A stretch of DNA of 64,000 nt. It comes from Kushneria sinocarnis (GTDB lineage: Bacteria > Pseudomonadota > Gammaproteobacteria > Pseudomonadales > Halomonadaceae). How positions within the stretch are numbered: position 1 is the stretch's first letter; each line of letters begins with the position of its first letter. Shown here piece after piece: positions 1-64,000 of the stretch. A program made the position numbers and the translations under genes. The notes under the pieces were generated by a model, which was not told where the DNA came from, made no database searches, and was given only the letters and a program-made list of their open reading frames with translations. Location of the stretch: the NCBI RefSeq assembly GCF_003633775.1, contig NZ_RBIN01000003.1:62001-126000 (forward strand), given 5' to 3'.

Positions 1-584
1 GCTATACCGAGATTCAGCCTTCCATCCAGCTCTCGTTCAACGGCAACGGGGTGCTGACCCAGGCCGATCAGACGGACAAGCCCGGCAATCTGAGCACCAA
101 CCAGGTGCAGTGGGCGTTCGACTCCCAGAACGGCTCGGCCGAGACCGACTTCAGCTTCGACTTCAGCGGCGCGACCCAGACCGCCAAGTCGTTCTCGATT
201 GCCGATGTCACCCAGAACGGCAATGCCCCGGGGGATCTGACCGGCATCTCGATCGGCGACGATGGCACGATCAGCGGCAGCTACTCCAATGGTCGGACGG
301 TCGGCCTCGGTCGTGTGGCGCTGGCGGATTTTGCCAATGAGCAGGGCCTGAGCCCGATCGGCAACAACCAGTGGGTGGCGACGACCAGCTCCGGTCAGGA
401 GCTGCTCGGCACGGCCGGGACCGGTCAGCTGGGCAGCCTGATTTCCGGCACGCTCGAGCAGTCCAATGTCGATCTCTCCCAGGAACTGGTCAACATGATC
501 GTCTCGCAGCGCAACTACCAGGCCAATGCGCAGACCATCAAGACCCAGGATCAGATTCTGCAGACGGCCGTTTCGCTGCGCTGA
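1..584 (+). CDS. flgE: Flagellar hook protein FlgE, C-terminal part (5' end outside window)
   Basis: An open frame enters at base 3 and runs to TGA at 582-584, giving about 193 C-terminal residues. The protein ends with the C-terminal signature of the rod/hook family (NMIVSQRNYQANAQTI followed by Q-rich heptads), which forms the D0 coiled coil. FlgE polymerises outside the outer membrane into the curved hook joining rod to filament. The next genes are flgF and flgG, as in the enteric flgBCDEFGHIJKL order, so flgE is favoured over other rod proteins. The start codon and N-terminal D0 segment lie left of the window. Confidence 0.93.
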   Translation, partial: YTEIQPSIQLSFNGNGVLTQADQTDKPGNLSTNQVQWAFDSQNGSAETDFSFDFSGATQTAKSFSIADVTQNGNAPGDLTGISIGDDGTISGSYSNGRTVGLGRVALADFANEQGLSPIGNNQWVATTSSGQELLGTAGTGQLGSLISGTLEQSNVDLSQELVNMIVSQRNYQANAQTIKTQDQILQTAVSLR

Positions 585-590
585 TCCTTC

Positions 591-616
591 ACGGCGCGCC
601 CGCCCGGGCGCGCCGT
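591..616 (+). other. Perfect 12-bp GC-rich stem-loop between flgE and flgF
   Basis: Arms ACGGCGCGCCCG (591-602) and CGGGCGCGCCGT (605-616) are exact reverse complements around two bases. No T-run follows, so it is not a classical intrinsic terminator. It begins six bases after the flgE stop, in a 173-base gap that is long for this tightly packed gene set. It may block 3' exonucleases and stabilise the highly translated upstream hook message; that role is inferred from position only. Confidence 0.6.
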
Positions 617-757
617 TCCTGCAGGGGCCTTTTGGGCAGGAATCCCGGATCGTCTCCCGAATTGGCTCCTTTCGAGCGTGTTTCTCTTTCCTTTATCACC
701 GTGCGCTTCAGTGTTTACTACGCGCATGACGATCACGCTCGCTGACTGGAGAGCCGC

Positions 758-1513
758 ATGGATCACATGATTTATACCGCCCTGTCCGGGGCCAAACAGA
801 CCCTTGAACGCCAGTCGGTGGTGGCCAACAACATGGCCAATGCGTCGACGCCCGGCTTTCGCGCCGAGCTCTCCGCCTACCGGGCAGTGCCGGTCAACGG
901 GGTGGGGCTTGCCACCCGCGCCATCGTCGCCGACAGCACACCCGGCTCCGATTTCCAGACCGGCACCATTCAGGCCACCGGGCGGGCGCTGGATGTCGCC
1001 ATAGATGGCCAGGGCTGGCTGGCGGTGCAGTCGCCGGATGGCAGTGAAGGCTATACCCGCGGCGGTGGGCTGCAGGTCGATTCGACCGGCATCCTGCGCT
1101 CCAACGGCCACGCCGTGCTCGGTGAGGATGGCCCGATCGTGATGCCGCTGGGAGCCGAGGATGTCTCGGTCGCCGGTGATGGCACCATCTCCGCCGTCGC
1201 GGCCGGTGGTCAGCCCAACACGCGCGCCGAAATCGGTCGTCTCAAGCTGGTCAACCCGGCCGAAGACGGACTGATGCGTGGCGAGGACGGGCTCTTCCAT
1301 ATCCGCACCGGGGATGGCCAGCCGGCTGCGGCCCAGCCGCTGGATGAGGGTGTCCGGTTGGTCAGTGGGGCCATTGAATCGAGCAATGTCAATCCGACCG
1401 AAGCGATGGTGGCCATGATCGATAACGCGCGGCGTTTCGAAATGCAGATGAAGATGCTGCAGAGCGCCGACGAGAACGCCCAGAGAGCCAATTCGCTGCT
1501 CTCGCTGAGCTGA
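758..1513 (+). CDS. flgF: Flagellar basal-body proximal rod protein FlgF
   Basis: A 251-residue protein, the same length as E. coli FlgF. It begins with the rod-protein motif (VVANNMANASTPGFRAE, about residues 22-38) and ends with the paired C-terminal helix (AMVAMIDNARRFEMQMK). FlgF is a periplasmic rod subunit of the flagellar driveshaft, exported by the flagellar type III apparatus without a cleaved signal. GGAGAG lies about five bases before the ATG. It lies between flgE and flgG in the same direction. FlgF and FlgG are related, but the shorter, more divergent sequence and gene order make this FlgF. Confidence 0.95.
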   Translation: MDHMIYTALSGAKQTLERQSVVANNMANASTPGFRAELSAYRAVPVNGVGLATRAIVADSTPGSDFQTGTIQATGRALDVAIDGQGWLAVQSPDGSEGYTRGGGLQVDSTGILRSNGHAVLGEDGPIVMPLGAEDVSVAGDGTISAVAAGGQPNTRAEIGRLKLVNPAEDGLMRGEDGLFHIRTGDGQPAAAQPLDEGVRLVSGAIESSNVNPTEAMVAMIDNARRFEMQMKMLQSADENAQRANSLLSLS

Positions 1514-1570
1514 CAAACACGCTGATTTGCTGAATGCATGCTCCCCGCGGGAGCACATGGAGAACCCCTG

Positions 1571-2353
1571 ATGATTCGTTCACTCTGGATTGCCAAGACC
1601 GGTCTTGACGCCCAGCAGACCAACATGGACGTCATTTCCAACAACCTGGCCAACGTCTCGACCAACGGCTTCAAGAAATCGCGTGCGGTGTTCGAGGATC
1701 TGCTCTATCAGAACATGCGCCAGCCGGGTTCGATGTCATCGGTGCAGACCAACCTGCCCTCGGGGTTGCAGGTCGGTACCGGGGTGCGGCCGGTCGCCAC
1801 CGAGCGGCTGCACACCCAGGGCAACCTCGAGCAGACCGGCAATTCCAAGGATGTGGCGATCAACGGTCGCGGCTTCTTTGCCGTGCAGATGCCGGACGGG
1901 ACCTCCTCGTATACCCGCGATGGCTCCTTCCAGCTCAATGAAAACGGTCAGCTGGTGACGGCCAACGGCTTCCCGATCGAGCCCGGCATCGTGGTGCCGC
2001 AGAATGCGCTGTCACTCTCGATTGCCCAGGACGGTACCGTCTCCGTGACCCAGCCCGGCGTGACCGGCAGCAGCCAGATCGGCCAGCTGCAGCTGTCGAC
2101 CTTCATCAACCCGACCGGGCTGGAGAGCATCGGGGACAATCTCTATCGCGAGACCAACGCCTCCGGGCCGCGCAATGACAACGTGCCGGGCAACAATGGC
2201 GCCGGCCTGCTGCAGCAGAATTTCGTCGAGACCTCCAACGTCAACGTGGTCGAGGAGATGGTCAACATGATCGAGACACAGCGCTCCTACGAGATCAACT
2301 CGAAGGCAGTCTCGACCGTTGACCAGATGCTCGGTCGCCTGACCCAGCTGTAA
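1571..2353 (+). CDS. flgG: Flagellar basal-body distal rod protein FlgG
   Basis: A 260-residue protein, the standard FlgG length. I chose the internal ATG at 1571, 11 codons into a longer open frame, because the rod-protein N-terminus ([20 protein letters not shown]) starts there with AGAACCCC just upstream. The [17 protein letters not shown] motif and the C-terminal [17 protein letters not shown] motif are the paired D0 helices. FlgG builds the distal rod that crosses the peptidoglycan and passes through the P and L rings made by the next two genes. The flgH ATG follows two bases after the stop, implying co-translation. Confidence 0.97.
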
Positions 2354-2355
2354 TC

Positions 2356-3078
2356 ATGACGGCCCTGATGACTGCCGACGTGCGTCGGCTCGTGCCTGAA
2401 CGATCGCGTCTGCGTGCGCTGGCGCTGATCGTACTGCTGACCCTGATGGCCGGCCTGGGCGGGTGTGCCCAGATTCCGCGCCAGAATGTCGTGCAGGGGC
2501 CGACCACGGCGCCGCCCCAGCCGGTGCCGGTGCCGGATGCCAATGGCTCGCTCTTCCAGGCGCGCTACTCCAAGCCGCTGTTCGAGGACCGCAGGCCGCG
2601 AGCCATCGGCGATATCCTGACCATCGTGCTGAACGAGAATGTCAGTGCCACCAAGAGCTCGGCCGCCAATGCCAGTCGCAACGGCTCCGCCAGCCTGGGG
2701 CTTGATACCGTACCGCAGGGGATTCGGGGCCTGCTGGATGAGCGGGCGTTCGATCTGGAAGGTGAAAACCAGTTCTCGGGTCAGGGCGGGGCCAATGCCT
2801 CCAATACCTTCACCGGTACGATTACCGTGACCGTCATGGATGTGCTGCCCAATGGCAATCTGGCCGTGGCAGGCGAAAAGCGGATCGGCATCAATCAGGG
2901 CACCGAATACATCCGCTTTTCGGGGACGGTCAATCCGCGCACGGTCAGCGCCAATTCGAGCGTGGTGTCGAATCAGGTGGCTGATGCTCGCCTGGAATAC
3001 TACGGCGATGGCTATATCAATGAGGCCCAGACCATGGGCTGGTTGCAGCGCTTTTTCCTGAACATTTCACCGTTCTGA
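2356..3078 (+). CDS. flgH: Flagellar L-ring lipoprotein FlgH
   Basis: A 240-residue precursor with a basic N-terminus, a hydrophobic stretch and a lipobox (LGGC, Cys at about residue 37), so it should be acylated and sent to the outer membrane. The mature part carries FlgH features: [20 protein letters not shown] near residue 85 and a C-terminal [18 protein letters not shown]. FlgH subunits form the outer-membrane L ring, a bushing for the rod. The N-terminal region before the signal peptide is a little long; the Met at residue 5 is an alternative start. It lies between flgG and flgI in the usual order. Confidence 0.95.
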
Positions 3079-3088
3079 GTATGCCGCG

Positions 3089-4222
3089 ATGATGTCACTG
3101 TCTGCTGTCCGTCTGTTGCGTCGCCATCCCTGCAAGGCCCTGATGCTGGTGCTGGGCATGCTGCTGGCGGCACCGGCTCGTGCCGAGCGCCTCGGCGACA
3201 TCGCGAGCTTCCAGGGGGTGCGCGCCAACCCGGTGGTGGGTTACGGGCTGGTGGTCGGTCTGAACAATACCGGTGACCAGACCATGCAGACGCCGTTTAC
3301 CGGCCAGTCGGTCACCAACATGCTCTCCGAGCTTGGAGTCACGGTGGATGGCTCGACCAACATGCAGCTCAAGAACGTGGCTGCGGTGATGGTGACAGCG
3401 GATCTGCCGCCCTTTACCAGCCCCGGCCAGGAGATCGACGTGACGGTCTCCTCGATCGGCAACGCCAAGAGCCTGCGCGGCGGCACGCTGCTGATGACTC
3501 CGCTCAAGGGAGCGGACGGGGAGATCTATGCGCTGGCCCAGGGCAATGTACTGATTCCGGGTATCAGTGCGGAGGCTGCGGGCAGCAGCGTACAGGTCGG
3601 TCAGACCTCGGCAGGGCGCATTCCCGACGGGGCGATCGTGGAGCGCAAGGTGCCGGTGGATCTGGCCAAAAACGGCAGCATCGATCTCGAGCTCAAGAAT
3701 GGCGATTTCAATACGGCGCTGCGGGCCATGAATGCGATCAACCAGGTCTTCGGCAGCGGGGTGGCCACGGCGAAGAACTCACGCACCATCTCTTTGCAGG
3801 CGCCGATCGATGATGCTTCCAAGATCTCCTTTCTGGCCCGCGTACAGAACATCGATATCAATCCGGCCGCGCCGAAGCCGAAGGTGGTGATCAACTCGCG
3901 TACCGGCTCGGTGGTCATGAATACCAATGTCACGCTGGGGCGGGCTGCGGTCGCGCATGGCAACCTGTCGGTCGTGATCGACAACAATCCCATCGTGAGC
4001 CAGCCCAATGCACTGTCCGGTGGTCAGACAGCGGTCGTGCCCAATGCCGATGTCAATGTGCAGGAGGAGAGCGGGGCGCTGCAGGTCGTGCCGAACTCGA
4101 CGGATCTGGTCGATGTGGTGGATGCGCTCAATCGCATGGGCGCCACGCCGAGCGATCTGATGGCGATCCTCGAAGCGCTCAAGCGTGCCGGCGCCCTGAA
4201 TGCCGATCTGGAGGTGATCTGA
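3089..4222 (+). CDS. flgI: Flagellar P-ring protein FlgI
   Basis: A 377-residue protein with a Sec signal peptide (LMLVLGMLLAAPARA, cleavage near residue 32) followed by the FlgI start RLGDIASFQGVRANPVVGYG. FlgI is exported to the periplasm and assembles the P ring around the rod in the peptidoglycan; FlgJ helps its assembly in enteric bacteria. Length and the C-terminal motif (VVDALNRMGATPSDLMAILE) match the family over its whole length. Its TGA overlaps the flgJ ATG by one base (TGATG), consistent with translational coupling. Confidence 0.96.
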   Translation: MMSLSAVRLLRRHPCKALMLVLGMLLAAPARAERLGDIASFQGVRANPVVGYGLVVGLNNTGDQTMQTPFTGQSVTNMLSELGVTVDGSTNMQLKNVAAVMVTADLPPFTSPGQEIDVTVSSIGNAKSLRGGTLLMTPLKGADGEIYALAQGNVLIPGISAEAAGSSVQVGQTSAGRIPDGAIVERKVPVDLAKNGSIDLELKNGDFNTALRAMNAINQVFGSGVATAKNSRTISLQAPIDDASKISFLARVQNIDINPAAPKPKVVINSRTGSVVMNTNVTLGRAAVAHGNLSVVIDNNPIVSQPNALSGGQTAVVPNADVNVQEESGALQVVPNSTDLVDVVDALNRMGATPSDLMAILEALKRAGALNADLEVI

Positions 4223-5421
4223 TGGCACTCGATTCGGGCAGTCCCCGGTTCGCGCTGGATGTTCAGGGGCTTTCGAAGCTCAGGTACAACGCCCGTCAGG
4301 CGCCTGACCAGGGGCTGAAGGAGGTCTCGCAACAGTTCGAATCCGTGCTCTTGACGATGATGCTCAAGAGCATGCGGGCGGCTTCGCCGAAAAGCGAGCT
4401 GCTGGATAACTCCAGCATGGATACCTACAAGTCGATGATGGACCGGCAGTGGGCGCAGACGCTCTCCCAGCGGGGGATCGGACTGGCTGACATGCTGGTC
4501 AGCCAGCTGGGCGGGCAGAAGGCCGGCAAGCCCGATGCCGTGGAGGGCGCAGCGCCCGGTGAGCGCACCGGGCTGCCTGCCCCCGAGGCTCCCCGCACGC
4601 TCTCCCGGGCCATGTCGGTCGGCGAGGAGCAGGTGGCGGCGCTCAATGCCGGGCGGCTGGAGGCACTGCGGGCGATTGATGAGCAGAGCAATCGGCCGGT
4701 GGTGGCCGGCGCCGGCAGTGAGCCGGAGCGGGCCAGCGGTTCACTGTTTAATCAGAGCAATACCGGGGCGGGCGTGAACCGTGCCGGTGGCAGTGCCGTG
4801 GCGCTCGAGGACCTGCCGGCCCATGTCAGTGCCTTCATTGCCAAGGTGGGGGATGCGGCCCGTGATGTCAGCCGTGCCACGGGCCTTTCCAGCCGGCTGA
4901 TCATGGCTCAGGCCGCACTGGAAACCGGCTGGGGCAGAAGCGAGATCCGCGATGGCGAGAGTGCCAGCCACAACCTGTTCAACATCAAGGCGACCGGCGG
5001 CTGGCAGGGCAGGAGTACCAGCGTGGCGACCACCGAATACGAGCACGGCCGCGCGGTGAATGTTCGTGACGACTTTCGCGTCTACGACTCCTATGATCAG
5101 GCGTTTGCCGATTATGCCCGGCTGATTACCGACAACCCGCGCTATGCCGGGGTCGTCCAGGCCGGGTCGCCGGAAGAGGCGGCCCGCCAGCTTCAGCAGG
5201 GCGGTTATGCCACCGACCCCAACTATGCCAGCAAGCTGATCGCGATAATGTCGCAGATCCCGGATCAGCTGGGCGAGATGGCCGATCGCATGGGCGATCG
5301 GCTGTTCGGTGATGGCGGCCGCTCAGCCGGATGGCTGGCCGATAATGCCCGGGGTGCTACCGATACCCCGGCTGATCGGGATGAGTGGTCACTGGCGCGC
5401 CAGCCGACCCGGCTGTTCTGA
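4222..5421 (+). CDS. flgJ: Flagellar rod-assembly peptidoglycan hydrolase FlgJ
   Basis: A two-domain FlgJ of 399 residues, longer than the roughly 313 in E. coli. Residues about 30-105 are the rod-binding/cap domain (LKEVSQQFESVLLTMMLKSM). A low-complexity Ala/Glu/Arg-rich linker of roughly 90 residues follows, then a glucosaminidase-type hydrolase domain at about 200-360 with the motif AQAALETGWGRSEI, whose Glu is the expected catalytic acid. FlgJ opens the peptidoglycan so that the rod can pass. The extra length sits mainly in the linker and C-terminal tail. Translation probably couples to flgI through the one-base stop/start overlap. Confidence 0.95.
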   Translation: MALDSGSPRFALDVQGLSKLRYNARQAPDQGLKEVSQQFESVLLTMMLKSMRAASPKSELLDNSSMDTYKSMMDRQWAQTLSQRGIGLADMLVSQLGGQKAGKPDAVEGAAPGERTGLPAPEAPRTLSRAMSVGEEQVAALNAGRLEALRAIDEQSNRPVVAGAGSEPERASGSLFNQSNTGAGVNRAGGSAVALEDLPAHVSAFIAKVGDAARDVSRATGLSSRLIMAQAALETGWGRSEIRDGESASHNLFNIKATGGWQGRSTSVATTEYEHGRAVNVRDDFRVYDSYDQAFADYARLITDNPRYAGVVQAGSPEEAARQLQQGGYATDPNYASKLIAIMSQIPDQLGEMADRMGDRLFGDGGRSAGWLADNARGATDTPADRDEWSLARQPTRLF

Positions 5422-5471
5422 GTGACCGGCTGCATCCGGATGACAACAGGCGCAAAACCGGGCGTGGGTAC

Positions 5472-5498
5472 TCAATCTTCCGATCTGCCTGCCGTTAA
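5472..5498 (+). promoter_or_regulatory. Predicted sigma-28 (FliA) promoter upstream of flgK
   Basis: TCAATCTT (5472-5479), 11 bases, then GCCGTTAA (5491-5498). Against the consensus TAAAGTTT-N11-GCCGATAA this matches 5 of 8 in the -35 box and 7 of 8 in the -10 box with exact spacing. It lies 45 bases before the flgK ATG, in the 122-base gap after flgJ. Late control of flgKL by FliA is established in enteric bacteria, and fliA is encoded in this window. Confidence 0.68.
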
Positions 5499-5543
5499 AT
5501 ACACCATGACTTCAACTGCCATACGATACGTCGAGGAACCGAC

Positions 5544-7196
5544 ATGAGCAGCTCGCTTTTCGGCATCGGTCTCAGTGGCCTGAGGGCATCCCAGATTGCC
5601 CTCAACACCACCAGCAACAACATCAGCAATGTCGATACCGAAGGGTATAACCGTCAGATCACCCAGCTTTCCCAGAATACCGGCAGCTCCAGCGGGGGCG
5701 GTTTTTCGGGCAATGGCGTGACGGTGACCGGCGTCGAGCGGCAGTATCAGCAGTATCTGAACAATCAGCTCAACTCGGCGCAGTCCACTCAGAGTGCCCT
5801 GAGTACCAGCCTGAGTCAGGCCTCCCAGATCGACAGCCTGCTGGCCGACAGCGATGCCGGCATCAATACGCAGATGCAGCAGTTCTTTGCCGGCCTGCAG
5901 ACCGTGGCGGACAACCCTTCCGATACGGCGGCACGCCAGTCGCTGCTGGGCAATGCCGAGAGCATGACCGCCCAGTTCAACTCGATCGGCCAGTATTTCG
6001 ACAATCTGGACAGCAGTACCGAATCGCAGATGAGCACTGCGGTGGACGAGATCAATGGCTATGCCAGTCAGCTGGCCGAGCTCAACAACCAGATCAGTCA
6101 GACCACCGCCAAGACCGGCACGCCGCCCAACGGGCTGATGGATCAGCGTGACGCGCTGGTGACCCGGCTGAACAAGCTGACCGATATCACGGTGGTCGAT
6201 CAGCAGGGTCAGTTCAATGTCTCATTGCCCGGCGGTCAGCCGCTGGTCATCGGCGATTCGGCCAACAGCCTCTCGATGGTGTCGGCGAAGGATGACCCGG
6301 ATCGCATGACGGTCGGTTTCAATACCGCGACCGGGCAGACCCTGGAACTGAATGAACAGCAGCTCAGTGGCGGCACCCTCGGCGGTCTGATCGGCTTTCG
6401 CAATGATGTGCTCGAGCCCGCTTCCCAGCGCCTTGATCAGCTGGCACAGACCCTGAGTTCGCGAATCAATGCCCTCAACAAGCAGGGGGAAACCCTCAAC
6501 GAGGGAGAGGCCGGCGAGGCACTGTTCTCGACGGCCGAGCCGGTGGTGCGTACCAGTACCGATAATGCGGGCAGCGCCACGCTGACCGCTGAATTTGCCC
6601 GCGATGGCCAGGACAACCTCAATGCCGGGGCCATGCGTGCCAGCAATTATCAGGTCGAAGCGGATGGCAGTGGCGGTTTTACCGTCACTCGCCTGAGTGA
6701 CGGCAAGGCCGTCAGCCCCGATGCCGAGGGGGCCTATGATGGTCTTGCCATCACGCTCTCGGCCGGCGCGGCGGCGGGTGACACCTTCACCGTCAAGCCG
6801 CTGGAAGGCGCTGCCAGCAACATGCAGCTGCTGGCCTCCGATCCGGCCGCCATTGCGGCGCGCAGCCCGGGAGAAGGGGTCGGCGGCAACAGCAACGCCC
6901 TGAAGATGGCAGCGCTGCAGGATGAGAAGGTGGTCAACGGCAACGCCAGCTTCAACAGTGCCTATGCCCAGATTGTCAGCAGTGTCGGCAACCAGGTGGC
7001 AACGCTTTCCAGCAAGAGCGATGCCCAGAATCAGGTGGTGCAGGAGCTGCAGGGCGCCCAGCAGTCGGTATCCGGCGTCAATCTCGACGAGGAGGCGGCC
7101 AACCTGGTGCGCTATCAGCAGCTCTATACCGCCAATGCACAGGTCATCAAGACCGCTTCCGGTCTGTTCGATACCCTGCTGGGTATCATGGCATAA
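5544..7196 (+). CDS. flgK: Flagellar hook-filament junction protein FlgK (HAP1)
   Basis: A 550-residue protein close to E. coli FlgK (547). The N-terminus carries the axial-protein signature (LRASQIALNTTSNNISNV) and the C-terminus the D0 helix (LVRYQQLYTANAQVIKTAS). FlgK is exported through the flagellar channel and forms the first junction ring between hook and filament; the next gene makes the second ring, FlgL. AGGAACCGAC precedes the ATG. The central region (about 340-430) is the variable, surface-exposed part. The flgL ATG follows 12 bases after the stop. Confidence 0.96.
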   Translation: MSSSLFGIGLSGLRASQIALNTTSNNISNVDTEGYNRQITQLSQNTGSSSGGGFSGNGVTVTGVERQYQQYLNNQLNSAQSTQSALSTSLSQASQIDSLLADSDAGINTQMQQFFAGLQTVADNPSDTAARQSLLGNAESMTAQFNSIGQYFDNLDSSTESQMSTAVDEINGYASQLAELNNQISQTTAKTGTPPNGLMDQRDALVTRLNKLTDITVVDQQGQFNVSLPGGQPLVIGDSANSLSMVSAKDDPDRMTVGFNTATGQTLELNEQQLSGGTLGGLIGFRNDVLEPASQRLDQLAQTLSSRINALNKQGETLNEGEAGEALFSTAEPVVRTSTDNAGSATLTAEFARDGQDNLNAGAMRASNYQVEADGSGGFTVTRLSDGKAVSPDAEGAYDGLAITLSAGAAAGDTFTVKPLEGAASNMQLLASDPAAIAARSPGEGVGGNSNALKMAALQDEKVVNGNASFNSAYAQIVSSVGNQVATLSSKSDAQNQVVQELQGAQQSVSGVNLDEEAANLVRYQQLYTANAQVIKTASGLFDTLLGIMA

Positions 7197-7208
7197 GGTC
7201 CGATAATC

Positions 7209-8153
7209 ATGCGTATCAGTACTTCCATGATGTTCGAGCTGAGCAGAAACGCGATGCAGGATCGCCAGAGCGACCTCTCCGAAATCGGGCTTCAGCTCTC
7301 TACCGGCAAACGAATTGCTACCCCGTCCAGCGACCCGCGGGCGGCGGGCCAGGTGCTGCTGACCCAGCAGGCGAATGCCCAGAACAGTCAGTTCGAAAAC
7401 TCGCGCATTACCGCCCAGCAGCAGCTGGCCACCCAGGACAGCGTGCTGGACAGCGTGACCAACCTGATTACCCGGGCCAAGTCGCTGATCGTGCAGGCGG
7501 GCAACGGCACGATGTCCGATGTTGACCGTCAGTCGAACGCCACCGAGCTGGAAGGTCTCTATCAGGAAGCGCTCGGTCTGGCCAACAGCCAGGATGGCAA
7601 CGGCAATTATGTCTTTGCCGGCTCGCAGACCGACCAGCCTGCCTTTGTCGAAGAGGCCGGCGGTGTGACGTACAACGGGGACGATGTGGTGCAGTCCATG
7701 CGGGTTGATGCTTCGCGCAACATGAAGATCAACCGGATCGGCAGCGAGGTCTTCGACATCGGGGCGAGTGGGGATGATCCGGCCAGCAGCCTGTTCAACA
7801 GCCTGAAGTCGGCCATCGATGTCCTGAATCAGCCGCTGGGCGATGGCGCCGATGGTACGGTCACTTCCGAGCAGTACCGCGCCACCATCGACCGCACCAA
7901 CCGTCAGCTCGATCAGTCACTGGACAACGTCCTGACCGTGCGCTCCAGCATCGGCTCCAATCTCAACGAGATCGATGCGCTCGACGAGATCGGCAACACC
8001 CGCTCGCTCAATTACGAGACCCAGATCTCCTCGCTGCAGGATCTGGACTATTCCGAAGCCATTTCACGCTACTCGGTCAGCCAGGTGGGCCTGCAGGCCT
8101 CGCAGCAGCTGTTTACCCGGGTACAGGAGCTCTCGCTGTTCAAGATGCTCTGA
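7209..8153 (+). CDS. flgL: Flagellar hook-filament junction protein FlgL (HAP3)
   Basis: A 314-residue member of the flagellin/FlgL superfamily. It has flagellin-like N- and C-terminal helices (LQLSTGKRIATPSSDPRAAG near the N-terminus, YSVSQVGLQASQQLFTRVQE at the C-terminus) but begins MRISTSMMFE as FlgL proteins do, and it directly follows flgK, so it is not a third flagellin. FlgL forms the ring on which the first filament subunits are laid. It is probably co-transcribed with flgK from the sigma-28 promoter, ending at the hairpin just downstream. Confidence 0.96.
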   Translation: MRISTSMMFELSRNAMQDRQSDLSEIGLQLSTGKRIATPSSDPRAAGQVLLTQQANAQNSQFENSRITAQQQLATQDSVLDSVTNLITRAKSLIVQAGNGTMSDVDRQSNATELEGLYQEALGLANSQDGNGNYVFAGSQTDQPAFVEEAGGVTYNGDDVVQSMRVDASRNMKINRIGSEVFDIGASGDDPASSLFNSLKSAIDVLNQPLGDGADGTVTSEQYRATIDRTNRQLDQSLDNVLTVRSSIGSNLNEIDALDEIGNTRSLNYETQISSLQDLDYSEAISRYSVSQVGLQASQQLFTRVQELSLFKML

Positions 8154-8171
8154 CAGCCGACCCATCCCGTG

Positions 8172-8202
8172 ACGCCACTTCTCATGAAGTGGCGTTTTGC
8201 TT
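8172..8202 (+). terminator. Intrinsic terminator after flgL
   Basis: A perfect 10-bp stem, ACGCCACTTC (8172-8181) and GAAGTGGCGT (8186-8195), around the loop TCAT, followed by a T-rich tail (TTTGCTTT). It starts 18 bases after the flgL stop. The opposite strand has no T-run, so it appears to serve only the rightward transcript. Confidence 0.88.
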
Positions 8203-8256
8203 TCCGGGGGGCAGCGGATCAAGGCGCCGGCATGCGAGCCCGAGCCGGGGGAGCCA

Positions 8257-9051
8257 CTACGAGGAGCTGTCGGCCAGCGTCATTACCACCTCGACCATCT
8301 GCTGCAGGCCCTGCTCGAACATGCGCTGAAAGACTGTCCCCAGTTCCGGGGTCATGAAGGTCAGCAGCACCACGCCGGTCAGCAGCGTAATGGGGAAGCC
8401 GACCGAGAATACGGAAAACTGGGGGGAGGCCCGATTGAGGATGCCCATCGACAGGTTGATGATCAGCAGGGCGGTCAGCAGCGGAATGGCCAGCAGCATG
8501 CCGGCACTGAAGATGATGCTGCCGTAATGCGCCACATCCCGGAAGCCTTCGGTATTCAGGGTGCCGGTCCCCACGGGCAGGCGCTGGAAGGTTTCGATCA
8601 GCAGCTGGAGCATGATCAGATGCCCGTCGAAGGCCAGAAACATCAGCACCGCAAACAGGTTGAGCAGTCGCGCCAGCACCATGGTATTGCCCTGGGATTC
8701 GGCCGAATAGAAGGAGGCGAAGGAGAGCCCCATCTGCAGACCGATGAAGTCGCCGGCCGCCATGATGGCGGCAAATACCACGCGCATGACCAGCCCCAGG
8801 GCAAGACCGATCAGCAGCTGTTGTGCGATCAGCCAGAAGCCGGCATAGGAAATGGGTGCGATGTCCGGCATCGGTGGCAGGGTAGGGGCAATCAGTACGG
8901 TCAGGGTGGCGGCCATGCCGATCTTGGCCAGCCGGGGAATGGCGGTTTCGCCGAAAATGGGGGCGGCAGCCACGAAGGCCAGCAGCCGGAAGAAGGGCCA
9001 CAGGAAGAGCGTGACCCAGTGCATCAGCTGCGCTTCGGTAACCTCGAGCAT
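8257..9051 (-). CDS. fliR: Flagellar type III export gate protein FliR
   Basis: A 264-residue, very hydrophobic protein, near E. coli's 261, with about six membrane segments. The N-terminus (FFRLLAFVAAAPIFGE) and the central LLIGLALGLVMRVVFAAI are typical FliR stretches. FliR joins FliP and FliQ in the export gate inside the MS ring, through which rod, hook and filament subunits leave the cytoplasm. It is the last gene of the leftward fliLMNOPQR set, and its start lies 19 bases after the fliQ stop with only a weak ribosome site, suggesting dependence on upstream translation. Confidence 0.96.
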   Translation of the reverse strand: MLEVTEAQLMHWVTLFLWPFFRLLAFVAAAPIFGETAIPRLAKIGMAATLTVLIAPTLPPMPDIAPISYAGFWLIAQQLLIGLALGLVMRVVFAAIMAAGDFIGLQMGLSFASFYSAESQGNTMVLARLLNLFAVLMFLAFDGHLIMLQLLIETFQRLPVGTGTLNTEGFRDVAHYGSIIFSAGMLLAIPLLTALLIINLSMGILNRASPQFSVFSVGFPITLLTGVVLLTFMTPELGTVFQRMFEQGLQQMVEVVMTLADSSS

Positions 9052-9070
9052 GACGGTGGCCGGTGCGGGG

Positions 9071-9343
9071 TCAGCTGCCGATGATCATCGGCAGGTTGCG
9101 AAACAGCTCCCGCGTGAAATCCGTCAGGGTGCCGAGCATCCACTGTCCCGCCAGGATGATGGTAATGAAGACCGCCAGGATCTTGGGAATGAAGGAGAGT
9201 GTCATTTCGTTGATCTGGGTGGCCGCCTGAAACAGGCTGACCAGCAGACCCACCACAAGCGCCACCAGCAGCAGGGGCGCGGCGATCATCAGTACCAGCT
9301 TCATGCCCTGATAGGCCAGGCTCATTACCATTTCGGGTGACAT
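9071..9343 (-). CDS. fliQ: Flagellar type III export gate protein FliQ
   Basis: A 90-residue protein with two hydrophobic helices (LMIAAPLLLVALVVGLLVSL and a second from about residue 50) joined by the conserved FQAATQINEMTLSFIPK segment. Size and motif are diagnostic for FliQ and its injectisome relatives; the setting between fliP and fliR makes it flagellar. It forms part of the helical FliPQR gate assembly. A strong AAGGAG lies five bases before the ATG, so it has its own good translation start despite the operon setting. Confidence 0.97.
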   Translation of the reverse strand: MSPEMVMSLAYQGMKLVLMIAAPLLLVALVVGLLVSLFQAATQINEMTLSFIPKILAVFITIILAGQWMLGTLTDFTRELFRNLPMIIGS

Positions 9344-9401
9344 GCGAACTCCTTGAGCGAGCGTGATGCCGGGAGATGAAGATTCGGACGCCGCGTCCGA
9401 C

Positions 9402-10181
9402 TCAGGTCATGAAACTCTGGGCCAGCGAGCCCATCAGCAGCCCCCAGCCATCCACCAGCACGAACAGCATCAGCTTGAACGGCAGCGACACGATCGCCGG
9501 CGGCACCATCATCATGCCCAGCGCCATCAGCACGCTGGCCACCACCAGGTCGATGATCAGAAACGGTATGAAGATGGTAAATCCGATCTGAAAGGCGGTT
9601 TTCAGCTCGCTGGTCACGTAGGCCGGCAGCAGCAGCCGCATCGGGACATCCTCGGGGCCCTGCAGCGGGCCGATATCGGCAATGTCGGCGAACATCGCGA
9701 TGTCCCGCTCACGGGTCTGATGCAGCATGAACTCCCGCATCGGCTGGGCACCGCGGGCAATCGCCTGCTGAAAGCTGATCTCGCCGCTGGAGAGCGGCTG
9801 GTAGGCGGTGTCGTAGATCCGCTCGAAAACCGGCGACATGATGAAGAACGTCAGAAACAGCGCCAGTCCGATCAGGACCTGGTTGGGCGGAGCGGTCTGG
9901 GTACCGAGCGCGCTGCGCAGCAGGCCCAGCACGATGATGATGCGCGTAAAGCTGGTCATCATTAGCAGCACGGCCGGCAGGAAGGCCAGCGACGTCAGCA
10001 GCACCAAAAGCTCGATCGACAGCGACCAGGACTCGTTGTCGCCGCTGCCGCTCTGGGTGATCAGACCGGGCAGGGCAGCCGCATGCGCCGGGGAGGACGA
10101 TAGCAGTGCCAGCAGTACCAGCGGCATCACGGGGCCGAGGCGCAGCAGACAGCGTGACAGCAGCGAACGTGATGACATCAT
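9402..10181 (-). CDS. fliP: Flagellar type III export gate protein FliP
   Basis: A 259-residue protein with a cleavable-looking signal peptide ([19 protein letters not shown]), unusual for export-gate proteins but normal for FliP. It has hydrophobic segments including [16 protein letters not shown], a family hallmark, and [20 protein letters not shown]. FliP forms the core of the FliPQR gate. Its ATG overlaps the fliO stop as ATGA, so translation should be coupled to fliO, whose product assists FliP assembly in known systems. The Met one codon later (10178) is a possible alternative start. Confidence 0.97.
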
Positions 10182-10666
10182 GAATTGCGATCCCGACGAT
10201 CGAAGCGCTGCGCCAGCACGCGCCTGAAGCTTTCTCCCAGTCCCGGCGCAGCGCTGTCCTCGCCGGGGGTTTCGGCACTGCGTGCCGGCAGCGTGTGCAG
10301 GGTGCGCACACTGCCCGGGGCGACGCCCAGCACCAGCCAGGTATCCTCGACCTCGACCATCACCACCCGTTCACGCTGGCCGAGATTCTGGCTGGCGATG
10401 ACCCGCAGCTGACGCTGGCTGCCCATCAGCCGGCCCCGGCCGAGCCGACGGATCGCCCAGGCACACAGCCCGATGATGGCCAGCACGACCACCAGGCCGA
10501 TCATCGTCTTGCCCATGCCCGCCGCGGCCATGTCGGCATCGCTGCCCTGCAGGTAGCCGCTGCCGCCCGCCGGCGCCTGCGTGGTCTGCAGGGTGGCGGC
10601 GGTGTGCAGCGCCTCTGAGTTCAGCGACGCTTCCGGCAGGAGCGTGTCGGGGTGCTGGGTGCTCAT
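10178..10666 (-). CDS. fliO: Flagellar biosynthesis protein FliO
   Basis: A 162-residue protein with one membrane segment ([18 protein letters not shown], about residues 55-72) and a cytoplasmic domain with the FliO motif [20 protein letters not shown]. FliO helps FliP to oligomerise and is often poorly conserved outside this motif. The roughly 50 residues before the membrane segment are Ala/Thr/Gly-rich and longer than in E. coli (121 residues in total). Four-base ATGA overlaps join it to fliN upstream and fliP downstream, consistent with one co-translated unit. Confidence 0.92.
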
Positions 10667-11178
10667 CGATTGAGTTTGTGGATCCGTTCCGAGGGGGTAA
10701 TGATGTCGGTGACACGAATACCGTACTTGTCATCGACCACCACGACTTCGCCCTGAGCAATCAGATAGCCGTTGATCAGGATGTTCATCGGCTCACCGGC
10801 CAGCCCCTCGAGCTCCACGACCGAGCCCTTGGCCAGATCGAGCAGTTCGCGAATGGTCAGCCTGGTGCGGCCCAGCTCGACCGAGAGCGTGACCGGAATC
10901 TCCATGATCATGTCGAGATCACGGCGCTCACCGCCAGTCGCTTCCTCGGTCAGCGGTTGAAAGACGCTTTCGCTGGCAGCCTGTTGATCGCTGTCGCTCT
11001 CCTCGGCCGCACCCTGTTCGGCCATGGCGGCCGCCCAGGGGTCGTCTTCCGGCGCTGCGCTGTCTTCGGCCTGCTGTTCGGCAAAGGCATCCGCCCAGTC
11101 ATCCGCGGCGCTCCCGCCTTGTTCGGTGGCGTCGGAGTGGCGGGTGTTCTCGTCTTCGGGCTTGTTGGTATCACTCAT
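10663..11178 (-). CDS. fliN: Flagellar motor switch protein FliN
   Basis: I place the start at the ATG at 11178 (MSDTNKPEDENTR), which overlaps the 3' end of fliM by eight bases; a longer open frame upstream lies inside fliM. The 171-residue product has an acidic, low-complexity N-terminal half (Asp/Glu/Ala/Gln-rich, about residues 5-75). The C-terminal SpoA domain follows (VTLSVELGRTRLTIRELLDL, then GEVVVVDDKYGIRVTDI). FliN forms the lower C ring with FliM, binds CheY-P and docks the FliH-FliI export ATPase. The acidic extension is longer than in E. coli (137 residues), in keeping with a salt-adapted proteome. Confidence 0.95.
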   Translation of the reverse strand: MSDTNKPEDENTRHSDATEQGGSAADDWADAFAEQQAEDSAAPEDDPWAAAMAEQGAAEESDSDQQAASESVFQPLTEEATGGERRDLDMIMEIPVTLSVELGRTRLTIRELLDLAKGSVVELEGLAGEPMNILINGYLIAQGEVVVVDDKYGIRVTDIITPSERIHKLNR

Positions 11179-12178
11179 CGTGCGAATCCCAGTAGGTATC
11201 GGGGGAGCGGTGATCGACCAGCTGTTTGACGCGCAGCGCCTTCTGGCCATTCAGGCTGCCATAGTTGCAGGTCATGACCGGCACGCCATCCACCCGGGCG
11301 CTGATCTCGCCGGGCAGATCGATGGGCAGCACATCACCCACCTGCAGGTGCGCCACCTGCGCCATCGTGGTTTCGATCGTGGTGAAGTCCGCGATCAGCT
11401 CGACGCTGGAACGCTTGACCTCACCGGCCAGCCGCTGCATGCGGCTCTTGTCCTCATCGGGATCGTTCTTCTGCAGGGGGCCGGTCAGCACCTCGCGGAT
11501 GGGCTCGATCATCGAGTAGGGCATGCAGATGTGAAAGTCGCTGCCGAACGAGCCGACCTCCACGTGGAAGCTGGTATTCACCACCAGCTCATTGGCGGTG
11601 CTGGTAATGTTGGTAAACTTCACCTGCATCTCGCTGCGGTGATACTCCAGCTCGACCGGGTAGACCGTCTGCCAGCCTTCGGCATAGCTCTCCAGCGCGA
11701 GATCCAGCAGGCGACGGATGATGCGCTGTTCGGTATGGGTAAACTCGCGGCCTTCCGACTTGGTCAGGAAGCGCCCGTCACCGCCGAACAGGTTATCGAC
11801 GATCAGAAAGACCAGGTTGGGCGGAAATACCAGCAGCGCATTGCCCCGCAGCGGCTTCATCGAAATCAGGTTGATGTTGGCCGGCACCGGCAGATTGCGC
11901 GTGAAATCGCTGTACTTCTGAATCCGTACCGGACCGACGGTGATGTCGGCGCTGCGGCGGATCAGGTTGAACAGCGACATGCGAAAGCGTCGGGCAAAGC
12001 GCTCGTTGATGATGTCGAGCGCATGCAGCCGCCCCCGTACCACCCGCTGCTGGGAAGCCGGATCGAAGGGCCGGATCTTCCTGCCATCGGCCGTCTCGCG
12101 GGTGCCGGATTCCTCCTGATCACCGCTGACACCCTTGAGCAGGGCGTCGATTTCTTCCTGCGAAAGCATGTCATCCAT
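11171..12178 (-). CDS. fliM: Flagellar motor switch protein FliM
   Basis: A 335-residue protein, matching E. coli's 334. I chose the ATG at 12178 because the CheY-binding peptide MLSQEEIDALLKG begins right after it; an ATG-less extension of seven codons upstream adds nothing conserved. The middle domain (about 50-230) and the C-terminal SpoA domain (about 250-330, with LQVGDVLPIDLPGEI) follow. FliM is the C-ring subunit that receives phospho-CheY and relays it to FliG to reverse rotation. Ten bases separate it from the fliL stop. Confidence 0.96.
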   Translation of the reverse strand: MDDMLSQEEIDALLKGVSGDQEESGTRETADGRKIRPFDPASQQRVVRGRLHALDIINERFARRFRMSLFNLIRRSADITVGPVRIQKYSDFTRNLPVPANINLISMKPLRGNALLVFPPNLVFLIVDNLFGGDGRFLTKSEGREFTHTEQRIIRRLLDLALESYAEGWQTVYPVELEYHRSEMQVKFTNITSTANELVVNTSFHVEVGSFGSDFHICMPYSMIEPIREVLTGPLQKNDPDEDKSRMQRLAGEVKRSSVELIADFTTIETTMAQVAHLQVGDVLPIDLPGEISARVDGVPVMTCNYGSLNGQKALRVKQLVDHRSPDTYWDSHDE

Positions 12179-12188
12179 GGGCGTCACT

Positions 12189-12677
12189 TCACTGCACAAT
12201 GAAATCGGTGAACAGGGCCTGGGTCACGTCGGCCCGGGTCTGGCCGTCATCGAACGGCTGATCGAATGCCGCCACGATCTCCTTCGCCAGCGCCTGCTTG
12301 CCGGCAGCACTGGTCAGGCTGGCAGCGTCGTGGCTGGTCAGTACCATCAGGATGCGATTGCGGACTTCCGGCATGTGGTCCCTGAGCAGGGCGGCGGCCT
12401 CGTCGCTGCCGGTCTGCAGGGTGATGCCGGTATACAGCACCCGACCGTTGTCATCACCGACATTGACGGTGAACGGCTTGAGCTCGACAAAGACAGGTGC
12501 TGCCGGCGGCGCGGGTTCGGCCTCCTCGGTGCTGGCAACGGCCTCATCGCTGCTGCCGAGAAAATACCAGCCACCGGCGGCACCCGCGCCGAGGGCCGCG
12601 ATCAGCAGCAGGGCGATCAGCCACCAGGCAGGGCGTTTACGGACAGGAGTTGCCGAAGCATCGGTCATTGTGGCCAT
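12189..12677 (-). CDS. fliL: Flagellar basal body-associated protein FliL
   Basis: About 162 residues if translation starts at the ATG at 12677; the ATG three codons later (12668) is equally possible, and the longer upstream frame looks like untranslated leader. A basic N-terminus is followed by one membrane segment (WWLIALLLIAALGAGAAGGW), a Pro/Ala/Glu linker and the periplasmic FliL domain (FVELKPFTVNVGDDNGRVLY). FliL surrounds the stator units and supports motor torque. It appears to be the first gene of fliLMNOPQR, with a 179-base gap separating it from fliK. Confidence 0.93.
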   Translation of the reverse strand: MATMTDASATPVRKRPAWWLIALLLIAALGAGAAGGWYFLGSSDEAVASTEEAEPAPPAAPVFVELKPFTVNVGDDNGRVLYTGITLQTGSDEAAALLRDHMPEVRNRILMVLTSHDAASLTSAAGKQALAKEIVAAFDQPFDDGQTRADVTQALFTDFIVQ

Positions 12678-12856
12678 CACCAGGATTCCGAAAAGAGTGA
12701 ACGGGGCGGTGGGGAGTGCCAGGGGCCCGAGAGGGCCCGCAGCACCGGTTACCGTCGGAGGCCATGTTACGATGCGTAGCCGGCGACGATGGATCAAATA
12801 GCGCCATTCAGGTGGGCCAACTCAATGCTTTGGCTGGCCCGGGGTGTGGAAGGCGA

Positions 12857-14317
12857 TCAGGCGAACAGATCGATGCCGCTGAGAGGGCGCGGGCCCGAGC
12901 TGTCGATGACAATGGCGTCATCGCTGTCGGGGAACAGGCCATCGCTGCCTGTCATGCCGGCACGGGAGAACTGGCCGGAGCCCGGAGTCGACTGCTGCTG
13001 CTGTTGGGCGCCCTGGTCGCTCACCGAGGTCTGGCCGAGTTCGATGCCGCTGGCCGAGAAGGCATCACGCAGCTGGGGCATGGCGGCTTCCACGGCCGCC
13101 CGCACGTGGGCGTGGGGCGACATCACGTGCAGCTGTGCCTGCTGGTCGCCCAGCTTGAGACTCAGCTGCAGCTGACCCAGATCCGGGGGGTTGAGATGCA
13201 GTTCGGCGCTGCCACCGCCCTGATGGCTGAGCCGCATTACCTGCTGATTGAAGGCCTGATCCCAGCCCTCCGCCTGCAGCTGGGGCGTCAGGGTGGCGGT
13301 CATCATCGGCTGCGGGGTGGCACCCGCGCTCGGCATCACGGGGCTCGTGCCCTGGGGCATGAACGCGGCATTCGAACCGTCGGCTGCCTGCAGGCCGGTT
13401 GCATGCAGGGTGAGGCGCCCGGAGGCTGAGCTCTCGCTGCCTTCCAGTGCGCTCAACCAGGCCGTACGCTGATCGCTGGCATTCGAGGAAGAGGTGTCGA
13501 TGGCATTGAGCAGCCGACCATCGGCCTTGAGTTCGCTCTGGGCCCCCTTGCCCTGATCGTCGGCGCCCTGCAGGCTGGCGGTTACCGCCTGGCGGGAGAG
13601 TGCATCGTTCCGCCGGGCGCCGCCGCTGCTGTCATGTGTGACACCCGTCGAGTGTCGGGCCGCCGGCTGCTGCTGTGCCCCCAGCAGCGAGGCGAGGGCA
13701 GCGGAACCATCGATGGAAGGCTCGTCATCGTGCGTTCGGCGATCCTCACCCTTGTCATTCATTACACGGCCAGCGTGCTGTAGCCGATTCTCGGGTTTGC
13801 CCGGCATGTCCGCCGCTGCACGAGCGTCGTCCGGCACGCTTTTGATGTGCTCGACCAGTGCCGCCTTGTCGCTGGCATCCGGGCGGGAATGATCACGGGA
13901 CTGAGCCTCAGTATCGGCGGCCGCCTCGTTGCGCGCAGGTCCCTTGCCTTCATGCCTGGCGGCCAGCTGCTGCAGCGTGCCGGCCGGGTCATGCGCATGG
14001 CTGCTTGCCTCCTTGCCGGGCGAACCGTGCCGCTTCGCCGTGAGGTCAGGCGCCGACGGTTGCGCTGGTTCGCCGCCGCTCTCGTTTTTGCCGGTTGTCT
14101 GCCGGTCATGAGAAGCGGTGTGCTCGGAAGCGGAGCGGGATGCGTGCCTGTCGGAAGCCCGGGGCGTTTCGGCCGTTTTCGCGTCGCTCCTGCTGCCGGA
14201 CTGCTGCTGGGTGAGCATCGCCTTGAAATCGCTTCCGCCTCCCTGCTGACCGGCGACGGTCGGGGAGGAGGCGCTGGTGGTTTGGGTCGGGCTGAGTGAA
14301 GAAATCGATGTGGTCAC
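12857..14317 (-). CDS. fliK: Flagellar hook-length control protein FliK
   Basis: A 486-residue protein whose first 340 or so residues are low-complexity (Ser/Ala/Gln/Asp/His-rich), the disordered ruler segment. The conserved C-terminal hook-length domain (about 355-450) contains ELHLNPPDLGQLQLSLKLGD, the best marker of FliK. FliK is itself exported, measures hook length and switches the export gate from rod/hook to filament substrates. It is longer than E. coli FliK (405 residues), and ruler length is known to influence hook length. It is last in fliFGHIJK. Confidence 0.95.
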   Translation of the reverse strand: MTTSISSLSPTQTTSASSPTVAGQQGGGSDFKAMLTQQQSGSRSDAKTAETPRASDRHASRSASEHTASHDRQTTGKNESGGEPAQPSAPDLTAKRHGSPGKEASSHAHDPAGTLQQLAARHEGKGPARNEAAADTEAQSRDHSRPDASDKAALVEHIKSVPDDARAAADMPGKPENRLQHAGRVMNDKGEDRRTHDDEPSIDGSAALASLLGAQQQPAARHSTGVTHDSSGGARRNDALSRQAVTASLQGADDQGKGAQSELKADGRLLNAIDTSSSNASDQRTAWLSALEGSESSASGRLTLHATGLQAADGSNAAFMPQGTSPVMPSAGATPQPMMTATLTPQLQAEGWDQAFNQQVMRLSHQGGGSAELHLNPPDLGQLQLSLKLGDQQAQLHVMSPHAHVRAAVEAAMPQLRDAFSASGIELGQTSVSDQGAQQQQQSTPGSGQFSRAGMTGSDGLFPDSDDAIVIDSSGPRPLSGIDLFA

Positions 14318-14335
14318 ACCGGCATTCCCTTGGAT

Positions 14336-14785
14336 TCAGAAACCACCCATCGCGGCACTGGCGCGACTGGCGAATTCATCGGTTTGGCGCTGCTCACGCC
14401 GATTGCTGGCCAGCCGCTCTTCCTCGAGCCGGCGGGTGGCCAGAACGTCATAGGCGTTGACGCGCTGCTGCTGTCGCTGCCAGTCCGTCACGCCCTTCTC
14501 GACGCGACCTTCACTGCGGGTCACCTGCTGGTGCTGATGGTCGATCGCCTGATCCAGCGAGCGCATGAACCGCTGATAGTTCTGCAGGGCTGCCATGCTG
14601 ATGCCGTTGGCCATGGCGGCCTCGAACTGACGGCGATACTCGTCGCGATAGTGCAGCAGCGAATCGAGCTGCTGATGGCTGCGCTGATGCGAGCTGCGCA
14701 GCTCGCCCAGCAACTTCGCGGCGCCATCGCGATGTTCGCGGGCCAGTTCGACCAGGGTGTCCAGTGAAGAGTTGCGATTCGACAT
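14336..14785 (-). CDS. fliJ: Flagellar export chaperone FliJ
   Basis: A 149-residue, almost entirely helical protein rich in Arg, Gln and Glu, forming a continuous coiled coil. This matches FliJ (147 residues in E. coli), the central-stalk-like subunit inserted into the FliI ATPase ring. Sequence identity in FliJ is typically low, so the call rests on size, composition, heptad pattern (LGELRSSHQRSHQQLDSLLH) and position between fliI and fliK, 36 and 18 bases away. Confidence 0.92.
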   Translation of the reverse strand: MSNRNSSLDTLVELAREHRDGAAKLLGELRSSHQRSHQQLDSLLHYRDEYRRQFEAAMANGISMAALQNYQRFMRSLDQAIDHQHQQVTRSEGRVEKGVTDWQRQQQRVNAYDVLATRRLEEERLASNRREQRQTDEFASRASAAMGGF

Positions 14786-14821
14786 GTCGGTGGGAACTCA
14801 TGAAATTGCGCTGCATGACAC

Positions 14822-16201
14822 TCAGCCGGCAAGCGGTATCAGCTGCCTGAGCTGTTCGAGTGACCCGTTGAAATCGGCGCGCTCGGACATGCGTTGCTGC
14901 AGAAACCTTTCCAGCTCCGGATAGAGGCGAATCGCCTGATCGAGCAGGGGATCGCTGCCGGCGGCATAGGCCCCGACACTGATCAGGTCCCGGTTGCGCT
15001 GATAGCGGGACATCATTTGCTTAAAGTACTTGATGCGTTCGAAATGTGTTTCATCGATAAGCGCGGTCATCGCCCGGCTAATCGAGGCTTCGATATCGAT
15101 GGCCGGATAGTGGCCGGCCTCCGCCAGTCGCCGCGAGAGCACAAAGTGGCCGTCCAGGATGGCGCGGGCGGCATCGGCAATCGGGTCCTGCTGATCATCG
15201 CCTTCGGTCAGTACGGTGTAGAAGGCGGTGATCGAGCCACCGCCGGCCTCGGCATTGCCGGCCCGCTCGACCAGCGTGGGCAGCCGGGCGAATACCGACG
15301 GCGGATAGCCCTTGGTGGCCGGCGGCTCACCGATCGCCAGGGCGATTTCACGCTGGGCCATGGCATAGCGGGTCAGCGAATCCATGATCAGCAGGACGTT
15401 CTTGCCCTGGTCCCGGAAATTCTCCGCCAGACGCGTGGCATAGGCGGCGCCCTGCAGGCGCAGCAGCGGTGAATTGTCCGCCGGCGCGGCAACCACCACG
15501 GAGCGACGCAGCCCTTCCTCGCCGAGAATGTTGTCGATGAAGTCCTTCACCTCGCGACCACGCTCACCGATCAGCCCCACCACGATGACATCGGCCCGGG
15601 TGTAACGGGCCATCATGCCCAGCAGCACACTCTTGCCGACTCCGGAGCCGGCAAACAGCCCGAGCCGCTGACCACGTCCCACGGTCAGCAGGGCATTGAT
15701 GGCACGCACGCCGACATCCAGTACCTCTTCTATCGGCGCCCGCTGCAACGGGTTGAGGATGGGCGCGTTGAGCGAAGCGTGCTCGGGCTCTTCCAGCGGG
15801 CCACGGCCATCGAGAATCCGGCCGCGGGCATCCACCACCCGGCCCAGTAGGCTGTCACCGACCGGCAGCCGCTGGCTGGCGGCTGCGTTATCGCCCGGTC
15901 GTGGATTGGCCGGCCAGACCCGCGCCCCGGGGACCAGCCCGGCGGTTTCCACCAGCGGCATCAGGAAGAGCTTGTCGCCGGTAAATCCGACCACCTCGGC
16001 CTCCGCTTCGCCCTGGCCATCGGCGAGCTCGACGACCACGCTGCTGCCCAGCGGCAGTTTCAGCCCGATGGCCTCGAGCACCAGCCCGGTGGCCCGGGTC
16101 AGTCGGCCGCGCTCACGATAGGGGGAAACCCACGCCGCGCGGCCGGCGGCCACGTTGAGCGTGCGTCGCCAGCGATTGAGCAGGATGGCATCGGTGGTCA
16201 T
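14822..16201 (-). CDS. fliI: Flagellar export ATPase FliI
   Basis: A 459-residue protein, equal in size to E. coli FliI (457). It has an F1-beta-like ATPase core with Walker [10 protein letters not shown] (about residues 183-191), a catalytic-Glu region [15 protein letters not shown] and Walker [18 protein letters not shown] (about 269-285). FliI hexamers, regulated by FliH and activated by FliJ, energise or prime subunit loading at the export gate. GGGAGATGAC directly precedes the ATG. The position between fliH and fliJ separates it from injectisome and ATP-synthase homologues. Confidence 0.97.
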
Positions 16202-16270
16202 GTCATCTCCCTTGCCGCCAGGGCGGGGTTGCCGAGCGGATGATGAAAAAAAGGCCGGCGCCGGGTGGCA

Positions 16271-16987
16271 TCAGTGCTTGCCGTGGCCGACGGCATGGCG
16301 CAGCCGCTCCCAGCGATCGTTGCGGCTGGCATCGATCTCGCGCTGCTCGGTTTCGACCCGGCAGTCGCCCGGCGTCAGCGACTGGTCGGCGCGCAGCTGC
16401 CAGCCGATGTCGTTCAGCATGCCGCCCAGTTCGCGTTGTACCAGCACCAGATCATCGGGGTGCACGCACAGTGTGGGAGAGCCGCTCAGCGTCGGTTCGG
16501 CCGCGATCAGCGCCTCGATGTCATCCAGGATATGCTCCGGTGCCAGCTCCAGCTGGCGGCCGGCGAGCTGGCGGCCGGTCTCCAGCGCCAGTTCGACCAG
16601 CGCGTAGGCCACATCGTCATCCAGCTGGGAGATGGCCCGCTCGAAGTGATGCACCAGGCGGCTCATCGGCTCGAGGGTGGTCGCCAGCTCGGCGTCAAGC
16701 CGTGCCTGGTGATCGGCCAGTGCCTGGTCGAGCCCGGCCTGATAGCCCGCCGCATAGCCCTCGCCGTGGCCGGCTTCGTAGCCGCTGGCACGGCCTTCCT
16801 CGAAGCCGCGCTCCGCGCCCTGGCGCCTGAGTTCGTCCTCCTGGCGGCGCTGCTGCTCCTCGCTGGCGGCCACATTCTGACGTCCGGCATCGACATCCCC
16901 CTGACGCCGCGACTGCCGCCGCTCCAGCTGGCCCATCTCCCAGCGCTGCCAGTGAGGGTTGCGATCGCCGTGGGCTCGATCAGACAT
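16271..16987 (-). CDS. fliH: Flagellar export ATPase regulator FliH
   Basis: A 238-residue protein with a highly charged, Gln/Arg/Glu-rich N-terminal coiled coil (about 10-75). Small-residue repeats of the form GxxxG follow (EGRASGYEAGHGEGYAAGYQ), the helix-packing repeats characteristic of FliH. The C-terminal domain (about 120-230) resembles the ATP-synthase delta/V-type E stator. FliH dimers tether FliI to FliN on the C ring. The start overlaps the fliG stop by eight bases. Identification rests on the Gly repeats and gene order, since overall conservation is low. Confidence 0.93.
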   Translation of the reverse strand: MSDRAHGDRNPHWQRWEMGQLERRQSRRQGDVDAGRQNVAASEEQQRRQEDELRRQGAERGFEEGRASGYEAGHGEGYAAGYQAGLDQALADHQARLDAELATTLEPMSRLVHHFERAISQLDDDVAYALVELALETGRQLAGRQLELAPEHILDDIEALIAAEPTLSGSPTLCVHPDDLVLVQRELGGMLNDIGWQLRADQSLTPGDCRVETEQREIDASRNDRWERLRHAVGHGKH

Positions 16988-17984
16988 AGGCGTCGTCGCC
17001 TCCTCCCAGGGTCACTTCGCCGGCATCGGCCAGACGCTTGACCAGGGTCAGGATGTTCTTCTGCTCGGCCTCGACCTGCGACAGCCGGATCGGACCGCGC
17101 ATCTGCATGTCCTCGAGCAGCATCTCGGCTGCACGGCCGGACATGTTGGCGGTGAAGCGATCGCGAACCTCTTCCGGGGCGCCCTTGAGGGCGATGACCA
17201 GCGAATTGGTGTCGATGTCCTGCAGGATGCGCTTGATGCTGCGATCGTCGACATCGGCCAGATTGTCGAACACGAACATCTCGTCGATGATCTGCTGGGC
17301 GATGTTCTCGTCGTAGCTGCGCACGCTGTCGAGCACGCTCTCTTCCTGAGTGGAGTTCATCAGGTTGAGGATCTCCGCTGCAGTACGAATGCCACCCATC
17401 TTGGCGCGCTTGAGGTTCTGGCCGTCCAGCAGCCCGCCCAGCACCTCGGTCAGTTCCTGCAGGGCCGCCGGCTGGACGCCGCTGAAGGTGGCGATACGCA
17501 TGACCACATCGTTGCGCTGTCCGTCATCGAACAGTGCCAGCACATCGGAGGCCTGACTGCGCTCCAGATGGACCATGATGGTGGCGATGATCTGCGGATG
17601 TTCATCGCGGATCATTTCGGCCACCACGCTGGGCTCCATCAGGTTGAGGGCATCGATGCCGTTGTCCTGATTGGACTCGAAGATGTCCTCCAGCAGACTG
17701 GAGGCGCGCTCTTCGCCCATCGCCTTGACCAGTACGGCACGAATGTGGTCGCTGGAGTGCATGCTGATGGCGTCGTACTGGCTCAGTTCCTCGTTGAACT
17801 GCTTGATGACCTCGCTCATGCGCTCCATCGACACCTGACCGAGCCCTGCCATGGCCATGCCGATCTGTTGAACCTCGCGGGGCGAGAGGCTCTTGAAGAC
17901 TTCGGCCGCGGTATCTTCATCAAGTGCCATCAGCAGCAGGGCACTGTGCTCGACGCCGGCTTCGTTGAGTTTAGTCTTTGCCAT
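16980..17984 (-). CDS. fliG: Flagellar motor switch protein FliG
   Basis: A 334-residue protein (331 in E. coli) with armadillo-like N and middle domains, including the EHPQIIATIMVHLERSQASD segment near residue 125. The charged C-terminal torque helix domain includes DDRSIKRILQDIDTNSLVIA. FliG sits on the MS ring made by FliF and contacts the MotA stator; rotation and switching act through it. Its start overlaps the fliF stop by 14 bases, and fliH overlaps its end by eight, so fliF-G-H form a tightly coupled set. Confidence 0.97.
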   Translation of the reverse strand: MAKTKLNEAGVEHSALLLMALDEDTAAEVFKSLSPREVQQIGMAMAGLGQVSMERMSEVIKQFNEELSQYDAISMHSSDHIRAVLVKAMGEERASSLLEDIFESNQDNGIDALNLMEPSVVAEMIRDEHPQIIATIMVHLERSQASDVLALFDDGQRNDVVMRIATFSGVQPAALQELTEVLGGLLDGQNLKRAKMGGIRTAAEILNLMNSTQEESVLDSVRSYDENIAQQIIDEMFVFDNLADVDDRSIKRILQDIDTNSLVIALKGAPEEVRDRFTANMSGRAAEMLLEDMQMRGPIRLSQVEAEQKNILTLVKRLADAGEVTLGGGDDAYV

Positions 17985-19728
17985 TCATCCAGCCTCTGAG
18001 AATCATCGCCACCATTCGGGGATCGTCCTTGGCACGCTCCTGTGCCTCTGCCAGCTGGTTGTCATAGACCTTGCGCTGACGCTTGCGGGCCTGTTCCGCC
18101 ATGTTGCGATTGAATTCGGCCTCTTCCTCTTCCGCGCTCCCCTCGAACTCCTCGTCATCACCGGCCACCGCGGCGAAGCTGCCAGTGCTGCTGGTGCCGG
18201 TGGCAGCGGGGGCCGGGGCGGCTTCACGCTGGCGATCCAGCAGCGGCTTGATCAGCTTGCGCCAGAGAATGAAGGCCACCAGAGCGATCAGCAGGTAGCG
18301 TCCCACGGTCATGGCCAGCGAGATCAGCTGCGGATTCTGCCACCAGGCCGGGGCCGGCGGTTCGGAGAGCATCTGCTCGCTGAATTCGGCATTGACCACT
18401 TCCACCGAGTCGCCACGCTGCTGCGAATACCCCACGGCTTCGCGCACCAGACGCTGGATCTGCGCCATCTGCTCGTCGCTCAGCGGTACCCGGCTGATTT
18501 CACCGTCGTCACCCACCTGGTTGCGGTAGTCGACCACCACGCCTACCGAGAGCCGCTGAACCCGGCCGGACTCCTCCTGGACATGGCGAATGGTACGGTC
18601 GAGCTCATAATTGATGGTGGAGCTGTGGTTGCTCGAGCGCGGGGTGCCGCGCTGGCCGGCAGTCCCGTTGGCGTCGCCGCCATTGTTATCATTCTGGTTG
18701 TTGCCCTGGTCATCATCGCCCTGGTTGTTCCCGTTATCCGGGTTCTGGATCGGGGAAGGCGCCTGCGGGGTGGGCTGATTGCTTAGCGCACCCGGTACGC
18801 CCCCGATGCCGCTGCCACCCAGCTGGTTGCTTTCACTGACCTGCTTGCTGCGAATGGCGGCCTGAGCGGGGTCCTGATTCGGGGTGTACTGCTCCCGGGT
18901 GTGTTCGGCCCTGGAGAAGTCAAGGCTGGCGGTGACCTGGGCACGCACGTTCTCGCGGCCGACCACCGGCGCCAGAATGGTTTCGATCCGGTTGCGCAGG
19001 TTCTGCTCGATCCGGGCGGTATACTCGAGCTGGGTGTCATCCAGGCCGCGTCCGTCGCCGGCACCCGCCCGAGAGAGCAGCCGGCCGTTCTGATCGACCA
19101 CCGTCACGGCGTCGACCGGCAGGTTGCTGACACTCGAAGAGACCAGATGCGCAATCGCACTGACCTGGCCATCGGCCATGGCCCGGCCCTGGTAGAGGGG
19201 CAGGATGACCGAGGCGGTCGGCTGCTTGCGATCGCGAACGAAGACCGACTCCTGGGGCATCGCCAGATGCACCCGGGCGCTGCTGACGGCATCGATCGAT
19301 TCGATCGAGCGGGCCAGCTCGCCCTCCAGCGCACGCTGATAGTTGACGTGCTCGACGAACTGACTCACCCCGAAGGACTGGTTGTCCATCAGTTCGAAAC
19401 CGACGCCGCCGCCCTTGGGCAGCCCCTCGCTGGCCAGTGACAGGCGGACCTGATCCACCCGGTCGGCCGGCACCATGATGGCCTGACCCCCCGAGGTGAG
19501 CCGGTAGGGGACCTGCATCTGTTCGAGCCGGCTGACAATGGTGCCGCCGTCGGCATTGCTCAGATTGGAGAACAGCACCCGGTAGTCGGGCGAGCGGGCC
19601 CACAGCAGCAGGGCCACCAGAATGGCAGCCACCGCCGCGACCGCAATGATCAGCGGCAGGCGCGGATTGGCCTTCAACCGCTCGAGCATGGCCCGGGGCG
19701 AGGTGGCTGTGGCATTGGCGTCGCTCAT
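17971..19728 (-). CDS. fliF: Flagellar MS-ring protein FliF
   Basis: A 585-residue protein (552 in E. coli) with a first membrane helix at about 25-44 (LIIAVAAVAAILVALLLWA) and ring-building motifs RVLFSNLSNADGG and EGLPKGGGVGFELMD. A disordered Asn/Gln/Asp-rich periplasmic loop spans about 300-360 (NPDNGNNQGDDDQGNNQND), and a second membrane helix lies near 475-495. The C-terminal FliG-binding tail is Glu-rich. FliF is the scaffold of the basal body and the first structure assembled. It is transcribed divergently from fliE. Confidence 0.97.
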   Translation of the reverse strand: MSDANATATSPRAMLERLKANPRLPLIIAVAAVAAILVALLLWARSPDYRVLFSNLSNADGGTIVSRLEQMQVPYRLTSGGQAIMVPADRVDQVRLSLASEGLPKGGGVGFELMDNQSFGVSQFVEHVNYQRALEGELARSIESIDAVSSARVHLAMPQESVFVRDRKQPTASVILPLYQGRAMADGQVSAIAHLVSSSVSNLPVDAVTVVDQNGRLLSRAGAGDGRGLDDTQLEYTARIEQNLRNRIETILAPVVGRENVRAQVTASLDFSRAEHTREQYTPNQDPAQAAIRSKQVSESNQLGGSGIGGVPGALSNQPTPQAPSPIQNPDNGNNQGDDDQGNNQNDNNGGDANGTAGQRGTPRSSNHSSTINYELDRTIRHVQEESGRVQRLSVGVVVDYRNQVGDDGEISRVPLSDEQMAQIQRLVREAVGYSQQRGDSVEVVNAEFSEQMLSEPPAPAWWQNPQLISLAMTVGRYLLIALVAFILWRKLIKPLLDRQREAAPAPAATGTSSTGSFAAVAGDDEEFEGSAEEEEAEFNRNMAEQARKRQRKVYDNQLAEAQERAKDDPRMVAMILRGWMNGKD

Positions 19729-20063
19729 TGGTGGCGACCTTCCCTTGAATCAATAAAGCCACCGGACGCTGAGAAGCGCCGGGGAGCCTGCCTGCAACCA
19801 GTCATAAGGGGAGCGATCGGTTTCACGAAATGCCTTCCTTGTAGTACCCGCCCTGTGGCCAGCCGCGCCCGGCGGGGCGCGAAGTGCTGCCGGCGAAATG
19901 GCGCCATTATTCCGGGTACAGTTTTTTTTGAAGGATTGAAAAGCCGACCTTTTCCGTACTATTTGGCGGGATCACAGCAACAGCACACGCTATAACATCC
20001 GTGACACTTGGTTACATTGGGAATCGTTTGGGCGCTTCCCGTAACAATTTCGTGGAGTGAATC
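19729..20063. promoter_or_regulatory. Divergent fliF/fliE control region (335 bases, no gene)
   Basis: The stretch separates leftward fliF from rightward fliE and must hold both promoters. It is more AT-rich than its surroundings near 19920-19990, including a run of eight T at about 19923-19930. I found no convincing sigma-28 box and no sigma-54 GG-N10-GC element, which would fit FlhDC-type class II control, but FlhDC sites are too degenerate to place by eye. GGAG sits seven bases before the fliE ATG. Confidence 0.45.
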
Positions 20064-20387
20064 ATGGCAGTGACCGGTGGCGGCCTGGAGGCCCTTGTTC
20101 AACAGATGCAGCAGGTGGCGCAGCAGGCCGGTGGTCAGCAGGCCGCGCCTGTGCAGTCCGAGGGTGCGAGTTTTGCCGGTGAGCTCAAGAGTGCCATCGA
20201 CCGGGTGGATGGGCTGAAGAAGAATGCCGCTGAAAAGAGCATGGCCTTTACCCGCGGCGATCCCGGCGTGGAGCTCAACGACGTCATGGTGGACATGCAG
20301 AAGGCCAGCGTTTCCTTTCAGATGGGGCTTCAGGTCCGTAACCGGCTGATGACCGCCTACAAGGACATCATGAACATGCAGGTGTGA
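20064..20387 (+). CDS. fliE: Flagellar hook-basal body complex protein FliE
   Basis: A 107-residue protein (104 in E. coli) with a Gln-rich start and the family core GASFAGELKSAIDRVDGLKK, then the C-terminal helix VSFQMGLQVRNRLMTAYKDI characteristic of FliE. FliE joins the FliF ring to the rod and is the first protein exported. Divergence from the fliF operon is the arrangement seen in enteric bacteria. Only repeat sequence follows it on this strand. Confidence 0.97.
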   Translation: MAVTGGGLEALVQQMQQVAQQAGGQQAAPVQSEGASFAGELKSAIDRVDGLKKNAAEKSMAFTRGDPGVELNDVMVDMQKASVSFQMGLQVRNRLMTAYKDIMNMQV

Positions 20388-20435
20388 GGGCAGGGCGTGC
20401 GAAGCAGGGCCTGCATGTTGCGATAAAAAGGGCAA

Positions 20436-20869
20436 TCGCGACTGAAGTCGCTCCTACACTCTGGGTCTGCGGGGCGATTACGAACGAAGGCGGAAAGATC
20501 ACTGACCATGGAGTTTTGCAGGAGCGACTTCAGTCGCGATGAAATGCCGGCTGGCAACGCATCTCCTGCGGACACGACTTCGGCCGCGGCTGGCTTGCCT
20601 TCCGTGTTCCGGCTGACCATGGGTTTTGTAGGAGCGAATTCAGTCGCGATGAAGCGCCCGCTGGCAGCGCATCTCCTGCGGACACGACTTCAACCGCGGC
20701 TGGCTTGCCTTCCGTGTTCCGGCTGGCCACGGCTTTTGTAGGAGCGACTTCAGTCGCGATGAAGCGCCGGTTGGCAGCGTATCTCCTGCGGACACGACTT
20801 CAACCGCGGCTGGCTTGCCTTCCGTATTCCGGCTGACCCCGAGTTTCGTAGGAGCGACTTCAGTCGCGA
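20436..20869 (+). repeat. REP-like array A: 110-bp tandem units with palindromic cores
   Basis: Five copies of a 22-base element with the palindromic core GCGACTTCAGTCGC and a leading GTAGGA or GCAGGA. One copy is inverted at 20436-20457; direct copies lie at 20518-20539, 20628-20649 (one substitution), 20738-20759 and 20848-20869. The direct copies are exactly 110 bases apart, and the sequence between them is also repeated, so the 110-base unit has been duplicated in tandem. Each unit also holds a decayed second copy (near 20568, 20678 and 20788). Leader plus palindrome resembles Pseudomonas REP elements. Short open frames here are not convincing genes. Confidence 0.88.
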
Positions 20870-20909
20870 AGGTGCTGATACTCATGGCCGGCACCCGTCT
20901 GCCAGACAC

Positions 20910-20940
20910 AAAAAAACAGGGCCCGCCGTAGCGGACCCTG
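20910..20940 (-). terminator. Intrinsic terminator of the cold-shock gene
   Basis: Read leftward, the RNA forms a 10-bp stem (CAGGGUCCGC with GCGGGCCCUG, one G-U pair) closed by a UACG tetraloop and followed by seven U. It begins about 40 bases after the cold-shock gene stop. Confidence 0.88.
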
Positions 20941-20979
20941 CATGCCTGCCCAAATATGCCGGACAATCAGTCCAGGCAG

Positions 20980-21183
20980 TTATTCAGGCTGGATATTGGA
21001 GGCCTGCAGCCCCTTTTTGCCCTGAGTAATCTCGAAGGAAACCTTCTGACCTTCCTGCAGAGACTTGAAGCCGTCCTGCTGGACTTCAGAGAAATGGGCA
21101 AAAACGTCATCACCGCCGTCGCTGGGAGCGATGAAGCCATAACCCTTGGCGTCGTTGAACCACTTAACCGTGCCAGTTGCCAT
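20980..21183 (-). CDS. Cold-shock-domain protein (CspA family)
   Basis: A 67-residue single cold-shock domain starting [20 protein letters not shown]. It contains the RNP1 motif KGYGFI and the RNP2 motif VFAHFS, the aromatic surfaces that bind single-stranded RNA and DNA. Such proteins melt RNA secondary structure in the cold or during stress. I used the internal ATG at 21183; the seven-residue extension upstream is not part of the fold. It is monocistronic, with its own terminator and a long leader to its right. Which csp paralogue it is cannot be told from sequence alone. Confidence 0.95.
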
Positions 21184-21558
21184 ATTCGATCTTCCTGCGC
21201 GCATAAAGCGCTATTCGTACATAGAGTGCCGGTTCTACCCGGTCGTGCGAGGGTAGGGCAAGACTACTATACAGCGGCACATCGATGACTCGATGACAAC
21301 TGACAATAGGCCTCTTGCGCCCATCCACGTGTACAGTGGCATTTTCACTTCGCGCCGTCAAATACGATCTGCGGGAAGCGACCAATGGATCAGACGCCAT
21401 TGCGCTCGAAGGCTCCGTACCATTCATGGTCAGTGGCATGAAGCCGGGAATAACCTGTACGCATGTGCCGCCGGGCAAGCTGTATCGCTGGCGCGGTCAG
21501 CCCGGCGGCTCGGGCTCGCAGCATCGGCTTCGAAGCGAAAGGCCGGCTGATCGAACGC
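21184..21558. other. Intergenic region upstream of the cold-shock gene (375 bases, no gene)
   Basis: This stretch lies between the cold-shock start and the flaG stop. It must contain the cold-shock promoter and its untranslated leader; long structured leaders are typical of cspA-type genes. I see no convincing coding frame; the open frames across it lack conserved content and ribosome sites. I could not identify a definite promoter or the conserved cold-box sequence. Confidence 0.4.
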
Positions 21559-21936
21559 TCACACCAGTTCGCTGAACAGCAACCCGGCCTCCGCAGCGGC
21601 CGGCTGGCCAGCCAGCCGATGCAGAATGCGCACCACCTCTTCTGTGGGAATCTGGCGAATCTGCTCCCCGCTCTGCCGATCGACCACCCGGGTGATCACC
21701 CGGTCGATGGCACTGTCGATCTCGAACTCCACGCCGAAACGGCGCAGGGTCTGATTGAGCTCGCTGACCAACTCTTCCAGCTCCAGCGTGGCTTCGCCCG
21801 GGGAGCGGGCAAGGGCGGTCTCCCGGGCTTCGGCTGAAGCGGTAACGGGAACAGTGCCGGCTGAGAGATCAGCAGTGGCTGCCAGACCTGGCGAGATGGA
21901 AAAGGCAGGCGAGGATGCCTGAGTGACTGTAGTCAT
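21559..21936 (-). CDS. flaG: FlaG family flagellar protein
   Basis: A 125-residue protein starting at the ATG at 21936, with AGGGGG eight bases upstream; a longer frame from 21966 lacks such a site. The first 60 or so residues are Ala/Ser/Thr-rich. The conserved C-terminal domain contains LNQTLRRFGVEFEIDSAIDR and VVDRQSGEQIRQIPTEEVVR, the FlaG hallmark. FlaG proteins are linked to filament length and flagellin assembly, and usually sit in a flaG-fliD-fliS string. Here neither fliD nor fliS follows, so this flaG is separated from its usual partners. Confidence 0.88.
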   Translation of the reverse strand: MTTVTQASSPAFSISPGLAATADLSAGTVPVTASAEARETALARSPGEATLELEELVSELNQTLRRFGVEFEIDSAIDRVITRVVDRQSGEQIRQIPTEEVVRILHRLAGQPAAAEAGLLFSELV

Positions 21937-22374
21937 TGCCGAACCCCCTGAAGACCCGGGTAACACTTGTAATCATATGAGTACCTGCTTTTTAACAGGG
22001 TGGTCAGAAGGGAGCTACTGCCCGAAAGGCTGGTTTGAGGTATGAATTGCATGAATGAGCCAGCATTGGCCATGACATGAGCCGCATGGCAGTGCTGATG
22101 AGAGCAGGGTGATCGGTTTCCTGCGAAGCACCGGCATGTATGGGGCGGGCAGGGCGGCAACCGAGGCGGGCCGGTCTGGATGAAGGGATCATGATCAGGC
22201 GAGTCTGCCGAGGCGATTTTCAATACAGCATGAGCAGATCCGGGGACATCGCACTCAAGAACTGATCAAAAGAAAAAAGCCACTACGATTGCCATATGTT
22301 GTGTGCCAGGGTGGATAGCCTGATAGTCTTCATGATCTTTCAATTTTTTTTATCTTCGTAGAGTTCGGGTCACC
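21937..22374. other. Intergenic region between flaG and psiE (438 bases, no gene)
   Basis: Divergent promoters for flaG and psiE must lie here. The right half (about 22250-22360) is AT-rich with T-runs. I checked for a sigma-28 box for flaG and found none with correct spacing. Short leftward frames across 21933-22223 have no ribosome site or recognisable content and are rejected. Confidence 0.35.
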
Positions 22375-22860
22375 ATGCCGAAGAAGAATGACTGGAGTCA
22401 GCGCCTGCATCAGCGCACCGATCGCATCGGCAAACTGCTGGTAGGAGGCTTTCACTTCATGGCCCTGTTTGCCATAGGTGGCGCCATCGCCTGGGGGGCG
22501 CTGTTTACCTTTCTGGACATGCTGGCCGATGGCGTACCGGGGGTCGATGATATTCTGCTGCTGTTCATCTATCTGGAACTGGGCGCGATGGTCGGCATCT
22601 ACTTTCGCACCAATCACATGCCGGTGCGGTTTCTGATCTATGTGGCCATTACGGCCCTGACACGGATGATGATCGGCGATATTCAGCACAATCACCACGA
22701 CCCGGACATGGGCATCATCTATATCGCCGTCTCCGTACTGCTGCTTTCCATCTCCATTCTGATCGTACGCTACGGTTCCGCGCGCTTTCCCTCTCAGCCG
22801 GAGCGCCCGCCCTACACCACGGACAGCGGTGAAAAGGACGACAAGGTGGATGAACGCTAG
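22375..22860 (+). CDS. psiE: PsiE family inner-membrane protein
   Basis: A 161-residue protein with about four membrane helices (near 25-50, 60-80, 85-105 and 118-137) and the PsiE-type motifs LFIYLELGAMVGIYFRTNHM and PVRFLIYVAITALTRMMI. The C-terminal 25 residues are hydrophilic and charged. PsiE (YjbA) is phosphate-starvation-inducible in E. coli; its molecular role is unknown. It stands alone between flaG and a REP array and has no obvious link to the flagellar genes. Family membership is well supported, function is not. Confidence 0.87.
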   Translation: MPKKNDWSQRLHQRTDRIGKLLVGGFHFMALFAIGGAIAWGALFTFLDMLADGVPGVDDILLLFIYLELGAMVGIYFRTNHMPVRFLIYVAITALTRMMIGDIQHNHHDPDMGIIYIAVSVLLLSISILIVRYGSARFPSQPERPPYTTDSGEKDDKVDER

Positions 22861-22901
22861 GTGCTGGCATGGATGCTGGGGTAGATGATCATGCTGGTGT
22901 T

Positions 22902-23080
22902 GCAGGAAAGAGTTCAGTCGCGATGCTGCAGGTACCTTTTAACCCGGCCTCCGAGCCCTGCCTTTTTACCACGGTCTCTTGCAGGAGCGACTTCAGTCGC
23001 GATGCTGTAGAGGCCTTTTATCCCGCTCTCCGAGCCTGCCTCTTTACCACGGTCTCTTGTAGGAGCGACTTCAGTCGCGA
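22902..23080 (+). repeat. REP-like array B: three units with a 78-79 bp period
   Basis: Three direct copies of the same 22-base palindromic element as in array A lie at 22902-22923 (decayed), 22981-23002 and 23059-23080, spaced 79 and 78 bases apart. The spacer sequence is also repeated (CCACGGTCTCTTG precedes the second and third copies), so this unit duplicated in tandem separately from array A. It fills the space between the ends of psiE and the large flagellin gene. Confidence 0.86.
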
Positions 23081-23157
23081 TTTTCACTTGTTGGCGCGAT
23101 CCTGAAAATCTGAGTTCCGAACGGACCATGTACCATGTATATGCAACGCTACGGAAT

Positions 23158-25059
23158 TTATTGCAGCAGCGACAACACATTCTGATTGCTCTGGTTGGCC
23201 TGGGCCAGCACTGCCGTACCAGCCTGCTGCAGAATCTGTTCACGGGTCATGTTGGAGACTTCAACGGCATAATCGGCATCCATGATGCGTGAGCGCGCCT
23301 GGGAGAGCAGGGTAGTATCCCTTGCCTGCTGATCCAGAATTGAACTCATCCGGTTCTGAGTGGCGCCGAGCTGGCTACGTTTGTCGTCGACTCGTGCAAT
23401 GGCGCGATCAAGCGCTGCAAGCGGGTGATCAGGCGTTTTCAGACGAATTTCTCCCCCCACTTCCCTCAGGCCAACGGTGCTGTGCTCTGCAGGCACATCC
23501 GTATTGGCGTTCTGCGCAAATTGATAATAGAGGATGACATCGCCGGTACCGTTACGGGTCTTGAGCAGCGTCCCCATGTTCTCGCTTTCAACCAGCGTTG
23601 CAGTCTTGTAGCTGGGAGTATTGGCATCTCCTCCCGCGACGCGCAGATAATACTGCCCCTCTTCATCCGTTCTCAGGGCATCCGCGAAATAATTGCCGTC
23701 GCGGTCGGTGTAGTCGACCGTGACATTGGCTGGGTCAAGCGTGATGGTTGAAACCCCTTCCACTGTTTCCGATTCGGTAAATACCGGCGCATCCAGCGCC
23801 GTTGCGGTCGTGGCTCGAGCGGTTACCTGGGCAGACCGGGCGGAAGGAGCGGAAACGGCGTAGTAGTTACCGTCGTCTTCAAGATAATAATGGCCGCTAT
23901 CATCTACTGTAAGCACTGCATCGGCATCGAGTGGGTTACCCTCTGCATCCAGATATCGAAGCTCTGTATCGGCATCCGCGAGCGACTGACCATCGAGTTC
24001 CGTCACCGGCTGCAAGCCGGTTAGCATAGCAGGATCCATGGTGGATGAGCTGTCTGCCCGAGCTGTCACAATGGGGTTGTCGGTGGTAACCGCTGCGCTG
24101 TAAAACTGGGCAGTACTTCCTGTGCCCTGTTGAATGAAGTACTGGTTGCCGGTGGCTACCAGTCGAGCATTTTCGATGCTGTTACCGCTTTGATCTTCAA
24201 ACACAACGGTGGCGCTATCAAGCTGTACGCTGTTGACGTCTTCCACGGGGGCGTACAGTTGCTCGCCTACATCGACTGCAATGCTGTTCCGGCCACTGGC
24301 AGTCTCATGGCTGGGCTGCGCCGCAAGCGTGGAAACGTAATAAACGGTCTCGCCGTTTTCCTGAGAGCGGGTATAGCGAGCGCCATAGCCCGGGGTGCTG
24401 CTTTCCATCAGCACCGGATTACTGGTACTGCTGCCGTTGAAGCTCAGATTGGTGGTCGGATCCACGACCGGAATCTGATGTGCTGCACCTGCCACCATGT
24501 TCAGAGGAGTGACATGACCGCTGACACCGGCAATGGTGAAATCCTTCAACCCCAGCTCCTCGACGCTGAAACCGGGCGGATTGAGATCGACGCCGAGCGT
24601 CTCCCCATCATTGGCCCCGATCTGCACATCGATTGTGCCGGCGGTTCCATCCAATAGATTGAGCCCATTGAACCGGGATTGTGATGTCAGGCGGTCGATC
24701 TCCTTGAGATTGAGATTGATCTCCTGCTGGATTGTATCCTGATCTGTCAGGTTCAGCGCACCGTTGATGCCCTGTACTGTCAGTTCGCGTATTCGCTGTA
24801 GCCGCTGATTGATCTGCGAGAGGGCGCCTTCAGCCGTGCCGGAAACGGAAATGCCATCATTGGTATTGGCTGCCGCCTGTTGCTGACCACGGATCTGACT
24901 GGTCATCCGATTGCTGATGGCCGATCCGGCAGCATCATCCCTGGCCGAGTTGATTCGCAGCCCGGTGGAAAGCCGTTCGATCGAGCGCTTCAGCGAGCGC
25001 TGGGTCTTGTCCAGCTGCTGCTGGGTGTTCAGTGAGCTGAGAAAGGATAGGGTGGACAT
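23158..25059 (-). CDS. fliC: Flagellin, large form (FliC1, 633 aa)
   Basis: Residues 1-150 and about 548-633 are the conserved flagellin D0/D1 helices (IERLSTGLRINSARDDAAG near the start; RIMDADYAVEVSNMTREQIL near the end). They flank a roughly 400-residue variable, surface-exposed region, larger than the roughly 500-residue total of many flagellins. The variable region holds three imperfect tandem modules of about 70-80 residues (about 277-348, 356-424 and 437-505), each with a D-x-x-GN turn, a QYF/HYY/QYY-type strand and an ATA or TAR segment. A sigma-28 promoter lies just upstream. A second, much shorter flagellin lies 4 kb away. Confidence 0.95.
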   Translation of the reverse strand: MSTLSFLSSLNTQQQLDKTQRSLKRSIERLSTGLRINSARDDAAGSAISNRMTSQIRGQQQAAANTNDGISVSGTAEGALSQINQRLQRIRELTVQGINGALNLTDQDTIQQEINLNLKEIDRLTSQSRFNGLNLLDGTAGTIDVQIGANDGETLGVDLNPPGFSVEELGLKDFTIAGVSGHVTPLNMVAGAAHQIPVVDPTTNLSFNGSSTSNPVLMESSTPGYGARYTRSQENGETVYYVSTLAAQPSHETASGRNSIAVDVGEQLYAPVEDVNSVQLDSATVVFEDQSGNSIENARLVATGNQYFIQQGTGSTAQFYSAAVTTDNPIVTARADSSSTMDPAMLTGLQPVTELDGQSLADADTELRYLDAEGNPLDADAVLTVDDSGHYYLEDDGNYYAVSAPSARSAQVTARATTATALDAPVFTESETVEGVSTITLDPANVTVDYTDRDGNYFADALRTDEEGQYYLRVAGGDANTPSYKTATLVESENMGTLLKTRNGTGDVILYYQFAQNANTDVPAEHSTVGLREVGGEIRLKTPDHPLAALDRAIARVDDKRSQLGATQNRMSSILDQQARDTTLLSQARSRIMDADYAVEVSNMTREQILQQAGTAVLAQANQSNQNVLSLLQ

Positions 25060-25097
25060 GAGCTTTCCATGGCTGGTAGCGACCTAACTAAAATCAG

Positions 25098-25124
25098 TAC
25101 TCGGCTCGCACTGACAAAACTTTA
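25098..25124 (-). promoter_or_regulatory. Predicted sigma-28 promoter of the large flagellin gene
   Basis: Read leftward: TAAAGTTT (25117-25124, perfect -35), 11 bases, then GCCGAGTA (25098-25105, 6 of 8 to GCCGATAA). It lies about 40 bases before the flagellin ATG at 25059. Spacing is exactly consensus. Confidence 0.87.
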
Positions 25125-25219
25125 GAGGAAAATGGAAGAAAGAGGCGAAAAATGAAAGGAATAGGAAAGGTCATTTTTTATCTTTTTTAGAAAGTTGCGG
25201 CAGAGCAGCGGAGAGTATG

Positions 25220-25237
25220 CTGACAGGTACTTGTCAG
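25220..25237. promoter_or_regulatory. Near-perfect 18-bp palindrome before the acyltransferase gene
   Basis: CTGACAGGTACTTGTCAG is symmetric at 16 of 18 positions around GTAC. It ends five bases before the GGAG ribosome site of the gene at 25253. It could be an operator or, in RNA, a hairpin limiting ribosome access. The binding factor is unknown; it is not a good LexA or LuxR-type box. Confidence 0.45.
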
Positions 25238-25252
25238 TGATTGGAGAATGCT

Positions 25253-25828
25253 ATGATTAAAATTTTGGATGAAAAACCTTTGGGTTCGGCAGAATCCAAG
25301 AAGATTGATGGTATTAGCGATCAGGTGAAAGATGAAAAGGAAAGTGATTTTTTATCTCTTTTGAGAACTGCTGAAAAAAAAGATTTGGATGTGCTTTCTA
25401 GGCTCTTAATGCCGTATATAGCAGAATACGAAATGAGGCAACCTAGAATATGGGGAGATAAAAATCGCGTACATATTGAAAGAGCTACTATTTCTATTAA
25501 CGATTTAGTTTTAAACACGCGCTCTGGGCATATAACTATCGAAGCGGACTGCTTTTTTGGTCATCGATGCATGCTGCTAACGGGTACTCATGACTATACG
25601 AGAGTTGGCATGGAAAGGTTGAAAGCAGTCCCTGATGAAGGTCGCGATATTTGTGTGAAAGAAGGAGTCTGGATGGGCTCTGGAGTTACTGTGCTGGGAC
25701 CCTCTGTAATAGGAAAAAATGCAGTAATCGCCGCCGGCAGCTTGGTTGTGGGAGATGTACCTGACAATACTGTTGTTGCAGGGAGGCCAGCTAAACCTGT
25801 TAAAAATATAAATGGTGATTTCTTATGA
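25253..25828 (+). CDS. Hexapeptide-repeat (left-handed beta-helix) O-acyltransferase
   Basis: A 191-residue protein. I chose the ATG at 25253, with GGAG six bases upstream, over an in-frame TTG at 25241 that overlaps that ribosome site. Residues 1-60 form a charged helical segment. Hexapeptide turns then run from about 75 to 185 (VWMGSGVTVLGPSVIGKNAV, IAAGSLVVGDVP, VVAGRPAKPV), typical of trimeric acetyl/acyltransferases. His113 in TGTHDY is the likely catalytic base. The acceptor is unknown; these enzymes usually modify sugars. The gene is AT-rich, unlike its surroundings, and overlaps the next gene by four bases. Flagellin-glycan acylation is inferred from location. Confidence 0.85.
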   Translation: MIKILDEKPLGSAESKKIDGISDQVKDEKESDFLSLLRTAEKKDLDVLSRLLMPYIAEYEMRQPRIWGDKNRVHIERATISINDLVLNTRSGHITIEADCFFGHRCMLLTGTHDYTRVGMERLKAVPDEGRDICVKEGVWMGSGVTVLGPSVIGKNAVIAAGSLVVGDVPDNTVVAGRPAKPVKNINGDFL

Positions 25829-26637
25829 AAAACATGATTTTTACTATCACACATGGAAGAACGGGGACAACTTTTTTAACAGAGTTGTTTGGCCTTTTTC
25901 ATGACACGTTGGCACTACATGAACCAGAGCCAAACTATGCTGACATCTTTCCTTTGGTTAAAGAAGATCCGCGCCATGCGTTGGGCTTCCTTAAAAGGAG
26001 AATTGAAAATATTAATAAGATCAAGCAAAAAAATTATATAGAAACTAGTAATGTTTTTGGTAAAAGCTTTTTTATACCCTTGTTGAGACTTGGCGTGCAG
26101 CCAAAAATTGTCCTGCTCAATCGAAACTTTAGAGAAGTTGCTAAAAGTCTTTATGTTCGTGGGAGTTACCCCATGCGCACAGAAAGAGGCCGTCAATACT
26201 CTTCTGACCCATCGTTCCCCGGTAATTTACCGATATACTTGCCAGAGTCTTTGAGCAACTATCAGCTTTGCTATTGGGGGGTTTTAGATTCATTTTTCCG
26301 ACAAATTCAGGCAGCAAATATATATGAATCTATGGGTTTGTCATCAAAAATTTTTAATGTTCAAGCTGATGATCTTCATGATTTTAAGTGCTTTGAAAGT
26401 ATGGGGGAGAGATTTGGTCTTTATTTTTCTGATCGTGACGAGGCATTAAAGCAGCATGGCGTGATTAAGAAGAAAAGGTTTAACCCTAACCTTGGGGTAA
26501 AAAAGACCGGTGACATAAATTTTGATAATGAAGAATCCTTGGTTTTAGACCGGATTGCTTATTTTGACCCTATCTTTGTAGAAAAAGTTTTAAGCGAAAA
26601 AATGACTGAGAATGGAGTCAAAGAAAATTTCAAATAA
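25825..26637 (+). CDS. Sulfotransferase-like protein
   Basis: A 270-residue protein beginning with the PAPS-binding loop of sulfotransferases (THGRTGTTFLTELF, residues 9-22, the 5'-phosphosulfate motif). HEPEPN at 32-37 and a 3'-phosphate-binding-like segment LLNRNFREVAKSLYVRGSY (97-115, Arg100 and Ser108 candidates) follow. It has no signal peptide or membrane helix, so it should be cytoplasmic, where both PAPS and unexported flagellin are found. Its ATG overlaps the acyltransferase stop (ATGA). AT-rich: I count 22 G+C of 60 in bases 26041-26100. The family is clear at motif level; acceptor and activity are unproven, and a non-sulfating P-loop relative cannot be excluded. Confidence 0.72.
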   Translation: MKNMIFTITHGRTGTTFLTELFGLFHDTLALHEPEPNYADIFPLVKEDPRHALGFLKRRIENINKIKQKNYIETSNVFGKSFFIPLLRLGVQPKIVLLNRNFREVAKSLYVRGSYPMRTERGRQYSSDPSFPGNLPIYLPESLSNYQLCYWGVLDSFFRQIQAANIYESMGLSSKIFNVQADDLHDFKCFESMGERFGLYFSDRDEALKQHGVIKKKRFNPNLGVKKTGDINFDNEESLVLDRIAYFDPIFVEKVLSEKMTENGVKENFK

Positions 26638-26642
26638 AAGAT

Positions 26643-26675
26643 GGGCAGGATGGCAGCATCCTGCCCGCCTTTTTT
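26643..26675 (+). terminator. Intrinsic terminator after the sulfotransferase gene
   Basis: A perfect 10-bp stem GGGCAGGATG (26643-26652) and CATCCTGCCC (26657-26666) with loop GCAG, then GCC and a run of T. The tail reaches the stop codon of the convergent glycosyltransferase gene at 26674, so the terminator cleanly closes the two-gene unit. Confidence 0.9.
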
Positions 26676-28758
26676 ATTTAATATTTTTCAGTATATGATC
26701 GATTTCTAAGCTGATATTTGATTTTTTAGATCTTTCTGTGGAGTCGTAATTTTTCTGCAGCCCATAAAATTTTTCACCTTTTTCTTCAAAGACTCCTCCT
26801 TCCTCAGTTATCTTCAGGGCTGTAGCTTTATTTCCTTCACAATATCGCTGCCAGATAGCACGCATGGCCGTTGAAAAATGCTTGCCGAATTTCTCTGCGT
26901 CGCAGACCGGCGATTGTATCAGGAACTGACGCAGGCAAGCACGGATCACACTCAGGTTGGGGATGTCGGAGGCCAGTTCAACAACGCGCTGACGGTACTC
27001 TTCCCAGCTACTGGTAACCAGCTCAGGCATGCCCGCGTTGATAAGATGTGTTGCCGAGTGGCGGCCGGCAAAGGTTGGGCCTGGCAGGGTAACGACTGGC
27101 ACCCCCATCATGAAGGCTTCGCAGGTCGTGAGCCCACCTGAATAAGGCCAAGTGTCTAGGGCAATATCAACTCGGTTATAAGAGTCAAGCAATTCACGGT
27201 GTTTGGAAGGGCCTTCTAGTATGAGTCGGTCGGCTGAAATACCGTATTCATACATAACATCGCGAATAAAGTCACAATACTCACTGCTGCTGTATTGTAT
27301 GCTTTTTAACAAAAGCCGACTCTCCGGAAGATCTTGCATTATCTTAGCCCATTCACCTAATAGAACACGATTTATCTTGGCAGGATTGTTAAAGCAACCC
27401 AAAGTAATAAAGCTATTATAAAGTGCTGGCAACGCCTTGATAGAAGGTGCGTAATTAGGTGGGGTATAGCAAATGTAGTCGTTGGGCAAGCGAATCAATT
27501 TTTCCGTATAAAAGTTATCGCTACTTTCCGGGGTTTCGAATCGATCGCTAAGAAGATAATCGAAAGCTGGCAAACCCATAGTGTTAATAAGCCCACCAAC
27601 CCACTTGACGATAATAGGGGCTGGTTTGTAAGACATGGTTTTCAGGCGGCTACCGTCACCATAGCCAGACAGATCAAAAAGAATATCAATTTCATCTTTC
27701 TGAATTTTTTCAGCCAGTTCTTCCTGATTGAGATGGCGTACTAGATGCCAAGATTTAGTACATTTCTTGAGCCTTTCCGTAATATGATCATTGGTATTGT
27801 TAGTGCTGTAGGCATGGAATTCCATGCCACCGAGATGTTGTTCAAGAGCGGCACATATCATCTGACCTACCGGATGTAACCTGAGCCCCGAAGACACTAG
27901 GCCAATTCGGATTATTTTGTCGGAAGAATTATTTGCTGGTATGTGTTGAAAGGGTGTTCGGTTAAGTGAGAAGCGACTTTCCCATTGCCGAATAGCGTGA
28001 TAAATTTCATTTCCTGAACATTCAGGGTTATAGTGCTTGCAAATTAGATAGTTAGAAAATGCAGCCTGATAGTCAGGATCTATTTCACATGCGCGATGGT
28101 AGTATTTTTCTGCAAATGAAAATTGCCCGAGGTCTTTGTAAAGATTGGCAATGTCATTCAGGAAGTGAATGTTTTCAGGGATTTCTGAAATCAGCATTTC
28201 GTACGTTTGTTTAGCTTCATTATAACGCCCCAGCTTTATAAATAAATGACCTTTTGTCAATAAGCAGGAAGTGCGTTCGTAGCCTAGCTCTTCAGCTTTG
28301 CAAGCGTGATCGAATGCGTTTTGATAATTGCCGCTTTCAGTTAAAACCTCTGCGAGTGTGTGATGGCCTTGAGAAAAGCTTGGTTCTAGTGTTAAAGCTT
28401 TGTTTGCATAAGCCATTGCTTGAGTGGGATCCCCTAGATCATACCAAGTGCGTGCCATCAGATGCTGTGCCTGTGCATCGTTAGTATTGATTTGCAATGA
28501 TTGGCTTAGTGCATCCTTGGCTTTCATAATTTGGCCATTTTTGTGCAAACAACTACCCAGTACTTTCCAGCCGAAAGCATCTTTTGGATAGCGCTGGGTC
28601 AGCTTTTCTGCATAGTGCTCTGCTTCTATAAAACTTCTGGCATTGTAGAGTTCCAAAAATTTTTTCTGTTCCTGCGGTGGAGCAATAGCTGCACTCTTGG
28701 CTGAGGAGCGATGCGGCTTGGCGCGGTCTGAGGATTTCTTTTGCTTGCGAGCGCTCAT
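26674..28758 (-). CDS. TPR-containing GT41 (O-GlcNAc-transferase/SPINDLY-like) glycosyltransferase
   Basis: A 694-residue protein if started at the ATG at 28758 (AGGTG upstream); a longer frame to 28929 runs back through the neighbouring terminator and is rejected. Residues 1-25 are basic. About six TPR repeats span 30-240 (for example FAEKYYHRACEIDPDYQAAF). The catalytic half (about 280-640) has the GT41 marks: SSGLRLHPVGQM (His295), LGCFNNPAKIN (Lys461, nucleotide site) and LDTWPYSGGLTTCEAFMMG then GVPVVTLPGPTFAGRHSATH. It is cytoplasmic, with no signal. GT41 enzymes add sugars to Ser/Thr, and TPRs choose the protein. Lying between two flagellin genes, it is a strong candidate flagellin O-glycosyltransferase, similar in layout to Caulobacter FlmG. 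It is less GC-rich than its neighbours. Confidence 0.85.
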   Translation of the reverse strand: MSARKQKKSSDRAKPHRSSAKSAAIAPPQEQKKFLELYNARSFIEAEHYAEKLTQRYPKDAFGWKVLGSCLHKNGQIMKAKDALSQSLQINTNDAQAQHLMARTWYDLGDPTQAMAYANKALTLEPSFSQGHHTLAEVLTESGNYQNAFDHACKAEELGYERTSCLLTKGHLFIKLGRYNEAKQTYEMLISEIPENIHFLNDIANLYKDLGQFSFAEKYYHRACEIDPDYQAAFSNYLICKHYNPECSGNEIYHAIRQWESRFSLNRTPFQHIPANNSSDKIIRIGLVSSGLRLHPVGQMICAALEQHLGGMEFHAYSTNNTNDHITERLKKCTKSWHLVRHLNQEELAEKIQKDEIDILFDLSGYGDGSRLKTMSYKPAPIIVKWVGGLINTMGLPAFDYLLSDRFETPESSDNFYTEKLIRLPNDYICYTPPNYAPSIKALPALYNSFITLGCFNNPAKINRVLLGEWAKIMQDLPESRLLLKSIQYSSSEYCDFIRDVMYEYGISADRLILEGPSKHRELLDSYNRVDIALDTWPYSGGLTTCEAFMMGVPVVTLPGPTFAGRHSATHLINAGMPELVTSSWEEYRQRVVELASDIPNLSVIRACLRQFLIQSPVCDAEKFGKHFSTAMRAIWQRYCEGNKATALKITEEGGVFEEKGEKFYGLQKNYDSTERSKKSNISLEIDHILKNIK

Positions 28759-28884
28759 GGATACACCTGCTGATTCTGAAGATGGGGCCTGAAGCCATTC
28801 TAGAGGCACGCAATAGAGCGAAGGACTTGAATAGAAGTCGTTAGCTGGTCCAATCCGGCATTTTGAGACACACCATGCAGGCAA

Positions 28885-28911
28885 TAAAAAAGGCCGGCAT
28901 AAGCCGGCCTT
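28885..28911 (-). terminator. Intrinsic terminator of the small flagellin gene
   Basis: Read leftward, AAGGCCGGC and GCCGGCCTT form a perfect 9-bp stem around TTAT, followed by a run of T. It starts 28 bases after the flagellin stop and insulates that strongly transcribed gene from the glycosyltransferase gene on the same strand. Confidence 0.9.
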
Positions 28912-28938
28912 GAGTAGCTTCAGGTGCAACTGAAGTGC

Positions 28939-29820
28939 TTACTGGAGCAGCGAGAGCACGCTCTGGGTCGTCTGGTTGGCCTGAGCCAGTACCGAGGTGC
29001 CGGCCTGCTGCAGGATCTGCGCCTTGGACATGTTCGAGACTTCGGTAGCGTAATCCGCGTCCTCGATTCGCGAGCGGGCAGAGCTCAGGTTGGTCGAGGT
29101 GGTGTTGATGTTCTCGATGGCCGATTCGAAGCGGTTCTGCACGGCACCCAGATCGCTGCGATTGTCGTCGACCGATTTCAGCTTATCGTCCAGATCAGCC
29201 AGAGCGGTGGAGCTCATGACGTCAAAACCCTGGGCACCGACGGTACGATCACCACCAGTAAAGTTGACGCCGGTACCGCCACCCAGAGCGCCGGTCGCGC
29301 TAGCAGAATAAGCATTCCAGCCCGAAGCTGAACCGATATTGATGGAGATATTTTCACCATCGTTGGCGCCAACCTGAATGCTGAATTCAGTACCGGTGCT
29401 CTGTGCGAACAGATCAGTACCATTGAAAGAGGTACTTTCAGTAACGCGATTGATCTCTTCCAGACGCTGATTGACTTCCTTCTGGATGGAGTCGATGTCG
29501 CTGGCGGAGTTGGTGCCGTTCTGGGCCTGCACGGTCAGCTCACGGATGCGCTGCAGGTTGTCGTTGACCTGATCCAGCGCGCCTTCGGCGGTCTGGGCCA
29601 GCGAGATGCCGTCGTTGGCGTTGCGGCTGGCCTGGTTGAGACCGGTGATCTGCGAGCTCATGCGGTTGGCGATGGCCTGACCGGCGGCATCGTCCTTGGC
29701 GCTGTTGATGCGCGAACCGGAGGAGAGGCGCTCGATTGCGGTGTTGAGCGAGCTCTGGGACTTGTTCAGGTTCTGCTGAGCCATCAGCGACAGCGAGTTG
29801 GTATTGACGACCATTGCCAT
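28939..29820 (-). CDS. fliC: Flagellin, small form (FliC2, 293 aa)
   Basis: A compact flagellin: D0/D1 helices ([20 protein letters not shown] and the C-terminal [20 protein letters not shown]) flank only about 60 residues of Ser/Gly/Ala/Thr-rich central sequence (about 150-215). It therefore largely lacks the outer domains of the 633-residue flagellin. The end SVLSLLQ is shared in form with the large flagellin (NVLSLLQ), the site bound by the export chaperone FliS in other systems. AGGGA lies nine bases before the ATG; a second ATG two codons later is possible. A strong sigma-28 promoter and its own terminator flank it. Confidence 0.96.
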
Positions 29821-29900
29821 GGTTGCGATTCCCTATTGCGTTTCAAAAGGAAGCGGCGTGTTTCGCCGGTATTCGCGGCACTGCCTGCCGCCTGATTCAA

Positions 29901-29927
29901 TTATCGGGTTGTTCCGATTTTTCTTTA
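29901..29927 (-). promoter_or_regulatory. Predicted sigma-28 promoter of the small flagellin gene
   Basis: Read leftward: TAAAGAAA (29920-29927, 6 of 8 to TAAAGTTT), 11 bases, then CCCGATAA (29901-29908, 7 of 8 to GCCGATAA). It lies about 80 bases before the flagellin start, giving a moderately long leader. The gene for the matching sigma factor, fliA, lies about 570 bases away in the opposite direction. Confidence 0.88.
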
Positions 29928-30092
29928 GCGCCACCGGGCATTTTTTGTTTCCGGTGTGGAGCTTAGCGCCTGCTCCGCGTTGGCAAGGGGATTAACGTCA
30001 CCTGTGGGCGCGGCTTTAGGGAAGGCGATGGATTTCCCTGAATCGTCATATGGCAGGAGGGTGATCGAGGTGGGGTGGTCATTGAGGCTATT

Positions 30093-30316
30093 GTAGGAGC
30101 GACTTCAGTCGCGATTGATCTGTCACCCAGGCAACCCCATCGCGACTGAAGTCGTTCCTGCATCAGGCGGGGAGGCTGGGTGGTTGGGTGATCGCGACTG
30201 AAGTCGCTCCTACATCAAGCGGGGAAGCCGGGTGGTCGGATAATCGCGCTGAAGTCGCTCCTACCACGATCAGGGAGGTTGGGCGACCGGACGATCGTGG
30301 CTGAGGCCGCTCCTGC
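30093..30316. repeat. REP-like array C: one direct and four inverted elements with a 52-bp period
   Basis: The same 22-base palindromic element as in arrays A and B occurs directly at 30093-30114 and inverted at 30140-30161, 30192-30213, 30244-30264 (one base deleted) and 30295-30316 (several substitutions). The inverted copies are 52, 52 and 51 bases apart, with repeated spacer text such as GGGGAAGCCGGGTGG, so a 52-base unit has been duplicated. The array lies between the small flagellin promoter and fliA. Confidence 0.88.
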
Positions 30317-30496
30317 AAAGAGTGTGATAGCAGGGCGGTGAGGAGTGCCGCGCGGCTATTGGCAAAGAAGGCCGCGCATTCATGGCCTGTTTATTGTTTC
30401 GAAGTGTAAGGCGAGGCGCATAATGCTCTCCATCCGCGCTGCGCGCATCAGGCGCATGGGCGCACCACCGTGTAGAGACCAGGGGATGCCACGCGC

Positions 30497-31216
30497 ATGT
30501 ATACGGCTCAGGGTAGAATCGATCATACGCAGCTGATGGATCAGTATATGCCGATGGTGCGCCGTCAGGCGTTGTCCATGCAGGTCCGGTTGCCGGCCTG
30601 TGTGGATCTCGATGATCTGATTCAGGCCGGGCTGGTGGGTCTGCTGGATGCCTTCAACCGCTTTGATGCAGGGCAGGGGGCGACCTTTACCACCTACGCT
30701 TCGCAGCGGGTTCGGGGCGCCATGATCGATGAGTTGCGTTCGCGGGACTGGCTGCCGCGCAGTGTGCGGCGGGTGTCGCGTGATATCGATCGGGCCGTCT
30801 GGAAACTCGAGCAGCAGAATGGCCGATCGCCCAGCGAGCGCGAAATCGCGGCCGAACTGGATATCTCGCTGGATGACTATCACCAGACGCTGACGGACGT
30901 GAACAACGGCTTTCTGATGCCCTATGAGGACGTCAGCACGGATGAATCCGAGGCGTCGCATGTCGATCACAGCGTCCCCCGGCCGGATACGCCGCACGAT
31001 CAGTGGCTTGCCCACGCACAGCGGGAGCAGCTCGCGGCCGCGATCGATCGCCTGCCCGAGCGGGAGCGTCTGCTGCTGGCGCTCTACTATCAGGAGGAGC
31101 TCAATCTCAAGGAGATCGGCGCCGTGATGGGGGTCAGCGAATCCCGGGTCTGCCAGCTGCACGGCCAGGCCGTAGCCCGGCTGCGGGTGGCACTGGCCAA
31201 TGAAGATGACGAGTAG
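30497..31216 (+). CDS. fliA: RNA polymerase sigma factor for flagellar genes FliA (sigma-28)
   Basis: A 239-residue sigma-70-family protein, exactly E. coli FliA length. Region 2 contains VDLDDLIQAGLVGLLDAFNR and TYASQRVRGAMIDELRSRDW, region 3 spans about 90-140, and the region 4 helix-turn-helix is LNLKEIGAVMGVSESRVCQL (about 196-215). FliA recognises TAAA-N15-GCCGATAA promoters of late flagellar genes and is held by anti-sigma FlgM until the hook is complete; flgM is not in this window. It sits beside the flagellin gene as in enteric genomes. GGGG lies about 11 bases before the ATG, a wide spacing. Confidence 0.96.
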   Translation: MYTAQGRIDHTQLMDQYMPMVRRQALSMQVRLPACVDLDDLIQAGLVGLLDAFNRFDAGQGATFTTYASQRVRGAMIDELRSRDWLPRSVRRVSRDIDRAVWKLEQQNGRSPSEREIAAELDISLDDYHQTLTDVNNGFLMPYEDVSTDESEASHVDHSVPRPDTPHDQWLAHAQREQLAAAIDRLPERERLLLALYYQEELNLKEIGAVMGVSESRVCQLHGQAVARLRVALANEDDE

Positions 31217-31310
31217 ACCGCCACGCTCGCGGTCCGGCGCCATGGCGTGATACGCCCGGCGCCGCTTCATGCGTGTCATGCCCCCCCTTTGAAGTTTTCC
31301 TGCCCATCAG

Positions 31311-31337
31311 CCCGGTTCTTTCGAACCGGGTTTTTTT
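31311..31337 (+). terminator. Intrinsic terminator after fliA
   Basis: A perfect 8-bp stem CCCGGTTC (31311-31318) and GAACCGGG (31323-31330), loop TTTC, and seven T (31331-31337). It ends the flagellar region on the right. Confidence 0.92.
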
Positions 31338-32083
31338 GTATCCGCAATAGCAACCCTGTTATCAGGCTGAATTGATGTGAGGTTGTTACGTGGACTTGCC
31401 GAAACGTTTCAGCAGGTCGTGAAGCAACAGGTTTAAATGTCGCCGAATGGCGACGCCCGATAAAAAACAGCCCTTCAACGCTGGGCGGGAAGCCGCTGGT
31501 GCCCGAAAAAAGAAGGACTGATGTCAGTACACCAGGCTACGGATTGTGACTGAACGTTTTTGTAATGAAACCATGAATTTCCAAATGAAAAGCCTTAGGA
31601 AACAGGAAGAAACAGCACAGGAACCAGTTTCCTGGTACTTTTTATAAAAAATATTCTAGTTCTTTAGTCGCCGGAAAAGGCTTGCAGGATTAGTTAGCTC
31701 TATTTTCAGGGATTATTGCAGCATGGGTGGGCGATTATCATAAAGGGTCAATTTTGTAGTCTTCGCAATTTTCATACTTTACTTGTTGCTGGCATAAATT
31801 AATCTGCAACCTGTTCCGGCGATCATTTCCGCAAGCGCAATAAAAAAGGTTGCCCGGACAGGTGATTCAATCACCACTGGATCAGTCACGGGATGACAGT
31901 AGCGGGAATATAAAAAAACTTCCTGCGCTCATGTTTCGTACTGATTCAACCGGCACTCATCAAAGACGGCCTGATGGAACATGGCGTTTGCCCGCCTGAT
32001 CGGCTGGCAGTGAGTGCGGTTCGCAGAGAGGCGTACAAAAGCGCCAGCAAGTGACTTATATCGCCTATGGGATGGGATACGAT
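31338..32083. other. Long AT-rich intergenic region (746 bases, no recognised gene)
   Basis: No convincing open frame lies on either strand. Visible structure: inverted repeat GTCGCC/GGCGAC at 31439-31454; CAGGAA/TTCCTG at 31618-31634 followed within a few bases by a T-run, a weak terminator-like shape; and T- and A-rich stretches at 31640-31680 and 31740-31810. The right end must hold the promoter of the AraC-type gene. The length and lower GC stand out in a densely packed window, so a small RNA gene or eroded mobile DNA is possible, but I recognise none. Confidence 0.4.
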
Positions 32084-32908
32084 ATGGATTGCAGAGAATT
32101 CGACGTTGCCGCGACAGAAGTCATTCTGCACGAGCACACCAATGAACTGATGCCCATGACCATGGTGGCTCGCCAGGTAGGGCTGTCCACCTCGCATCTG
32201 CGGCGCAAGTTCAAGCAGTCCTTTGGCGTTACGCCGACGGACTATCACGCGACCATCCGTCTGGATCGCGCGGCGATGCTGCTGATCTATACGCGCAAGT
32301 CGATCATGGAGGTCGCGCTGGAGTGCGGCTATCAGGATCATGCCGCCTTCAGCCGGGTCTTTCGCCGTCACTTCGATCTGTCGCCGCGGGCCTATCGCGA
32401 GCAGATGCGCAATACGCTCAGTGCCCTGCCGCGTGTACCGGATGCCACGCCGCACGTGGAGGTCCGCGAGAACGAGGAAGAGTACTACTTGGTGATCCGC
32501 GACTTCGGTGATAGCGGCCTCAGTGAAGAGAGCCTGCGTCAGCACCTGCTGACCCTGTGCCCGCAGCGCGCCAAGGAGTCGATTCTGGAATCGGTCTGCT
32601 TTCTTTATGACGACCCGCGGGTCACGCCGGCGCATCGGGTACGCAAGGATATCGGCTACCGCATGGCGCGTCGCGAGACCTGGCATCCGCCGCTGCCGCT
32701 GCGCTGGGTTACCGTGCCGGCCGGCCGCTGCATGAGCACCCGGTTGAACAGCTGGAAGGATTACGAAGCGGCCTTTCAGCACATGGCCCTGAACTGGGCA
32801 ATGATGAACGATGAGCAGGTCCGGGTGGATCACAGCCGCGTCCTTTACAGGGAAGGGCGCCGCGATGCCGGCCTGAGCAGCATGGAACTGCTGGTTCCCG
32901 TCGAATAG
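32084..32908 (+). CDS. AraC family transcriptional regulator with GyrI-like effector domain
   Basis: About 274 residues from the ATG at 32084 (GGGA six bases upstream); an in-frame GTG at 32051 has no ribosome site. An N-terminal AraC/XylS DNA-binding domain covers about residues 5-108, with two helix-turn-helices (PMTMVARQVGLSTSHLRRKF and IMEVALECGYQDHAAFSRVF). A C-terminal GyrI-like small-molecule-binding domain lies at about 120-270. This layout is seen in Rob- and SoxS-like drug-response regulators. It lies just upstream of, but separately terminated from, a drug-efflux operon, so control of that pump is a plausible inference. Confidence 0.88.
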   Translation: MDCREFDVAATEVILHEHTNELMPMTMVARQVGLSTSHLRRKFKQSFGVTPTDYHATIRLDRAAMLLIYTRKSIMEVALECGYQDHAAFSRVFRRHFDLSPRAYREQMRNTLSALPRVPDATPHVEVRENEEEYYLVIRDFGDSGLSEESLRQHLLTLCPQRAKESILESVCFLYDDPRVTPAHRVRKDIGYRMARRETWHPPLPLRWVTVPAGRCMSTRLNSWKDYEAAFQHMALNWAMMNDEQVRVDHSRVLYREGRRDAGLSSMELLVPVE

Positions 32909-32952
32909 ATCAGCCGGATCATCTCCGCTCCGCGCTATCCCGCAGGCTCCCG

Positions 32953-32986
32953 CGCCCGGTCGTTTCTCGACCGGGCGTTGCCTTTT
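32953..32986 (+). terminator. Intrinsic terminator after the AraC-type gene
   Basis: A perfect 10-bp stem CGCCCGGTCG (32953-32962) and CGACCGGGCG (32968-32977), loop TTTCT, then TTGCCTTTTA. The tail is only moderately T-rich. It separates the regulator from the efflux operon. Confidence 0.78.
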
Positions 32987-33155
32987 ATCGGCAGCAATTT
33001 CGTGTGGCCGATGCCCTTTACGTCGGTCTGAAGGCGTTCGCCCGCGTGATTTTCCGGGATGGGCTATGCTGCTCCTCTCGAGTACTCGGTCAGGGCTCAT
33101 TTACATACATACAGGAATGCATCTAAAATTCAATGCATCGAAAATCAGGATAATC

Positions 33156-34496
33156 GTGGATATTCCAATGATCCGGATGCTTGCCAATCGGGCCCCGCAA
33201 TGGGGGCTCATCGGAGTCGTGACGTTGCTGCTTGCCGCCTGTGGCGGTGGTGATGAAAGTCAGCAGCAGAGTCAGGGAGGAGGCTCCCAGCAGCCACCAC
33301 GCAAGGTGGCGGTAATGAAGGTGCAGCCGCACGATCTGGAACTCGATATGGAATATCCGGCGATGATCCGCAGTGATCTCTCTGCGGATATCGTTGCGCG
33401 GGTTTCCGGCGTGCTCGAGGAGAAGCACTATCAGCCAGGCGAAATGGTCGAGAAGGGGCAGACCCTGTTTACCATCGAGCCGCCGCCCTATCAGGCCACC
33501 GTGGATCAGCGCGAAGCCGATCTGCAGAGCGCACGGGCGGATCTGGAGGAGGCACAGCGCAACTGGGCGCGCTACAAGCGGCTCTATTCGCGGGGTGCCA
33601 TCAGTCAGCAGCAGCGCGATACGGCGCTGAATACCCTGCAGACGGCGCAGGCGTCAGTGGCCCAGGCGAAGGCCTCGCTTGAAAGCGCCCGCATCGATCT
33701 GGACTACACCACGGTGAAGGCGCCGGTGGATGGCATGGTCAGCCTCAATGAGGTCAACGTCGGCAACTTCGTGGCGGAAAATACCGAGCTGGCGACCGTG
33801 ACGCCGCTGAATCCACTCGAGGTGCGCTTCTCGCTGCCGCAGGAAGATGCCTTTGCCCTGCGCCGGCAGCGGCAGATGGAGGATGCCCCGGAGGTGACGG
33901 CTCGGCTCCGCTTCCCCTATGCCAACCAGCAGGACACCACCGCCAATACCCTGACCGGGCAGATCGACTTTCTGGGGTCGCGGGTGGATGAATCCACCAG
34001 TACCGTCCAGGGTCGGGCGATCTTCCAGAATCCCGATTATCTCTACCTGCCGGGGCAGTTCGTGCGCATCGGCCTTGAGAACCTCAAGCGATTCAATGTG
34101 CTGTCGGTGCCCAACGAGGCCGTGACGGAAGGGCTCAAGGGGCCGCAGCTGTATGTGCTCAACGATGACAATGTCATTCAGAGCCGCTTCGTGTCGCTGG
34201 GTGAACAGGCCGGTGAGCAGACCATCATTACCGAAGGTCTCAAGGCGGGCGAACGGATCGTGGCCGGCAGCATCGGCAGCGTCAGCGTGGGTGAGAAGAT
34301 CGATCCGCAACCCTGGCAGGGCGGCTCCCAGCAGCCCACCGATCCTTCCGGTCAGCCGCTGCGCTCCGAAAAGGAGCCGAATCAGGGCACCGGTAATACG
34401 GGTGTGACCGAACAGCGCGAGTCGGATCAGTCACAGCAGGCGACACAGCGTGGTAATGGTGCCGAACCCGAGGACAACGACGGTGGCGGTGAATAA
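33156..34496 (+). CDS. RND efflux periplasmic adaptor lipoprotein (AcrA/MexA type)
   Basis: About 446 residues from GTG at 33156 (AGGA five bases upstream); ATG at 33168 is the main alternative. The signal peptide ends in a lipobox (LLLAAC, Cys about 29), anchoring it to the inner membrane. Next come the biotinyl-lipoyl-like domain (YQPGEMVEKGQTLFTIE), a coiled-coil hairpin at about 110-180 and the beta-barrel/membrane-proximal part (PGQFVRIGLENLKRFNVL). The last 60 residues are an unusual Gln/Gly/Glu/Asn-rich hydrophilic tail. The adaptor links the pump encoded 18 bases downstream to an outer-membrane channel not encoded here. Confidence 0.93.
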   Translation: MDIPMIRMLANRAPQWGLIGVVTLLLAACGGGDESQQQSQGGGSQQPPRKVAVMKVQPHDLELDMEYPAMIRSDLSADIVARVSGVLEEKHYQPGEMVEKGQTLFTIEPPPYQATVDQREADLQSARADLEEAQRNWARYKRLYSRGAISQQQRDTALNTLQTAQASVAQAKASLESARIDLDYTTVKAPVDGMVSLNEVNVGNFVAENTELATVTPLNPLEVRFSLPQEDAFALRRQRQMEDAPEVTARLRFPYANQQDTTANTLTGQIDFLGSRVDESTSTVQGRAIFQNPDYLYLPGQFVRIGLENLKRFNVLSVPNEAVTEGLKGPQLYVLNDDNVIQSRFVSLGEQAGEQTIITEGLKAGERIVAGSIGSVSVGEKIDPQPWQGGSQQPTDPSGQPLRSEKEPNQGTGNTGVTEQRESDQSQQATQRGNGAEPEDNDGGGE

Positions 34497-34514
34497 CCAC
34501 AACGGGGCAGCCGA

Positions 34515-37500
34515 ATGAATTTTGCAAGCTTCTTTATCCATCGGCCGATATTCGCCACGGTCGTTTCGATCATCATTACCCTGATGGGTTTGATGTCCGT
34601 GCGTGCGCTGCCGATCCAGCAGTACCCGAACGTGGTACCGCCCACGGTCAGCGTGAGCGCGAATTTTCCGGGTGCCGATGCCACCACGGTTTCCAATACC
34701 GTGGCCTCGCCACTGGCGCAGGAGATCAACGGCACCCAGAACATGATCTATCAGACCTCATCGAGTTCCGACAGCGGTCGGCTGCAGATGCAGGTCTATT
34801 TCGATATCGGCACCGATCCGGATCAGGCGACCATCAACGTCAACAACCGGGTCCAGCGGGCGCTCTCCCAGCTGCCCCAGTCCGTGCAGAACCAGGGCGT
34901 GACGGTTCAGAAGCAGTCCAGCAGCGTACTGCTGTTCGTGGGGATGTATTCGCCCAACAACCAGTACGACTCGCTCTATCTGAACAACTACGCCAACCTC
35001 AATATCATCGATGAGCTCAACATGCTCCCCGGTGTGGGGCAGTCCGAGGTCCTGGGGAACCAGGAGTTCGCCATGCGGGTCTGGCTCAACCCGGACAAGA
35101 TGTCCCAGTACGACATCACCCCGGCCGAGGTCTCCAGTGCCATTGAGGCTCAGAATACGGTGGTGCCAGCCGGCAAGCTGGGCGGCGCTCCGCAGCGGGA
35201 TCCGACTTCCTACACCTATACTGTCAGCTCCAAGGGGCGCTTTACCAACGTCGATCAGTTCCGCGATATCGTACTGCGCACCCAGCAGGACGGCGGCTCG
35301 CTGCGTCTGAGCGATGTGGCGCGGGTCGAGCTGGGGGCCTCCAGCTATGCCGTTCGCGGGCGGGTCAACAACAGCCCGATGGCGCCGATCGCCATCTATG
35401 CCCAGCCTGATGCCAATGCGCTGCAGGTGGCCAGTGAAGTCAAGAACAAGATGGAGGAGCTCAAGGAGCGCTTCCCGGCGGGTATCGATTATTCGATTCC
35501 CTACGATACGACCCTGTTCATCAATGCCTCGATCGAATCCGTGGAGCATACCTTCCTCGAGGCGCTGATTCTGGTCGCGGCGATCATCTTCATATTCCTG
35601 CAGAACTGGCGCTCGACGCTGGTGGCGATGTCGGTGGTGCCGGTCTCGGTGGTGGGCACCTTCGCCGGGATGTACCTGATGGGCTTCTCGATCAACCTGC
35701 TGTCACTGTTCGGCATGATACTGGCCATCGGTATCGTGGTGGATGACGCCATCGTGGTGATCGAGAACGTCGAGCGCATACTCGAGCACGATCCCGAAGC
35801 AACGCCCATGTCGGCGTCGCTTGAGGCCATGCGGGAAGTCTCCGGACCGGTCATTGCCACGGCCCTGATCATGGCCTCGGTGTTCGTGCCGGTCGGCTTC
35901 CTCTCCGGGCTGACCGGGGAGATGTACCGGCAGTTCGCGATTACCATTGCAGTGTCGGTGGCGATCTCGGCGCTGGTCGCACTCTCGTTCACACCGGCGA
36001 TGTGCGCGATCTTCATCAAGCACAAGGAAAATCTGAGCGAGTCGAAATTCATCCGCATGATCAGAAAGCCCTTTGACTGGTTCAATCGGGGCTTTTCACG
36101 GATTACCCGGGTCTTCCTGAGCTGTGTGGCCTTTCTGCTGCGTCACCTGCTGATCTCGCTGGCCGGGGTGGTGGCCGTCTGCGTGATTTCGGTGATGGTC
36201 TACTCCCGCTTGCCGGGCAGCCTGCTGCCCTCGAGTGACCAGGGCGTGGTGCTCGGGATCGCTTCGCTGCCGGCCGGCTCATCGATGGATCGTACCGATG
36301 AGTACCTGCAGAAGGTGTCGAAGCAGATGATGGATAATCCGGCCGTGGAGTACGCGACCGCGGTTTCCGGCTATGACTTCCTGTCGAACGGCGCCAACCC
36401 GGCCAAGGGGGTCATCTTCGTCTCGCTCAAGCCGTGGGGCGAGCGCCAGGCGTCTGCCGAGGACATGATCAAGAACCTGCAGCAGGTGGGCGGTCAGGTC
36501 GATGGCGGCAATATCATGGCGTTCAACCTGCCTCCCATCCAGGGGCTCTCGACCACCGGCGGCTTCACCGGCTATCTGCAGTCCTTCGGAGGGGATTCGC
36601 CCACCCAGGTCTATCAGAACGCCATGAAGGTGGTGCAGGCGGCCAACCAGCGGCCCGAGCTGGCCCAGGTCTTTACCACCCTGGATGCCACGGTGCCCAG
36701 TTACAGGGCGAACGTGGACGAGCAGAAGGCCCAGAGCTACGGGGTGAATCTGTCGGATCTGAACACGACGCTGTCGAGTACCCTGGGTAATTCATTCGTG
36801 AACTACTTCCAGAAGAACAGCCGTAACTTCCAGGTCTATCTGCAGGCCGAGGACACCTTCCGACGCAAGCCGGAGAACCTTTCCAGCATTTATGTACGCG
36901 GTGGCGACGGCGAGCGGACCCCGCTCTCCAACTTCGTCACCATGGAGCGCACCCAGGCGCCGCCGATCGTGGATCGTTACAACGTCTATCCGGCGGCACG
37001 CTTCCAGGGGGGCGCAGCGCCCGGCTACAGTTCGAGCCAGGCGATCCAGGCCATGCAGGAGGTCATCTCCAAGCAGCTGGGCTCGCAGTACAGCATGGGC
37101 TGGACCGGGGTCGCCTATCAGCAGCTCAACCAGGGCAATGCGGCGATGCTGGCGATCATCTTCGGTATCGTCATGGTCTTCCTGATCCTGGCGGCCCAGT
37201 ACGAGCGCTGGACCCTGCCGCTGGCGGTGATCACGGCAGTACCGTTTGCGTTCATCGGCGCCATCCTGGCGGTCTGGCTGCGCGGCATGGGCACCAGCAT
37301 CTACCTGCAGATCGGGCTGTTGACCGTAGTCGGGCTGGCGGCCAAGAACGCCATCCTGATCGTGGAGTTCGCCCAGCAGCAGCGCGAGCACGAGGGGCTG
37401 TCGATTCATGATGCCGCCATGCGTGCCGCCGAAATGCGTTTCCGGCCGATCGTGATGACCTCGCTGGCCTTCATCGGCGGTACCCTGCCGCTGGCGCTGG

Positions 37501-37706
37501 CGGAAGGGGCCGGTGCGGCCAACCGCCACCAGATCGGCACGCCGGTGGTCGGCGGCATGATTACCATCACGATCCTGGCGAGCCTGTTCGTGCCGGCTAC
37601 CTACGTGATGATCATGCAGAGCTCGGAATGGCTCGGACGCAAGCTGCGGCGTGGTTCGAATCAGCAGGGTGATACAGCCGTCGAGAGCAGTCACGACCAG
37701 CACTGA
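34515..37706 (+). CDS. RND multidrug efflux transporter (AcrB/MexB family)
   Basis: A 1,063-residue hydrophobe/amphiphile efflux RND protein with the family's 12 membrane helices and two large periplasmic loops. The N-terminus FFIHRPIFATVVSIIITLMG is diagnostic. GIVVDDAIVVIENVERIL in helix 4 holds the two Asp of the proton relay, and PVSVVGTFAGMYLMGFSINL and ILIVEFAQQQREHEG are also typical. It captures drugs or other amphiphiles from the periplasm and outer leaflet and exports them using the proton gradient. It forms an operon with the adaptor upstream. The substrate cannot be predicted from sequence. Confidence 0.95.
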   Translation: MNFASFFIHRPIFATVVSIIITLMGLMSVRALPIQQYPNVVPPTVSVSANFPGADATTVSNTVASPLAQEINGTQNMIYQTSSSSDSGRLQMQVYFDIGTDPDQATINVNNRVQRALSQLPQSVQNQGVTVQKQSSSVLLFVGMYSPNNQYDSLYLNNYANLNIIDELNMLPGVGQSEVLGNQEFAMRVWLNPDKMSQYDITPAEVSSAIEAQNTVVPAGKLGGAPQRDPTSYTYTVSSKGRFTNVDQFRDIVLRTQQDGGSLRLSDVARVELGASSYAVRGRVNNSPMAPIAIYAQPDANALQVASEVKNKMEELKERFPAGIDYSIPYDTTLFINASIESVEHTFLEALILVAAIIFIFLQNWRSTLVAMSVVPVSVVGTFAGMYLMGFSINLLSLFGMILAIGIVVDDAIVVIENVERILEHDPEATPMSASLEAMREVSGPVIATALIMASVFVPVGFLSGLTGEMYRQFAITIAVSVAISALVALSFTPAMCAIFIKHKENLSESKFIRMIRKPFDWFNRGFSRITRVFLSCVAFLLRHLLISLAGVVAVCVISVMVYSRLPGSLLPSSDQGVVLGIASLPAGSSMDRTDEYLQKVSKQMMDNPAVEYATAVSGYDFLSNGANPAKGVIFVSLKPWGERQASAEDMIKNLQQVGGQVDGGNIMAFNLPPIQGLSTTGGFTGYLQSFGGDSPTQVYQNAMKVVQAANQRPELAQVFTTLDATVPSYRANVDEQKAQSYGVNLSDLNTTLSSTLGNSFVNYFQKNSRNFQVYLQAEDTFRRKPENLSSIYVRGGDGERTPLSNFVTMERTQAPPIVDRYNVYPAARFQGGAAPGYSSSQAIQAMQEVISKQLGSQYSMGWTGVAYQQLNQGNAAMLAIIFGIVMVFLILAAQYERWTLPLAVITAVPFAFIGAILAVWLRGMGTSIYLQIGLLTVVGLAAKNAILIVEFAQQQREHEGLSIHDAAMRAAEMRFRPIVMTSLAFIGGTLPLALAEGAGAANRHQIGTPVVGGMITITILASLFVPATYVMIMQSSEWLGRKLRRGSNQQGDTAVESSHDQH

Positions 37707-37731
37707 CGGCTCTGTCATGCCCGCAAACGAA

Positions 37732-37763
37732 AAGGCCGTGGTCCCTGGACCACGGCCTTTTTT
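37732..37763. terminator. Bidirectional intrinsic terminator between the RND pump and the DASS transporter
   Basis: A perfect 13-bp stem AAGGCCGTGGTCC (37732-37744) and GGACCACGGCCTT (37747-37759), with six T on the right (37758-37763) and a short A-run on the left. Convergent genes on both sides can use it. Confidence 0.9.
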
Positions 37764-37803
37764 CATGGCGCTTGCAGGCCTGGCATGCGCGAGTTGCGCG
37801 CTT

Positions 37804-39276
37804 TCACCAGAGCCAGCTGACCAGGAAGGTCACCAGGAAGGTGATCAGCAGGGTACTGACCACATTGAGCATCAGCCCGGCGCGAATCATCGACTGGATA
37901 CGCATTTCGCCGGTGGCGAACACGATGGCATTGGGCGGCGTGGCGACCGGCATCATGAAGGCGTAGCTGGCAGCGATGGCCGCCGGTACCGTGATCAGCA
38001 GTGGTGACAGGTTCAGGGACATGGCCAGGGCGCCCATCAGTGGCAGGAAGGCGGCTGCCGTGGCCGTGTTCGAGGTGATTTCGGTCAGCAGGATGATGAC
38101 CATGACCACCACGGCCACCAGGCCGAGCAGCGGCAGGACACTGAACAGCTCCAGCTGCTGGGCGATCCAGTCCGCCAGACCCGAGCCCTGGATCAGCTTG
38201 GCCAGTGCCAGGCCGCCGCCGAACAGCAGCAGCACGCCCCAGGGCAGTTCGGAGGCCTTCTCCCAGGTCATCAGGCGATCCTTGCCGGAGGTGCCGGCGG
38301 GTAGCAGAAACAGTGCAATGCCTGCGATCATGGCAATGCCGGTATCCGACAGCCATGCCAGACCCAGATCAGTCAGCAGCGGACGGGTCATCCAGGCCAG
38401 CGCGGTCAGCAGAAAGACCACGCCGACCCGCTTTTCGGCCGTGGACATGCGCCCCATGCGCTGAAGCTCTTCCTGCAGCAGCTGCTGCCCCCGGTCCTGC
38501 TGGCCGAGCTGAAAGCCCTTGTGGGTCAGCCACCACCAGGTGATCAGCAGCATGATGATGGAGAGCGGCAGGCCGACCATCATCCACTGGGCAAACCCCA
38601 GTTCGATCTGGCTGTTGTCTGATACATAGCCGGCCAGCAGGGCATTGGGAGGCGTGCCGATCAGGGTGGCGACGCCGCCGATACTGGCCGAATAGGCAAT
38701 CGCCAGCAGCAGGGCCGTGGCATAACGCTGCCGTTCGTGATGCTGCTCCTCGGACTCCTCGCTGTCGTTCTGCCATAGCGCCAGTACCGAAGTGCCGATG
38801 GGCAGCATCATGATGGCGGTGGCCGTGTTGGAGACCCACATGCTGAGAAAGCCGGTGGCCAGCATGAAGCCGCCGATCTGGCGGCGGGGGTTGGTGCCGA
38901 CTAGCGTCAGGATGCGCAGTGCGATGCGCCGGTGAAGATCCCAGCGCTGCATGGCCAGTCCAAGCAAGAAGCCGCCCAGAAACAGAAAGATAATGGGATT
39001 GGCATAGGCTGCCGTGACATCATCCATGCTGCCGATGCCGGCAGCCGGCCCCAGGATGATGGGAAGCAGGGAGGTGGCCGGAATGGGGATCGCTTCGGTC
39101 GACCACCAGCAGGCCATCAGCAGGGCGAGGCCCAGACAGTGCCAGGCCGGTTCGGCAAGACTGCCCGGGGCGGGGAGGATGAGTGTGACGGCCAGCAGCA
39201 GCAGACCGAGCCAGAGCCCCACGAGCGGGGCCCGGGCGCTGCTGTGTTGCGTGTTTCCGGTTGAGGTTTCCGACAT
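37804..39276 (-). CDS. DASS/SLC13 family sodium-coupled anion (dicarboxylate) symporter
   Basis: A 490-residue, polytopic membrane protein started at the ATG at 39276. Both Ser-Asn-Thr hairpin motifs of the DASS family are present: SNTATAIMMLPI at 149-160 and SNTATAAAFLPL at 402-413, with IGTPPNALLAG at 206-216 and VATPPNAIVFA near the C-terminus. These coordinate sodium and the carboxylate of succinate, malate, citrate or sulfate-like substrates. The motif set favours dicarboxylates; the exact substrate is not determined. It is transcribed alone, divergent from galE. Confidence 0.92.
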   Translation of the reverse strand: MSETSTGNTQHSSARAPLVGLWLGLLLLAVTLILPAPGSLAEPAWHCLGLALLMACWWSTEAIPIPATSLLPIILGPAAGIGSMDDVTAAYANPIIFLFLGGFLLGLAMQRWDLHRRIALRILTLVGTNPRRQIGGFMLATGFLSMWVSNTATAIMMLPIGTSVLALWQNDSEESEEQHHERQRYATALLLAIAYSASIGGVATLIGTPPNALLAGYVSDNSQIELGFAQWMMVGLPLSIIMLLITWWWLTHKGFQLGQQDRGQQLLQEELQRMGRMSTAEKRVGVVFLLTALAWMTRPLLTDLGLAWLSDTGIAMIAGIALFLLPAGTSGKDRLMTWEKASELPWGVLLLFGGGLALAKLIQGSGLADWIAQQLELFSVLPLLGLVAVVVMVIILLTEITSNTATAAAFLPLMGALAMSLNLSPLLITVPAAIAASYAFMMPVATPPNAIVFATGEMRIQSMIRAGLMLNVVSTLLITFLVTFLVSWLW

Positions 39277-39489
39277 GAAAGAGCCTGCTTTTCGGTCAGG
39301 TGAATGCATCAGGGCCTTGCAGGATCATGGCAGTCTGGCCCCGGCCCATGGGAAGGGACCCTGCTTCAGGCCCCTTTAACGGGAATCAGCCCGGGCGCCG
39401 CTGGTCATGGCTGATGACAGGGCTATGCTGTGTGAGCCTGGCGGTGCCCATCGGGCGACTGATTACATATGGATGATAGGAGAAACAAC

Positions 39490-40503
39490 ATGATTCTGGT
39501 GACTGGGGGGGCCGGTTACATCGGTTCCCACACGGTACTGGCCCTGCTGCAGGCCGGGCATGAAGTCGTGGTGCTGGATAGCCTGACCAATTCCAGTCCC
39601 CTGGCCATTGAACGGGTAGCTACCCTGGCCGGTCGGGAAGTACCGCTGGTCGAGGGGGATATTCGCAACGAGGCCCTGCTGGACAGCCTGTTCGAGCGCT
39701 ACGACATTTCGGCCGTGGTACATTTCGCCGGTCTCAAGGCGGTGGGCGAGAGTGTCGAGAAGCCGATCGCCTATTTCGACAACAACGTCAACGGCACCCT
39801 GGTGCTGTGTCGCGCGATGGCGCGTGCCGGCGTCAAGAGCATCGTCTTCAGCTCCTCGGCAACCGTCTATGGTGATCCGGAAACGGTCCCCATCCAGGAG
39901 GATTTCCCGACCTCGGCCACCAACCCCTATGGCCGCTCCAAGCTGATGGTGGAAGAGATCCTGCGTGATCTGTGCCAGTCCGATGAAGAGTGGCGGGTGG
40001 CCCTGCTGCGCTATTTCAATCCCGTGGGGGCGCACGAGAGCGGCATGATCGGCGAGGATCCGAACGGGATTCCCAACAACCTGGTGCCCTTCATCAGTCA
40101 GGTGGCCATCGGCCGGCGCGAGGCGCTGTCCGTATTCGGGGATGATTACGATACGCCCGATGGCACCGGGGTACGTGATTACATTCATGTCGTGGATCTG
40201 GCCGATGGCCACCTGAAGGCGCTGGACTTCCTCGAGCAGCACCAGGGTGTGCACACCTTCAATCTGGGGACCGGCAAGGGCTACAGCGTGCTGGAAGTGG
40301 CCGATGCCTTTGCCCGGGTCAGTGAACGCGAGATTCCCCGTGCCATCAAGCCGCGCCGCCCCGGCGATATCGCCTGCTGCTACGCTGATCCGGCTCATGC
40401 CGAGCGCGTGCTGGGCTGGCGGGCACAGTTCGGCATCGAGCGCATGATGGCGGATACCTGGCGCTGGCAGCAGCAGAATCCCCAGGGGTACGAGCAGCAG
40501 TAG
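39490..40503 (+). CDS. galE: UDP-glucose 4-epimerase GalE
   Basis: A 337-residue short-chain dehydrogenase-fold epimerase (338 in E. coli). It has the NAD motif TGGAGYIGS (5-13), catalytic SSSATVYG (Ser122-124 region) and Tyr147-x3-Lys151 in NPYGRSK. GalE interconverts UDP-glucose and UDP-galactose, and in some organisms the N-acetyl forms. I used the ATG at 39490 with AGGAG eight bases upstream. Followed by ugd and a glycosyltransferase, it probably supplies sugars for surface polysaccharide rather than galactose catabolism, since no galK or galT is nearby. Confidence 0.96.
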   Translation: MILVTGGAGYIGSHTVLALLQAGHEVVVLDSLTNSSPLAIERVATLAGREVPLVEGDIRNEALLDSLFERYDISAVVHFAGLKAVGESVEKPIAYFDNNVNGTLVLCRAMARAGVKSIVFSSSATVYGDPETVPIQEDFPTSATNPYGRSKLMVEEILRDLCQSDEEWRVALLRYFNPVGAHESGMIGEDPNGIPNNLVPFISQVAIGRREALSVFGDDYDTPDGTGVRDYIHVVDLADGHLKALDFLEQHQGVHTFNLGTGKGYSVLEVADAFARVSEREIPRAIKPRRPGDIACCYADPAHAERVLGWRAQFGIERMMADTWRWQQQNPQGYEQQ

Positions 40504-40619
40504 ATTCAACAGGTTGCAGCTCTCATTGGCATGGCGGGAGCAGGATTCGTTCGCTGTGCAAGGCGTGGTAGGATTCGATGTCCTACCACCCCAATGCGGC
40601 AGTCACACAGGGATAAGCA

Positions 40620-41981
40620 ATGAAGATTACGGTTTTCGGCACCGGTTACGTGGGTCTGGTTACCGGGAGTTGTCTTGCCGACGTCGGCCACAATGTCATC
40701 TGCATGGATGTGGACGCCGACAGGATTGCTCGTCTGGAAGCCGGCGAGATGCCGATCTTCGAGCCGGGGCTGGCTGCCATGGTGGAGCGCAACGTCGAGG
40801 CCGGGCGACTCTCCTTTACCACCGATGCCCGGAGCGCGGTGGCGTTCGGCGTGCTGCAGTTCATCGCCGTGGGGACGCCGCCCGACGAGGATGGCGGTGC
40901 CGATCTGCAGTACGTGCTGGCGGTGGCCGACACCATCGGCCGCTACATGAATGACTACCGCGTCATCGTGGACAAGTCCACGGTGCCGGTGGGCACGGCC
41001 GATCGGGTCCATCAGCGGGTGGCGGGGGCGCTCGAGTCGCGCGGCGTCGCGCTGGAGTACGATGTCTGCTCCAATCCCGAATTCCTCAAGGAAGGGGCGG
41101 CCATCGAGGACTTTACCCGGGGCGCCCGGATCATTGTCGGCACCGACAGCGATCGCGTGCAGGAGCTGATGCGCGACTGCTATGCCCCCTATAACCGCAA
41201 TCATGACAAGCTGATGTTCATGGACGTGCGGGCGGCCGAACTGACCAAGTATGCCGCCAACGCCATGCTGGCGACCAAGATCAGCTTCATGAACGAGATC
41301 GCCAACCTGGCCGAGCGGCTGGGGGCCGATATCGAGGCCGTGCGCCGCGGTATCGGCAGTGATCCGCGCATCGGCTATCACTTCATCTATCCGGGCTGCG
41401 GTTACGGTGGTTCCTGTTTTCCCAAGGATGTCCAGGCGCTGGCGCGCACGGCGCATCAGAACGACTATCACGCCGAGCTGCTGGATGCGGTGGAGCATGT
41501 CAACGATCGCCAGAAACGCACCCTGTTCCAGAAGCTGTCGCGTGCCTTTGACGGCGAGCTGGCGGGGCGCACGATTGCGCTCTGGGGGCTGGCCTTCAAG
41601 CCCAACACCGATGACATGCGCGAGGCGCCCAGCCGTACCCTGATGGAGGCGCTCTGGGCCGCCGGTGCCCGGGTACAGGCCTATGATCCGGAAGCGATGC
41701 AGGAGTGTCGTCGCATCTATGGCGAGCGGGACGATCTGACGCTGGTGGCCGATCGGGTGCAGGCCGTGCAGGGCGCGGATGCGCTGGTCATCGTGACCGA
41801 GTGGAAGGAGTTCCGGACGCTGGATTTCGAGTGGCTGAAATCCCAGTTGTCGCTGCCGGTGCTGATCGACGGTCGCAACCTCTATGATCCCGAGACGGTA
41901 CGGGAAGCGGGCCTGATGTATTACGCAGTGGGCCGCGGGAAGTCACTGCAGACGGCGCCCCAGGTCGCCATGACCGACTGA
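40620..41981 (+). CDS. ugd: UDP-glucose 6-dehydrogenase
   Basis: A 453-residue enzyme that oxidises UDP-glucose twice with NAD to UDP-glucuronate. It has the N-terminal Rossmann motif [20 protein letters not shown] (6-25), catalytic-domain motifs [11 protein letters not shown] (151-161) and [14 protein letters not shown] (257-270, Cys266 the catalytic nucleophile), and a second Rossmann domain from about 320. The product feeds acidic exopolysaccharide or lipid A/core modification. It lies 116 bases after galE and shares one base (TGATG) with the glycosyltransferase that follows. Confidence 0.96.
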
Positions 41982-43129
41982 TGGCCATGACCGAGCGTCC
42001 TCTCGCCGCCATTGCCATTCGTCAGGTGGAGAAAAGAACCGGTGCCAGTCGCAATGCGCTCGAGCAGACAGCGGCGCTGCGTGAACTGGGCTACCGGGTC
42101 GTGATTCTGGCCGAGCGTGGCGCGGTCGATATCGTGCAGGCGGCCGGCGCCGAGCTGGTACGGCTCAGGCGCTGGCCCTTCAAGGGGTCGTTCAGACGGT
42201 TCTGGTTCAACCGTCGGGTTCAGGCCTGGTGCCGTCGTCACCGGCCCGCGATGCTGGTCAGTCATGGCGATGTCGTCACCGATGACGTGGTCTATATGCA
42301 CAACTGCGTGCATCTGGCGAGTCAGCGCATTCATGGCCGTGAGCTGCCCGCGGGACATGAGGTCGCGGCCATTCACGATCATGTGCTGGGTGGCGGGCGT
42401 TACCGGCGCGTGGCAGTGAACTCGCGGCTCATGGCGGAGGACTTCCAGACCCGCTATGGCATCCCCGCCGAGCGCATCGAGATCAGCTATCCCGGCTATG
42501 ATCCCGGGCAGTTCTCGCCCTCGACAGCCCGGCAGCGGCGCGACGAGGTGCGCCGATCGCTCGGTATCGACCCGGGCAGGCTGCTGGTCGGACTGGTCAC
42601 TTCCGGCAACTTCGTCAAGCGCAACGTGCGCGGTTTCATCGACATGGCGGCGTTGCTGGAAGGGCGTGCGCCGGGCCGGTATCGCTTTCTGGTGGTCGGC
42701 AAGGATGACATGTCCTCGCTTAAGCGGTACGCCCGGGAGCAGGGGGTCGAAAGCGCCTTTATCTGGCGCAGTACCGTGCCCGAGGTGGAAGAACTCTACG
42801 GTGCGCTGGATCTGTTCGTGCTGCCGGCGCACATCGAGGAGTTCGGCCGCGTGGTACTGGAGGCCATGGCCTGCGCAACACCGGTGCTGGTGTCCTGTCA
42901 TGTCGGCAGTGCCGAGCTGCTCCGGGAGGGCTTTGAAAGGCTGATCATGACAGAGCAGGGGGCTGAGGCCTGGGCGGAGCGCATTGCCGAACTGCTGGAC
43001 GCTCCCGATCTGCAGCAGACGCTGGGTACCCGGCTGGCCGAGCGGGCGACCGGCTATTCCCATCAGCGCCAGTATGAAAAGCTGCGTGCCTCGTTCGAGG
43101 CCCTGACCACGCCGGGCGATGACACATGA
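41981..43129 (+). CDS. Family GT4 glycosyltransferase (LPS core/WaaG-like)
   Basis: A 382-residue GT-B-fold enzyme. The C-terminal half has VGLVTSGNFVKRNVRGFIDM, a nucleotide-sugar segment and the GT4 signature HIEEFGRVVLEAMACATPVL, whose Glu pair contacts the donor sugar. The N-terminal acceptor domain contains SHGDVVTDDVVYMHNCVHLA, reminiscent of WaaG-type core glucosyltransferases. It has no membrane helix and is probably a peripheral inner-membrane protein. Its start overlaps the ugd stop by one base, so it should be translated with ugd and may use a sugar nucleotide from galE or ugd. Donor and acceptor are unknown. Confidence 0.85.
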   Translation: MAMTERPLAAIAIRQVEKRTGASRNALEQTAALRELGYRVVILAERGAVDIVQAAGAELVRLRRWPFKGSFRRFWFNRRVQAWCRRHRPAMLVSHGDVVTDDVVYMHNCVHLASQRIHGRELPAGHEVAAIHDHVLGGGRYRRVAVNSRLMAEDFQTRYGIPAERIEISYPGYDPGQFSPSTARQRRDEVRRSLGIDPGRLLVGLVTSGNFVKRNVRGFIDMAALLEGRAPGRYRFLVVGKDDMSSLKRYAREQGVESAFIWRSTVPEVEELYGALDLFVLPAHIEEFGRVVLEAMACATPVLVSCHVGSAELLREGFERLIMTEQGAEAWAERIAELLDAPDLQQTLGTRLAERATGYSHQRQYEKLRASFEALTTPGDDT

Positions 43130-43161
43130 TGGCCAGCGCCCGGGTGGTCCTGCTCCCGGTC

Positions 43162-44421
43162 TCAGGCAGTCGGGGCAGCGTCGAGGTGCCTTTCCCGACT
43201 GCGCACGCTGGCCCATAGCACGACCAGCCAGAACGAGTACATCATGACCCCGCTGTTATGGGCCATGAACACCTGCGAGAGCCCGAAGTCCATGTAGTTG
43301 ATGGGCAGCAGTACGCCTGCCAGGGCGAGCGCGCGCAGCTTCAGATCCTCCCTGGCCAGCCGTTTCGTGAACAGTTTCAGGGGCACGAGATACAGCGCCA
43401 GCAGCAGCACCAGCCCCGGTATGCCCCGTTTCAGCCAGGCATCCAGATATTCGTTATGCACATGGCTGTAATTGCCGATGACCGGACTGGCTACGCCCTC
43501 GTCAATCAGTCGGTCACGCGCCTGCTCGTAGCCGTGCAGGCCGTATCCAGCAAGGGGCTTTTGCGGGATCAGCCGGATGGCGGTCTCCCACATCGCAAAG
43601 CGCGCTCCCAGCGAGGTATGCGTATCTCCCTGCTCATGGAAGGCCGTCACGTTGCTGAACGCGGCATTGACGCGGTGCTGAATGCCCAGGGAGGGAACGG
43701 CGTAGGCCGTGATCATGGCGGTCAGCAGTGTCACCCCCATGGTGAGGGCCCATCGGCGCGGGATGTGCTGTCGGTAGGTTCGGTAAATGACCCACAGGAT
43801 GATCGGAAACCCGATCCATCCTCCGCGGCTGCCGGACATGAGCGAGCCGAAGATGCCCATGCAGGCGCCCACGGCGAGAAACGCCATCCAGCAACGCGCG
43901 CGGGTTCTGGTGCAGGCCCATCCCAGGCCGGCAAGGCACATGACCCCCATCAGCATGTTGAGATCGCCATACTGGATCACGTGCGTGAACCCTCGGGCGC
44001 GCTCATTCTCCTCGACCAGCTTCTGCCAGCCGGCCCAGCTTCCGGAGGCCATGGCCCCCAGCGCCAGCCCTGACCACAGCCAGCCATGGCGGGGCGGGTA
44101 TTTCATGAGAAACATCAGGGCGGGGATGGCCAGCACGAAGCGAATGGGCAGATCCAGTCCGCTGACCCCCTGGCCGTCCCAGCCGGCTTCGAGGGCATTG
44201 ATGGCGAAAAAGGCCACGAGTACGCCAATGATCAGCCGGTCTTCCCGGTCGGTTTGCGGCCTGTTGCCGGTCACCAGGATTGCCAGCCCGCCCAGTAACA
44301 GCAGCGCAGCGCCAAGTGAATAACCGGAAGAAATGATCAGGGCAACGGCGCCCAGCAGAAAAACCGATAGGCTGGAATAAATACTGGTGGCTTTTTTTCC
44401 AATTGATATATCGTGATGCAA
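43162..44421 (-). CDS. O-antigen ligase-like membrane protein (WaaL family)
   Basis: A polytopic protein with about 11-12 membrane helices and the Wzy/WaaL C-terminal region: a large periplasmic loop (about 255-335 of the 419-residue form) ending in the ligase motif HVHNEYLDAWLKRGIPGLVL, whose His is essential in WaaL proteins. These enzymes join lipid-linked glycans to lipid A-core. The start is uncertain: TTG at 44421 has AGGA seven bases upstream and gives the usual family length. ATG at 44553 adds 44 residues without recognisable content. It converges on the neighbouring glycosyltransferase with 32 bases between. Wzy polymerase cannot be fully excluded. Confidence 0.82.
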   Translation of the reverse strand: MHHDISIGKKATSIYSSLSVFLLGAVALIISSGYSLGAALLLLGGLAILVTGNRPQTDREDRLIIGVLVAFFAINALEAGWDGQGVSGLDLPIRFVLAIPALMFLMKYPPRHGWLWSGLALGAMASGSWAGWQKLVEENERARGFTHVIQYGDLNMLMGVMCLAGLGWACTRTRARCWMAFLAVGACMGIFGSLMSGSRGGWIGFPIILWVIYRTYRQHIPRRWALTMGVTLLTAMITAYAVPSLGIQHRVNAAFSNVTAFHEQGDTHTSLGARFAMWETAIRLIPQKPLAGYGLHGYEQARDRLIDEGVASPVIGNYSHVHNEYLDAWLKRGIPGLVLLLALYLVPLKLFTKRLAREDLKLRALALAGVLLPINYMDFGLSQVFMAHNSGVMMYSFWLVVLWASVRSRERHLDAAPTA

Positions 44422-44720
44422 AATGGCGTCCTTTGATCCATCGACGGCGTACCCACCGACTGCTTTCGCCCCGGTCAGGAGTACAAAATGGTTTTCGGGT
44501 ACGAATACGGGCCCGGTGACAGGGTCGGCAAACTTGTTATTGACCGCTTCCATGCCTGTCCCGGGGTGGCAGACGCGCACCTGCATGCGGCCAGAGCGTG
44601 TGCAGTCCGGTCGCGATTTTAACCACGGGCAAATCGGATATCCAGACTCTTTTCAATGGCCGAAGGGGCAAGAATGTACCGAATACCGGCCGTATTTTTT
44701 CCTTTGAAGCAAGGATTTCC

Positions 44721-45218
44721 ATGATGCCGATGAGCTGGAGTTTATTGCTGCTGATTCTTGCAGTGGTCATCGTGTTTGCCCTGGCAGCTTATGCCTGGTC
44801 GCTGCATCGTGAGCTGGCAAGAAGGCGGCAGGCCTGGTTAAGCGAACGTGACAGGGCGCGTGATTATTGTTTCGAAAGCCTGGATGTGATCGGTCGGGCA
44901 GTGCTGGCGGATCAGGTCGATCTGGTCGAGGGCTGCATTCGCATCAGTGTCATGCTGGATATTCTGGGGCAGGAGTTTGACCCACAGGGTGAGTTCGCCA
45001 TCTTTGATCGTATAAGACAGCGTACCGAACATCTGCATACCCATGAGGCGAGGGCGCAGCTGACGCCCGGCGAGCGCCTGCGGGAGGACCGCGATCGCTT
45101 GCACATTGCCGCTGACGAGCGCGACGCTGTGCATCGGCAGCTCGGGGAGTTGCTCGCATGGATCAGGCAAGCCGATGAAACCGGCACATCGAGCAGGGAC
45201 AGGAGAGCCTCTTCATGA
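44721..45218 (+). CDS. DUF2489 family membrane-anchored protein
   Basis: A 165-residue protein from the ATG at 44721 (AAGGA six bases upstream); longer in-frame reading upstream has no ribosome site. One N-terminal membrane helix (SWSLLLLILAVVIVFALAAY) is followed by a charged, helical cytoplasmic domain with YCFESLDVIGRAVLADQVDL and EGCIRISVMLDILG, matching the DUF2489 pattern. Function unknown. The next gene starts 18 bases after the stop, so the two are probably one operon. Confidence 0.78.
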   Translation: MMPMSWSLLLLILAVVIVFALAAYAWSLHRELARRRQAWLSERDRARDYCFESLDVIGRAVLADQVDLVEGCIRISVMLDILGQEFDPQGEFAIFDRIRQRTEHLHTHEARAQLTPGERLREDRDRLHIAADERDAVHRQLGELLAWIRQADETGTSSRDRRASS

Positions 45219-45236
45219 GCATCGAAAGGGTCATTC

Positions 45237-46268
45237 ATGCTGACGCTTGAGCAGTTGCGGGCGGTCGCTCCCGGTCGTCGTCTCGACCGGTGTCGGCAGC
45301 AGCTTGCGGCACGTGTGGAGCAGGTGCCCGGCCACCCCTGTATCGGCTATCGCGCCGGTCGGAGCGGGCCCTGCGTCAGCTGGGAGATTCTGCTCGATCC
45401 CGAGGCCGACGCCCTCGATGAGGGCGAGGCAGGACTGCTGCTGACCTTGTTCGAAGCCCTGCAGCATCTGGGGGAAGAGTTGCAGTGCGGAGCCGTCATG
45501 CTGCATTTCGGTCCGCTGAACAGGCCGTTGCATGAACTGCGCGCGGCGCTGGGCTGGACGGATATGCACCCCGGTCAGGCTTATCGGGTCATCGTCGGCG
45601 AGCCACGCGAGACAGCTGCTACGCTGCTGCCGGAAGCTGCCGGCCCCGGGGTGGCGAGATGGCTGGGCATTACGCTCAGTGGCGTCCGACCCGCTCGCGA
45701 AGGCCGGACTGCCGGACGCAGTCCGATCCCGGCAGCCTGTCGCATGGTTCAGGCTCTGCAGCGGTTGCCACTTCAGCTGCCCGAAGAGGAAGGTGCGGCC
45801 GAAATCAGCGTGACCCATCTGCGCGGTGGGGAGAGCGGTCATCTGCAAAGTCCCGACTCGGCCCATCTCGAGCTCGTGCTCAGGGCGCGTGACGAGTCGG
45901 CGCTTCAGGCGCTGGCGGAAGCGGCGGTTTCACTGGTCAGGGCCGAGGCAGCGGACGAGCTGCTGGGCGTCAACCTGGACTGGCATGAGCTGCCCGGACG
46001 CGATCGTTCCGCGGATTACCGGTTGATCGAACGTCTGACCCGGGCGCATGAGCTTGTCCTGAGCTATGGTGATGCCCCCTTTGAATACCAATCGACGTCG
46101 AAAGGCTTCGAAGATGATACAGTACCGGTCGTGCTCGGGTTATGCCCGGGGCGACCCCGGCGATGGCGGGCTGGTAGAAGCCGATCTCCTGCCGTGTCCA
46201 CGGAGCGAACACCGGCTGAATTGGTGATTTCCCTGACCAGATACTATTGTGAGAAAAACAGTGTTTGA
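45237..46268 (+). CDS. Unrecognised protein; possible metal-site-less M20 amidohydrolase relative
   Basis: 343 residues, AGGG six bases before the ATG, no signal peptide or membrane helix. By eye it follows the M20D amidohydrolase layout: GPCVSWEILLDPEADALDEG where a GP-x-RADMDALP stretch would be, LLLTLFEALQHLGEELQCGA like AMLLGAAKLLAE, ACRMVQALQRLP before a dimerisation-domain-like ISVTHLRGGESGHLQSPDSA, and GFEDD near the expected EDF. The His, Cys-Gly-His-Asp and Pro-Ala-Glu-Glu metal ligands are missing. If homologous, it is probably a non-catalytic member. It may act with the DUF2489 protein just upstream. The similarity is a manual impression and needs a profile search. Confidence 0.5.
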   Translation: MLTLEQLRAVAPGRRLDRCRQQLAARVEQVPGHPCIGYRAGRSGPCVSWEILLDPEADALDEGEAGLLLTLFEALQHLGEELQCGAVMLHFGPLNRPLHELRAALGWTDMHPGQAYRVIVGEPRETAATLLPEAAGPGVARWLGITLSGVRPAREGRTAGRSPIPAACRMVQALQRLPLQLPEEEGAAEISVTHLRGGESGHLQSPDSAHLELVLRARDESALQALAEAAVSLVRAEAADELLGVNLDWHELPGRDRSADYRLIERLTRAHELVLSYGDAPFEYQSTSKGFEDDTVPVVLGLCPGRPRRWRAGRSRSPAVSTERTPAELVISLTRYYCEKNSV

Positions 46269-46523
46269 CAATCATGCCCACATGCTGCAAAACACTGTTC
46301 TATCATTGCATCGTCCTCATGTATGGGGCACGTTGTTAATGCTGTCAGGGCACGGAATTGCCTTGATGAAAGAAGGCGTGCCGACTGGCTGAAAGAGTGC
46401 AAATGTGCTTTCTTTTGCCAGGCAGGAAGAGTGATTTCTTCTTGTAACGGCCTGAGCGCCTGAACCAGGAGCCGCTGAGTGATCCATGATCACCCGGCGC
46501 TTTATATAAAGAAGGAGTCTTGC

Positions 46524-47456
46524 ATGAATAAATCTGCAACTGGCTTACTGCTGGGATCTGCGCTGGTACTGGGCCTCTCCGGCTGTGCCAGTTCCGGTTC
46601 GCAGTCCTCCATGTCGAGCAGCAGTGGCAACGACGCATGGTATTCGTCGCCGTTCGTCTGCGGCCTGGCCGGTGGTCTGATCGGTGGTGGCATCGGTTAT
46701 GGTGTCAGCGGCGATGATGATGAAGAAACCGGTAGTGCCGTGGGTGGCGTTGCTGGCGCAACAGCAGGCGCCCTGTTGTGCTCCAGCAACGAACCTGAAG
46801 TGCTGGATTCCGACAATGATGGCGTCCCGGATGATCGCGATCAGTGTCCGGGTACTCCGGCCGGCGTTGCCGTTGATGCCCAGGGCTGCCCGCTGGACAG
46901 CGACGGTGATGGCGTTCCGGACTACCAGGATCAGTGCCCGGGTACCCCGGCCGGCGTTGAAGTGAACGCCCAGGGCTGCCCGCTGGACAGCGACGGTGAT
47001 GGCGTTCCGGATTATCAGGACCAGTGCCCGGATACTCCTGCCGGCGCCAAGGTCAACGCGCTGGGTTGCGTGGCCAACCTCGTGCTGCAGGATGTCAACT
47101 TCAAGTTCGACTCTGCCGAACTGACCTCCAACGCTCAGCAGATCCTGGGTGGCGTGGCCGAGAAGCTGAATGCCAACAGCTCCGTGCGTGTCAAGCTGAA
47201 GGGCTATACCGATTCCATCGGTACCGAGGCTTACAACAAGGATCTGTCGCAGCGTCGTGCCGATTCGGTCAAGCAGTACCTGGTCAGCGAGGGCGTCAGC
47301 GCCGATCGTATCGAAACCCAGGGTTATGGCGAGTCCAACCCGGTTGCGACCAACAGCACCGCCGAAGGCCGTGCCCAGAACCGTCGCACCGAAGTCGAGC
47401 CGCTGGGTGATGCCGGTCAGACCATGAACCGTTCGCAGGACAGCGGTTCCATGTAA
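46524..47456 (+). CDS. OmpA family peptidoglycan-binding lipoprotein with thrombospondin type 3 repeats
   Basis: 310 residues from the ATG at 46524 (AAGGAG upstream). It has a signal peptide with lipobox LGLSGC (Cys about 21), a Gly-rich glycine-zipper-like segment (AGGLIGGGIGYGVSGDD) and three Asp-rich thrombospondin type 3 repeats of the form DSDGDGVPDYQDQCPGTPAG (about 96-185). An OmpA C-terminal domain (about 195-290, with LKGYTDSIGTEAYNKDLSQRRA and NRRTEVE) binds peptidoglycan. It should tether the outer membrane to the wall, and the repeats probably bind calcium. The second and third repeats are near-identical at DNA level with a 90-base period. Monocistronic, with a strong terminator. 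Confidence 0.93.
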   Translation: MNKSATGLLLGSALVLGLSGCASSGSQSSMSSSSGNDAWYSSPFVCGLAGGLIGGGIGYGVSGDDDEETGSAVGGVAGATAGALLCSSNEPEVLDSDNDGVPDDRDQCPGTPAGVAVDAQGCPLDSDGDGVPDYQDQCPGTPAGVEVNAQGCPLDSDGDGVPDYQDQCPDTPAGAKVNALGCVANLVLQDVNFKFDSAELTSNAQQILGGVAEKLNANSSVRVKLKGYTDSIGTEAYNKDLSQRRADSVKQYLVSEGVSADRIETQGYGESNPVATNSTAEGRAQNRRTEVEPLGDAGQTMNRSQDSGSM

Positions 47457-47506
47457 GACGGTGGACCGACCGGACGGAGATTTTGTCGTAAAGTCTTCCG
47501 TCGATC

Positions 47507-47536
47507 AGAGAGCGCCTTCGGGCGCTCTCTTTTTTT
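47507..47536 (+). terminator. Intrinsic terminator after the OmpA-like lipoprotein gene
   Basis: A perfect 10-bp stem AGAGAGCGCC (47507-47516) and GGCGCTCTCT (47521-47530) closed by a TTCG tetraloop and followed by a T-run to 47536. The stop codon lies about 50 bases upstream. Confidence 0.95.
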
Positions 47537-47748
47537 GTCCGACACCTGCGCCTTGCCAGGGTATCGGTCATCAGGGTCGGGGCAATGGTTCCGCTGGACG
47601 CCGCCCCGTGTCGCTGGTAACGTTTTCGGCCACTTATTGTCCGGAGCTTGCATGTTGCCGGGCAGTGCGTCCGCGTTACCAGCCTTTTTGAAAAGTCCTT
47701 CAAGTGGCCCTTGGTAGGTGGTCACCACTGAACAGTCGAGGAAGATTC

Positions 47749-49647
47749 ATGCCCGTCATTTCACTGCCGGACGGCAGTCAGCGTCAGTTCGATCATCCCG
47801 TCTCCATCATGGAAATCGCCCAGTCCATCGGTACCGGTCTTGCCAAAGCTGCCGTGGCCGGTCGGATCAACGGTGTGCTGGTGGATACCGCTGATACCGT
47901 GGATCAGGATGCCTCGGTTGAAATCGTGACCGTCCGCGATAATGACGGGCTGGAGATCGTGCGCCACTCCTGTGCCCACCTGCTGGGCCATGCCGTCAAG
48001 CAGTTGTATCCCGATGCCAGAATGGCCATCGGCCCGGTCATCGAAGAGGGGTTCTACTACGACATTGACTTCGGGCGCTCGATTACGCCCGAGGATCTCG
48101 AAACGATCGAAGCTCGCATGAAGGAGCTGATCGAGCAGGACTACGAGGTCCGCCGCGAGTATGTCGATCGGGACCAGGCGCTGGCCACCTTCGTGGAGCG
48201 TGACGAGCCCTACAAGCAGGAGATCGTGCGCGAAATACCTCCCGGCGAAACCATCCGGCTCTACCATCATCAGGAATATGTCGACATGTGCCGCGGGCCT
48301 CACGTGCCCAATACCCGGCACCTCAGGGTATTCCGCCTGATGAAGCTGGCCGGTGCCTACTGGCGGGGGGATGCCGAAAGGCCCATGCTGACGCGCATCT
48401 ACGGTACCGCCTGGGCCGACAGGAAGCAGCTCAATGCCTATATCCAGCGAATCGAAGAGGCCGAAAAGCGGGATCATCGCAAGCTGGCGCGCAAGCTTGA
48501 TTTGTTTCATACCCAGGAAGAAGCGCCCGGCATGGTGTTCTGGCATCCGCTGGGCTGGACGCTGTGGCAGGTGATCGAGCAGTACATGCGGGGGGTCTAC
48601 AGGGCAGGTGGCTACCAGGAAATCCGCTGCCCCCAGGTCATGGATGTCTCGCTCTGGAAGAAATCCGGGCACTGGGACAACTATGCCGACAACATGTTCT
48701 TCACCGAGTCGGAAAAGCGTGAGTATGCGCTCAAGCCGATGAACTGCCCGGGGCATGTGCAGGTGTTCAACTCCGGGCTGCGCAGCTACCGCGAGCTGCC
48801 GGTCCGCTATGGCGAATTCGGTGGTTGTCACCGCAATGAGCCTTCGGGTGCGCTCCATGGCATCATGCGGGTCAGGGCCTTTACCCAGGATGACGGGCAC
48901 GTGTTCTGCACCGAGTCCCAGGTCGAATCGGAGGTCACGGCCTTTCATCAGCAGGCCCTGCAGGTCTATCGCGACTTCGGGTTCCAGGATATCGCGGTCA
49001 AGATCGCACTGCGCCCCGACAAGCGTCTGGGCGAGGATGCCGAGTGGGATCGTGCCGAACAGGCCCTGAGAGGCGCGCTGAGCAGTCATGATGTACAGTG
49101 GGAGGAGCTGCCCGGCGAGGGCGCCTTCTACGGCCCCAAGATCGAATATCACATGAAGGACTGCCTGGGCCGGGAGTGGCAGGTCGGCACCATGCAGGTG
49201 GATTTCATGATGCCTTCCCGGCTGGGCGCCCAGTACGTGGCAGAGGATGGCAGCCGGCATACCCCGGTGATGCTGCATCGTGCCATTGTCGGCTCGATGG
49301 AGCGCTTCATCGGTATCCTGATCGAGCACTACGCGGGGGCCATGCCCCTGTGGCTGGCGCCCGTCCAGGCCATGGTGATGACCATTACCGATGCCCAGGC
49401 ACAGTATGCCGCCGGTCTGACCGAGCAGCTGCAACAGGCAGGGCTGCGTGTCAAGTCGGACTTGAGGAACGAGAAGATCGGTTTTAAAATTCGTGAGCAT
49501 ACACTGCAGAAGGTTCCTTATCTGCTGGTGGTCGGTGATAAGGAAATCGAAAACGGCAGCGTTGCCGTCCGGACGCGGTCGGGTGAGGATCTGGGATCGA
49601 TGCCTGTCCCCGAACTGATCGAGCGGCTGACCGCGGAGACCGGGTGA
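47749..49647 (+). CDS. thrS: Threonine-tRNA ligase ThrS
   Basis: 632 residues (642 in E. coli) from the ATG at 47749, with AGGAAG six bases upstream. It has an N-terminal TGS domain (1-60), an editing domain with [14 protein letters not shown] (HxxxH metal-like motif near 70), and a class II catalytic core whose zinc site involves [10 protein letters not shown], with motif 2 ([11 protein letters not shown]) and motif 3 ([16 protein letters not shown]). The anticodon-binding domain starts at about 530. It charges tRNA-Thr and edits Ser-tRNA-Thr. It begins the classic thrS-infC-rpmI-rplT cluster. Its 290-base leader could hold a translational operator as in E. coli, but I could not verify tRNA-like arms. 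Confidence 0.97.
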
Positions 49648-49680
49648 ACGCAGTTTCATCTCAACGACGGAGACCTAACG

Positions 49681-50220
49681 ATCAAGCGTAATAATCAGCG
49701 TGGACGGCCCCAGGACAAACGGGCCCCGATCAACGACCGTATTCGCGCCGACGAGGTCCGGCTCATCGACAATGACGGTGAGCAGCAGGGTGTCGTATCC
49801 CTTGAAGAGGCCCTGGACCGGGCAGCGGAGGCTGAACTGGATCTCGTTCAGATCTCCAATGCCGATCCTATCGTCTGCAAGATCATGGATTACGGCAAGT
49901 ATCTCTTCGAGCAGAAGAAGCAGAAGGCTGCTCAGAAGAAGAAGCAGAAACAGATCCAGGTCAAGGAAGTCAAGTTCCGGCCTGGCACCGACGAGGGCGA
50001 CTATCAGGTCAAGATGAAAAACCTGATTCGCTTTCTCGAGGACGGCGACAAGGGCAAGGTCACGCTGCGTTTCCGCGGGCGTGAAATGGCCCATCAGGAG
50101 ATCGGTCGCCGGCTCATGGAGCGCATTGAAAATGACCTTCAGGAGCTGGCTACCGTGGAGTCCCGTCCGAAAATGGAAGGCCGGCAGATGATCATGATGC
50201 TGGCCCCCAGGAAAAAGTGA
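49681..50220 (+). CDS. infC: Translation initiation factor IF-3, starting with AUC
   Basis: A 179-residue protein (180 in E. coli). No ATG precedes the conserved start. The frame reads ATC AAG CGT AAT AAT CAG from 49681, and GGAG lies eight bases upstream, so the initiator is AUC. This rare class of start codon is the basis of IF-3 autoregulation, since IF-3 discriminates against non-AUG starts. Family motifs follow: [35 protein letters not shown], a Lys/Gln-rich linker (about 80-100) and a C-terminal domain [16 protein letters not shown]. The first ATG downstream would remove the whole N-domain. It lies 33 bases after thrS. Confidence 0.96.
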
Positions 50221-50293
50221 TCCGCTGGCAGTCAAACGGGTACCCTGAGTACCGGCCTCGGGTTTTCTAAAGAAGATCGTGTGGAGTTATCCC

Positions 50294-50488
50294 ATGCCGA
50301 AAATCAAGAGCAACAGCGGGGCGGCCAAGCGCTTCCGGCGTACCGCTCACGGCTTCAAGCACAAGCAGTCGTATCGAAGCCACATCCTGACCAAGAAATC
50401 CACCAAGCGTAAGCGCCATCTGCGCGGCATGAAGCAGATTCATGACGCCGATCGGCAGCTGATCAATCGGATGCTTCCCTACATCTGA
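50294..50488 (+). CDS. rpmI: 50S ribosomal protein bL35
   Basis: A 64-residue, very basic protein with the L35 sequence start [20 protein letters not shown] and the typical end [10 protein letters not shown] used the ATG at 50294 (GGAG seven bases upstream), five codons into a slightly longer frame. It is in the conserved infC-rpmI-rplT order; in E. coli this operon is repressed translationally by L20, encoded next. Confidence 0.98.
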
Positions 50489-50523
50489 GTCTTACCGGAT
50501 TTTCTTTCGTCAGGAGTTGAATT

Positions 50524-50874
50524 ATGCCTCGCGTTAAACGTGGTGTCGTCGCACGCCGTCGTCACAAGAAGGTACTCAAGCAGGCCCGCGGTTACTATGG
50601 TGCCCGTTCGCGCACCTTCCGTGTTGCCAAGCAGGCGGTCATCAAGGCCGGTCAGTATGCCTACCGCGATCGTCGCCAGCGCAAGCGTCAGTTCCGGGCG
50701 CTCTGGATTGCACGCATCAATGCGGCTGCCCGCGCCAACGGCATGTCCTACAGCCGTTTCGTGGCAGGTCTGAAGAAGGCCGGCATCGAGATCGACCGCA
50801 AGGTGCTGGCTGACCTGGCGGTACACGAAAAGGCGGCCTTCACTGCCATCGTCGACAAGGCGAAGGCAGCCTGA
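50524..50874 (+). CDS. rplT: 50S ribosomal protein bL20
   Basis: 116 residues (118 in E. coli), strongly basic, starting [20 protein letters not shown] with the conserved [21 protein letters not shown]20 is an early 23S rRNA-binding assembly protein and, in E. coli, the autorepressor of rpmI-rplT. AGGAG lies six bases before the ATG. A terminator-like hairpin follows about 55 bases after the stop. Confidence 0.98.
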
Positions 50875-50917
50875 CAGTCGCCGCAGACGGATCTTCATGA
50901 TCCGGTGGCCCCGGTAA

Positions 50918-52078
<1,161 letters not shown>

Positions 52079-52123
52079 TTCATGCAGCTGTCAGCGTCAT
52101 AGTTACCGGTTTAGCGAGGCAAG

Positions 52124-54523
52124 ATGAAAGTTTCACAGCAGTGGCTGCGTCAGTGGGTGCCCCTGACGCTGGATGCCCAGACAATGGCCGATCAGCTCAC
52201 CATGGCCGGTCTGGAGGTGGACAGTGTCGAACGGGTGGCAGGATCGTTCAGCGGTGTGATCGTGGCGCGTGTGGTGTCGGTCGAACCTCATCCCGATGCC
52301 GGTCGGTTGAGCGTCTGCGAAGTGGATATCGGGACTTCGGCCGGCCTGCAGGTGGTCTGTGGTGCGCCCAATGTGGCAGTCGACCAGAAGGTGGCCTTCG
52401 CCAGGGTCGGTGCCGTGCTGCCGGGTGATTTCCGCATCAGTCAGACCGAGCTGCGTGGCGTGGCATCGAATGGCATGATCTGTGCCGAATCCGAACTGGG
52501 GCTGGTGGAAGAGAAATCCCCCGGTATCTGGGTGCTGCCAGCGGATGCTCCGGTTGGTGAGGACCTGCGCGACTGGCTTCAGCTCGATGATGCCACGCTG
52601 GATATCGATCTGACCCCCAACCGGGGTGACTGCCTGAGTGTGGCCGGACTGGCCCGCGAGCTGGGCGTGCTCAACCGCCATCCCGTCAGTGTACCCGAGA
52701 TAGCGGATGTGCCGGCCGTGACGTCCACGGCCTTTGATGTCAGCGTTTCCGCGTCCCGGGGGTGCCCGCGCTATGCGGCGCGGGTCATCGAAGACATCGA
52801 TATCTCGGTCGACACGCCGCTGTGGATGGTGGAGCGTCTGCGCCGCAGTGGCATACGCTCGATCGACCCCGTGGTTGATGTGACCAACCATGTGATGCTC
52901 GAGCTCGGTCAGCCGATGCATGCCTTCGATCTCGAACAGCTGGATCAGCATATCGATGTACGCATGGCCGAGCCCGGAGAGGAGCTGATCCTGCTCGATG
53001 GTCAGACAGTCGAGCTGCGCGAGGACACTCTGCTGATTACCGATGCCAGTGGCCCGATTGCCATTGCCGGGGTCATGGGTGGGCAGCGCTCTGCCGTCGG
53101 TCGGCAGACCCGTCATGTGGTGCTGGAATCGGCCTTCTTTGCGCCGCTCGGCGCCGCCGGGCAGGCGCGCTCCTATGGACTTCACACGGATGCCTCGCAC
53201 CGTTTCGAGCGAGGTGTCGATCCGGCCCTGCAGCTGCAGGCGATCGAGCGTGCCACGCGCCTGCTGATCGATATCTGCGGCGGCCAACCCGGCCCGGTGG
53301 TTGAAATTGCCAGTCCCGATCACCTCCCGGCCACCCGACAGGTGACCCTCGACAGCACGCGGGCTTCCCGGCTGCTGGGCAGTGCGCTGGGGCATGATGA
53401 AATCGTTGATATCCTGACCCGGCTGGGCATGTCGCTGAACGAGCTGATGAGCGGGCACTGGGAGGTCGAAATCCCCAGCTGGCGTTTCGATATCGGTCTG
53501 GATGTGGATCTGATCGAAGAGCTGGCACGCATTCACGGCTACAATCGCTTTCCTTCGCGCGCGCCGCAGGCACGCATGGCCCCGAAGGCCATCCCGGAGC
53601 AGCGGCTGTCACTGGACCGGCTGCGCGATCAGCTGGTGGCGGCAGGCTACCAGGAAGCCATCACCTACAGTTTCATCTCCCGTGAACAGCAGGCGCTGCT
53701 GACGCCTGAAAGCCAGGCCCCCGAGCTGGCGAATCCGATCTCCTCGGACATGGCCGTGATGCGTTCCAGCCTCTGGCCCGGGCTGATCCGTGCGCTGCAG
53801 CACAACCTCAATCGCCAGCAGACCCGCATCAGGCTGTTCGAGATGGGGCAGGTGTTCCAGGGTGATCTCGATTCGCTGCAGCAGTATTCCACGCTTGCCG
53901 GCGTCATCTGTGGTCCACGGGAGCCCGAAGGCTGGCTTTCGCACCGTGAGCATGTCGATTTCTTCGATCTCAAGGGGGACGTTGAATCGCTGATCGCACT
54001 GGGCGGCGATCCTGCTGCATGGCGTTTCGAGGCGGCCGAACATCCGGTATTGCATCCGGGCCAGTCGGCGCGACTGCTTCACCATGAGCGTCCGGTGGGC
54101 TGGCTGGGGGCGCTGCATCCCCGGGTGCGCGAAAGGCTGGATATCCGGGTCGGCGTGCTGGTTTTCGAGATCGAGCTCGAGGCGATTCAACAGGCGGCGC
54201 TGCCGGTGTTTACCCCGCTGTCACGCTATCCCGAAGTGCGGCGCGATCTGGCACTGATCGTCAACGAGCAGCTGCCGGTCGATGAGCTGCTGACACTCAT
54301 ACGCCGGCATGGCGGCGAGCATCTCAGGGAGTTGCGTCTGTTTGATGTCTATCAGGGCTCGGGGGTCGAGTCCGGCTACAAGAGTATTGCCCTGGGGTTG
54401 ACCTGGCAGCATGCTTCGCGCACGCTCACCGATGAAGAAATCAACCACCTGGTTGATGCCATCGTCAACGAGGCATCGAATCGCTTCGGAGCCACCCTGC
54501 GCGGTCAGGGGGGAAGCGCCTGA
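52124..54523 (+). CDS. pheT: Phenylalanine-tRNA ligase beta subunit PheT
   Basis: 799 residues (795 in E. coli). The N-terminal part has the tRNA-binding OB fold ([20 protein letters not shown] near 47-66) and the B3/B4 editing region near 210-400. The B5 and catalytic-like core follow ([20 protein letters not shown] near 450), and the C-terminal ferredoxin-like anticodon-binding domain lies at about 705-799 ([20 protein letters not shown]). It recognises tRNA-Phe and clears mischarged Tyr-tRNA-Phe. Directly followed by ihfA, as in enteric bacteria. Confidence 0.97.
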
Positions 54524-54537
54524 CAGGGAAAACGGAC

Positions 54538-54867
54538 ATGAGCGCGTTGACCAAGGCGGAACTCGCCGAACATCTGCACGCCGAACTTGGCTTCTCGAAA
54601 CGGGAAGCCAAGCTGATGGTGGAGCGTTTCTTTGACGAGATTCGCAGTTGCCTGCGCGAAAACGAGCAGGTCAAGCTTTCGGGATTCGGCAATTTTGACC
54701 TGCGTGACAAGCGCGAAAGGCCCGGTCGCAATCCCAAGACCGGTGAGGAGATTCCCATCTCCGCTCGCCGGGTGGTGACGTTTCGGCCCGGTCAGAAGCT
54801 CAAGAGCCGTATCGAGCATCACGACGATCAGCTCTCCGATTCGGCCACCGATACGGCCTCGAACTGA
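54538..54867 (+). CDS. ihfA: Integration host factor alpha subunit IhfA
   Basis: 109 residues of the HU/IHF fold. It has an N-terminal helical dimerisation part ([20 protein letters not shown]), then beta arms with the DNA-intercalating proline motif [20 protein letters not shown]. Position directly after pheT and the tail length mark it as the alpha subunit, not HU or IhfB. IHF bends specific DNA sites in recombination and transcription. The C-terminal tail (residues 96-109, acidic and Ser/Thr-rich) is longer than E. coli's 99-residue protein. Confidence 0.95.
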
Positions 54868-55000
54868 GCCGGCGACTTCCGAAAGACCGAGACCCCGCCG
54901 GGTGCCATGACTTCCCTTCTGCCATGTTCGCCGCTGCAACCCACGCATGCAGCGAGCATGGTAGGATGGGGGCTGGCATTCAATGAGGAGTCGAGCAGTC

Positions 55001-55462
55001 GTGCCCAGCATGCGTATTTTCGTGGCGACCGTTTACGGTGGCGCACTTGATGTGGCCGAACTGTCGCAACCGCAATGTGAAGAGGCCGGATTCCAGGTCG
55101 AAATTCTCGAGGAGCCCGAGCTCGGGCATCTGCTGGATACTCCGCCGGATATTGCACTGTTCTGCATTTCCACTACCGGCTCGGGAGATTTTCCGGGCAA
55201 CTTCATGCGTTTTGCCGATCATCTCGCGGAGCAGCAGCCGGATCTGACCGGCCAGCGTTATGGACTGATCGCCATGGGCGACAGCAGCTACGATACCTTT
55301 TGTGGTGCAGGCCGAAAGCTGGATGGCATTCTGCAGCAGTGTGGAGCACAGCGTGTCGGTAAGCGGCTGGAAGTCGACGCCTCGCGCACCCCGATGGCAG
55401 ATGACGAAGCCCTGCCATGGATCGAGTCCTGGCTGCCCGCTGCCCGGGAAAGCCTGCAGTGA
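55001..55462 (+). CDS. mioC: Flavodoxin-like protein MioC
   Basis: About 153 residues from GTG at 55001 (AGGAG ten bases upstream) or 150 from ATG at 55010. The FMN-binding flavodoxin fold is seen in VATVYGGALDVAELSQPQCE (phosphate loop region), STTGSGDFPGNFMRFADHL and IAMGDSSYDTFCGAGRKLD, the last closely resembling E. coli MioC. It is a small electron carrier; E. coli MioC has been linked to biotin synthase activity. The stop overlaps the start of the next gene (GTGA). Confidence 0.87.
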   Translation: MPSMRIFVATVYGGALDVAELSQPQCEEAGFQVEILEEPELGHLLDTPPDIALFCISTTGSGDFPGNFMRFADHLAEQQPDLTGQRYGLIAMGDSSYDTFCGAGRKLDGILQQCGAQRVGKRLEVDASRTPMADDEALPWIESWLPAARESLQ

Positions 55463-55857
55463 GCCAGTCGGGAACGCGCGAGCGGCTTTCGGCCGAGCGT
55501 GCCTCCGCGCTGATCGGCCTGCTGCTGGTCATGCTTTCGGCGATGCCCGGCTACTGGTTGCTGGGGGATCATCAGCGATTGATGCTGGCTGTCAGTGTCT
55601 TCGTGGCTGCAGCCATGCTGACGCTGCTGCTGTTATGGCGCATGAGCGGCAGCCAGCGCCGGCGGTTATGGCGCATGGGATCGCAGCTGCTGCTCTGCTT
55701 CGTGATCGGCTGTGCGATCATGAGTATCTGGAGCGAGCTGAGCGCCGACATGCGCCATCTGCCGCGCTGGGCCACCATGCTGCCTGCGGGCACGACCACC
55801 GGGCTGCTGCTGCACGTGGTGGTGTGCTGGTGGCGGCTGCCCCGGGATGAATCCTGA
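55459..55857 (+). CDS. Small four-helix membrane protein of unknown function
   Basis: 132 residues from the GTG at 55459, which overlaps the mioC stop by four bases, with GGGAA eight bases upstream; an earlier in-frame ATG (55417) lies inside mioC. Four hydrophobic helices are visible: about residues 16-35 (ASALIGLLLVMLSAMPGYWL), 40-60 (LMLAVSVFVAAAMLTLLLLW), 72-88 and 105-122. Basic residues at 62-70 suggest a cytoplasmic loop. I recognise no family motif. Coupling to mioC is the only functional clue. Confidence 0.7.
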   Translation: MSQSGTRERLSAERASALIGLLLVMLSAMPGYWLLGDHQRLMLAVSVFVAAAMLTLLLLWRMSGSQRRRLWRMGSQLLLCFVIGCAIMSIWSELSADMRHLPRWATMLPAGTTTGLLLHVVVCWWRLPRDES

Positions 55858-55877
55858 GGCAGCCCCGTGGCTCGTTG

Positions 55878-57254
55878 TCAGTGCGAAGCCAGGGTGTAAC
55901 AGGGTTCGTACTCGCTGCCCGGCAGCTTCATTCTCTTCTGTGCCACGAAGGATTTCAGCAGCTCGTCCAGATGGTGCATCAGACCGGGTTCGGCATTGAG
56001 CTGGAAGGGGCCGTGCTGCTCGATGGAGCGGATGCCGAACTCCTTGACGTTGCCGGCCACGATGCCCGAAAAGGCCCGGCGCAGGTTGGCGGCCAGGTCG
56101 TGAATGCCCTGGTCGGGGTGCAGATGCAGGCCGGCCATGCTCTCGTGGGTCGGCGTGAATGGAAGCTGAAAATCCGCAGGTATGGTCAGGCGCCAGTTGA
56201 AGTAAAAGGCGTCCTGATGATCCCGCCTGAACTCGGAAACCTCATTCACGCCCTGAAGCATGGCGCGTGCCACTTCGACCGGATCATCAATGATGATCCG
56301 GTAGCGATTGCGCGCGTCCTCTCCCAGCGTATAGGCAATGAACTCGTCGATGCGCCGGAAATAATCGGCACTGGAAGCCGGGCCGGTCAGGATGACCGGA
56401 AAGGGGATGTCGGCGTTGGCCGGGTGGAGCAGTACCCCCAGCAGATAAAGGATCTCTTCGGCAGTGCCGGCGCCGCCGGGAAAGATGACGATGCCGTGGC
56501 CCAGGCGGATGAAGGCCTCGAGCCGTTTTTCAATATCCGGCATGATGACCAGTTCATTGACGATCGGGTTGGGTGATTCGGCGGCAATGATGCCGGGTTC
56601 CGAAATGCCCAGATAGCGACTGTCGCGCCGGCGCTGCTTGGCATGTGCCACGTTGGCGCCCTTCATCGGACCCTTCATGGCGCCGGGACCACAGCCGGTG
56701 CAGATGTCGAGATCGCGCAACCCCAGGTGATAGCCGACATACTTGCTGTAATCGTACTCCTCGCGGGAGATGGAGTGCCCACCCCAGCAGACCACCAGAC
56801 TGGGCTCGCGGGAAGGTTTCATGACACCTGCGTTGCGCAGGATATGAAAGACCGCATTGGTGATGCCTTCCTGGGAGTGCAGGTCGAAGCGATGCTGCTG
56901 CTCGATCTCATTGGAGACATAGACGATGTCGCGCAGCACCGAGGAGAGCAGCTCACGAATGCCGCGGATCATGCGGCCATCCACGAAGGCCTGAGCGGGC
57001 GCATTGGTCAGCTTGAGCCGGACGCCGCGATCCTGCTGAACGATCTCGATATCGAAATCGTGATAGGTCTCCAGCACGCTGCGACTGTCATCGGTACTGC
57101 CGCCGTAGTTGAGGATGGCCAGTGCGCACTGGCGCAGGACGTCATGGATGCCCTGTTGCGAGGTGTCACGCAGCCGGTTGACTTCCAGCTGGGAGAGCAC
57201 TTCAAGACTGCCTTCCGGGGCTATGGTGGTCGATATCTTGTCGGGGTAGCTCAT
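55878..57254 (-). CDS. ppnN: Nucleotide 5'-monophosphate nucleosidase PpnN
   Basis: 458 residues (454 in E. coli PpnN/YgdH). The N-terminal regulatory domain (about 1-145) precedes a LOG-fold core with GCGPGAMKGPMKGANVAHAK (about 188-207) and the nucleosidase signature FPGGAGTAEEILYLLG (about 258-273). A C-terminal domain closes the protein. PpnN hydrolyses purine and pyrimidine monophosphates to base and ribose 5-phosphate and is activated by (p)ppGpp in E. coli. It converges on the small membrane protein gene with 20 bases between. Confidence 0.94.
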   Translation of the reverse strand: MSYPDKISTTIAPEGSLEVLSQLEVNRLRDTSQQGIHDVLRQCALAILNYGGSTDDSRSVLETYHDFDIEIVQQDRGVRLKLTNAPAQAFVDGRMIRGIRELLSSVLRDIVYVSNEIEQQHRFDLHSQEGITNAVFHILRNAGVMKPSREPSLVVCWGGHSISREEYDYSKYVGYHLGLRDLDICTGCGPGAMKGPMKGANVAHAKQRRRDSRYLGISEPGIIAAESPNPIVNELVIMPDIEKRLEAFIRLGHGIVIFPGGAGTAEEILYLLGVLLHPANADIPFPVILTGPASSADYFRRIDEFIAYTLGEDARNRYRIIIDDPVEVARAMLQGVNEVSEFRRDHQDAFYFNWRLTIPADFQLPFTPTHESMAGLHLHPDQGIHDLAANLRRAFSGIVAGNVKEFGIRSIEQHGPFQLNAEPGLMHHLDELLKSFVAQKRMKLPGSEYEPCYTLASH

Positions 57255-57342
57255 GCTCGGTCTCTATCCTGTGTGCTCGGCCGATGTATCGTCGCAGGCG
57301 GGTGCGTGCATGCCATGTCATGGCGTACTCGCTGGCGTGGTC

Positions 57343-57630
57343 TCATGTTTCGGTACGCTTGAGTGCCTGATGCCAGAGCTCCCTGATGCGATACCGATCG
57401 GGATCTTCCATGCCGTCCTGGTCAAAGGCCATTTCCAGCCAATCCTGATAGGTGTGATCAAACTCCTCAGCACTGACTTCGGCAGGGTCGTATTCGGCCA
57501 TTTCCAGTACCAGCTCGAGCTGGGGAATCATGTAACCGATCGAGAACAGGTCCTCGTCGCCGGCTTCCTGCTCCATGGCCAGCAGTGTGCTTTTCAACTG
57601 ATAGGCTCGTGCGACGAAGGGATCCTGCAT
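57343..57630 (-). CDS. YfcL family small protein
   Basis: 95 residues from the ATG at 57630 (GAGGTG upstream); the frame opens at a GTG five codons earlier. It is acidic (many Asp and Glu), without signal or membrane helix. The stretch DEDLFSIGYMIPQLELVLEM matches the pattern of E. coli YfcL ([20 protein letters not shown]). Function unknown. It lies 88 bases upstream of ppnN on the same strand and could share its transcript. Confidence 0.68.
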   Translation of the reverse strand: MQDPFVARAYQLKSTLLAMEQEAGDEDLFSIGYMIPQLELVLEMAEYDPAEVSAEEFDHTYQDWLEMAFDQDGMEDPDRYRIRELWHQALKRTET

Positions 57631-57806
57631 GATCGGGCACCTCACGTGGTTTGATGACCAATGATGCTAACATGTGTCTTGATGGAGCTCATGCGGTGTG
57701 GTGCGGACTCTGTTATGATGTGCATTCCAACTCCCTGATCCAGGACGATTCGCATCGTGCGGTTGCCGCCAGGGGACGCAACCTGTCGAGTGATACTTGA
57801 GCGCCG

Positions 57807-58727
57807 ATGTTCAACGCCCAGTACTTCCGAACCTTCATTACACTGGTGGAAACCGGCAGCTTTACGCATACCGCGCGTAAGCTGGAAATGACCCAGCCCG
57901 GTGTCAGTCAGCATATCCGCAAGCTCGAGCAATATCTGGGGCGGACCCTGCTGCGTCGTCATGGACGGCGTTTTACCCTGACCGAAGCCGGCAGGCGCAG
58001 TTACGATTATGCCATTCGGCTGTTCGCCGAGCATGAACAGTTTCGTCATTCGCTTGACGATGAGTCGCTTGATACCGGGGATTGCCGGATCGCCAGTCCG
58101 GCCAGTGTCGGGTTGATCTTCTATCCGTTTGCACTGGGGTATCAGCAGATTCATGCCGGGCTGACCATCAGTTACAACTTTGCCTTCAATGACGAGATCG
58201 TGCAGGACGTGCTGGCGGGGCGATGTGATGTCGGTATCGTGACATCGCTATCGCGTCATCCGGATCTCTCTTTCGAGCTCTGGCATCACGAACCGCTCTG
58301 TCTGGTCGTGCCCGCCGATTTCCGGGGCAATTCGCTCAATGAGCTGATGGCACTGGGTTTCGTCAATTACGCCGATGGCGTACATAATGCCAGTCAGCTG
58401 CTGCGGGAAAACTATGCCGGTGAATTCCGGTCGATCAGTCATTTCCCGCAGAAGGGCTACACCAATGATGTCAGTGTGGTATTGGATGCAGTCGCCCGCG
58501 GGCTCGGTTTTACCGTGGTTCCCCGCTCGGTGCTGGAAACCTCTCCCTGGCAGCGTCAGGTGAGAGAGCTGTCCCTGACCACATCGGTCTATGAGGCGCT
58601 CTATCTGGTGACCCGGCAGGGCAGCGAACTGCCGCGTCGCTACGGGCAGTTGCTGGCCGATTTCCGTCAGGAGCGGCGTAATACGCTTTACGGCTACAGT
58701 GAAGCCCCGGCAACCGACAGTGGCTGA
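57807..58727 (+). CDS. LysR family transcriptional regulator
   Basis: 306 residues. An N-terminal winged helix-turn-helix (about 4-63, FITLVETGSFTHTARKLEMT and QPGVSQHIRKLEQYLGRTLL) precedes a periplasmic-binding-protein-like effector domain (about 90-295). The target is unknown. LysR regulators often control the divergent neighbour, here the YfcL/ppnN side, but no support is visible beyond position. Its last 34 bases overlap the 3' end of the convergent thpR gene. Confidence 0.92.
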   Translation: MFNAQYFRTFITLVETGSFTHTARKLEMTQPGVSQHIRKLEQYLGRTLLRRHGRRFTLTEAGRRSYDYAIRLFAEHEQFRHSLDDESLDTGDCRIASPASVGLIFYPFALGYQQIHAGLTISYNFAFNDEIVQDVLAGRCDVGIVTSLSRHPDLSFELWHHEPLCLVVPADFRGNSLNELMALGFVNYADGVHNASQLLRENYAGEFRSISHFPQKGYTNDVSVVLDAVARGLGFTVVPRSVLETSPWQRQVRELSLTTSVYEALYLVTRQGSELPRRYGQLLADFRQERRNTLYGYSEAPATDSG

Positions 58728-59293
58728 TAGGTGCTGCCTCCCTCCGGGGCGATGATGCTTTCCAGCAGGGCAATGCGATCGAAGTGGCACTGCATGGAGA
58801 CGTCGCGCCGGGGCCAGGGTTCGGGATTGCGACTGCGGGCCAGGGTAATATGGGGCCTGAAGTCGTGACGATCGTTCGCCAGTCCGGCAATCTCCGGGAA
58901 TTCCAGCAGATGCCGGTGCCACGATTGTGGCGTGGCAGCTTCATCGGACGGCATTGCGGTGGTTGTGAATGTCAGCGTCCAGGTGCGTCCGGGGCGATCC
59001 GGATCCGGAAAGCCCTGCAGTTCCCGGGCCGTGGCCCGGGCTCCCCTGAAACCTTCGAACATTTGCTGACCGAGCGCACTCAGCTGCTGACGTGTGTCGG
59101 GGCTGCATGAACCGAGAAAGGCAAGCGTGACATGCCAGTTCCGGGGAGGCACCCAGCGTATTGCCCGTGAGCTCTCCGGGAAGTCGAAGGCAAGGGCCCG
59201 ACTGCGGAGACGCAGCATGGCCCGGCGGGTAGCTTCATCGGGCATCAGGGCCAGAAACAGTCGGTGTTGCCCGGTATCAGTCACGGTACTCAT
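58694..59293 (-). CDS. thpR: RNA 2',3'-cyclic phosphodiesterase ThpR
   Basis: 199 residues of the 2H phosphoesterase fold with both catalytic His-x-Thr motifs: [10 protein letters not shown] (near 53) and [10 protein letters not shown] (near 146). It opens 2',3'-cyclic phosphate RNA ends and in vitro joins tRNA halves (old name LigT). The ATG at 59293 lies within the 3' end of gcvP on the same strand (17-base overlap), so it is probably translated as the last gene of gcvH-gcvP-thpR. It also overlaps the convergent LysR gene by 34 bases. Confidence 0.92.
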
Positions 59294-62168
59294 CAATGCT
59301 CGGACAGCTGCAGATCAGGTTGCGGTCACCGTGAACATTATCCACCCGGCTGACCGATGGCCAGAACTTGGCCTGTTTGACGGCCTCGCTGGGGAAGGCG
59401 GCCAGTTCACGACTGTAGGGGTAGGGCCACTCTTCGGCATAGAGATCGCGCTGGGTATGAGGTGCATTCACCAGTGGATTGTTGTCGCCGCTCCATTCCC
59501 CGTGTTCGATCCGACGAATCTCGTGGCGAATGGCAATCATGGCATCACAGAAGCGATCCAGCTCGAGCAGTGATTCCGATTCGGTGGGCTCCACCATCAG
59601 GGTGCCGGCCACCGGGAAGGACATGGTAGGGGCGTGGAACCCGTAGTCCATCAGACGCTTGGCAATATCTTCCTCATCGATGCCGCAGCCATTCTTGATC
59701 GAGCGGATATCGATGATGCACTCGTGCGCCACCGTACCCTTGTCGCCTCGGTAGAGGATCGGGTAGTGACTTTCCAGCCGGCTGGCAATGTAGTTGGCAC
59801 CGAGGATGGCGATTTCACTGGCTTCACGCAGTCCGCGTGCGCCCATCATGGTGATGTAGGCCCAGGAGATCGGCAGTATCAGTGCGCTGCCGTAGGCGGC
59901 AGCCGACACGGCTGTCCCCGGGGTGAACCGTCGGTGTCCGCCGAAAACATGGTCAGGCAGATGGGGGGCCAGATGTGCCTTCACCCCGATCGGGCCCATG
60001 CCCGGTCCGCCACCGCCATGGGGAATGCAGAAGGTCTTGTGCAGATTGAGGTGTGAGACATCACCGCCGTAGTCGCCTGGCCGGCAGAGGCCGGTCTGGG
60101 CATTCATGTTGGCGCCATCGATGTAGACCTGACCGCCGTGTTCATGAACGATGCGGCAGGCTTCCTGGATATCGGCCTCGAAAACGCCATGCGTGGATGG
60201 GTAGGTCAGCATGATCGCCGAGAGCTGGGCGGCGTGCTCGGCAGCCTTCCGGCGCAGGTCATCCATGTCGATGTTACCGCGCACATCGCACTCCACCACG
60301 ACCACCTTCATCCGCGCCATGGCGGCCGAGGCCGGATTGGTACCATGGGCCGAGCTCGGGATCAGGCAGATATGGCGATGCCCTTCGCCCTGTTCCTGCT
60401 GATAGCGACGAATTGCCACCAGGCCGGCATATTCGCCCTGGGCGCCGGAGTTGGGCTGCATGGAAACGGTATCGTAGCCGGTGATATCGGCCAGCTGCCT
60501 GATGAGATCCTCGATCAGACGGTGATAGCCCTCGACCTGATCGCGCGGAGCAAAGGGGTGAATGCGAGTGCACTCCGGCCATGACAGCGGTGCCATTTCG
60601 GTGGTGGCATTGAGCTTCATGGTACATGAGCCCAGCGGAATCATGGCATGGGTCAGTGACAGATCCCGGTTTTCCAGCCGCTTCAGGTAACGCAGCATTT
60701 CCGTTTCACTGCGGTATCGCTGAAAAACCGGATGGGTCAGGTAGGTACTCTGACGCTGACAGCGGTCCGGTATATGTGTTTCGCCGGCTTCGATGACCCG
60801 GCGATCCAGAGTCTCGATATCGCTTTCGCTCTCCTTGCCGGAAAGGATGCGAATCAGGGCGAGCACATCCTCGGCAGTGGTGGTCTCATCGAAACTCACG
60901 CCGATGCGGCCATCCGCGTGATAGCGCAGGTTGCGATTATCGGCCAGGGCCCGGGTCTCGATGGCTTCACGATCCAGATCGCTGAAGGTCAGGGTATCGA
61001 AGAAGCCGTGATTGTCCGGTCGAATGCCCCGTGGCGCCAGGCCCTCGGTGAGCAGGGCGGTCAGACGGTGGATGCGGCTGGCGATGGTATGCAGGCCATC
61101 GGCACCGTGATAGACCGCATAAAAGCCGGCCAGATTGGCCAGCAGGGCCTGGGCGGTACAGATGTTCGAGGTCGCCTTTTCCCGGCGAATATGCTGCTCG
61201 CGGGTCTGCATCGCCATGCGCAGGGCAACTCCGCCATGGCGATCGCGCGAGACGCCGATGACCCGCCCGGGAATGGAGCGCTTGAGGCGGTTGGTTACCG
61301 CAAGATAGGCGGCATGCGGGCCACCGAATCCCATCGGAATGCCGAAGCGCTGGGCGGAACCGAGCACGATATCGGCGCCCATCTCGCCGGGTGGGGTCAG
61401 CAGGGTCAGCGCCAGCAGGTCGGCGGCCACGGCCACCATGGCGCCATTGTGCCGGGCAGTATCGATCAAGGGCTGCAGATCAATGACGCGCCCGTCATCG
61501 CCGGGATATTGCAGCAGGGCACCGAACACCTGATAGTCGCCCACACGCTCGGCATCATCGACAATCAGCTCGATATCCTGCCACTCGGCGCGGGTGCGCA
61601 GTACATCAAGGGTCTGGGGAAACACGTCCCGTGCCACGAAAAAGCACTGGCTACCGGCCTTGCGATTGGCGCGATGGCAGAGCGTCATCGCTTCCGCGGC
61701 TGCGGTTGCCTCGTCCAGCAGCGAGGCATTGGCCACCCCCATGCCGGTCAGGTCCATGACCATCTGCTGGAAATTGAGCAGGCCTTCCAGCCGCCCCTGG
61801 GCAATCTCGGGCTGGTAGGGGGTATAGGCCGTATACCAGCCGGGGTTCTCCAGCACGTTGCGCGCAATGACAGCCGGCATGATGGTGTCGTAGTAACCGG
61901 CACCGATGTGGCTGCGGGCAACCCGGTTGTGGCTCATCAGGCTTCTGAGGTGCTCGAGTGTCTCCTGCTCGCCCCGCGGGCCGGCCAGTGGCAGTTCACC
62001 CTTGAGCCGGATATCAGCTGGAATGGTGCGATCGATGAGCGAGGCGATGCTGCCTTCGCCAAGCGTATCCAGCATCGTGGCAATGGCTCGGGTATCGGGG
62101 CCGATATGGCGACCGATAAAGGCATCCCGGTGATTCAGATCGGTCAGCGGACGAGCATCAGAAACCAT
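59277..62168 (-). CDS. gcvP: Glycine dehydrogenase (decarboxylating), P protein
   Basis: 963 residues (957 in E. coli) from the ATG at 62168 with AGGA seven bases upstream; the 30-residue upstream extension is rejected. It is a fused two-half PLP enzyme: the N-terminal half contains [20 protein letters not shown] and the C-terminal half the PLP lysine in [20 protein letters not shown] (Lys711). It decarboxylates glycine and loads the aminomethyl group on lipoyl-GcvH, feeding one-carbon metabolism. It follows gcvH after a 137-base gap with a hairpin. Confidence 0.97.
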
Positions 62169-62276
62169 GAAGTATCCTGTCTTCCGAAAGGAAATGGTGC
62201 CACGGCACCAGATCGGGTGCCCGGCGTCGAACGGTGCTGTTCGGCACGCCGGGGACATCGGCTACGGGGTAGGAGA

Positions 62277-62298
62277 GCAGCGCCGTGGGCGGCGCTGC
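62277..62298 (-). other. Stem-loop in the gcvH-gcvP intergenic region
   Basis: GCAGCGCCG (62277-62285) and CGGCGCTGC (62290-62298) form a perfect 9-bp stem with a 4-base loop. It starts eight bases after the gcvH stop on the transcript. No T-run follows, so it probably protects the gcvH message or causes only partial termination rather than ending transcription. Confidence 0.6.
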
Positions 62299-62305
62299 CC
62301 GGTGA

Positions 62306-62701
62306 TCAGTCGTCGGCGGCCGCCACCAGTTCACTGTAGGCTTCGCTGCTGAGCAGCTTTTCGAGCTCACTGGCATCGTCAAGGCGCAGCTTGATCAGCC
62401 AGGCATTGTCGTAAGGGCTCTCGTTGACGCTTTCGGGAGCGTCCTCGAGGGCCTCGTTGATCTCGATTACCTCTCCGCCGAGGGGCGCATAAAGATCGGA
62501 AGCTGCCTTGACGGATTCGACCACACCGAACTCCTCGCCGGCCTTCAGGGTTCGGCCGAGCTCGGGAAGTTCGACGAATACCACATCGCCCAGCGACTGC
62601 TGGGCATGATCGGTAATGCCGATGGTGGCAGTACCATCCCCGTTGTCCTGAATCCACTCGTGACTATCGGTGTAGTGAAGATTGTCAGGGATCTGGCTCA
62701 T
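62306..62701 (-). CDS. gcvH: Glycine cleavage system H protein
   Basis: 131 residues from the ATG at 62701 (AGGAT upstream); the 21-residue upstream extension is not conserved. The lipoyl-bearing lysine is Lys65 in GVVESVKAASDLYAPLGGEV, the same position as in E. coli. GcvH shuttles the aminomethyl group between the P, T and L proteins. First gene of the leftward gcvH-gcvP-thpR unit, divergent from gcvT. Confidence 0.97.
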   Translation of the reverse strand: MSQIPDNLHYTDSHEWIQDNGDGTATIGITDHAQQSLGDVVFVELPELGRTLKAGEEFGVVESVKAASDLYAPLGGEVIEINEALEDAPESVNESPYDNAWLIKLRLDDASELEKLLSSEAYSELVAAADD

Positions 62702-63079
62702 GATGAATATCCTGTTATTGGTCGAGCCCGCACCGCCGCGGCCGACAAGACCACCTGCGATCACGGAGGTCGCTGACGATACCGTTGCACCGGGATGCGC
62801 CCCGGATGGGCAGGGCCATGACTGCGCTGGCAGGCAGAAGTGACCGGAACTGCTGATACAGCGGCATTGTTGCGTGTAACACGGGAGTTTCCGATCGGAA
62901 ACTTTTTGCCTATCGTAAGCACCTTCGGCGGTAACGAAAAGGGATCAGACAAAAAAAACGTGCGATCCCCGGCCGGAAGCTGCGGCGAGATGCCGGGAGG
63001 CAACAGGCTGCCCTCCGGGTTCTGTGCTGCTTGCAGCCGGATGCTGCCATTTTCCGTCAATTCCAGGAGACTCGATCCC
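62702..63079. promoter_or_regulatory. Divergent gcvH/gcvT control region with an 18-bp palindrome
   Basis: 378 bases without a gene. The palindrome AGTTTCC-GATC-GGAAACT (62886-62903), followed by TTTT, is perfect over 18 bases and could be an operator shared by both promoters or a terminator-like hairpin in the gcvT leader. GGGATC/GATCCC arms at about 62941-62969 flank an A-run. I looked for the conserved cores of a glycine riboswitch and did not find them. Confidence 0.5.
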
Positions 63080-64000
63080 ATGTCCGACGATCTGCTGCAT
63101 ACACCGCTTCATGATCTGCATCAGCAATCAGGAGCGAAGTTCGTGTCCTTTGCCGGTTATGCCATGCCCGTTCAGTTTGCACCGGGGGTCAAGCGCGAGC
63201 ATGAGCATGTCCGCCAGCGGTGCGGTTTGTTCGATGTGTCGCACATGGGGCAAATTCTGCTGCATGGCAGTCAGGTGGCGGCAGCACTCGAACGGGTATC
63301 GCCCATCGATGCCTGCGGACTGAAGGAAGGACGTCAGCGCTACGGCCTCTTTACCAACAACAATGGTGGTCTGCACGATGATTTCATGGCCGTCAATGCC
63401 GGCGACCACTTCTATCTCGTGGTCAATGCCGCTCGTCGCAGTGCCGATCTGGTGCTGTTGCAGACAGGGCTGGGCGAGGGTGTCGAGATCGAGGTGCTGG
63501 AGGACAGGGCGCTGCTGGCCCTGCAGGGGCCTGAAGCACGTGACGTGCTGGGCAGGCTCTGCCCTGAAGTAAAGGACATGGTCTTCATGGATCATCGGCG
63601 TGTCGAAATCGAGAGGATTCCGGTATGGGCCAGCTGCTCAGGGTATACGGGCGAGGATGGTTTCGAACTGTCGGTACCCTCCGATCAGGCCGAGGCGCTT
63701 GCCCGGCGTCTGCTGGCATTCGAAGCGGTCGAGCCGATCGGCCTTGGGGCAAGGGATTCACTGCGACTGGAAGCCGGGCTGTGCCTCTATGGCCATGATC
63801 TTGACGAGACCACGACCCCGGCCGATGCCAGCCTGGGCTGGGCAATCGGCAAGGCCCGACGTCAGGGCGGCGAGCGTGAAGGTGGCTTTCCCGGGGCCGA
63901 TGTCATCCTGACCCAGCTGGCCAATCGGGACAGTCCGCGTATCCGGGTCGGCCTGCTGGGCAGGACACGTACTCCGGTGCGCGAAGGCACGCGACTCCAT
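63080..64000 (+). CDS. gcvT: Glycine cleavage system aminomethyltransferase GcvT (3' end outside window)
   Basis: The frame opens at ATG 63080 (AGGAG ten bases upstream) and stays open for 307 codons to the right edge; about 55-65 residues should be missing compared with the usual 360-370. T-protein motifs: FAGYAMPVQFAPGVKREHEH, CGLFDVSHMGQILL and SGYTGEDGFELSVPSD (folate-binding region), then LGARDSLRLEAGLCLYGHDL. GcvT releases ammonia and transfers the methylene group to tetrahydrofolate. It is divergent from gcvH, unlike the E. coli gcvTHP order. Confidence 0.96.
   Translation, partial: MSDDLLHTPLHDLHQQSGAKFVSFAGYAMPVQFAPGVKREHEHVRQRCGLFDVSHMGQILLHGSQVAAALERVSPIDACGLKEGRQRYGLFTNNNGGLHDDFMAVNAGDHFYLVVNAARRSADLVLLQTGLGEGVEIEVLEDRALLALQGPEARDVLGRLCPEVKDMVFMDHRRVEIERIPVWASCSGYTGEDGFELSVPSDQAEALARRLLAFEAVEPIGLGARDSLRLEAGLCLYGHDLDETTTPADASLGWAIGKARRQGGEREGGFPGADVILTQLANRDSPRIRVGLLGRTRTPVREGTRLH

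Follow-up and report, generated by a model that had tools for sequence, protein, structure and literature searches.

Haloarchaeal archaellins carry sulfated N-glycans. Glycoproteins of Halobacterium salinarum carry sulfated N-glycans as well (PMC11980604). In Caulobacter crescentus, FlmG is a soluble flagellin O-glycosyltransferase combining TPRs with a GT-B part, and its TPR part binds flagellin (PMC7591256). De Maayer and Cowan (2016) described enterobacterial flagellin glycosylation loci as horizontally acquired and highly variable, with deviating G+C; these islands contain GT41 enzymes with a SPINDLY-type domain (COG3914), mostly together with methyltransferase domains, and accessory O-acetyltransferases (WbbJ) (PMC4875605). 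Here, we report three genes of Kushneria sinocarnis, encoding an acyltransferase (ACT), a sulfotransferase (ST), and a TPR-GT41 glycosyltransferase (GT41), which we read as a flagellin-decoration cassette: GT41 would serve as a platform, ACT would be recruited to it by a peptide, and a sugar, an acyl group, and a sulfate would be placed on the filament. We assign to this reading a probability of about 0.72.

The cassette occupies positions 25253-28758 of the window, i.e., the whole 64,000-nucleotide stretch of DNA that was analyzed, and is flanked on both sides by flagellin genes. Its G+C content is ~42% vs ~60% (60.5%) for the whole window (ACT, 40.8%; ST, 36.9%; GT41, 43.9%); the two flagellin genes have 56.5% and 58.7%. 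The lowest value among 3.7-kb stretches, 41.9%, belongs to the one starting at 25005, and stretches starting before 21001 or after 30500 have a minimum of 56.5%. An initial annotation of this DNA had pointed to an AT-rich island between a large and a small flagellin gene; this observation is confirmed, and the three base counts given with it (25/60, 22/60, and 40/60) are exact. With a glycosyltransferase and modifying enzymes at flagellin and a deviating G+C, the locus qualifies as a flagellin glycosylation island.

Table 1. Features of the cassette and of the neighboring flagellin genes (positions in the window)
Feature	Position	Strand	Basis
Large flagellin FLA2, 633 aa, possible acceptor	23158..25059	-	Flagellin_N + Flagellin_C
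Sigma-28-like promoter of FLA2	25098..25124	-	2 mismatches to TAAAGTTT-N11-GCCGATAA
Hexapeptide-repeat acyltransferase ACT, 191 aa	25253..25828	+	PF00132 1.4e-7
Sulfotransferase ST, 270 aa	25825..26637	+	fold + motifs
Bidirectional terminator-like hairpin, where ST and GT41 converge	26642..26667	.	
TPR-GT41 glycosyltransferase, 694 aa	26674..28758	-	PF13844 5.2e-39 + TPR
GT41 C-terminal peptide NISLEIDHIL, residues 681-690, proposed ACT dock	26689..26718	-	
GT41 catalytic region, residues ~265-650	26809..27966	-	
GT41 TPR region, residues ~34-242, proposed flagellin-binding part	28033..28659	-	
Terminator-like hairpin, between FLA1 and GT41	28890..28911	-	
Small flagellin FLA1, 293 aa, proposed main acceptor	28939..29820	-	Flagellin_N + Flagellin_C

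ACT and ST run antiparallel to GT41 and both flagellins and converge on GT41, and the ST gene overlaps the ACT gene (25825 vs 25828). Because of this inverted orientation, ACT-ST is not co-transcribed with GT41 in the window. Invertible DNA was considered as the cause and rejected, as a repeat search gave no convincing pair of flanking inverted repeats around ACT-ST; a 17-nt inverted pair (I4) is located in terminator-like DNA. GT41 starts with ATG, and its longest open frame extends to a TTG at 28929. The sigma-28-like promoter of FLA2 was identified with the sigma-28 consensus listed in Table 1; the site is the sole match in the window at ≤3 mismatches, with 0.11 expected.

The hexapeptide repeats of ACT score above the cut-off (PF00132, 31.3 bits vs 27); the protein is 50-78% identical to its relatives, and alignment reveals a conserved N-terminal segment, ESDFLSLLRT. 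Loci with an ACT match of ≥249 bits are called ACT-linked, and L058, L083, and L093, whose hexapeptide matches are weak (39-42 bits), were set aside as having other enzymes. ST matches no Pfam or NCBIfam family at E 0.01, so a fold test was needed, and since phmmer retrieved no useful match from PDB sequences (best E 0.56), a fold search was used instead. The AlphaFold model of ST (pLDDT 89.7) aligned with the CurM sulfotransferase at Z 14.2 (rmsd 4.0, 210 aligned), with TPST at Z 14.1, and with heparan 3-OST at Z 11.8. The P-loop HGRTGTT and the pair R100 and S108, eight apart, are invariant in 9/9 rows, window included; they correspond to the 5'-PSB and 3'-PB motifs, respectively, of PAPS-dependent sulfotransferases. 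Judged by its modeled fold and these motifs, which place it in the superfamily, ST is a sulfotransferase-fold protein outside the Pfam and NCBIfam models, and the earlier sulfotransferase-like call thus passed the fold test (Z 14). For the PAPS supply, the genome has an APS kinase above its cut-off.

One may ask if ST sulfates a flagellin tyrosine directly and not a glycan, given that the top two Foldseek rows are tyrosylprotein sulfotransferases and that the invariant E33 stands 21 residues after R12, the spacing of the TPST catalytic pair. The fold is indecisive here because CurM and TPST are tied, heparan 3-OST coming next, whereas ST adjoins ACT in all 16 distinct loci where a close ST is present, with GT41 nearby in all but one (L112, an alphaproteobacterial MAG), and a tyrosine target appears to us very improbable.

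GT41 (PF13844, 134.3 bits, cut-off 25) has the N-terminal TPR and C-terminal GT domain architecture of the FlmG class and is 66% identical to the GT41s of the same-genus L050 and L051. Its closest solved sequence relatives are plant SPINDLY (4.3e-82) and Thermobaculum TtOGT (1.5e-77), and the equivalents of SPY H495, N662, K665, and E752 are identical in 62/62 rows of our GT41 alignment, in which L095 is counted apart and L094 and L096 are excluded. The O-GlcNAc transferase (UDP-GlcNAc donor) signature, L866/R904/C917 (PMC10027727), is replaced by K485/S526/Y539 in the window, and Arg at the second site is found in 0/62 rows; from these residues, UDP-GlcNAc (HexNAc) seems an unlikely donor. 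L095, a 30% relative, has L/R/Y at these sites. Of SPINDLY K689/A731/Y744, K and Y are kept in the window GT41 and A is S, and SPINDLY T747, the fucose contact, and T748 are G and L in 62/62 rows. A GDP-fucose donor is not supported, since the genome has no Gmd above the cut-off (best, 66.6 of 415 bits), although uptake or a different route might supply it; nor is a nonulosonic acid donor, since NeuB (PF03102) has no match in the genome.

Many relatives carry at the end of GT41 an extension of ~300 aa that the window GT41 does not have. In L042 and L043 this extension matches no Pfam family; its model (pLDDT 78.5) retrieves methyltransferase folds at a best E of 4.8e-5 with a TM of only ~0.3, and we call it methyltransferase-like, without family assignment. 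Behind GT41, many relatives have fused glycosyltransferase, methyltransferase, or sulfotransferase domains. The fused sulfotransferase domains, each confirmed singly, occur in 14/57 relatives, including the same-genus L050 (the count takes all sulfotransferase matches of a 13/56 tally plus L094), and sulfation would thus be recurrent.

The association of GT41 with flagellin is widespread in the family. Loci L041-L100 represent 60/64 Halomonadaceae genomes with a GT41 match (the other four being G035, which is also L033, G088, G095, and G123), and in 56 of these 60 loci a flagellin match ends <530 bp upstream of GT41 on the same strand. The exceptions are L093, with one intervening gene; L094, with GT41 in two pieces and the flagellin frame still adjacent; and L095 and L096, which are other GT41s (30% and 26% identical). 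FLA1 is our proposed main acceptor because flagellin precedes GT41 in the relatives. Elsewhere in the class, at least 2/29 distant GT41 loci show a flagellin match, a lower bound as the queries were the window's flagellins only and the flanks ≤1.5 kb. Beside flagellin-GT41, related genomes carry other gene sets in place of the ACT-ST set.

Within the genus, the search for ST yielded the window alone (1/10), and the family was therefore searched. ST is present in 12/275 Halomonadaceae genomes, and 12/12 carry flagellin-GT41-ACT-ST, with ACT-ST inverted in the window only; the conserved co-occurrence beside flagellin that the initial annotation had proposed to look for thus exists. Nor do the genes lie mainly away from flagellin: outside the window, 12 of the 13 named ST loci have the set flagellin-GT41-ACT-ST (nine Halomonadaceae, two Microbulbifer, and one Ectothiorhodospira). 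The 13th, L112, has ACT-ST with neither GT41 nor flagellin in the stretch examined, and its neighbors are ATP-grasp, glutamine amidotransferase, and O-antigen-ligase-like genes, which counts against our reading. L112, together with the low G+C and scattered distribution, would fit ACT and ST being passengers of a recombination hotspot near flagellin that modify another surface glycan (LPS, capsule). We consider this unlikely, with ACT-ST standing behind flagellin-GT41 in all the other loci just counted, with a GT41 peptide that tracks ACT (see below), and with relatives in which GT41s of this kind carry fused sulfotransferase domains. The stretches examined around the more remote ST relatives (L153-L156) gave no match to our flagellin queries; GT41-like frames occur close to pieces of ST in L155, a GT25 domain in L154, and TPRs in L156.

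Horizontal gain had initially been suggested from the low G+C, and sequence comparison now supports movement of the cassette beyond G+C alone. On a GT41 tree from a quick search, in which L095, L106, and L113 sit on long terminal branches, ST linkage takes 12 changes, with clustering no greater than that of shuffled labels, and in the sister species L193 the two flagellin genes are ~0.2 kb apart without an insert.

The window differs from the eleven other family ST loci in its inverted ACT-ST and in the missing GT41 extension, which all eleven have (L211 with its GT41 split over two frames). It could therefore be argued, also from the comparison with 8 other ST-linked loci, that an internal GT41 loss plus the inversion left a degenerate, inactive remnant, and a decaying window copy would count against our reading. 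Yet all three frames are open, the ST P-loop and Arg/Ser pair are kept, the GT41 peptide is kept though ACT no longer follows it, and the Ectothiorhodospira GT41 (662 aa) is also without the extension; we regard an inactive remnant as improbable.

The 10-residue peptide is found at or near the GT41 C-terminus in 11/11 ACT-linked vs 0/49 other family loci. Please note that the pattern was defined from nine of the eleven (the ST-linked ones), so those nine are no test. L060 and L081, outside the definition, both match. The peptide is rejected as an ST marker, since these two have peptide and ACT without detected ST; in L081, the frame that follows ACT encodes a solute-binding protein. In independent loci, L103, L105, L106, L107, and L211 match, and L113, with V in place of I, is missed by the strict pattern; scanning the phylum-level ST matches L214 and L215 gave no peptide match. 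A looser pattern followed by a stop within seven residues, which by design misses internal copies such as those in L060 and L081, was found in 0/51 loci (L050-L100; 779 kb, six frames). Peptide-bearing GT41 bodies are scattered over the GT41 tree. From this co-occurrence, we propose that the peptide docks ACT. In colinear loci its codons adjoin the ACT start, where hitchhiking is possible, and conservation could have a DNA or RNA reason, e.g., translational coupling or a recombination joint. This is doubtful in our view, as synonymous codons vary, the inverted window locus keeps the peptide, and the copies in L060 and L081 are internal, ~1 kb away from ACT and followed by an FkbM methyltransferase domain.

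For the flagellin-decoration reading, we infer activity, donor, acceptor sites, and docking as follows. In the cytoplasm, the soluble TPR-GT41 would bind flagellin, unfolded or as a monomer, via its TPRs, by analogy to FlmG (PMC7591256), and would transfer a hexose-type sugar, not GlcNAc, to flagellin Ser/Thr, the donor probably being a GDP-sugar or another small-sugar donor. The GT41 C-terminal peptide would recruit ACT, which may acylate the sugar, most likely by O-acetylation, and ST would sulfate the sugar from PAPS. GT41 would be the constant platform and the cargo behind it interchangeable, either as fused domains or as peptide plus separate ACT/ST. The predicted chemistry, i.e., sugar, acyl group, and sulfate on the filament, is very probable, and the initial interpretation is largely supported. 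The fuller model, in which partners are swapped on a GT41 platform with fused or peptide-clipped enzymes, the peptide binds the ACT N-terminal helix, and the product is an acylated, sulfated flagellin O-glycan, is tentative and falls somewhat short of even odds. If it is true, relatives alter the chemistry of their filaments by replacing peptide and partners with fused domains, which would explain fast filament-surface change, plausibly against flagella-binding phages or in salt adaptation. The peptide-ACT rule would offer a cheap, concrete way into accessory-enzyme recruitment by an OGT-like enzyme, and the system would be naturally modular for glycan engineering.

The combination had been thought undescribed, which holds for the sulfate (no literature on bacterial flagellin sulfation was among the matches listed) and fails for the rest: islands with GT41, methyl-, and acetyltransferases are already in print (PMC4875605), and the novelty of the cassette is limited to sulfate. 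New here, at the level of sequence, is the 10-residue GT41 peptide tracking ACT. The enterobacterial islands resemble the Kushneria cassette as variable flagellin loci with GT41, acyl-type partners, and odd G+C; they belong to another bacterial family, and the main text of PMC4875605 contains no instance of 'sulf', whereas Kushneria and its relatives have ST as a standing partner, fused sulfotransferases, and a peptide tracking ACT. FlmG is like the window GT41 in its TPR + GT architecture, a likeness of domain layout, but uses pseudaminic acid (PMC7591256), unlike a genome without a NeuB match. SPINDLY and TtOGT, the best solved sequence relatives, share the K689 and Y744 equivalents; SPINDLY differs at T747 and T748 (G and L here), and the genome is without Gmd above the cut-off. 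Halobacterium is comparable to our proposal in having a sulfated glycan on the swimming filament of a halophile, archaeal and N-linked there, bacterial, cytoplasmic, and probably O-linked in Kushneria, and such a bacterial counterpart would have arrived at similar surface chemistry independently.

The cassette of acyltransferase (ACT), sulfotransferase (ST) and TPR-glycosyltransferase (GT41) is real, linked to flagellin and mobile, and its product is likely an acylated, sulfated O-glycan on flagellin. The initial annotation had described a low-G+C island between two flagellin genes; its base counts were exact on recount and the island was borne out, the 3.9 kb between the two minus-strand flagellin genes having 42% G+C vs 60.5% for the whole window (G000:C3:62001-126000; genome total 3.5 Mb). 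Elsewhere in the window, two stretches of translated frames have strings such as SRNTEGKPAA-EVVSAGD and ATEVAP in common, which suggests that they may be dispersed DNA repeats between genes.

Coordinates of the cassette and of features in relatives (L-numbers, loci fetched from relatives)
Feature	Coordinates	Strand	Remark
Frames with common strings, window	20357-20966; 22914-23243		
FLA2, large flagellin	23158-25059	-	
ACT, hexapeptide acyltransferase	25253-25828	+	convergent with GT41; 4-base overlap with ST
ST, sulfotransferase	25825-26637	+	convergent with GT41
Terminator-like hairpin, bidirectional			parts ACT-ST unit from GT41 unit
GT41, TPR-GT41 protein	26674-28758	-	694 aa; behind FLA1, same strand
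FLA1, small flagellin	28939-29820	-	
Gene separating flagellin from GT41	L093:3711-6656	+	982 aa
TPR protein	L156:6853-8850	-	666 aa
Domain after GT41	L042:8710-9654		~290 aa
Nucleotidyltransferase match in GT41 extension	L051:4490-7225	-	
Protein between FLA1 and next flagellin	L194:8916-12449	-	1177 aa

GT41 is present in 64/201 family genomes (E 1e-30 or better). All 30 loci first fetched have a flagellin gene upstream of GT41 and on its strand, and in 56 of 60 longer regions the flagellin end is <530 bp from GT41; the exceptions are L093, with one gene in between, L094, whose GT41 is in two pieces behind the flagellin frame, and L095 and L096, which hold other GT41s (30% and 26% identity). 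The separating gene of L093 encodes a protein that combines TPRs with Sulfotransfer_3 and methyltransferase domains. ST is present in 12/275 family genomes, in 8/369 genomes at class level (E 1e-5) and in 3/398 at phylum level (1e-10), the latter two counts including the window. The initial annotation had proposed looking for the three genes side by side with flagellin in relatives, and they were found so: the order flagellin, GT41, ACT, ST holds in 12/12 ST-positive family genomes, window included, with ACT-ST reversed in the window only. When one genome per species was scanned, 13 named ST loci turned up outside the window, i.e., nine Halomonadaceae (the same records as nine of the twelve), two Microbulbifer, Ectothiorhodospira mobilis and one alphaproteobacterial MAG; the order is kept beside flagellin in 12/13, the flagellin of L103 being seen in the same contig as L213. 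In the MAG locus (L112), ACT-ST adjoin ATP-grasp and glutamine amidotransferase genes, with an O-antigen-ligase-like gene further off.

ST has no Pfam or NCBIfam match at E 0.01. The earlier label "sulfotransferase-like" is nevertheless upheld by the fold of the predicted model (mean pLDDT 89.7), whose nearest matches among solved structures are to sulfotransferases (CurM, Z 14.2; TPST, Z 14.1; heparan 3-OST, Z 11.8), and by the HGRTGTT loop, R100, S108 and E33, which are invariant across the window ST and eight family homologues of 50-57% identity. Protein and sugar acceptors are not told apart by the Z values of the predicted model alone. An APS kinase scores above its cut-off in the window's genome, and therefore PAPS should be available. 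The TPR protein of L156 matches the ST family weakly, and similarly weak ones turn up in three genomes belonging to a single genus.

ST-linked GT41s carry, behind a variable linker, the C-terminal peptide TI[SA]xE[IL]D[KR]L[LM] (NISLEIDHIL, residues 681-690, in the window). Over 14 rows, column entropy is about 2.4-3.5 bits across most of the linker vs 0.4-1.0 bits for seven key positions, and the peptide codons vary at synonymous sites. The strict pattern, written from nine ACT-ST loci, matches 10/60 family GT41s, i.e., those nine and L060, in which ACT is present, ST was not detected and the peptide is internal, ahead of a fused FkbM domain. An eleventh locus, L081, has its GT41 interrupted by an integrase-type transposase frame, the second part holding the peptide and an FkbM domain, followed by ACT. 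The peptide is thus in 11/11 ACT-linked vs 0/49 other family loci (Fisher 3e-12, a value that ignores kinship and the nine defining loci), and in none of the other selected frames of at least 90 aa of the 60 loci. Beyond the defining set, the pattern is matched by L103, L105, L106, L107 and L211, and L113 departs from it by V in place of I; in L106 (Ectothiorhodospira) the GT41 body is only 33% identical and the peptide still matches. An N-terminal segment like ESDFLSLLRT is common to all 16 aligned GT41-linked ACTs and absent from the unlinked ACT of L112 in the same alignment. In the model of one extension, the peptide is predicted to form a short helix of low confidence (residues 318-327), carried by a disordered linker. 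The simplest reading, we infer, is that the peptide would be a docking helix by which ACT is recruited to GT41.

The best solved relatives of GT41 are SPINDLY and TtOGT. Three residues are described as setting the donor (PMC10027727); at these sites the family GT41s have K or R (61/62), a small residue (62/62) and Y (62/62), unlike OGT, and a Y there is described as clashing with the N-acetyl group (PMC10027727). Compared with SPINDLY, the fucose contact T747 is replaced by G, and T748 by L, in 62/62. The window's genome gave no match to NeuB and none above cut-off to Gmd. The sugar would more probably be a hexose than GlcNAc, fucose or a nonulosonic acid.

Residues beyond the matched GT41 region number 148 to 1124 in 58/60 loci, two in L096 and none in the window. 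Matches in 56 extensions scanned were to Glycos_transf_2 (12), Sulfotransfer_3 (10) and FkbM methyltransferase (7). Confirmed one by one, a fused sulfotransferase domain is on 14/57 GT41s (L050, of the window's genus, L055, L057, L061, L066, L070, L071, L072, L077, L078, L089, L090, L094 and L100), so flagellin-linked GT41 is joined to sulfation by fusion or by a separate ST; the two were never found together at one of these loci. Many relatives have after GT41 a domain, absent from the window GT41, with no Pfam match in L042 and L043 and a predicted methyltransferase-like fold. In the same-genus genome G005, the match inside the L051 extension is of polymerase-beta type, and three FLA1 copies of equal score lie upstream.

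On a tree of 63 GT41s, linkage to ST needs 12 changes, 10 of them forced by well-supported branches (shuffled mean 12.8). The window GT41 groups with genus mates L050 and L051 plus L052 and L053 (five rows, support 100), and cargo, i.e., fused domains or separate genes behind GT41, differs within this group. GT41 is read here as a platform that carries exchangeable cargo. GT41 of the window type is in 3/10 genomes of the genus. In L193, two flagellin genes lie ~0.2 kb apart with no insert. In sister species G002, the place of GT41 is taken in L194 by a protein whose TPR and ATP-grasp-like matches are weak, perhaps a flagellin-directed ligase adding amino acids. Two other sister species (L197, G006; L198, G003) have, near FLA2, short fragments sharing about 87-91% identity with FLA1, one at a contig end, which look as if flagellin copies may have been lost.

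Literature searches for Halomonas flagellin glycosylation yielded two papers, both on Pseudomonas. By title and abstract start, no paper on bacterial flagellin sulfation was among the matches listed for open-access, non-preprint papers, the rest being on archaeal or other subjects; for GT41 or SPINDLY with flagellin, PMC4875605 was the sole relevant paper among the matches listed. FlmG is a soluble TPR glycosyltransferase that modifies flagellin, bound via its TPR part (PMC7591256). Comparative genomics has described enterobacterial flagellin islands in which SPINDLY-type GT41 occurs with fused methyltransferase domains and with acetyltransferases (PMC4875605), and "sulf" occurs 0 times in the main text of that paper, whereas the window's cassette has ST. 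What appears new here relative to known flagellin glycosylation islands is the sulfotransferase together with the candidate docking peptide.
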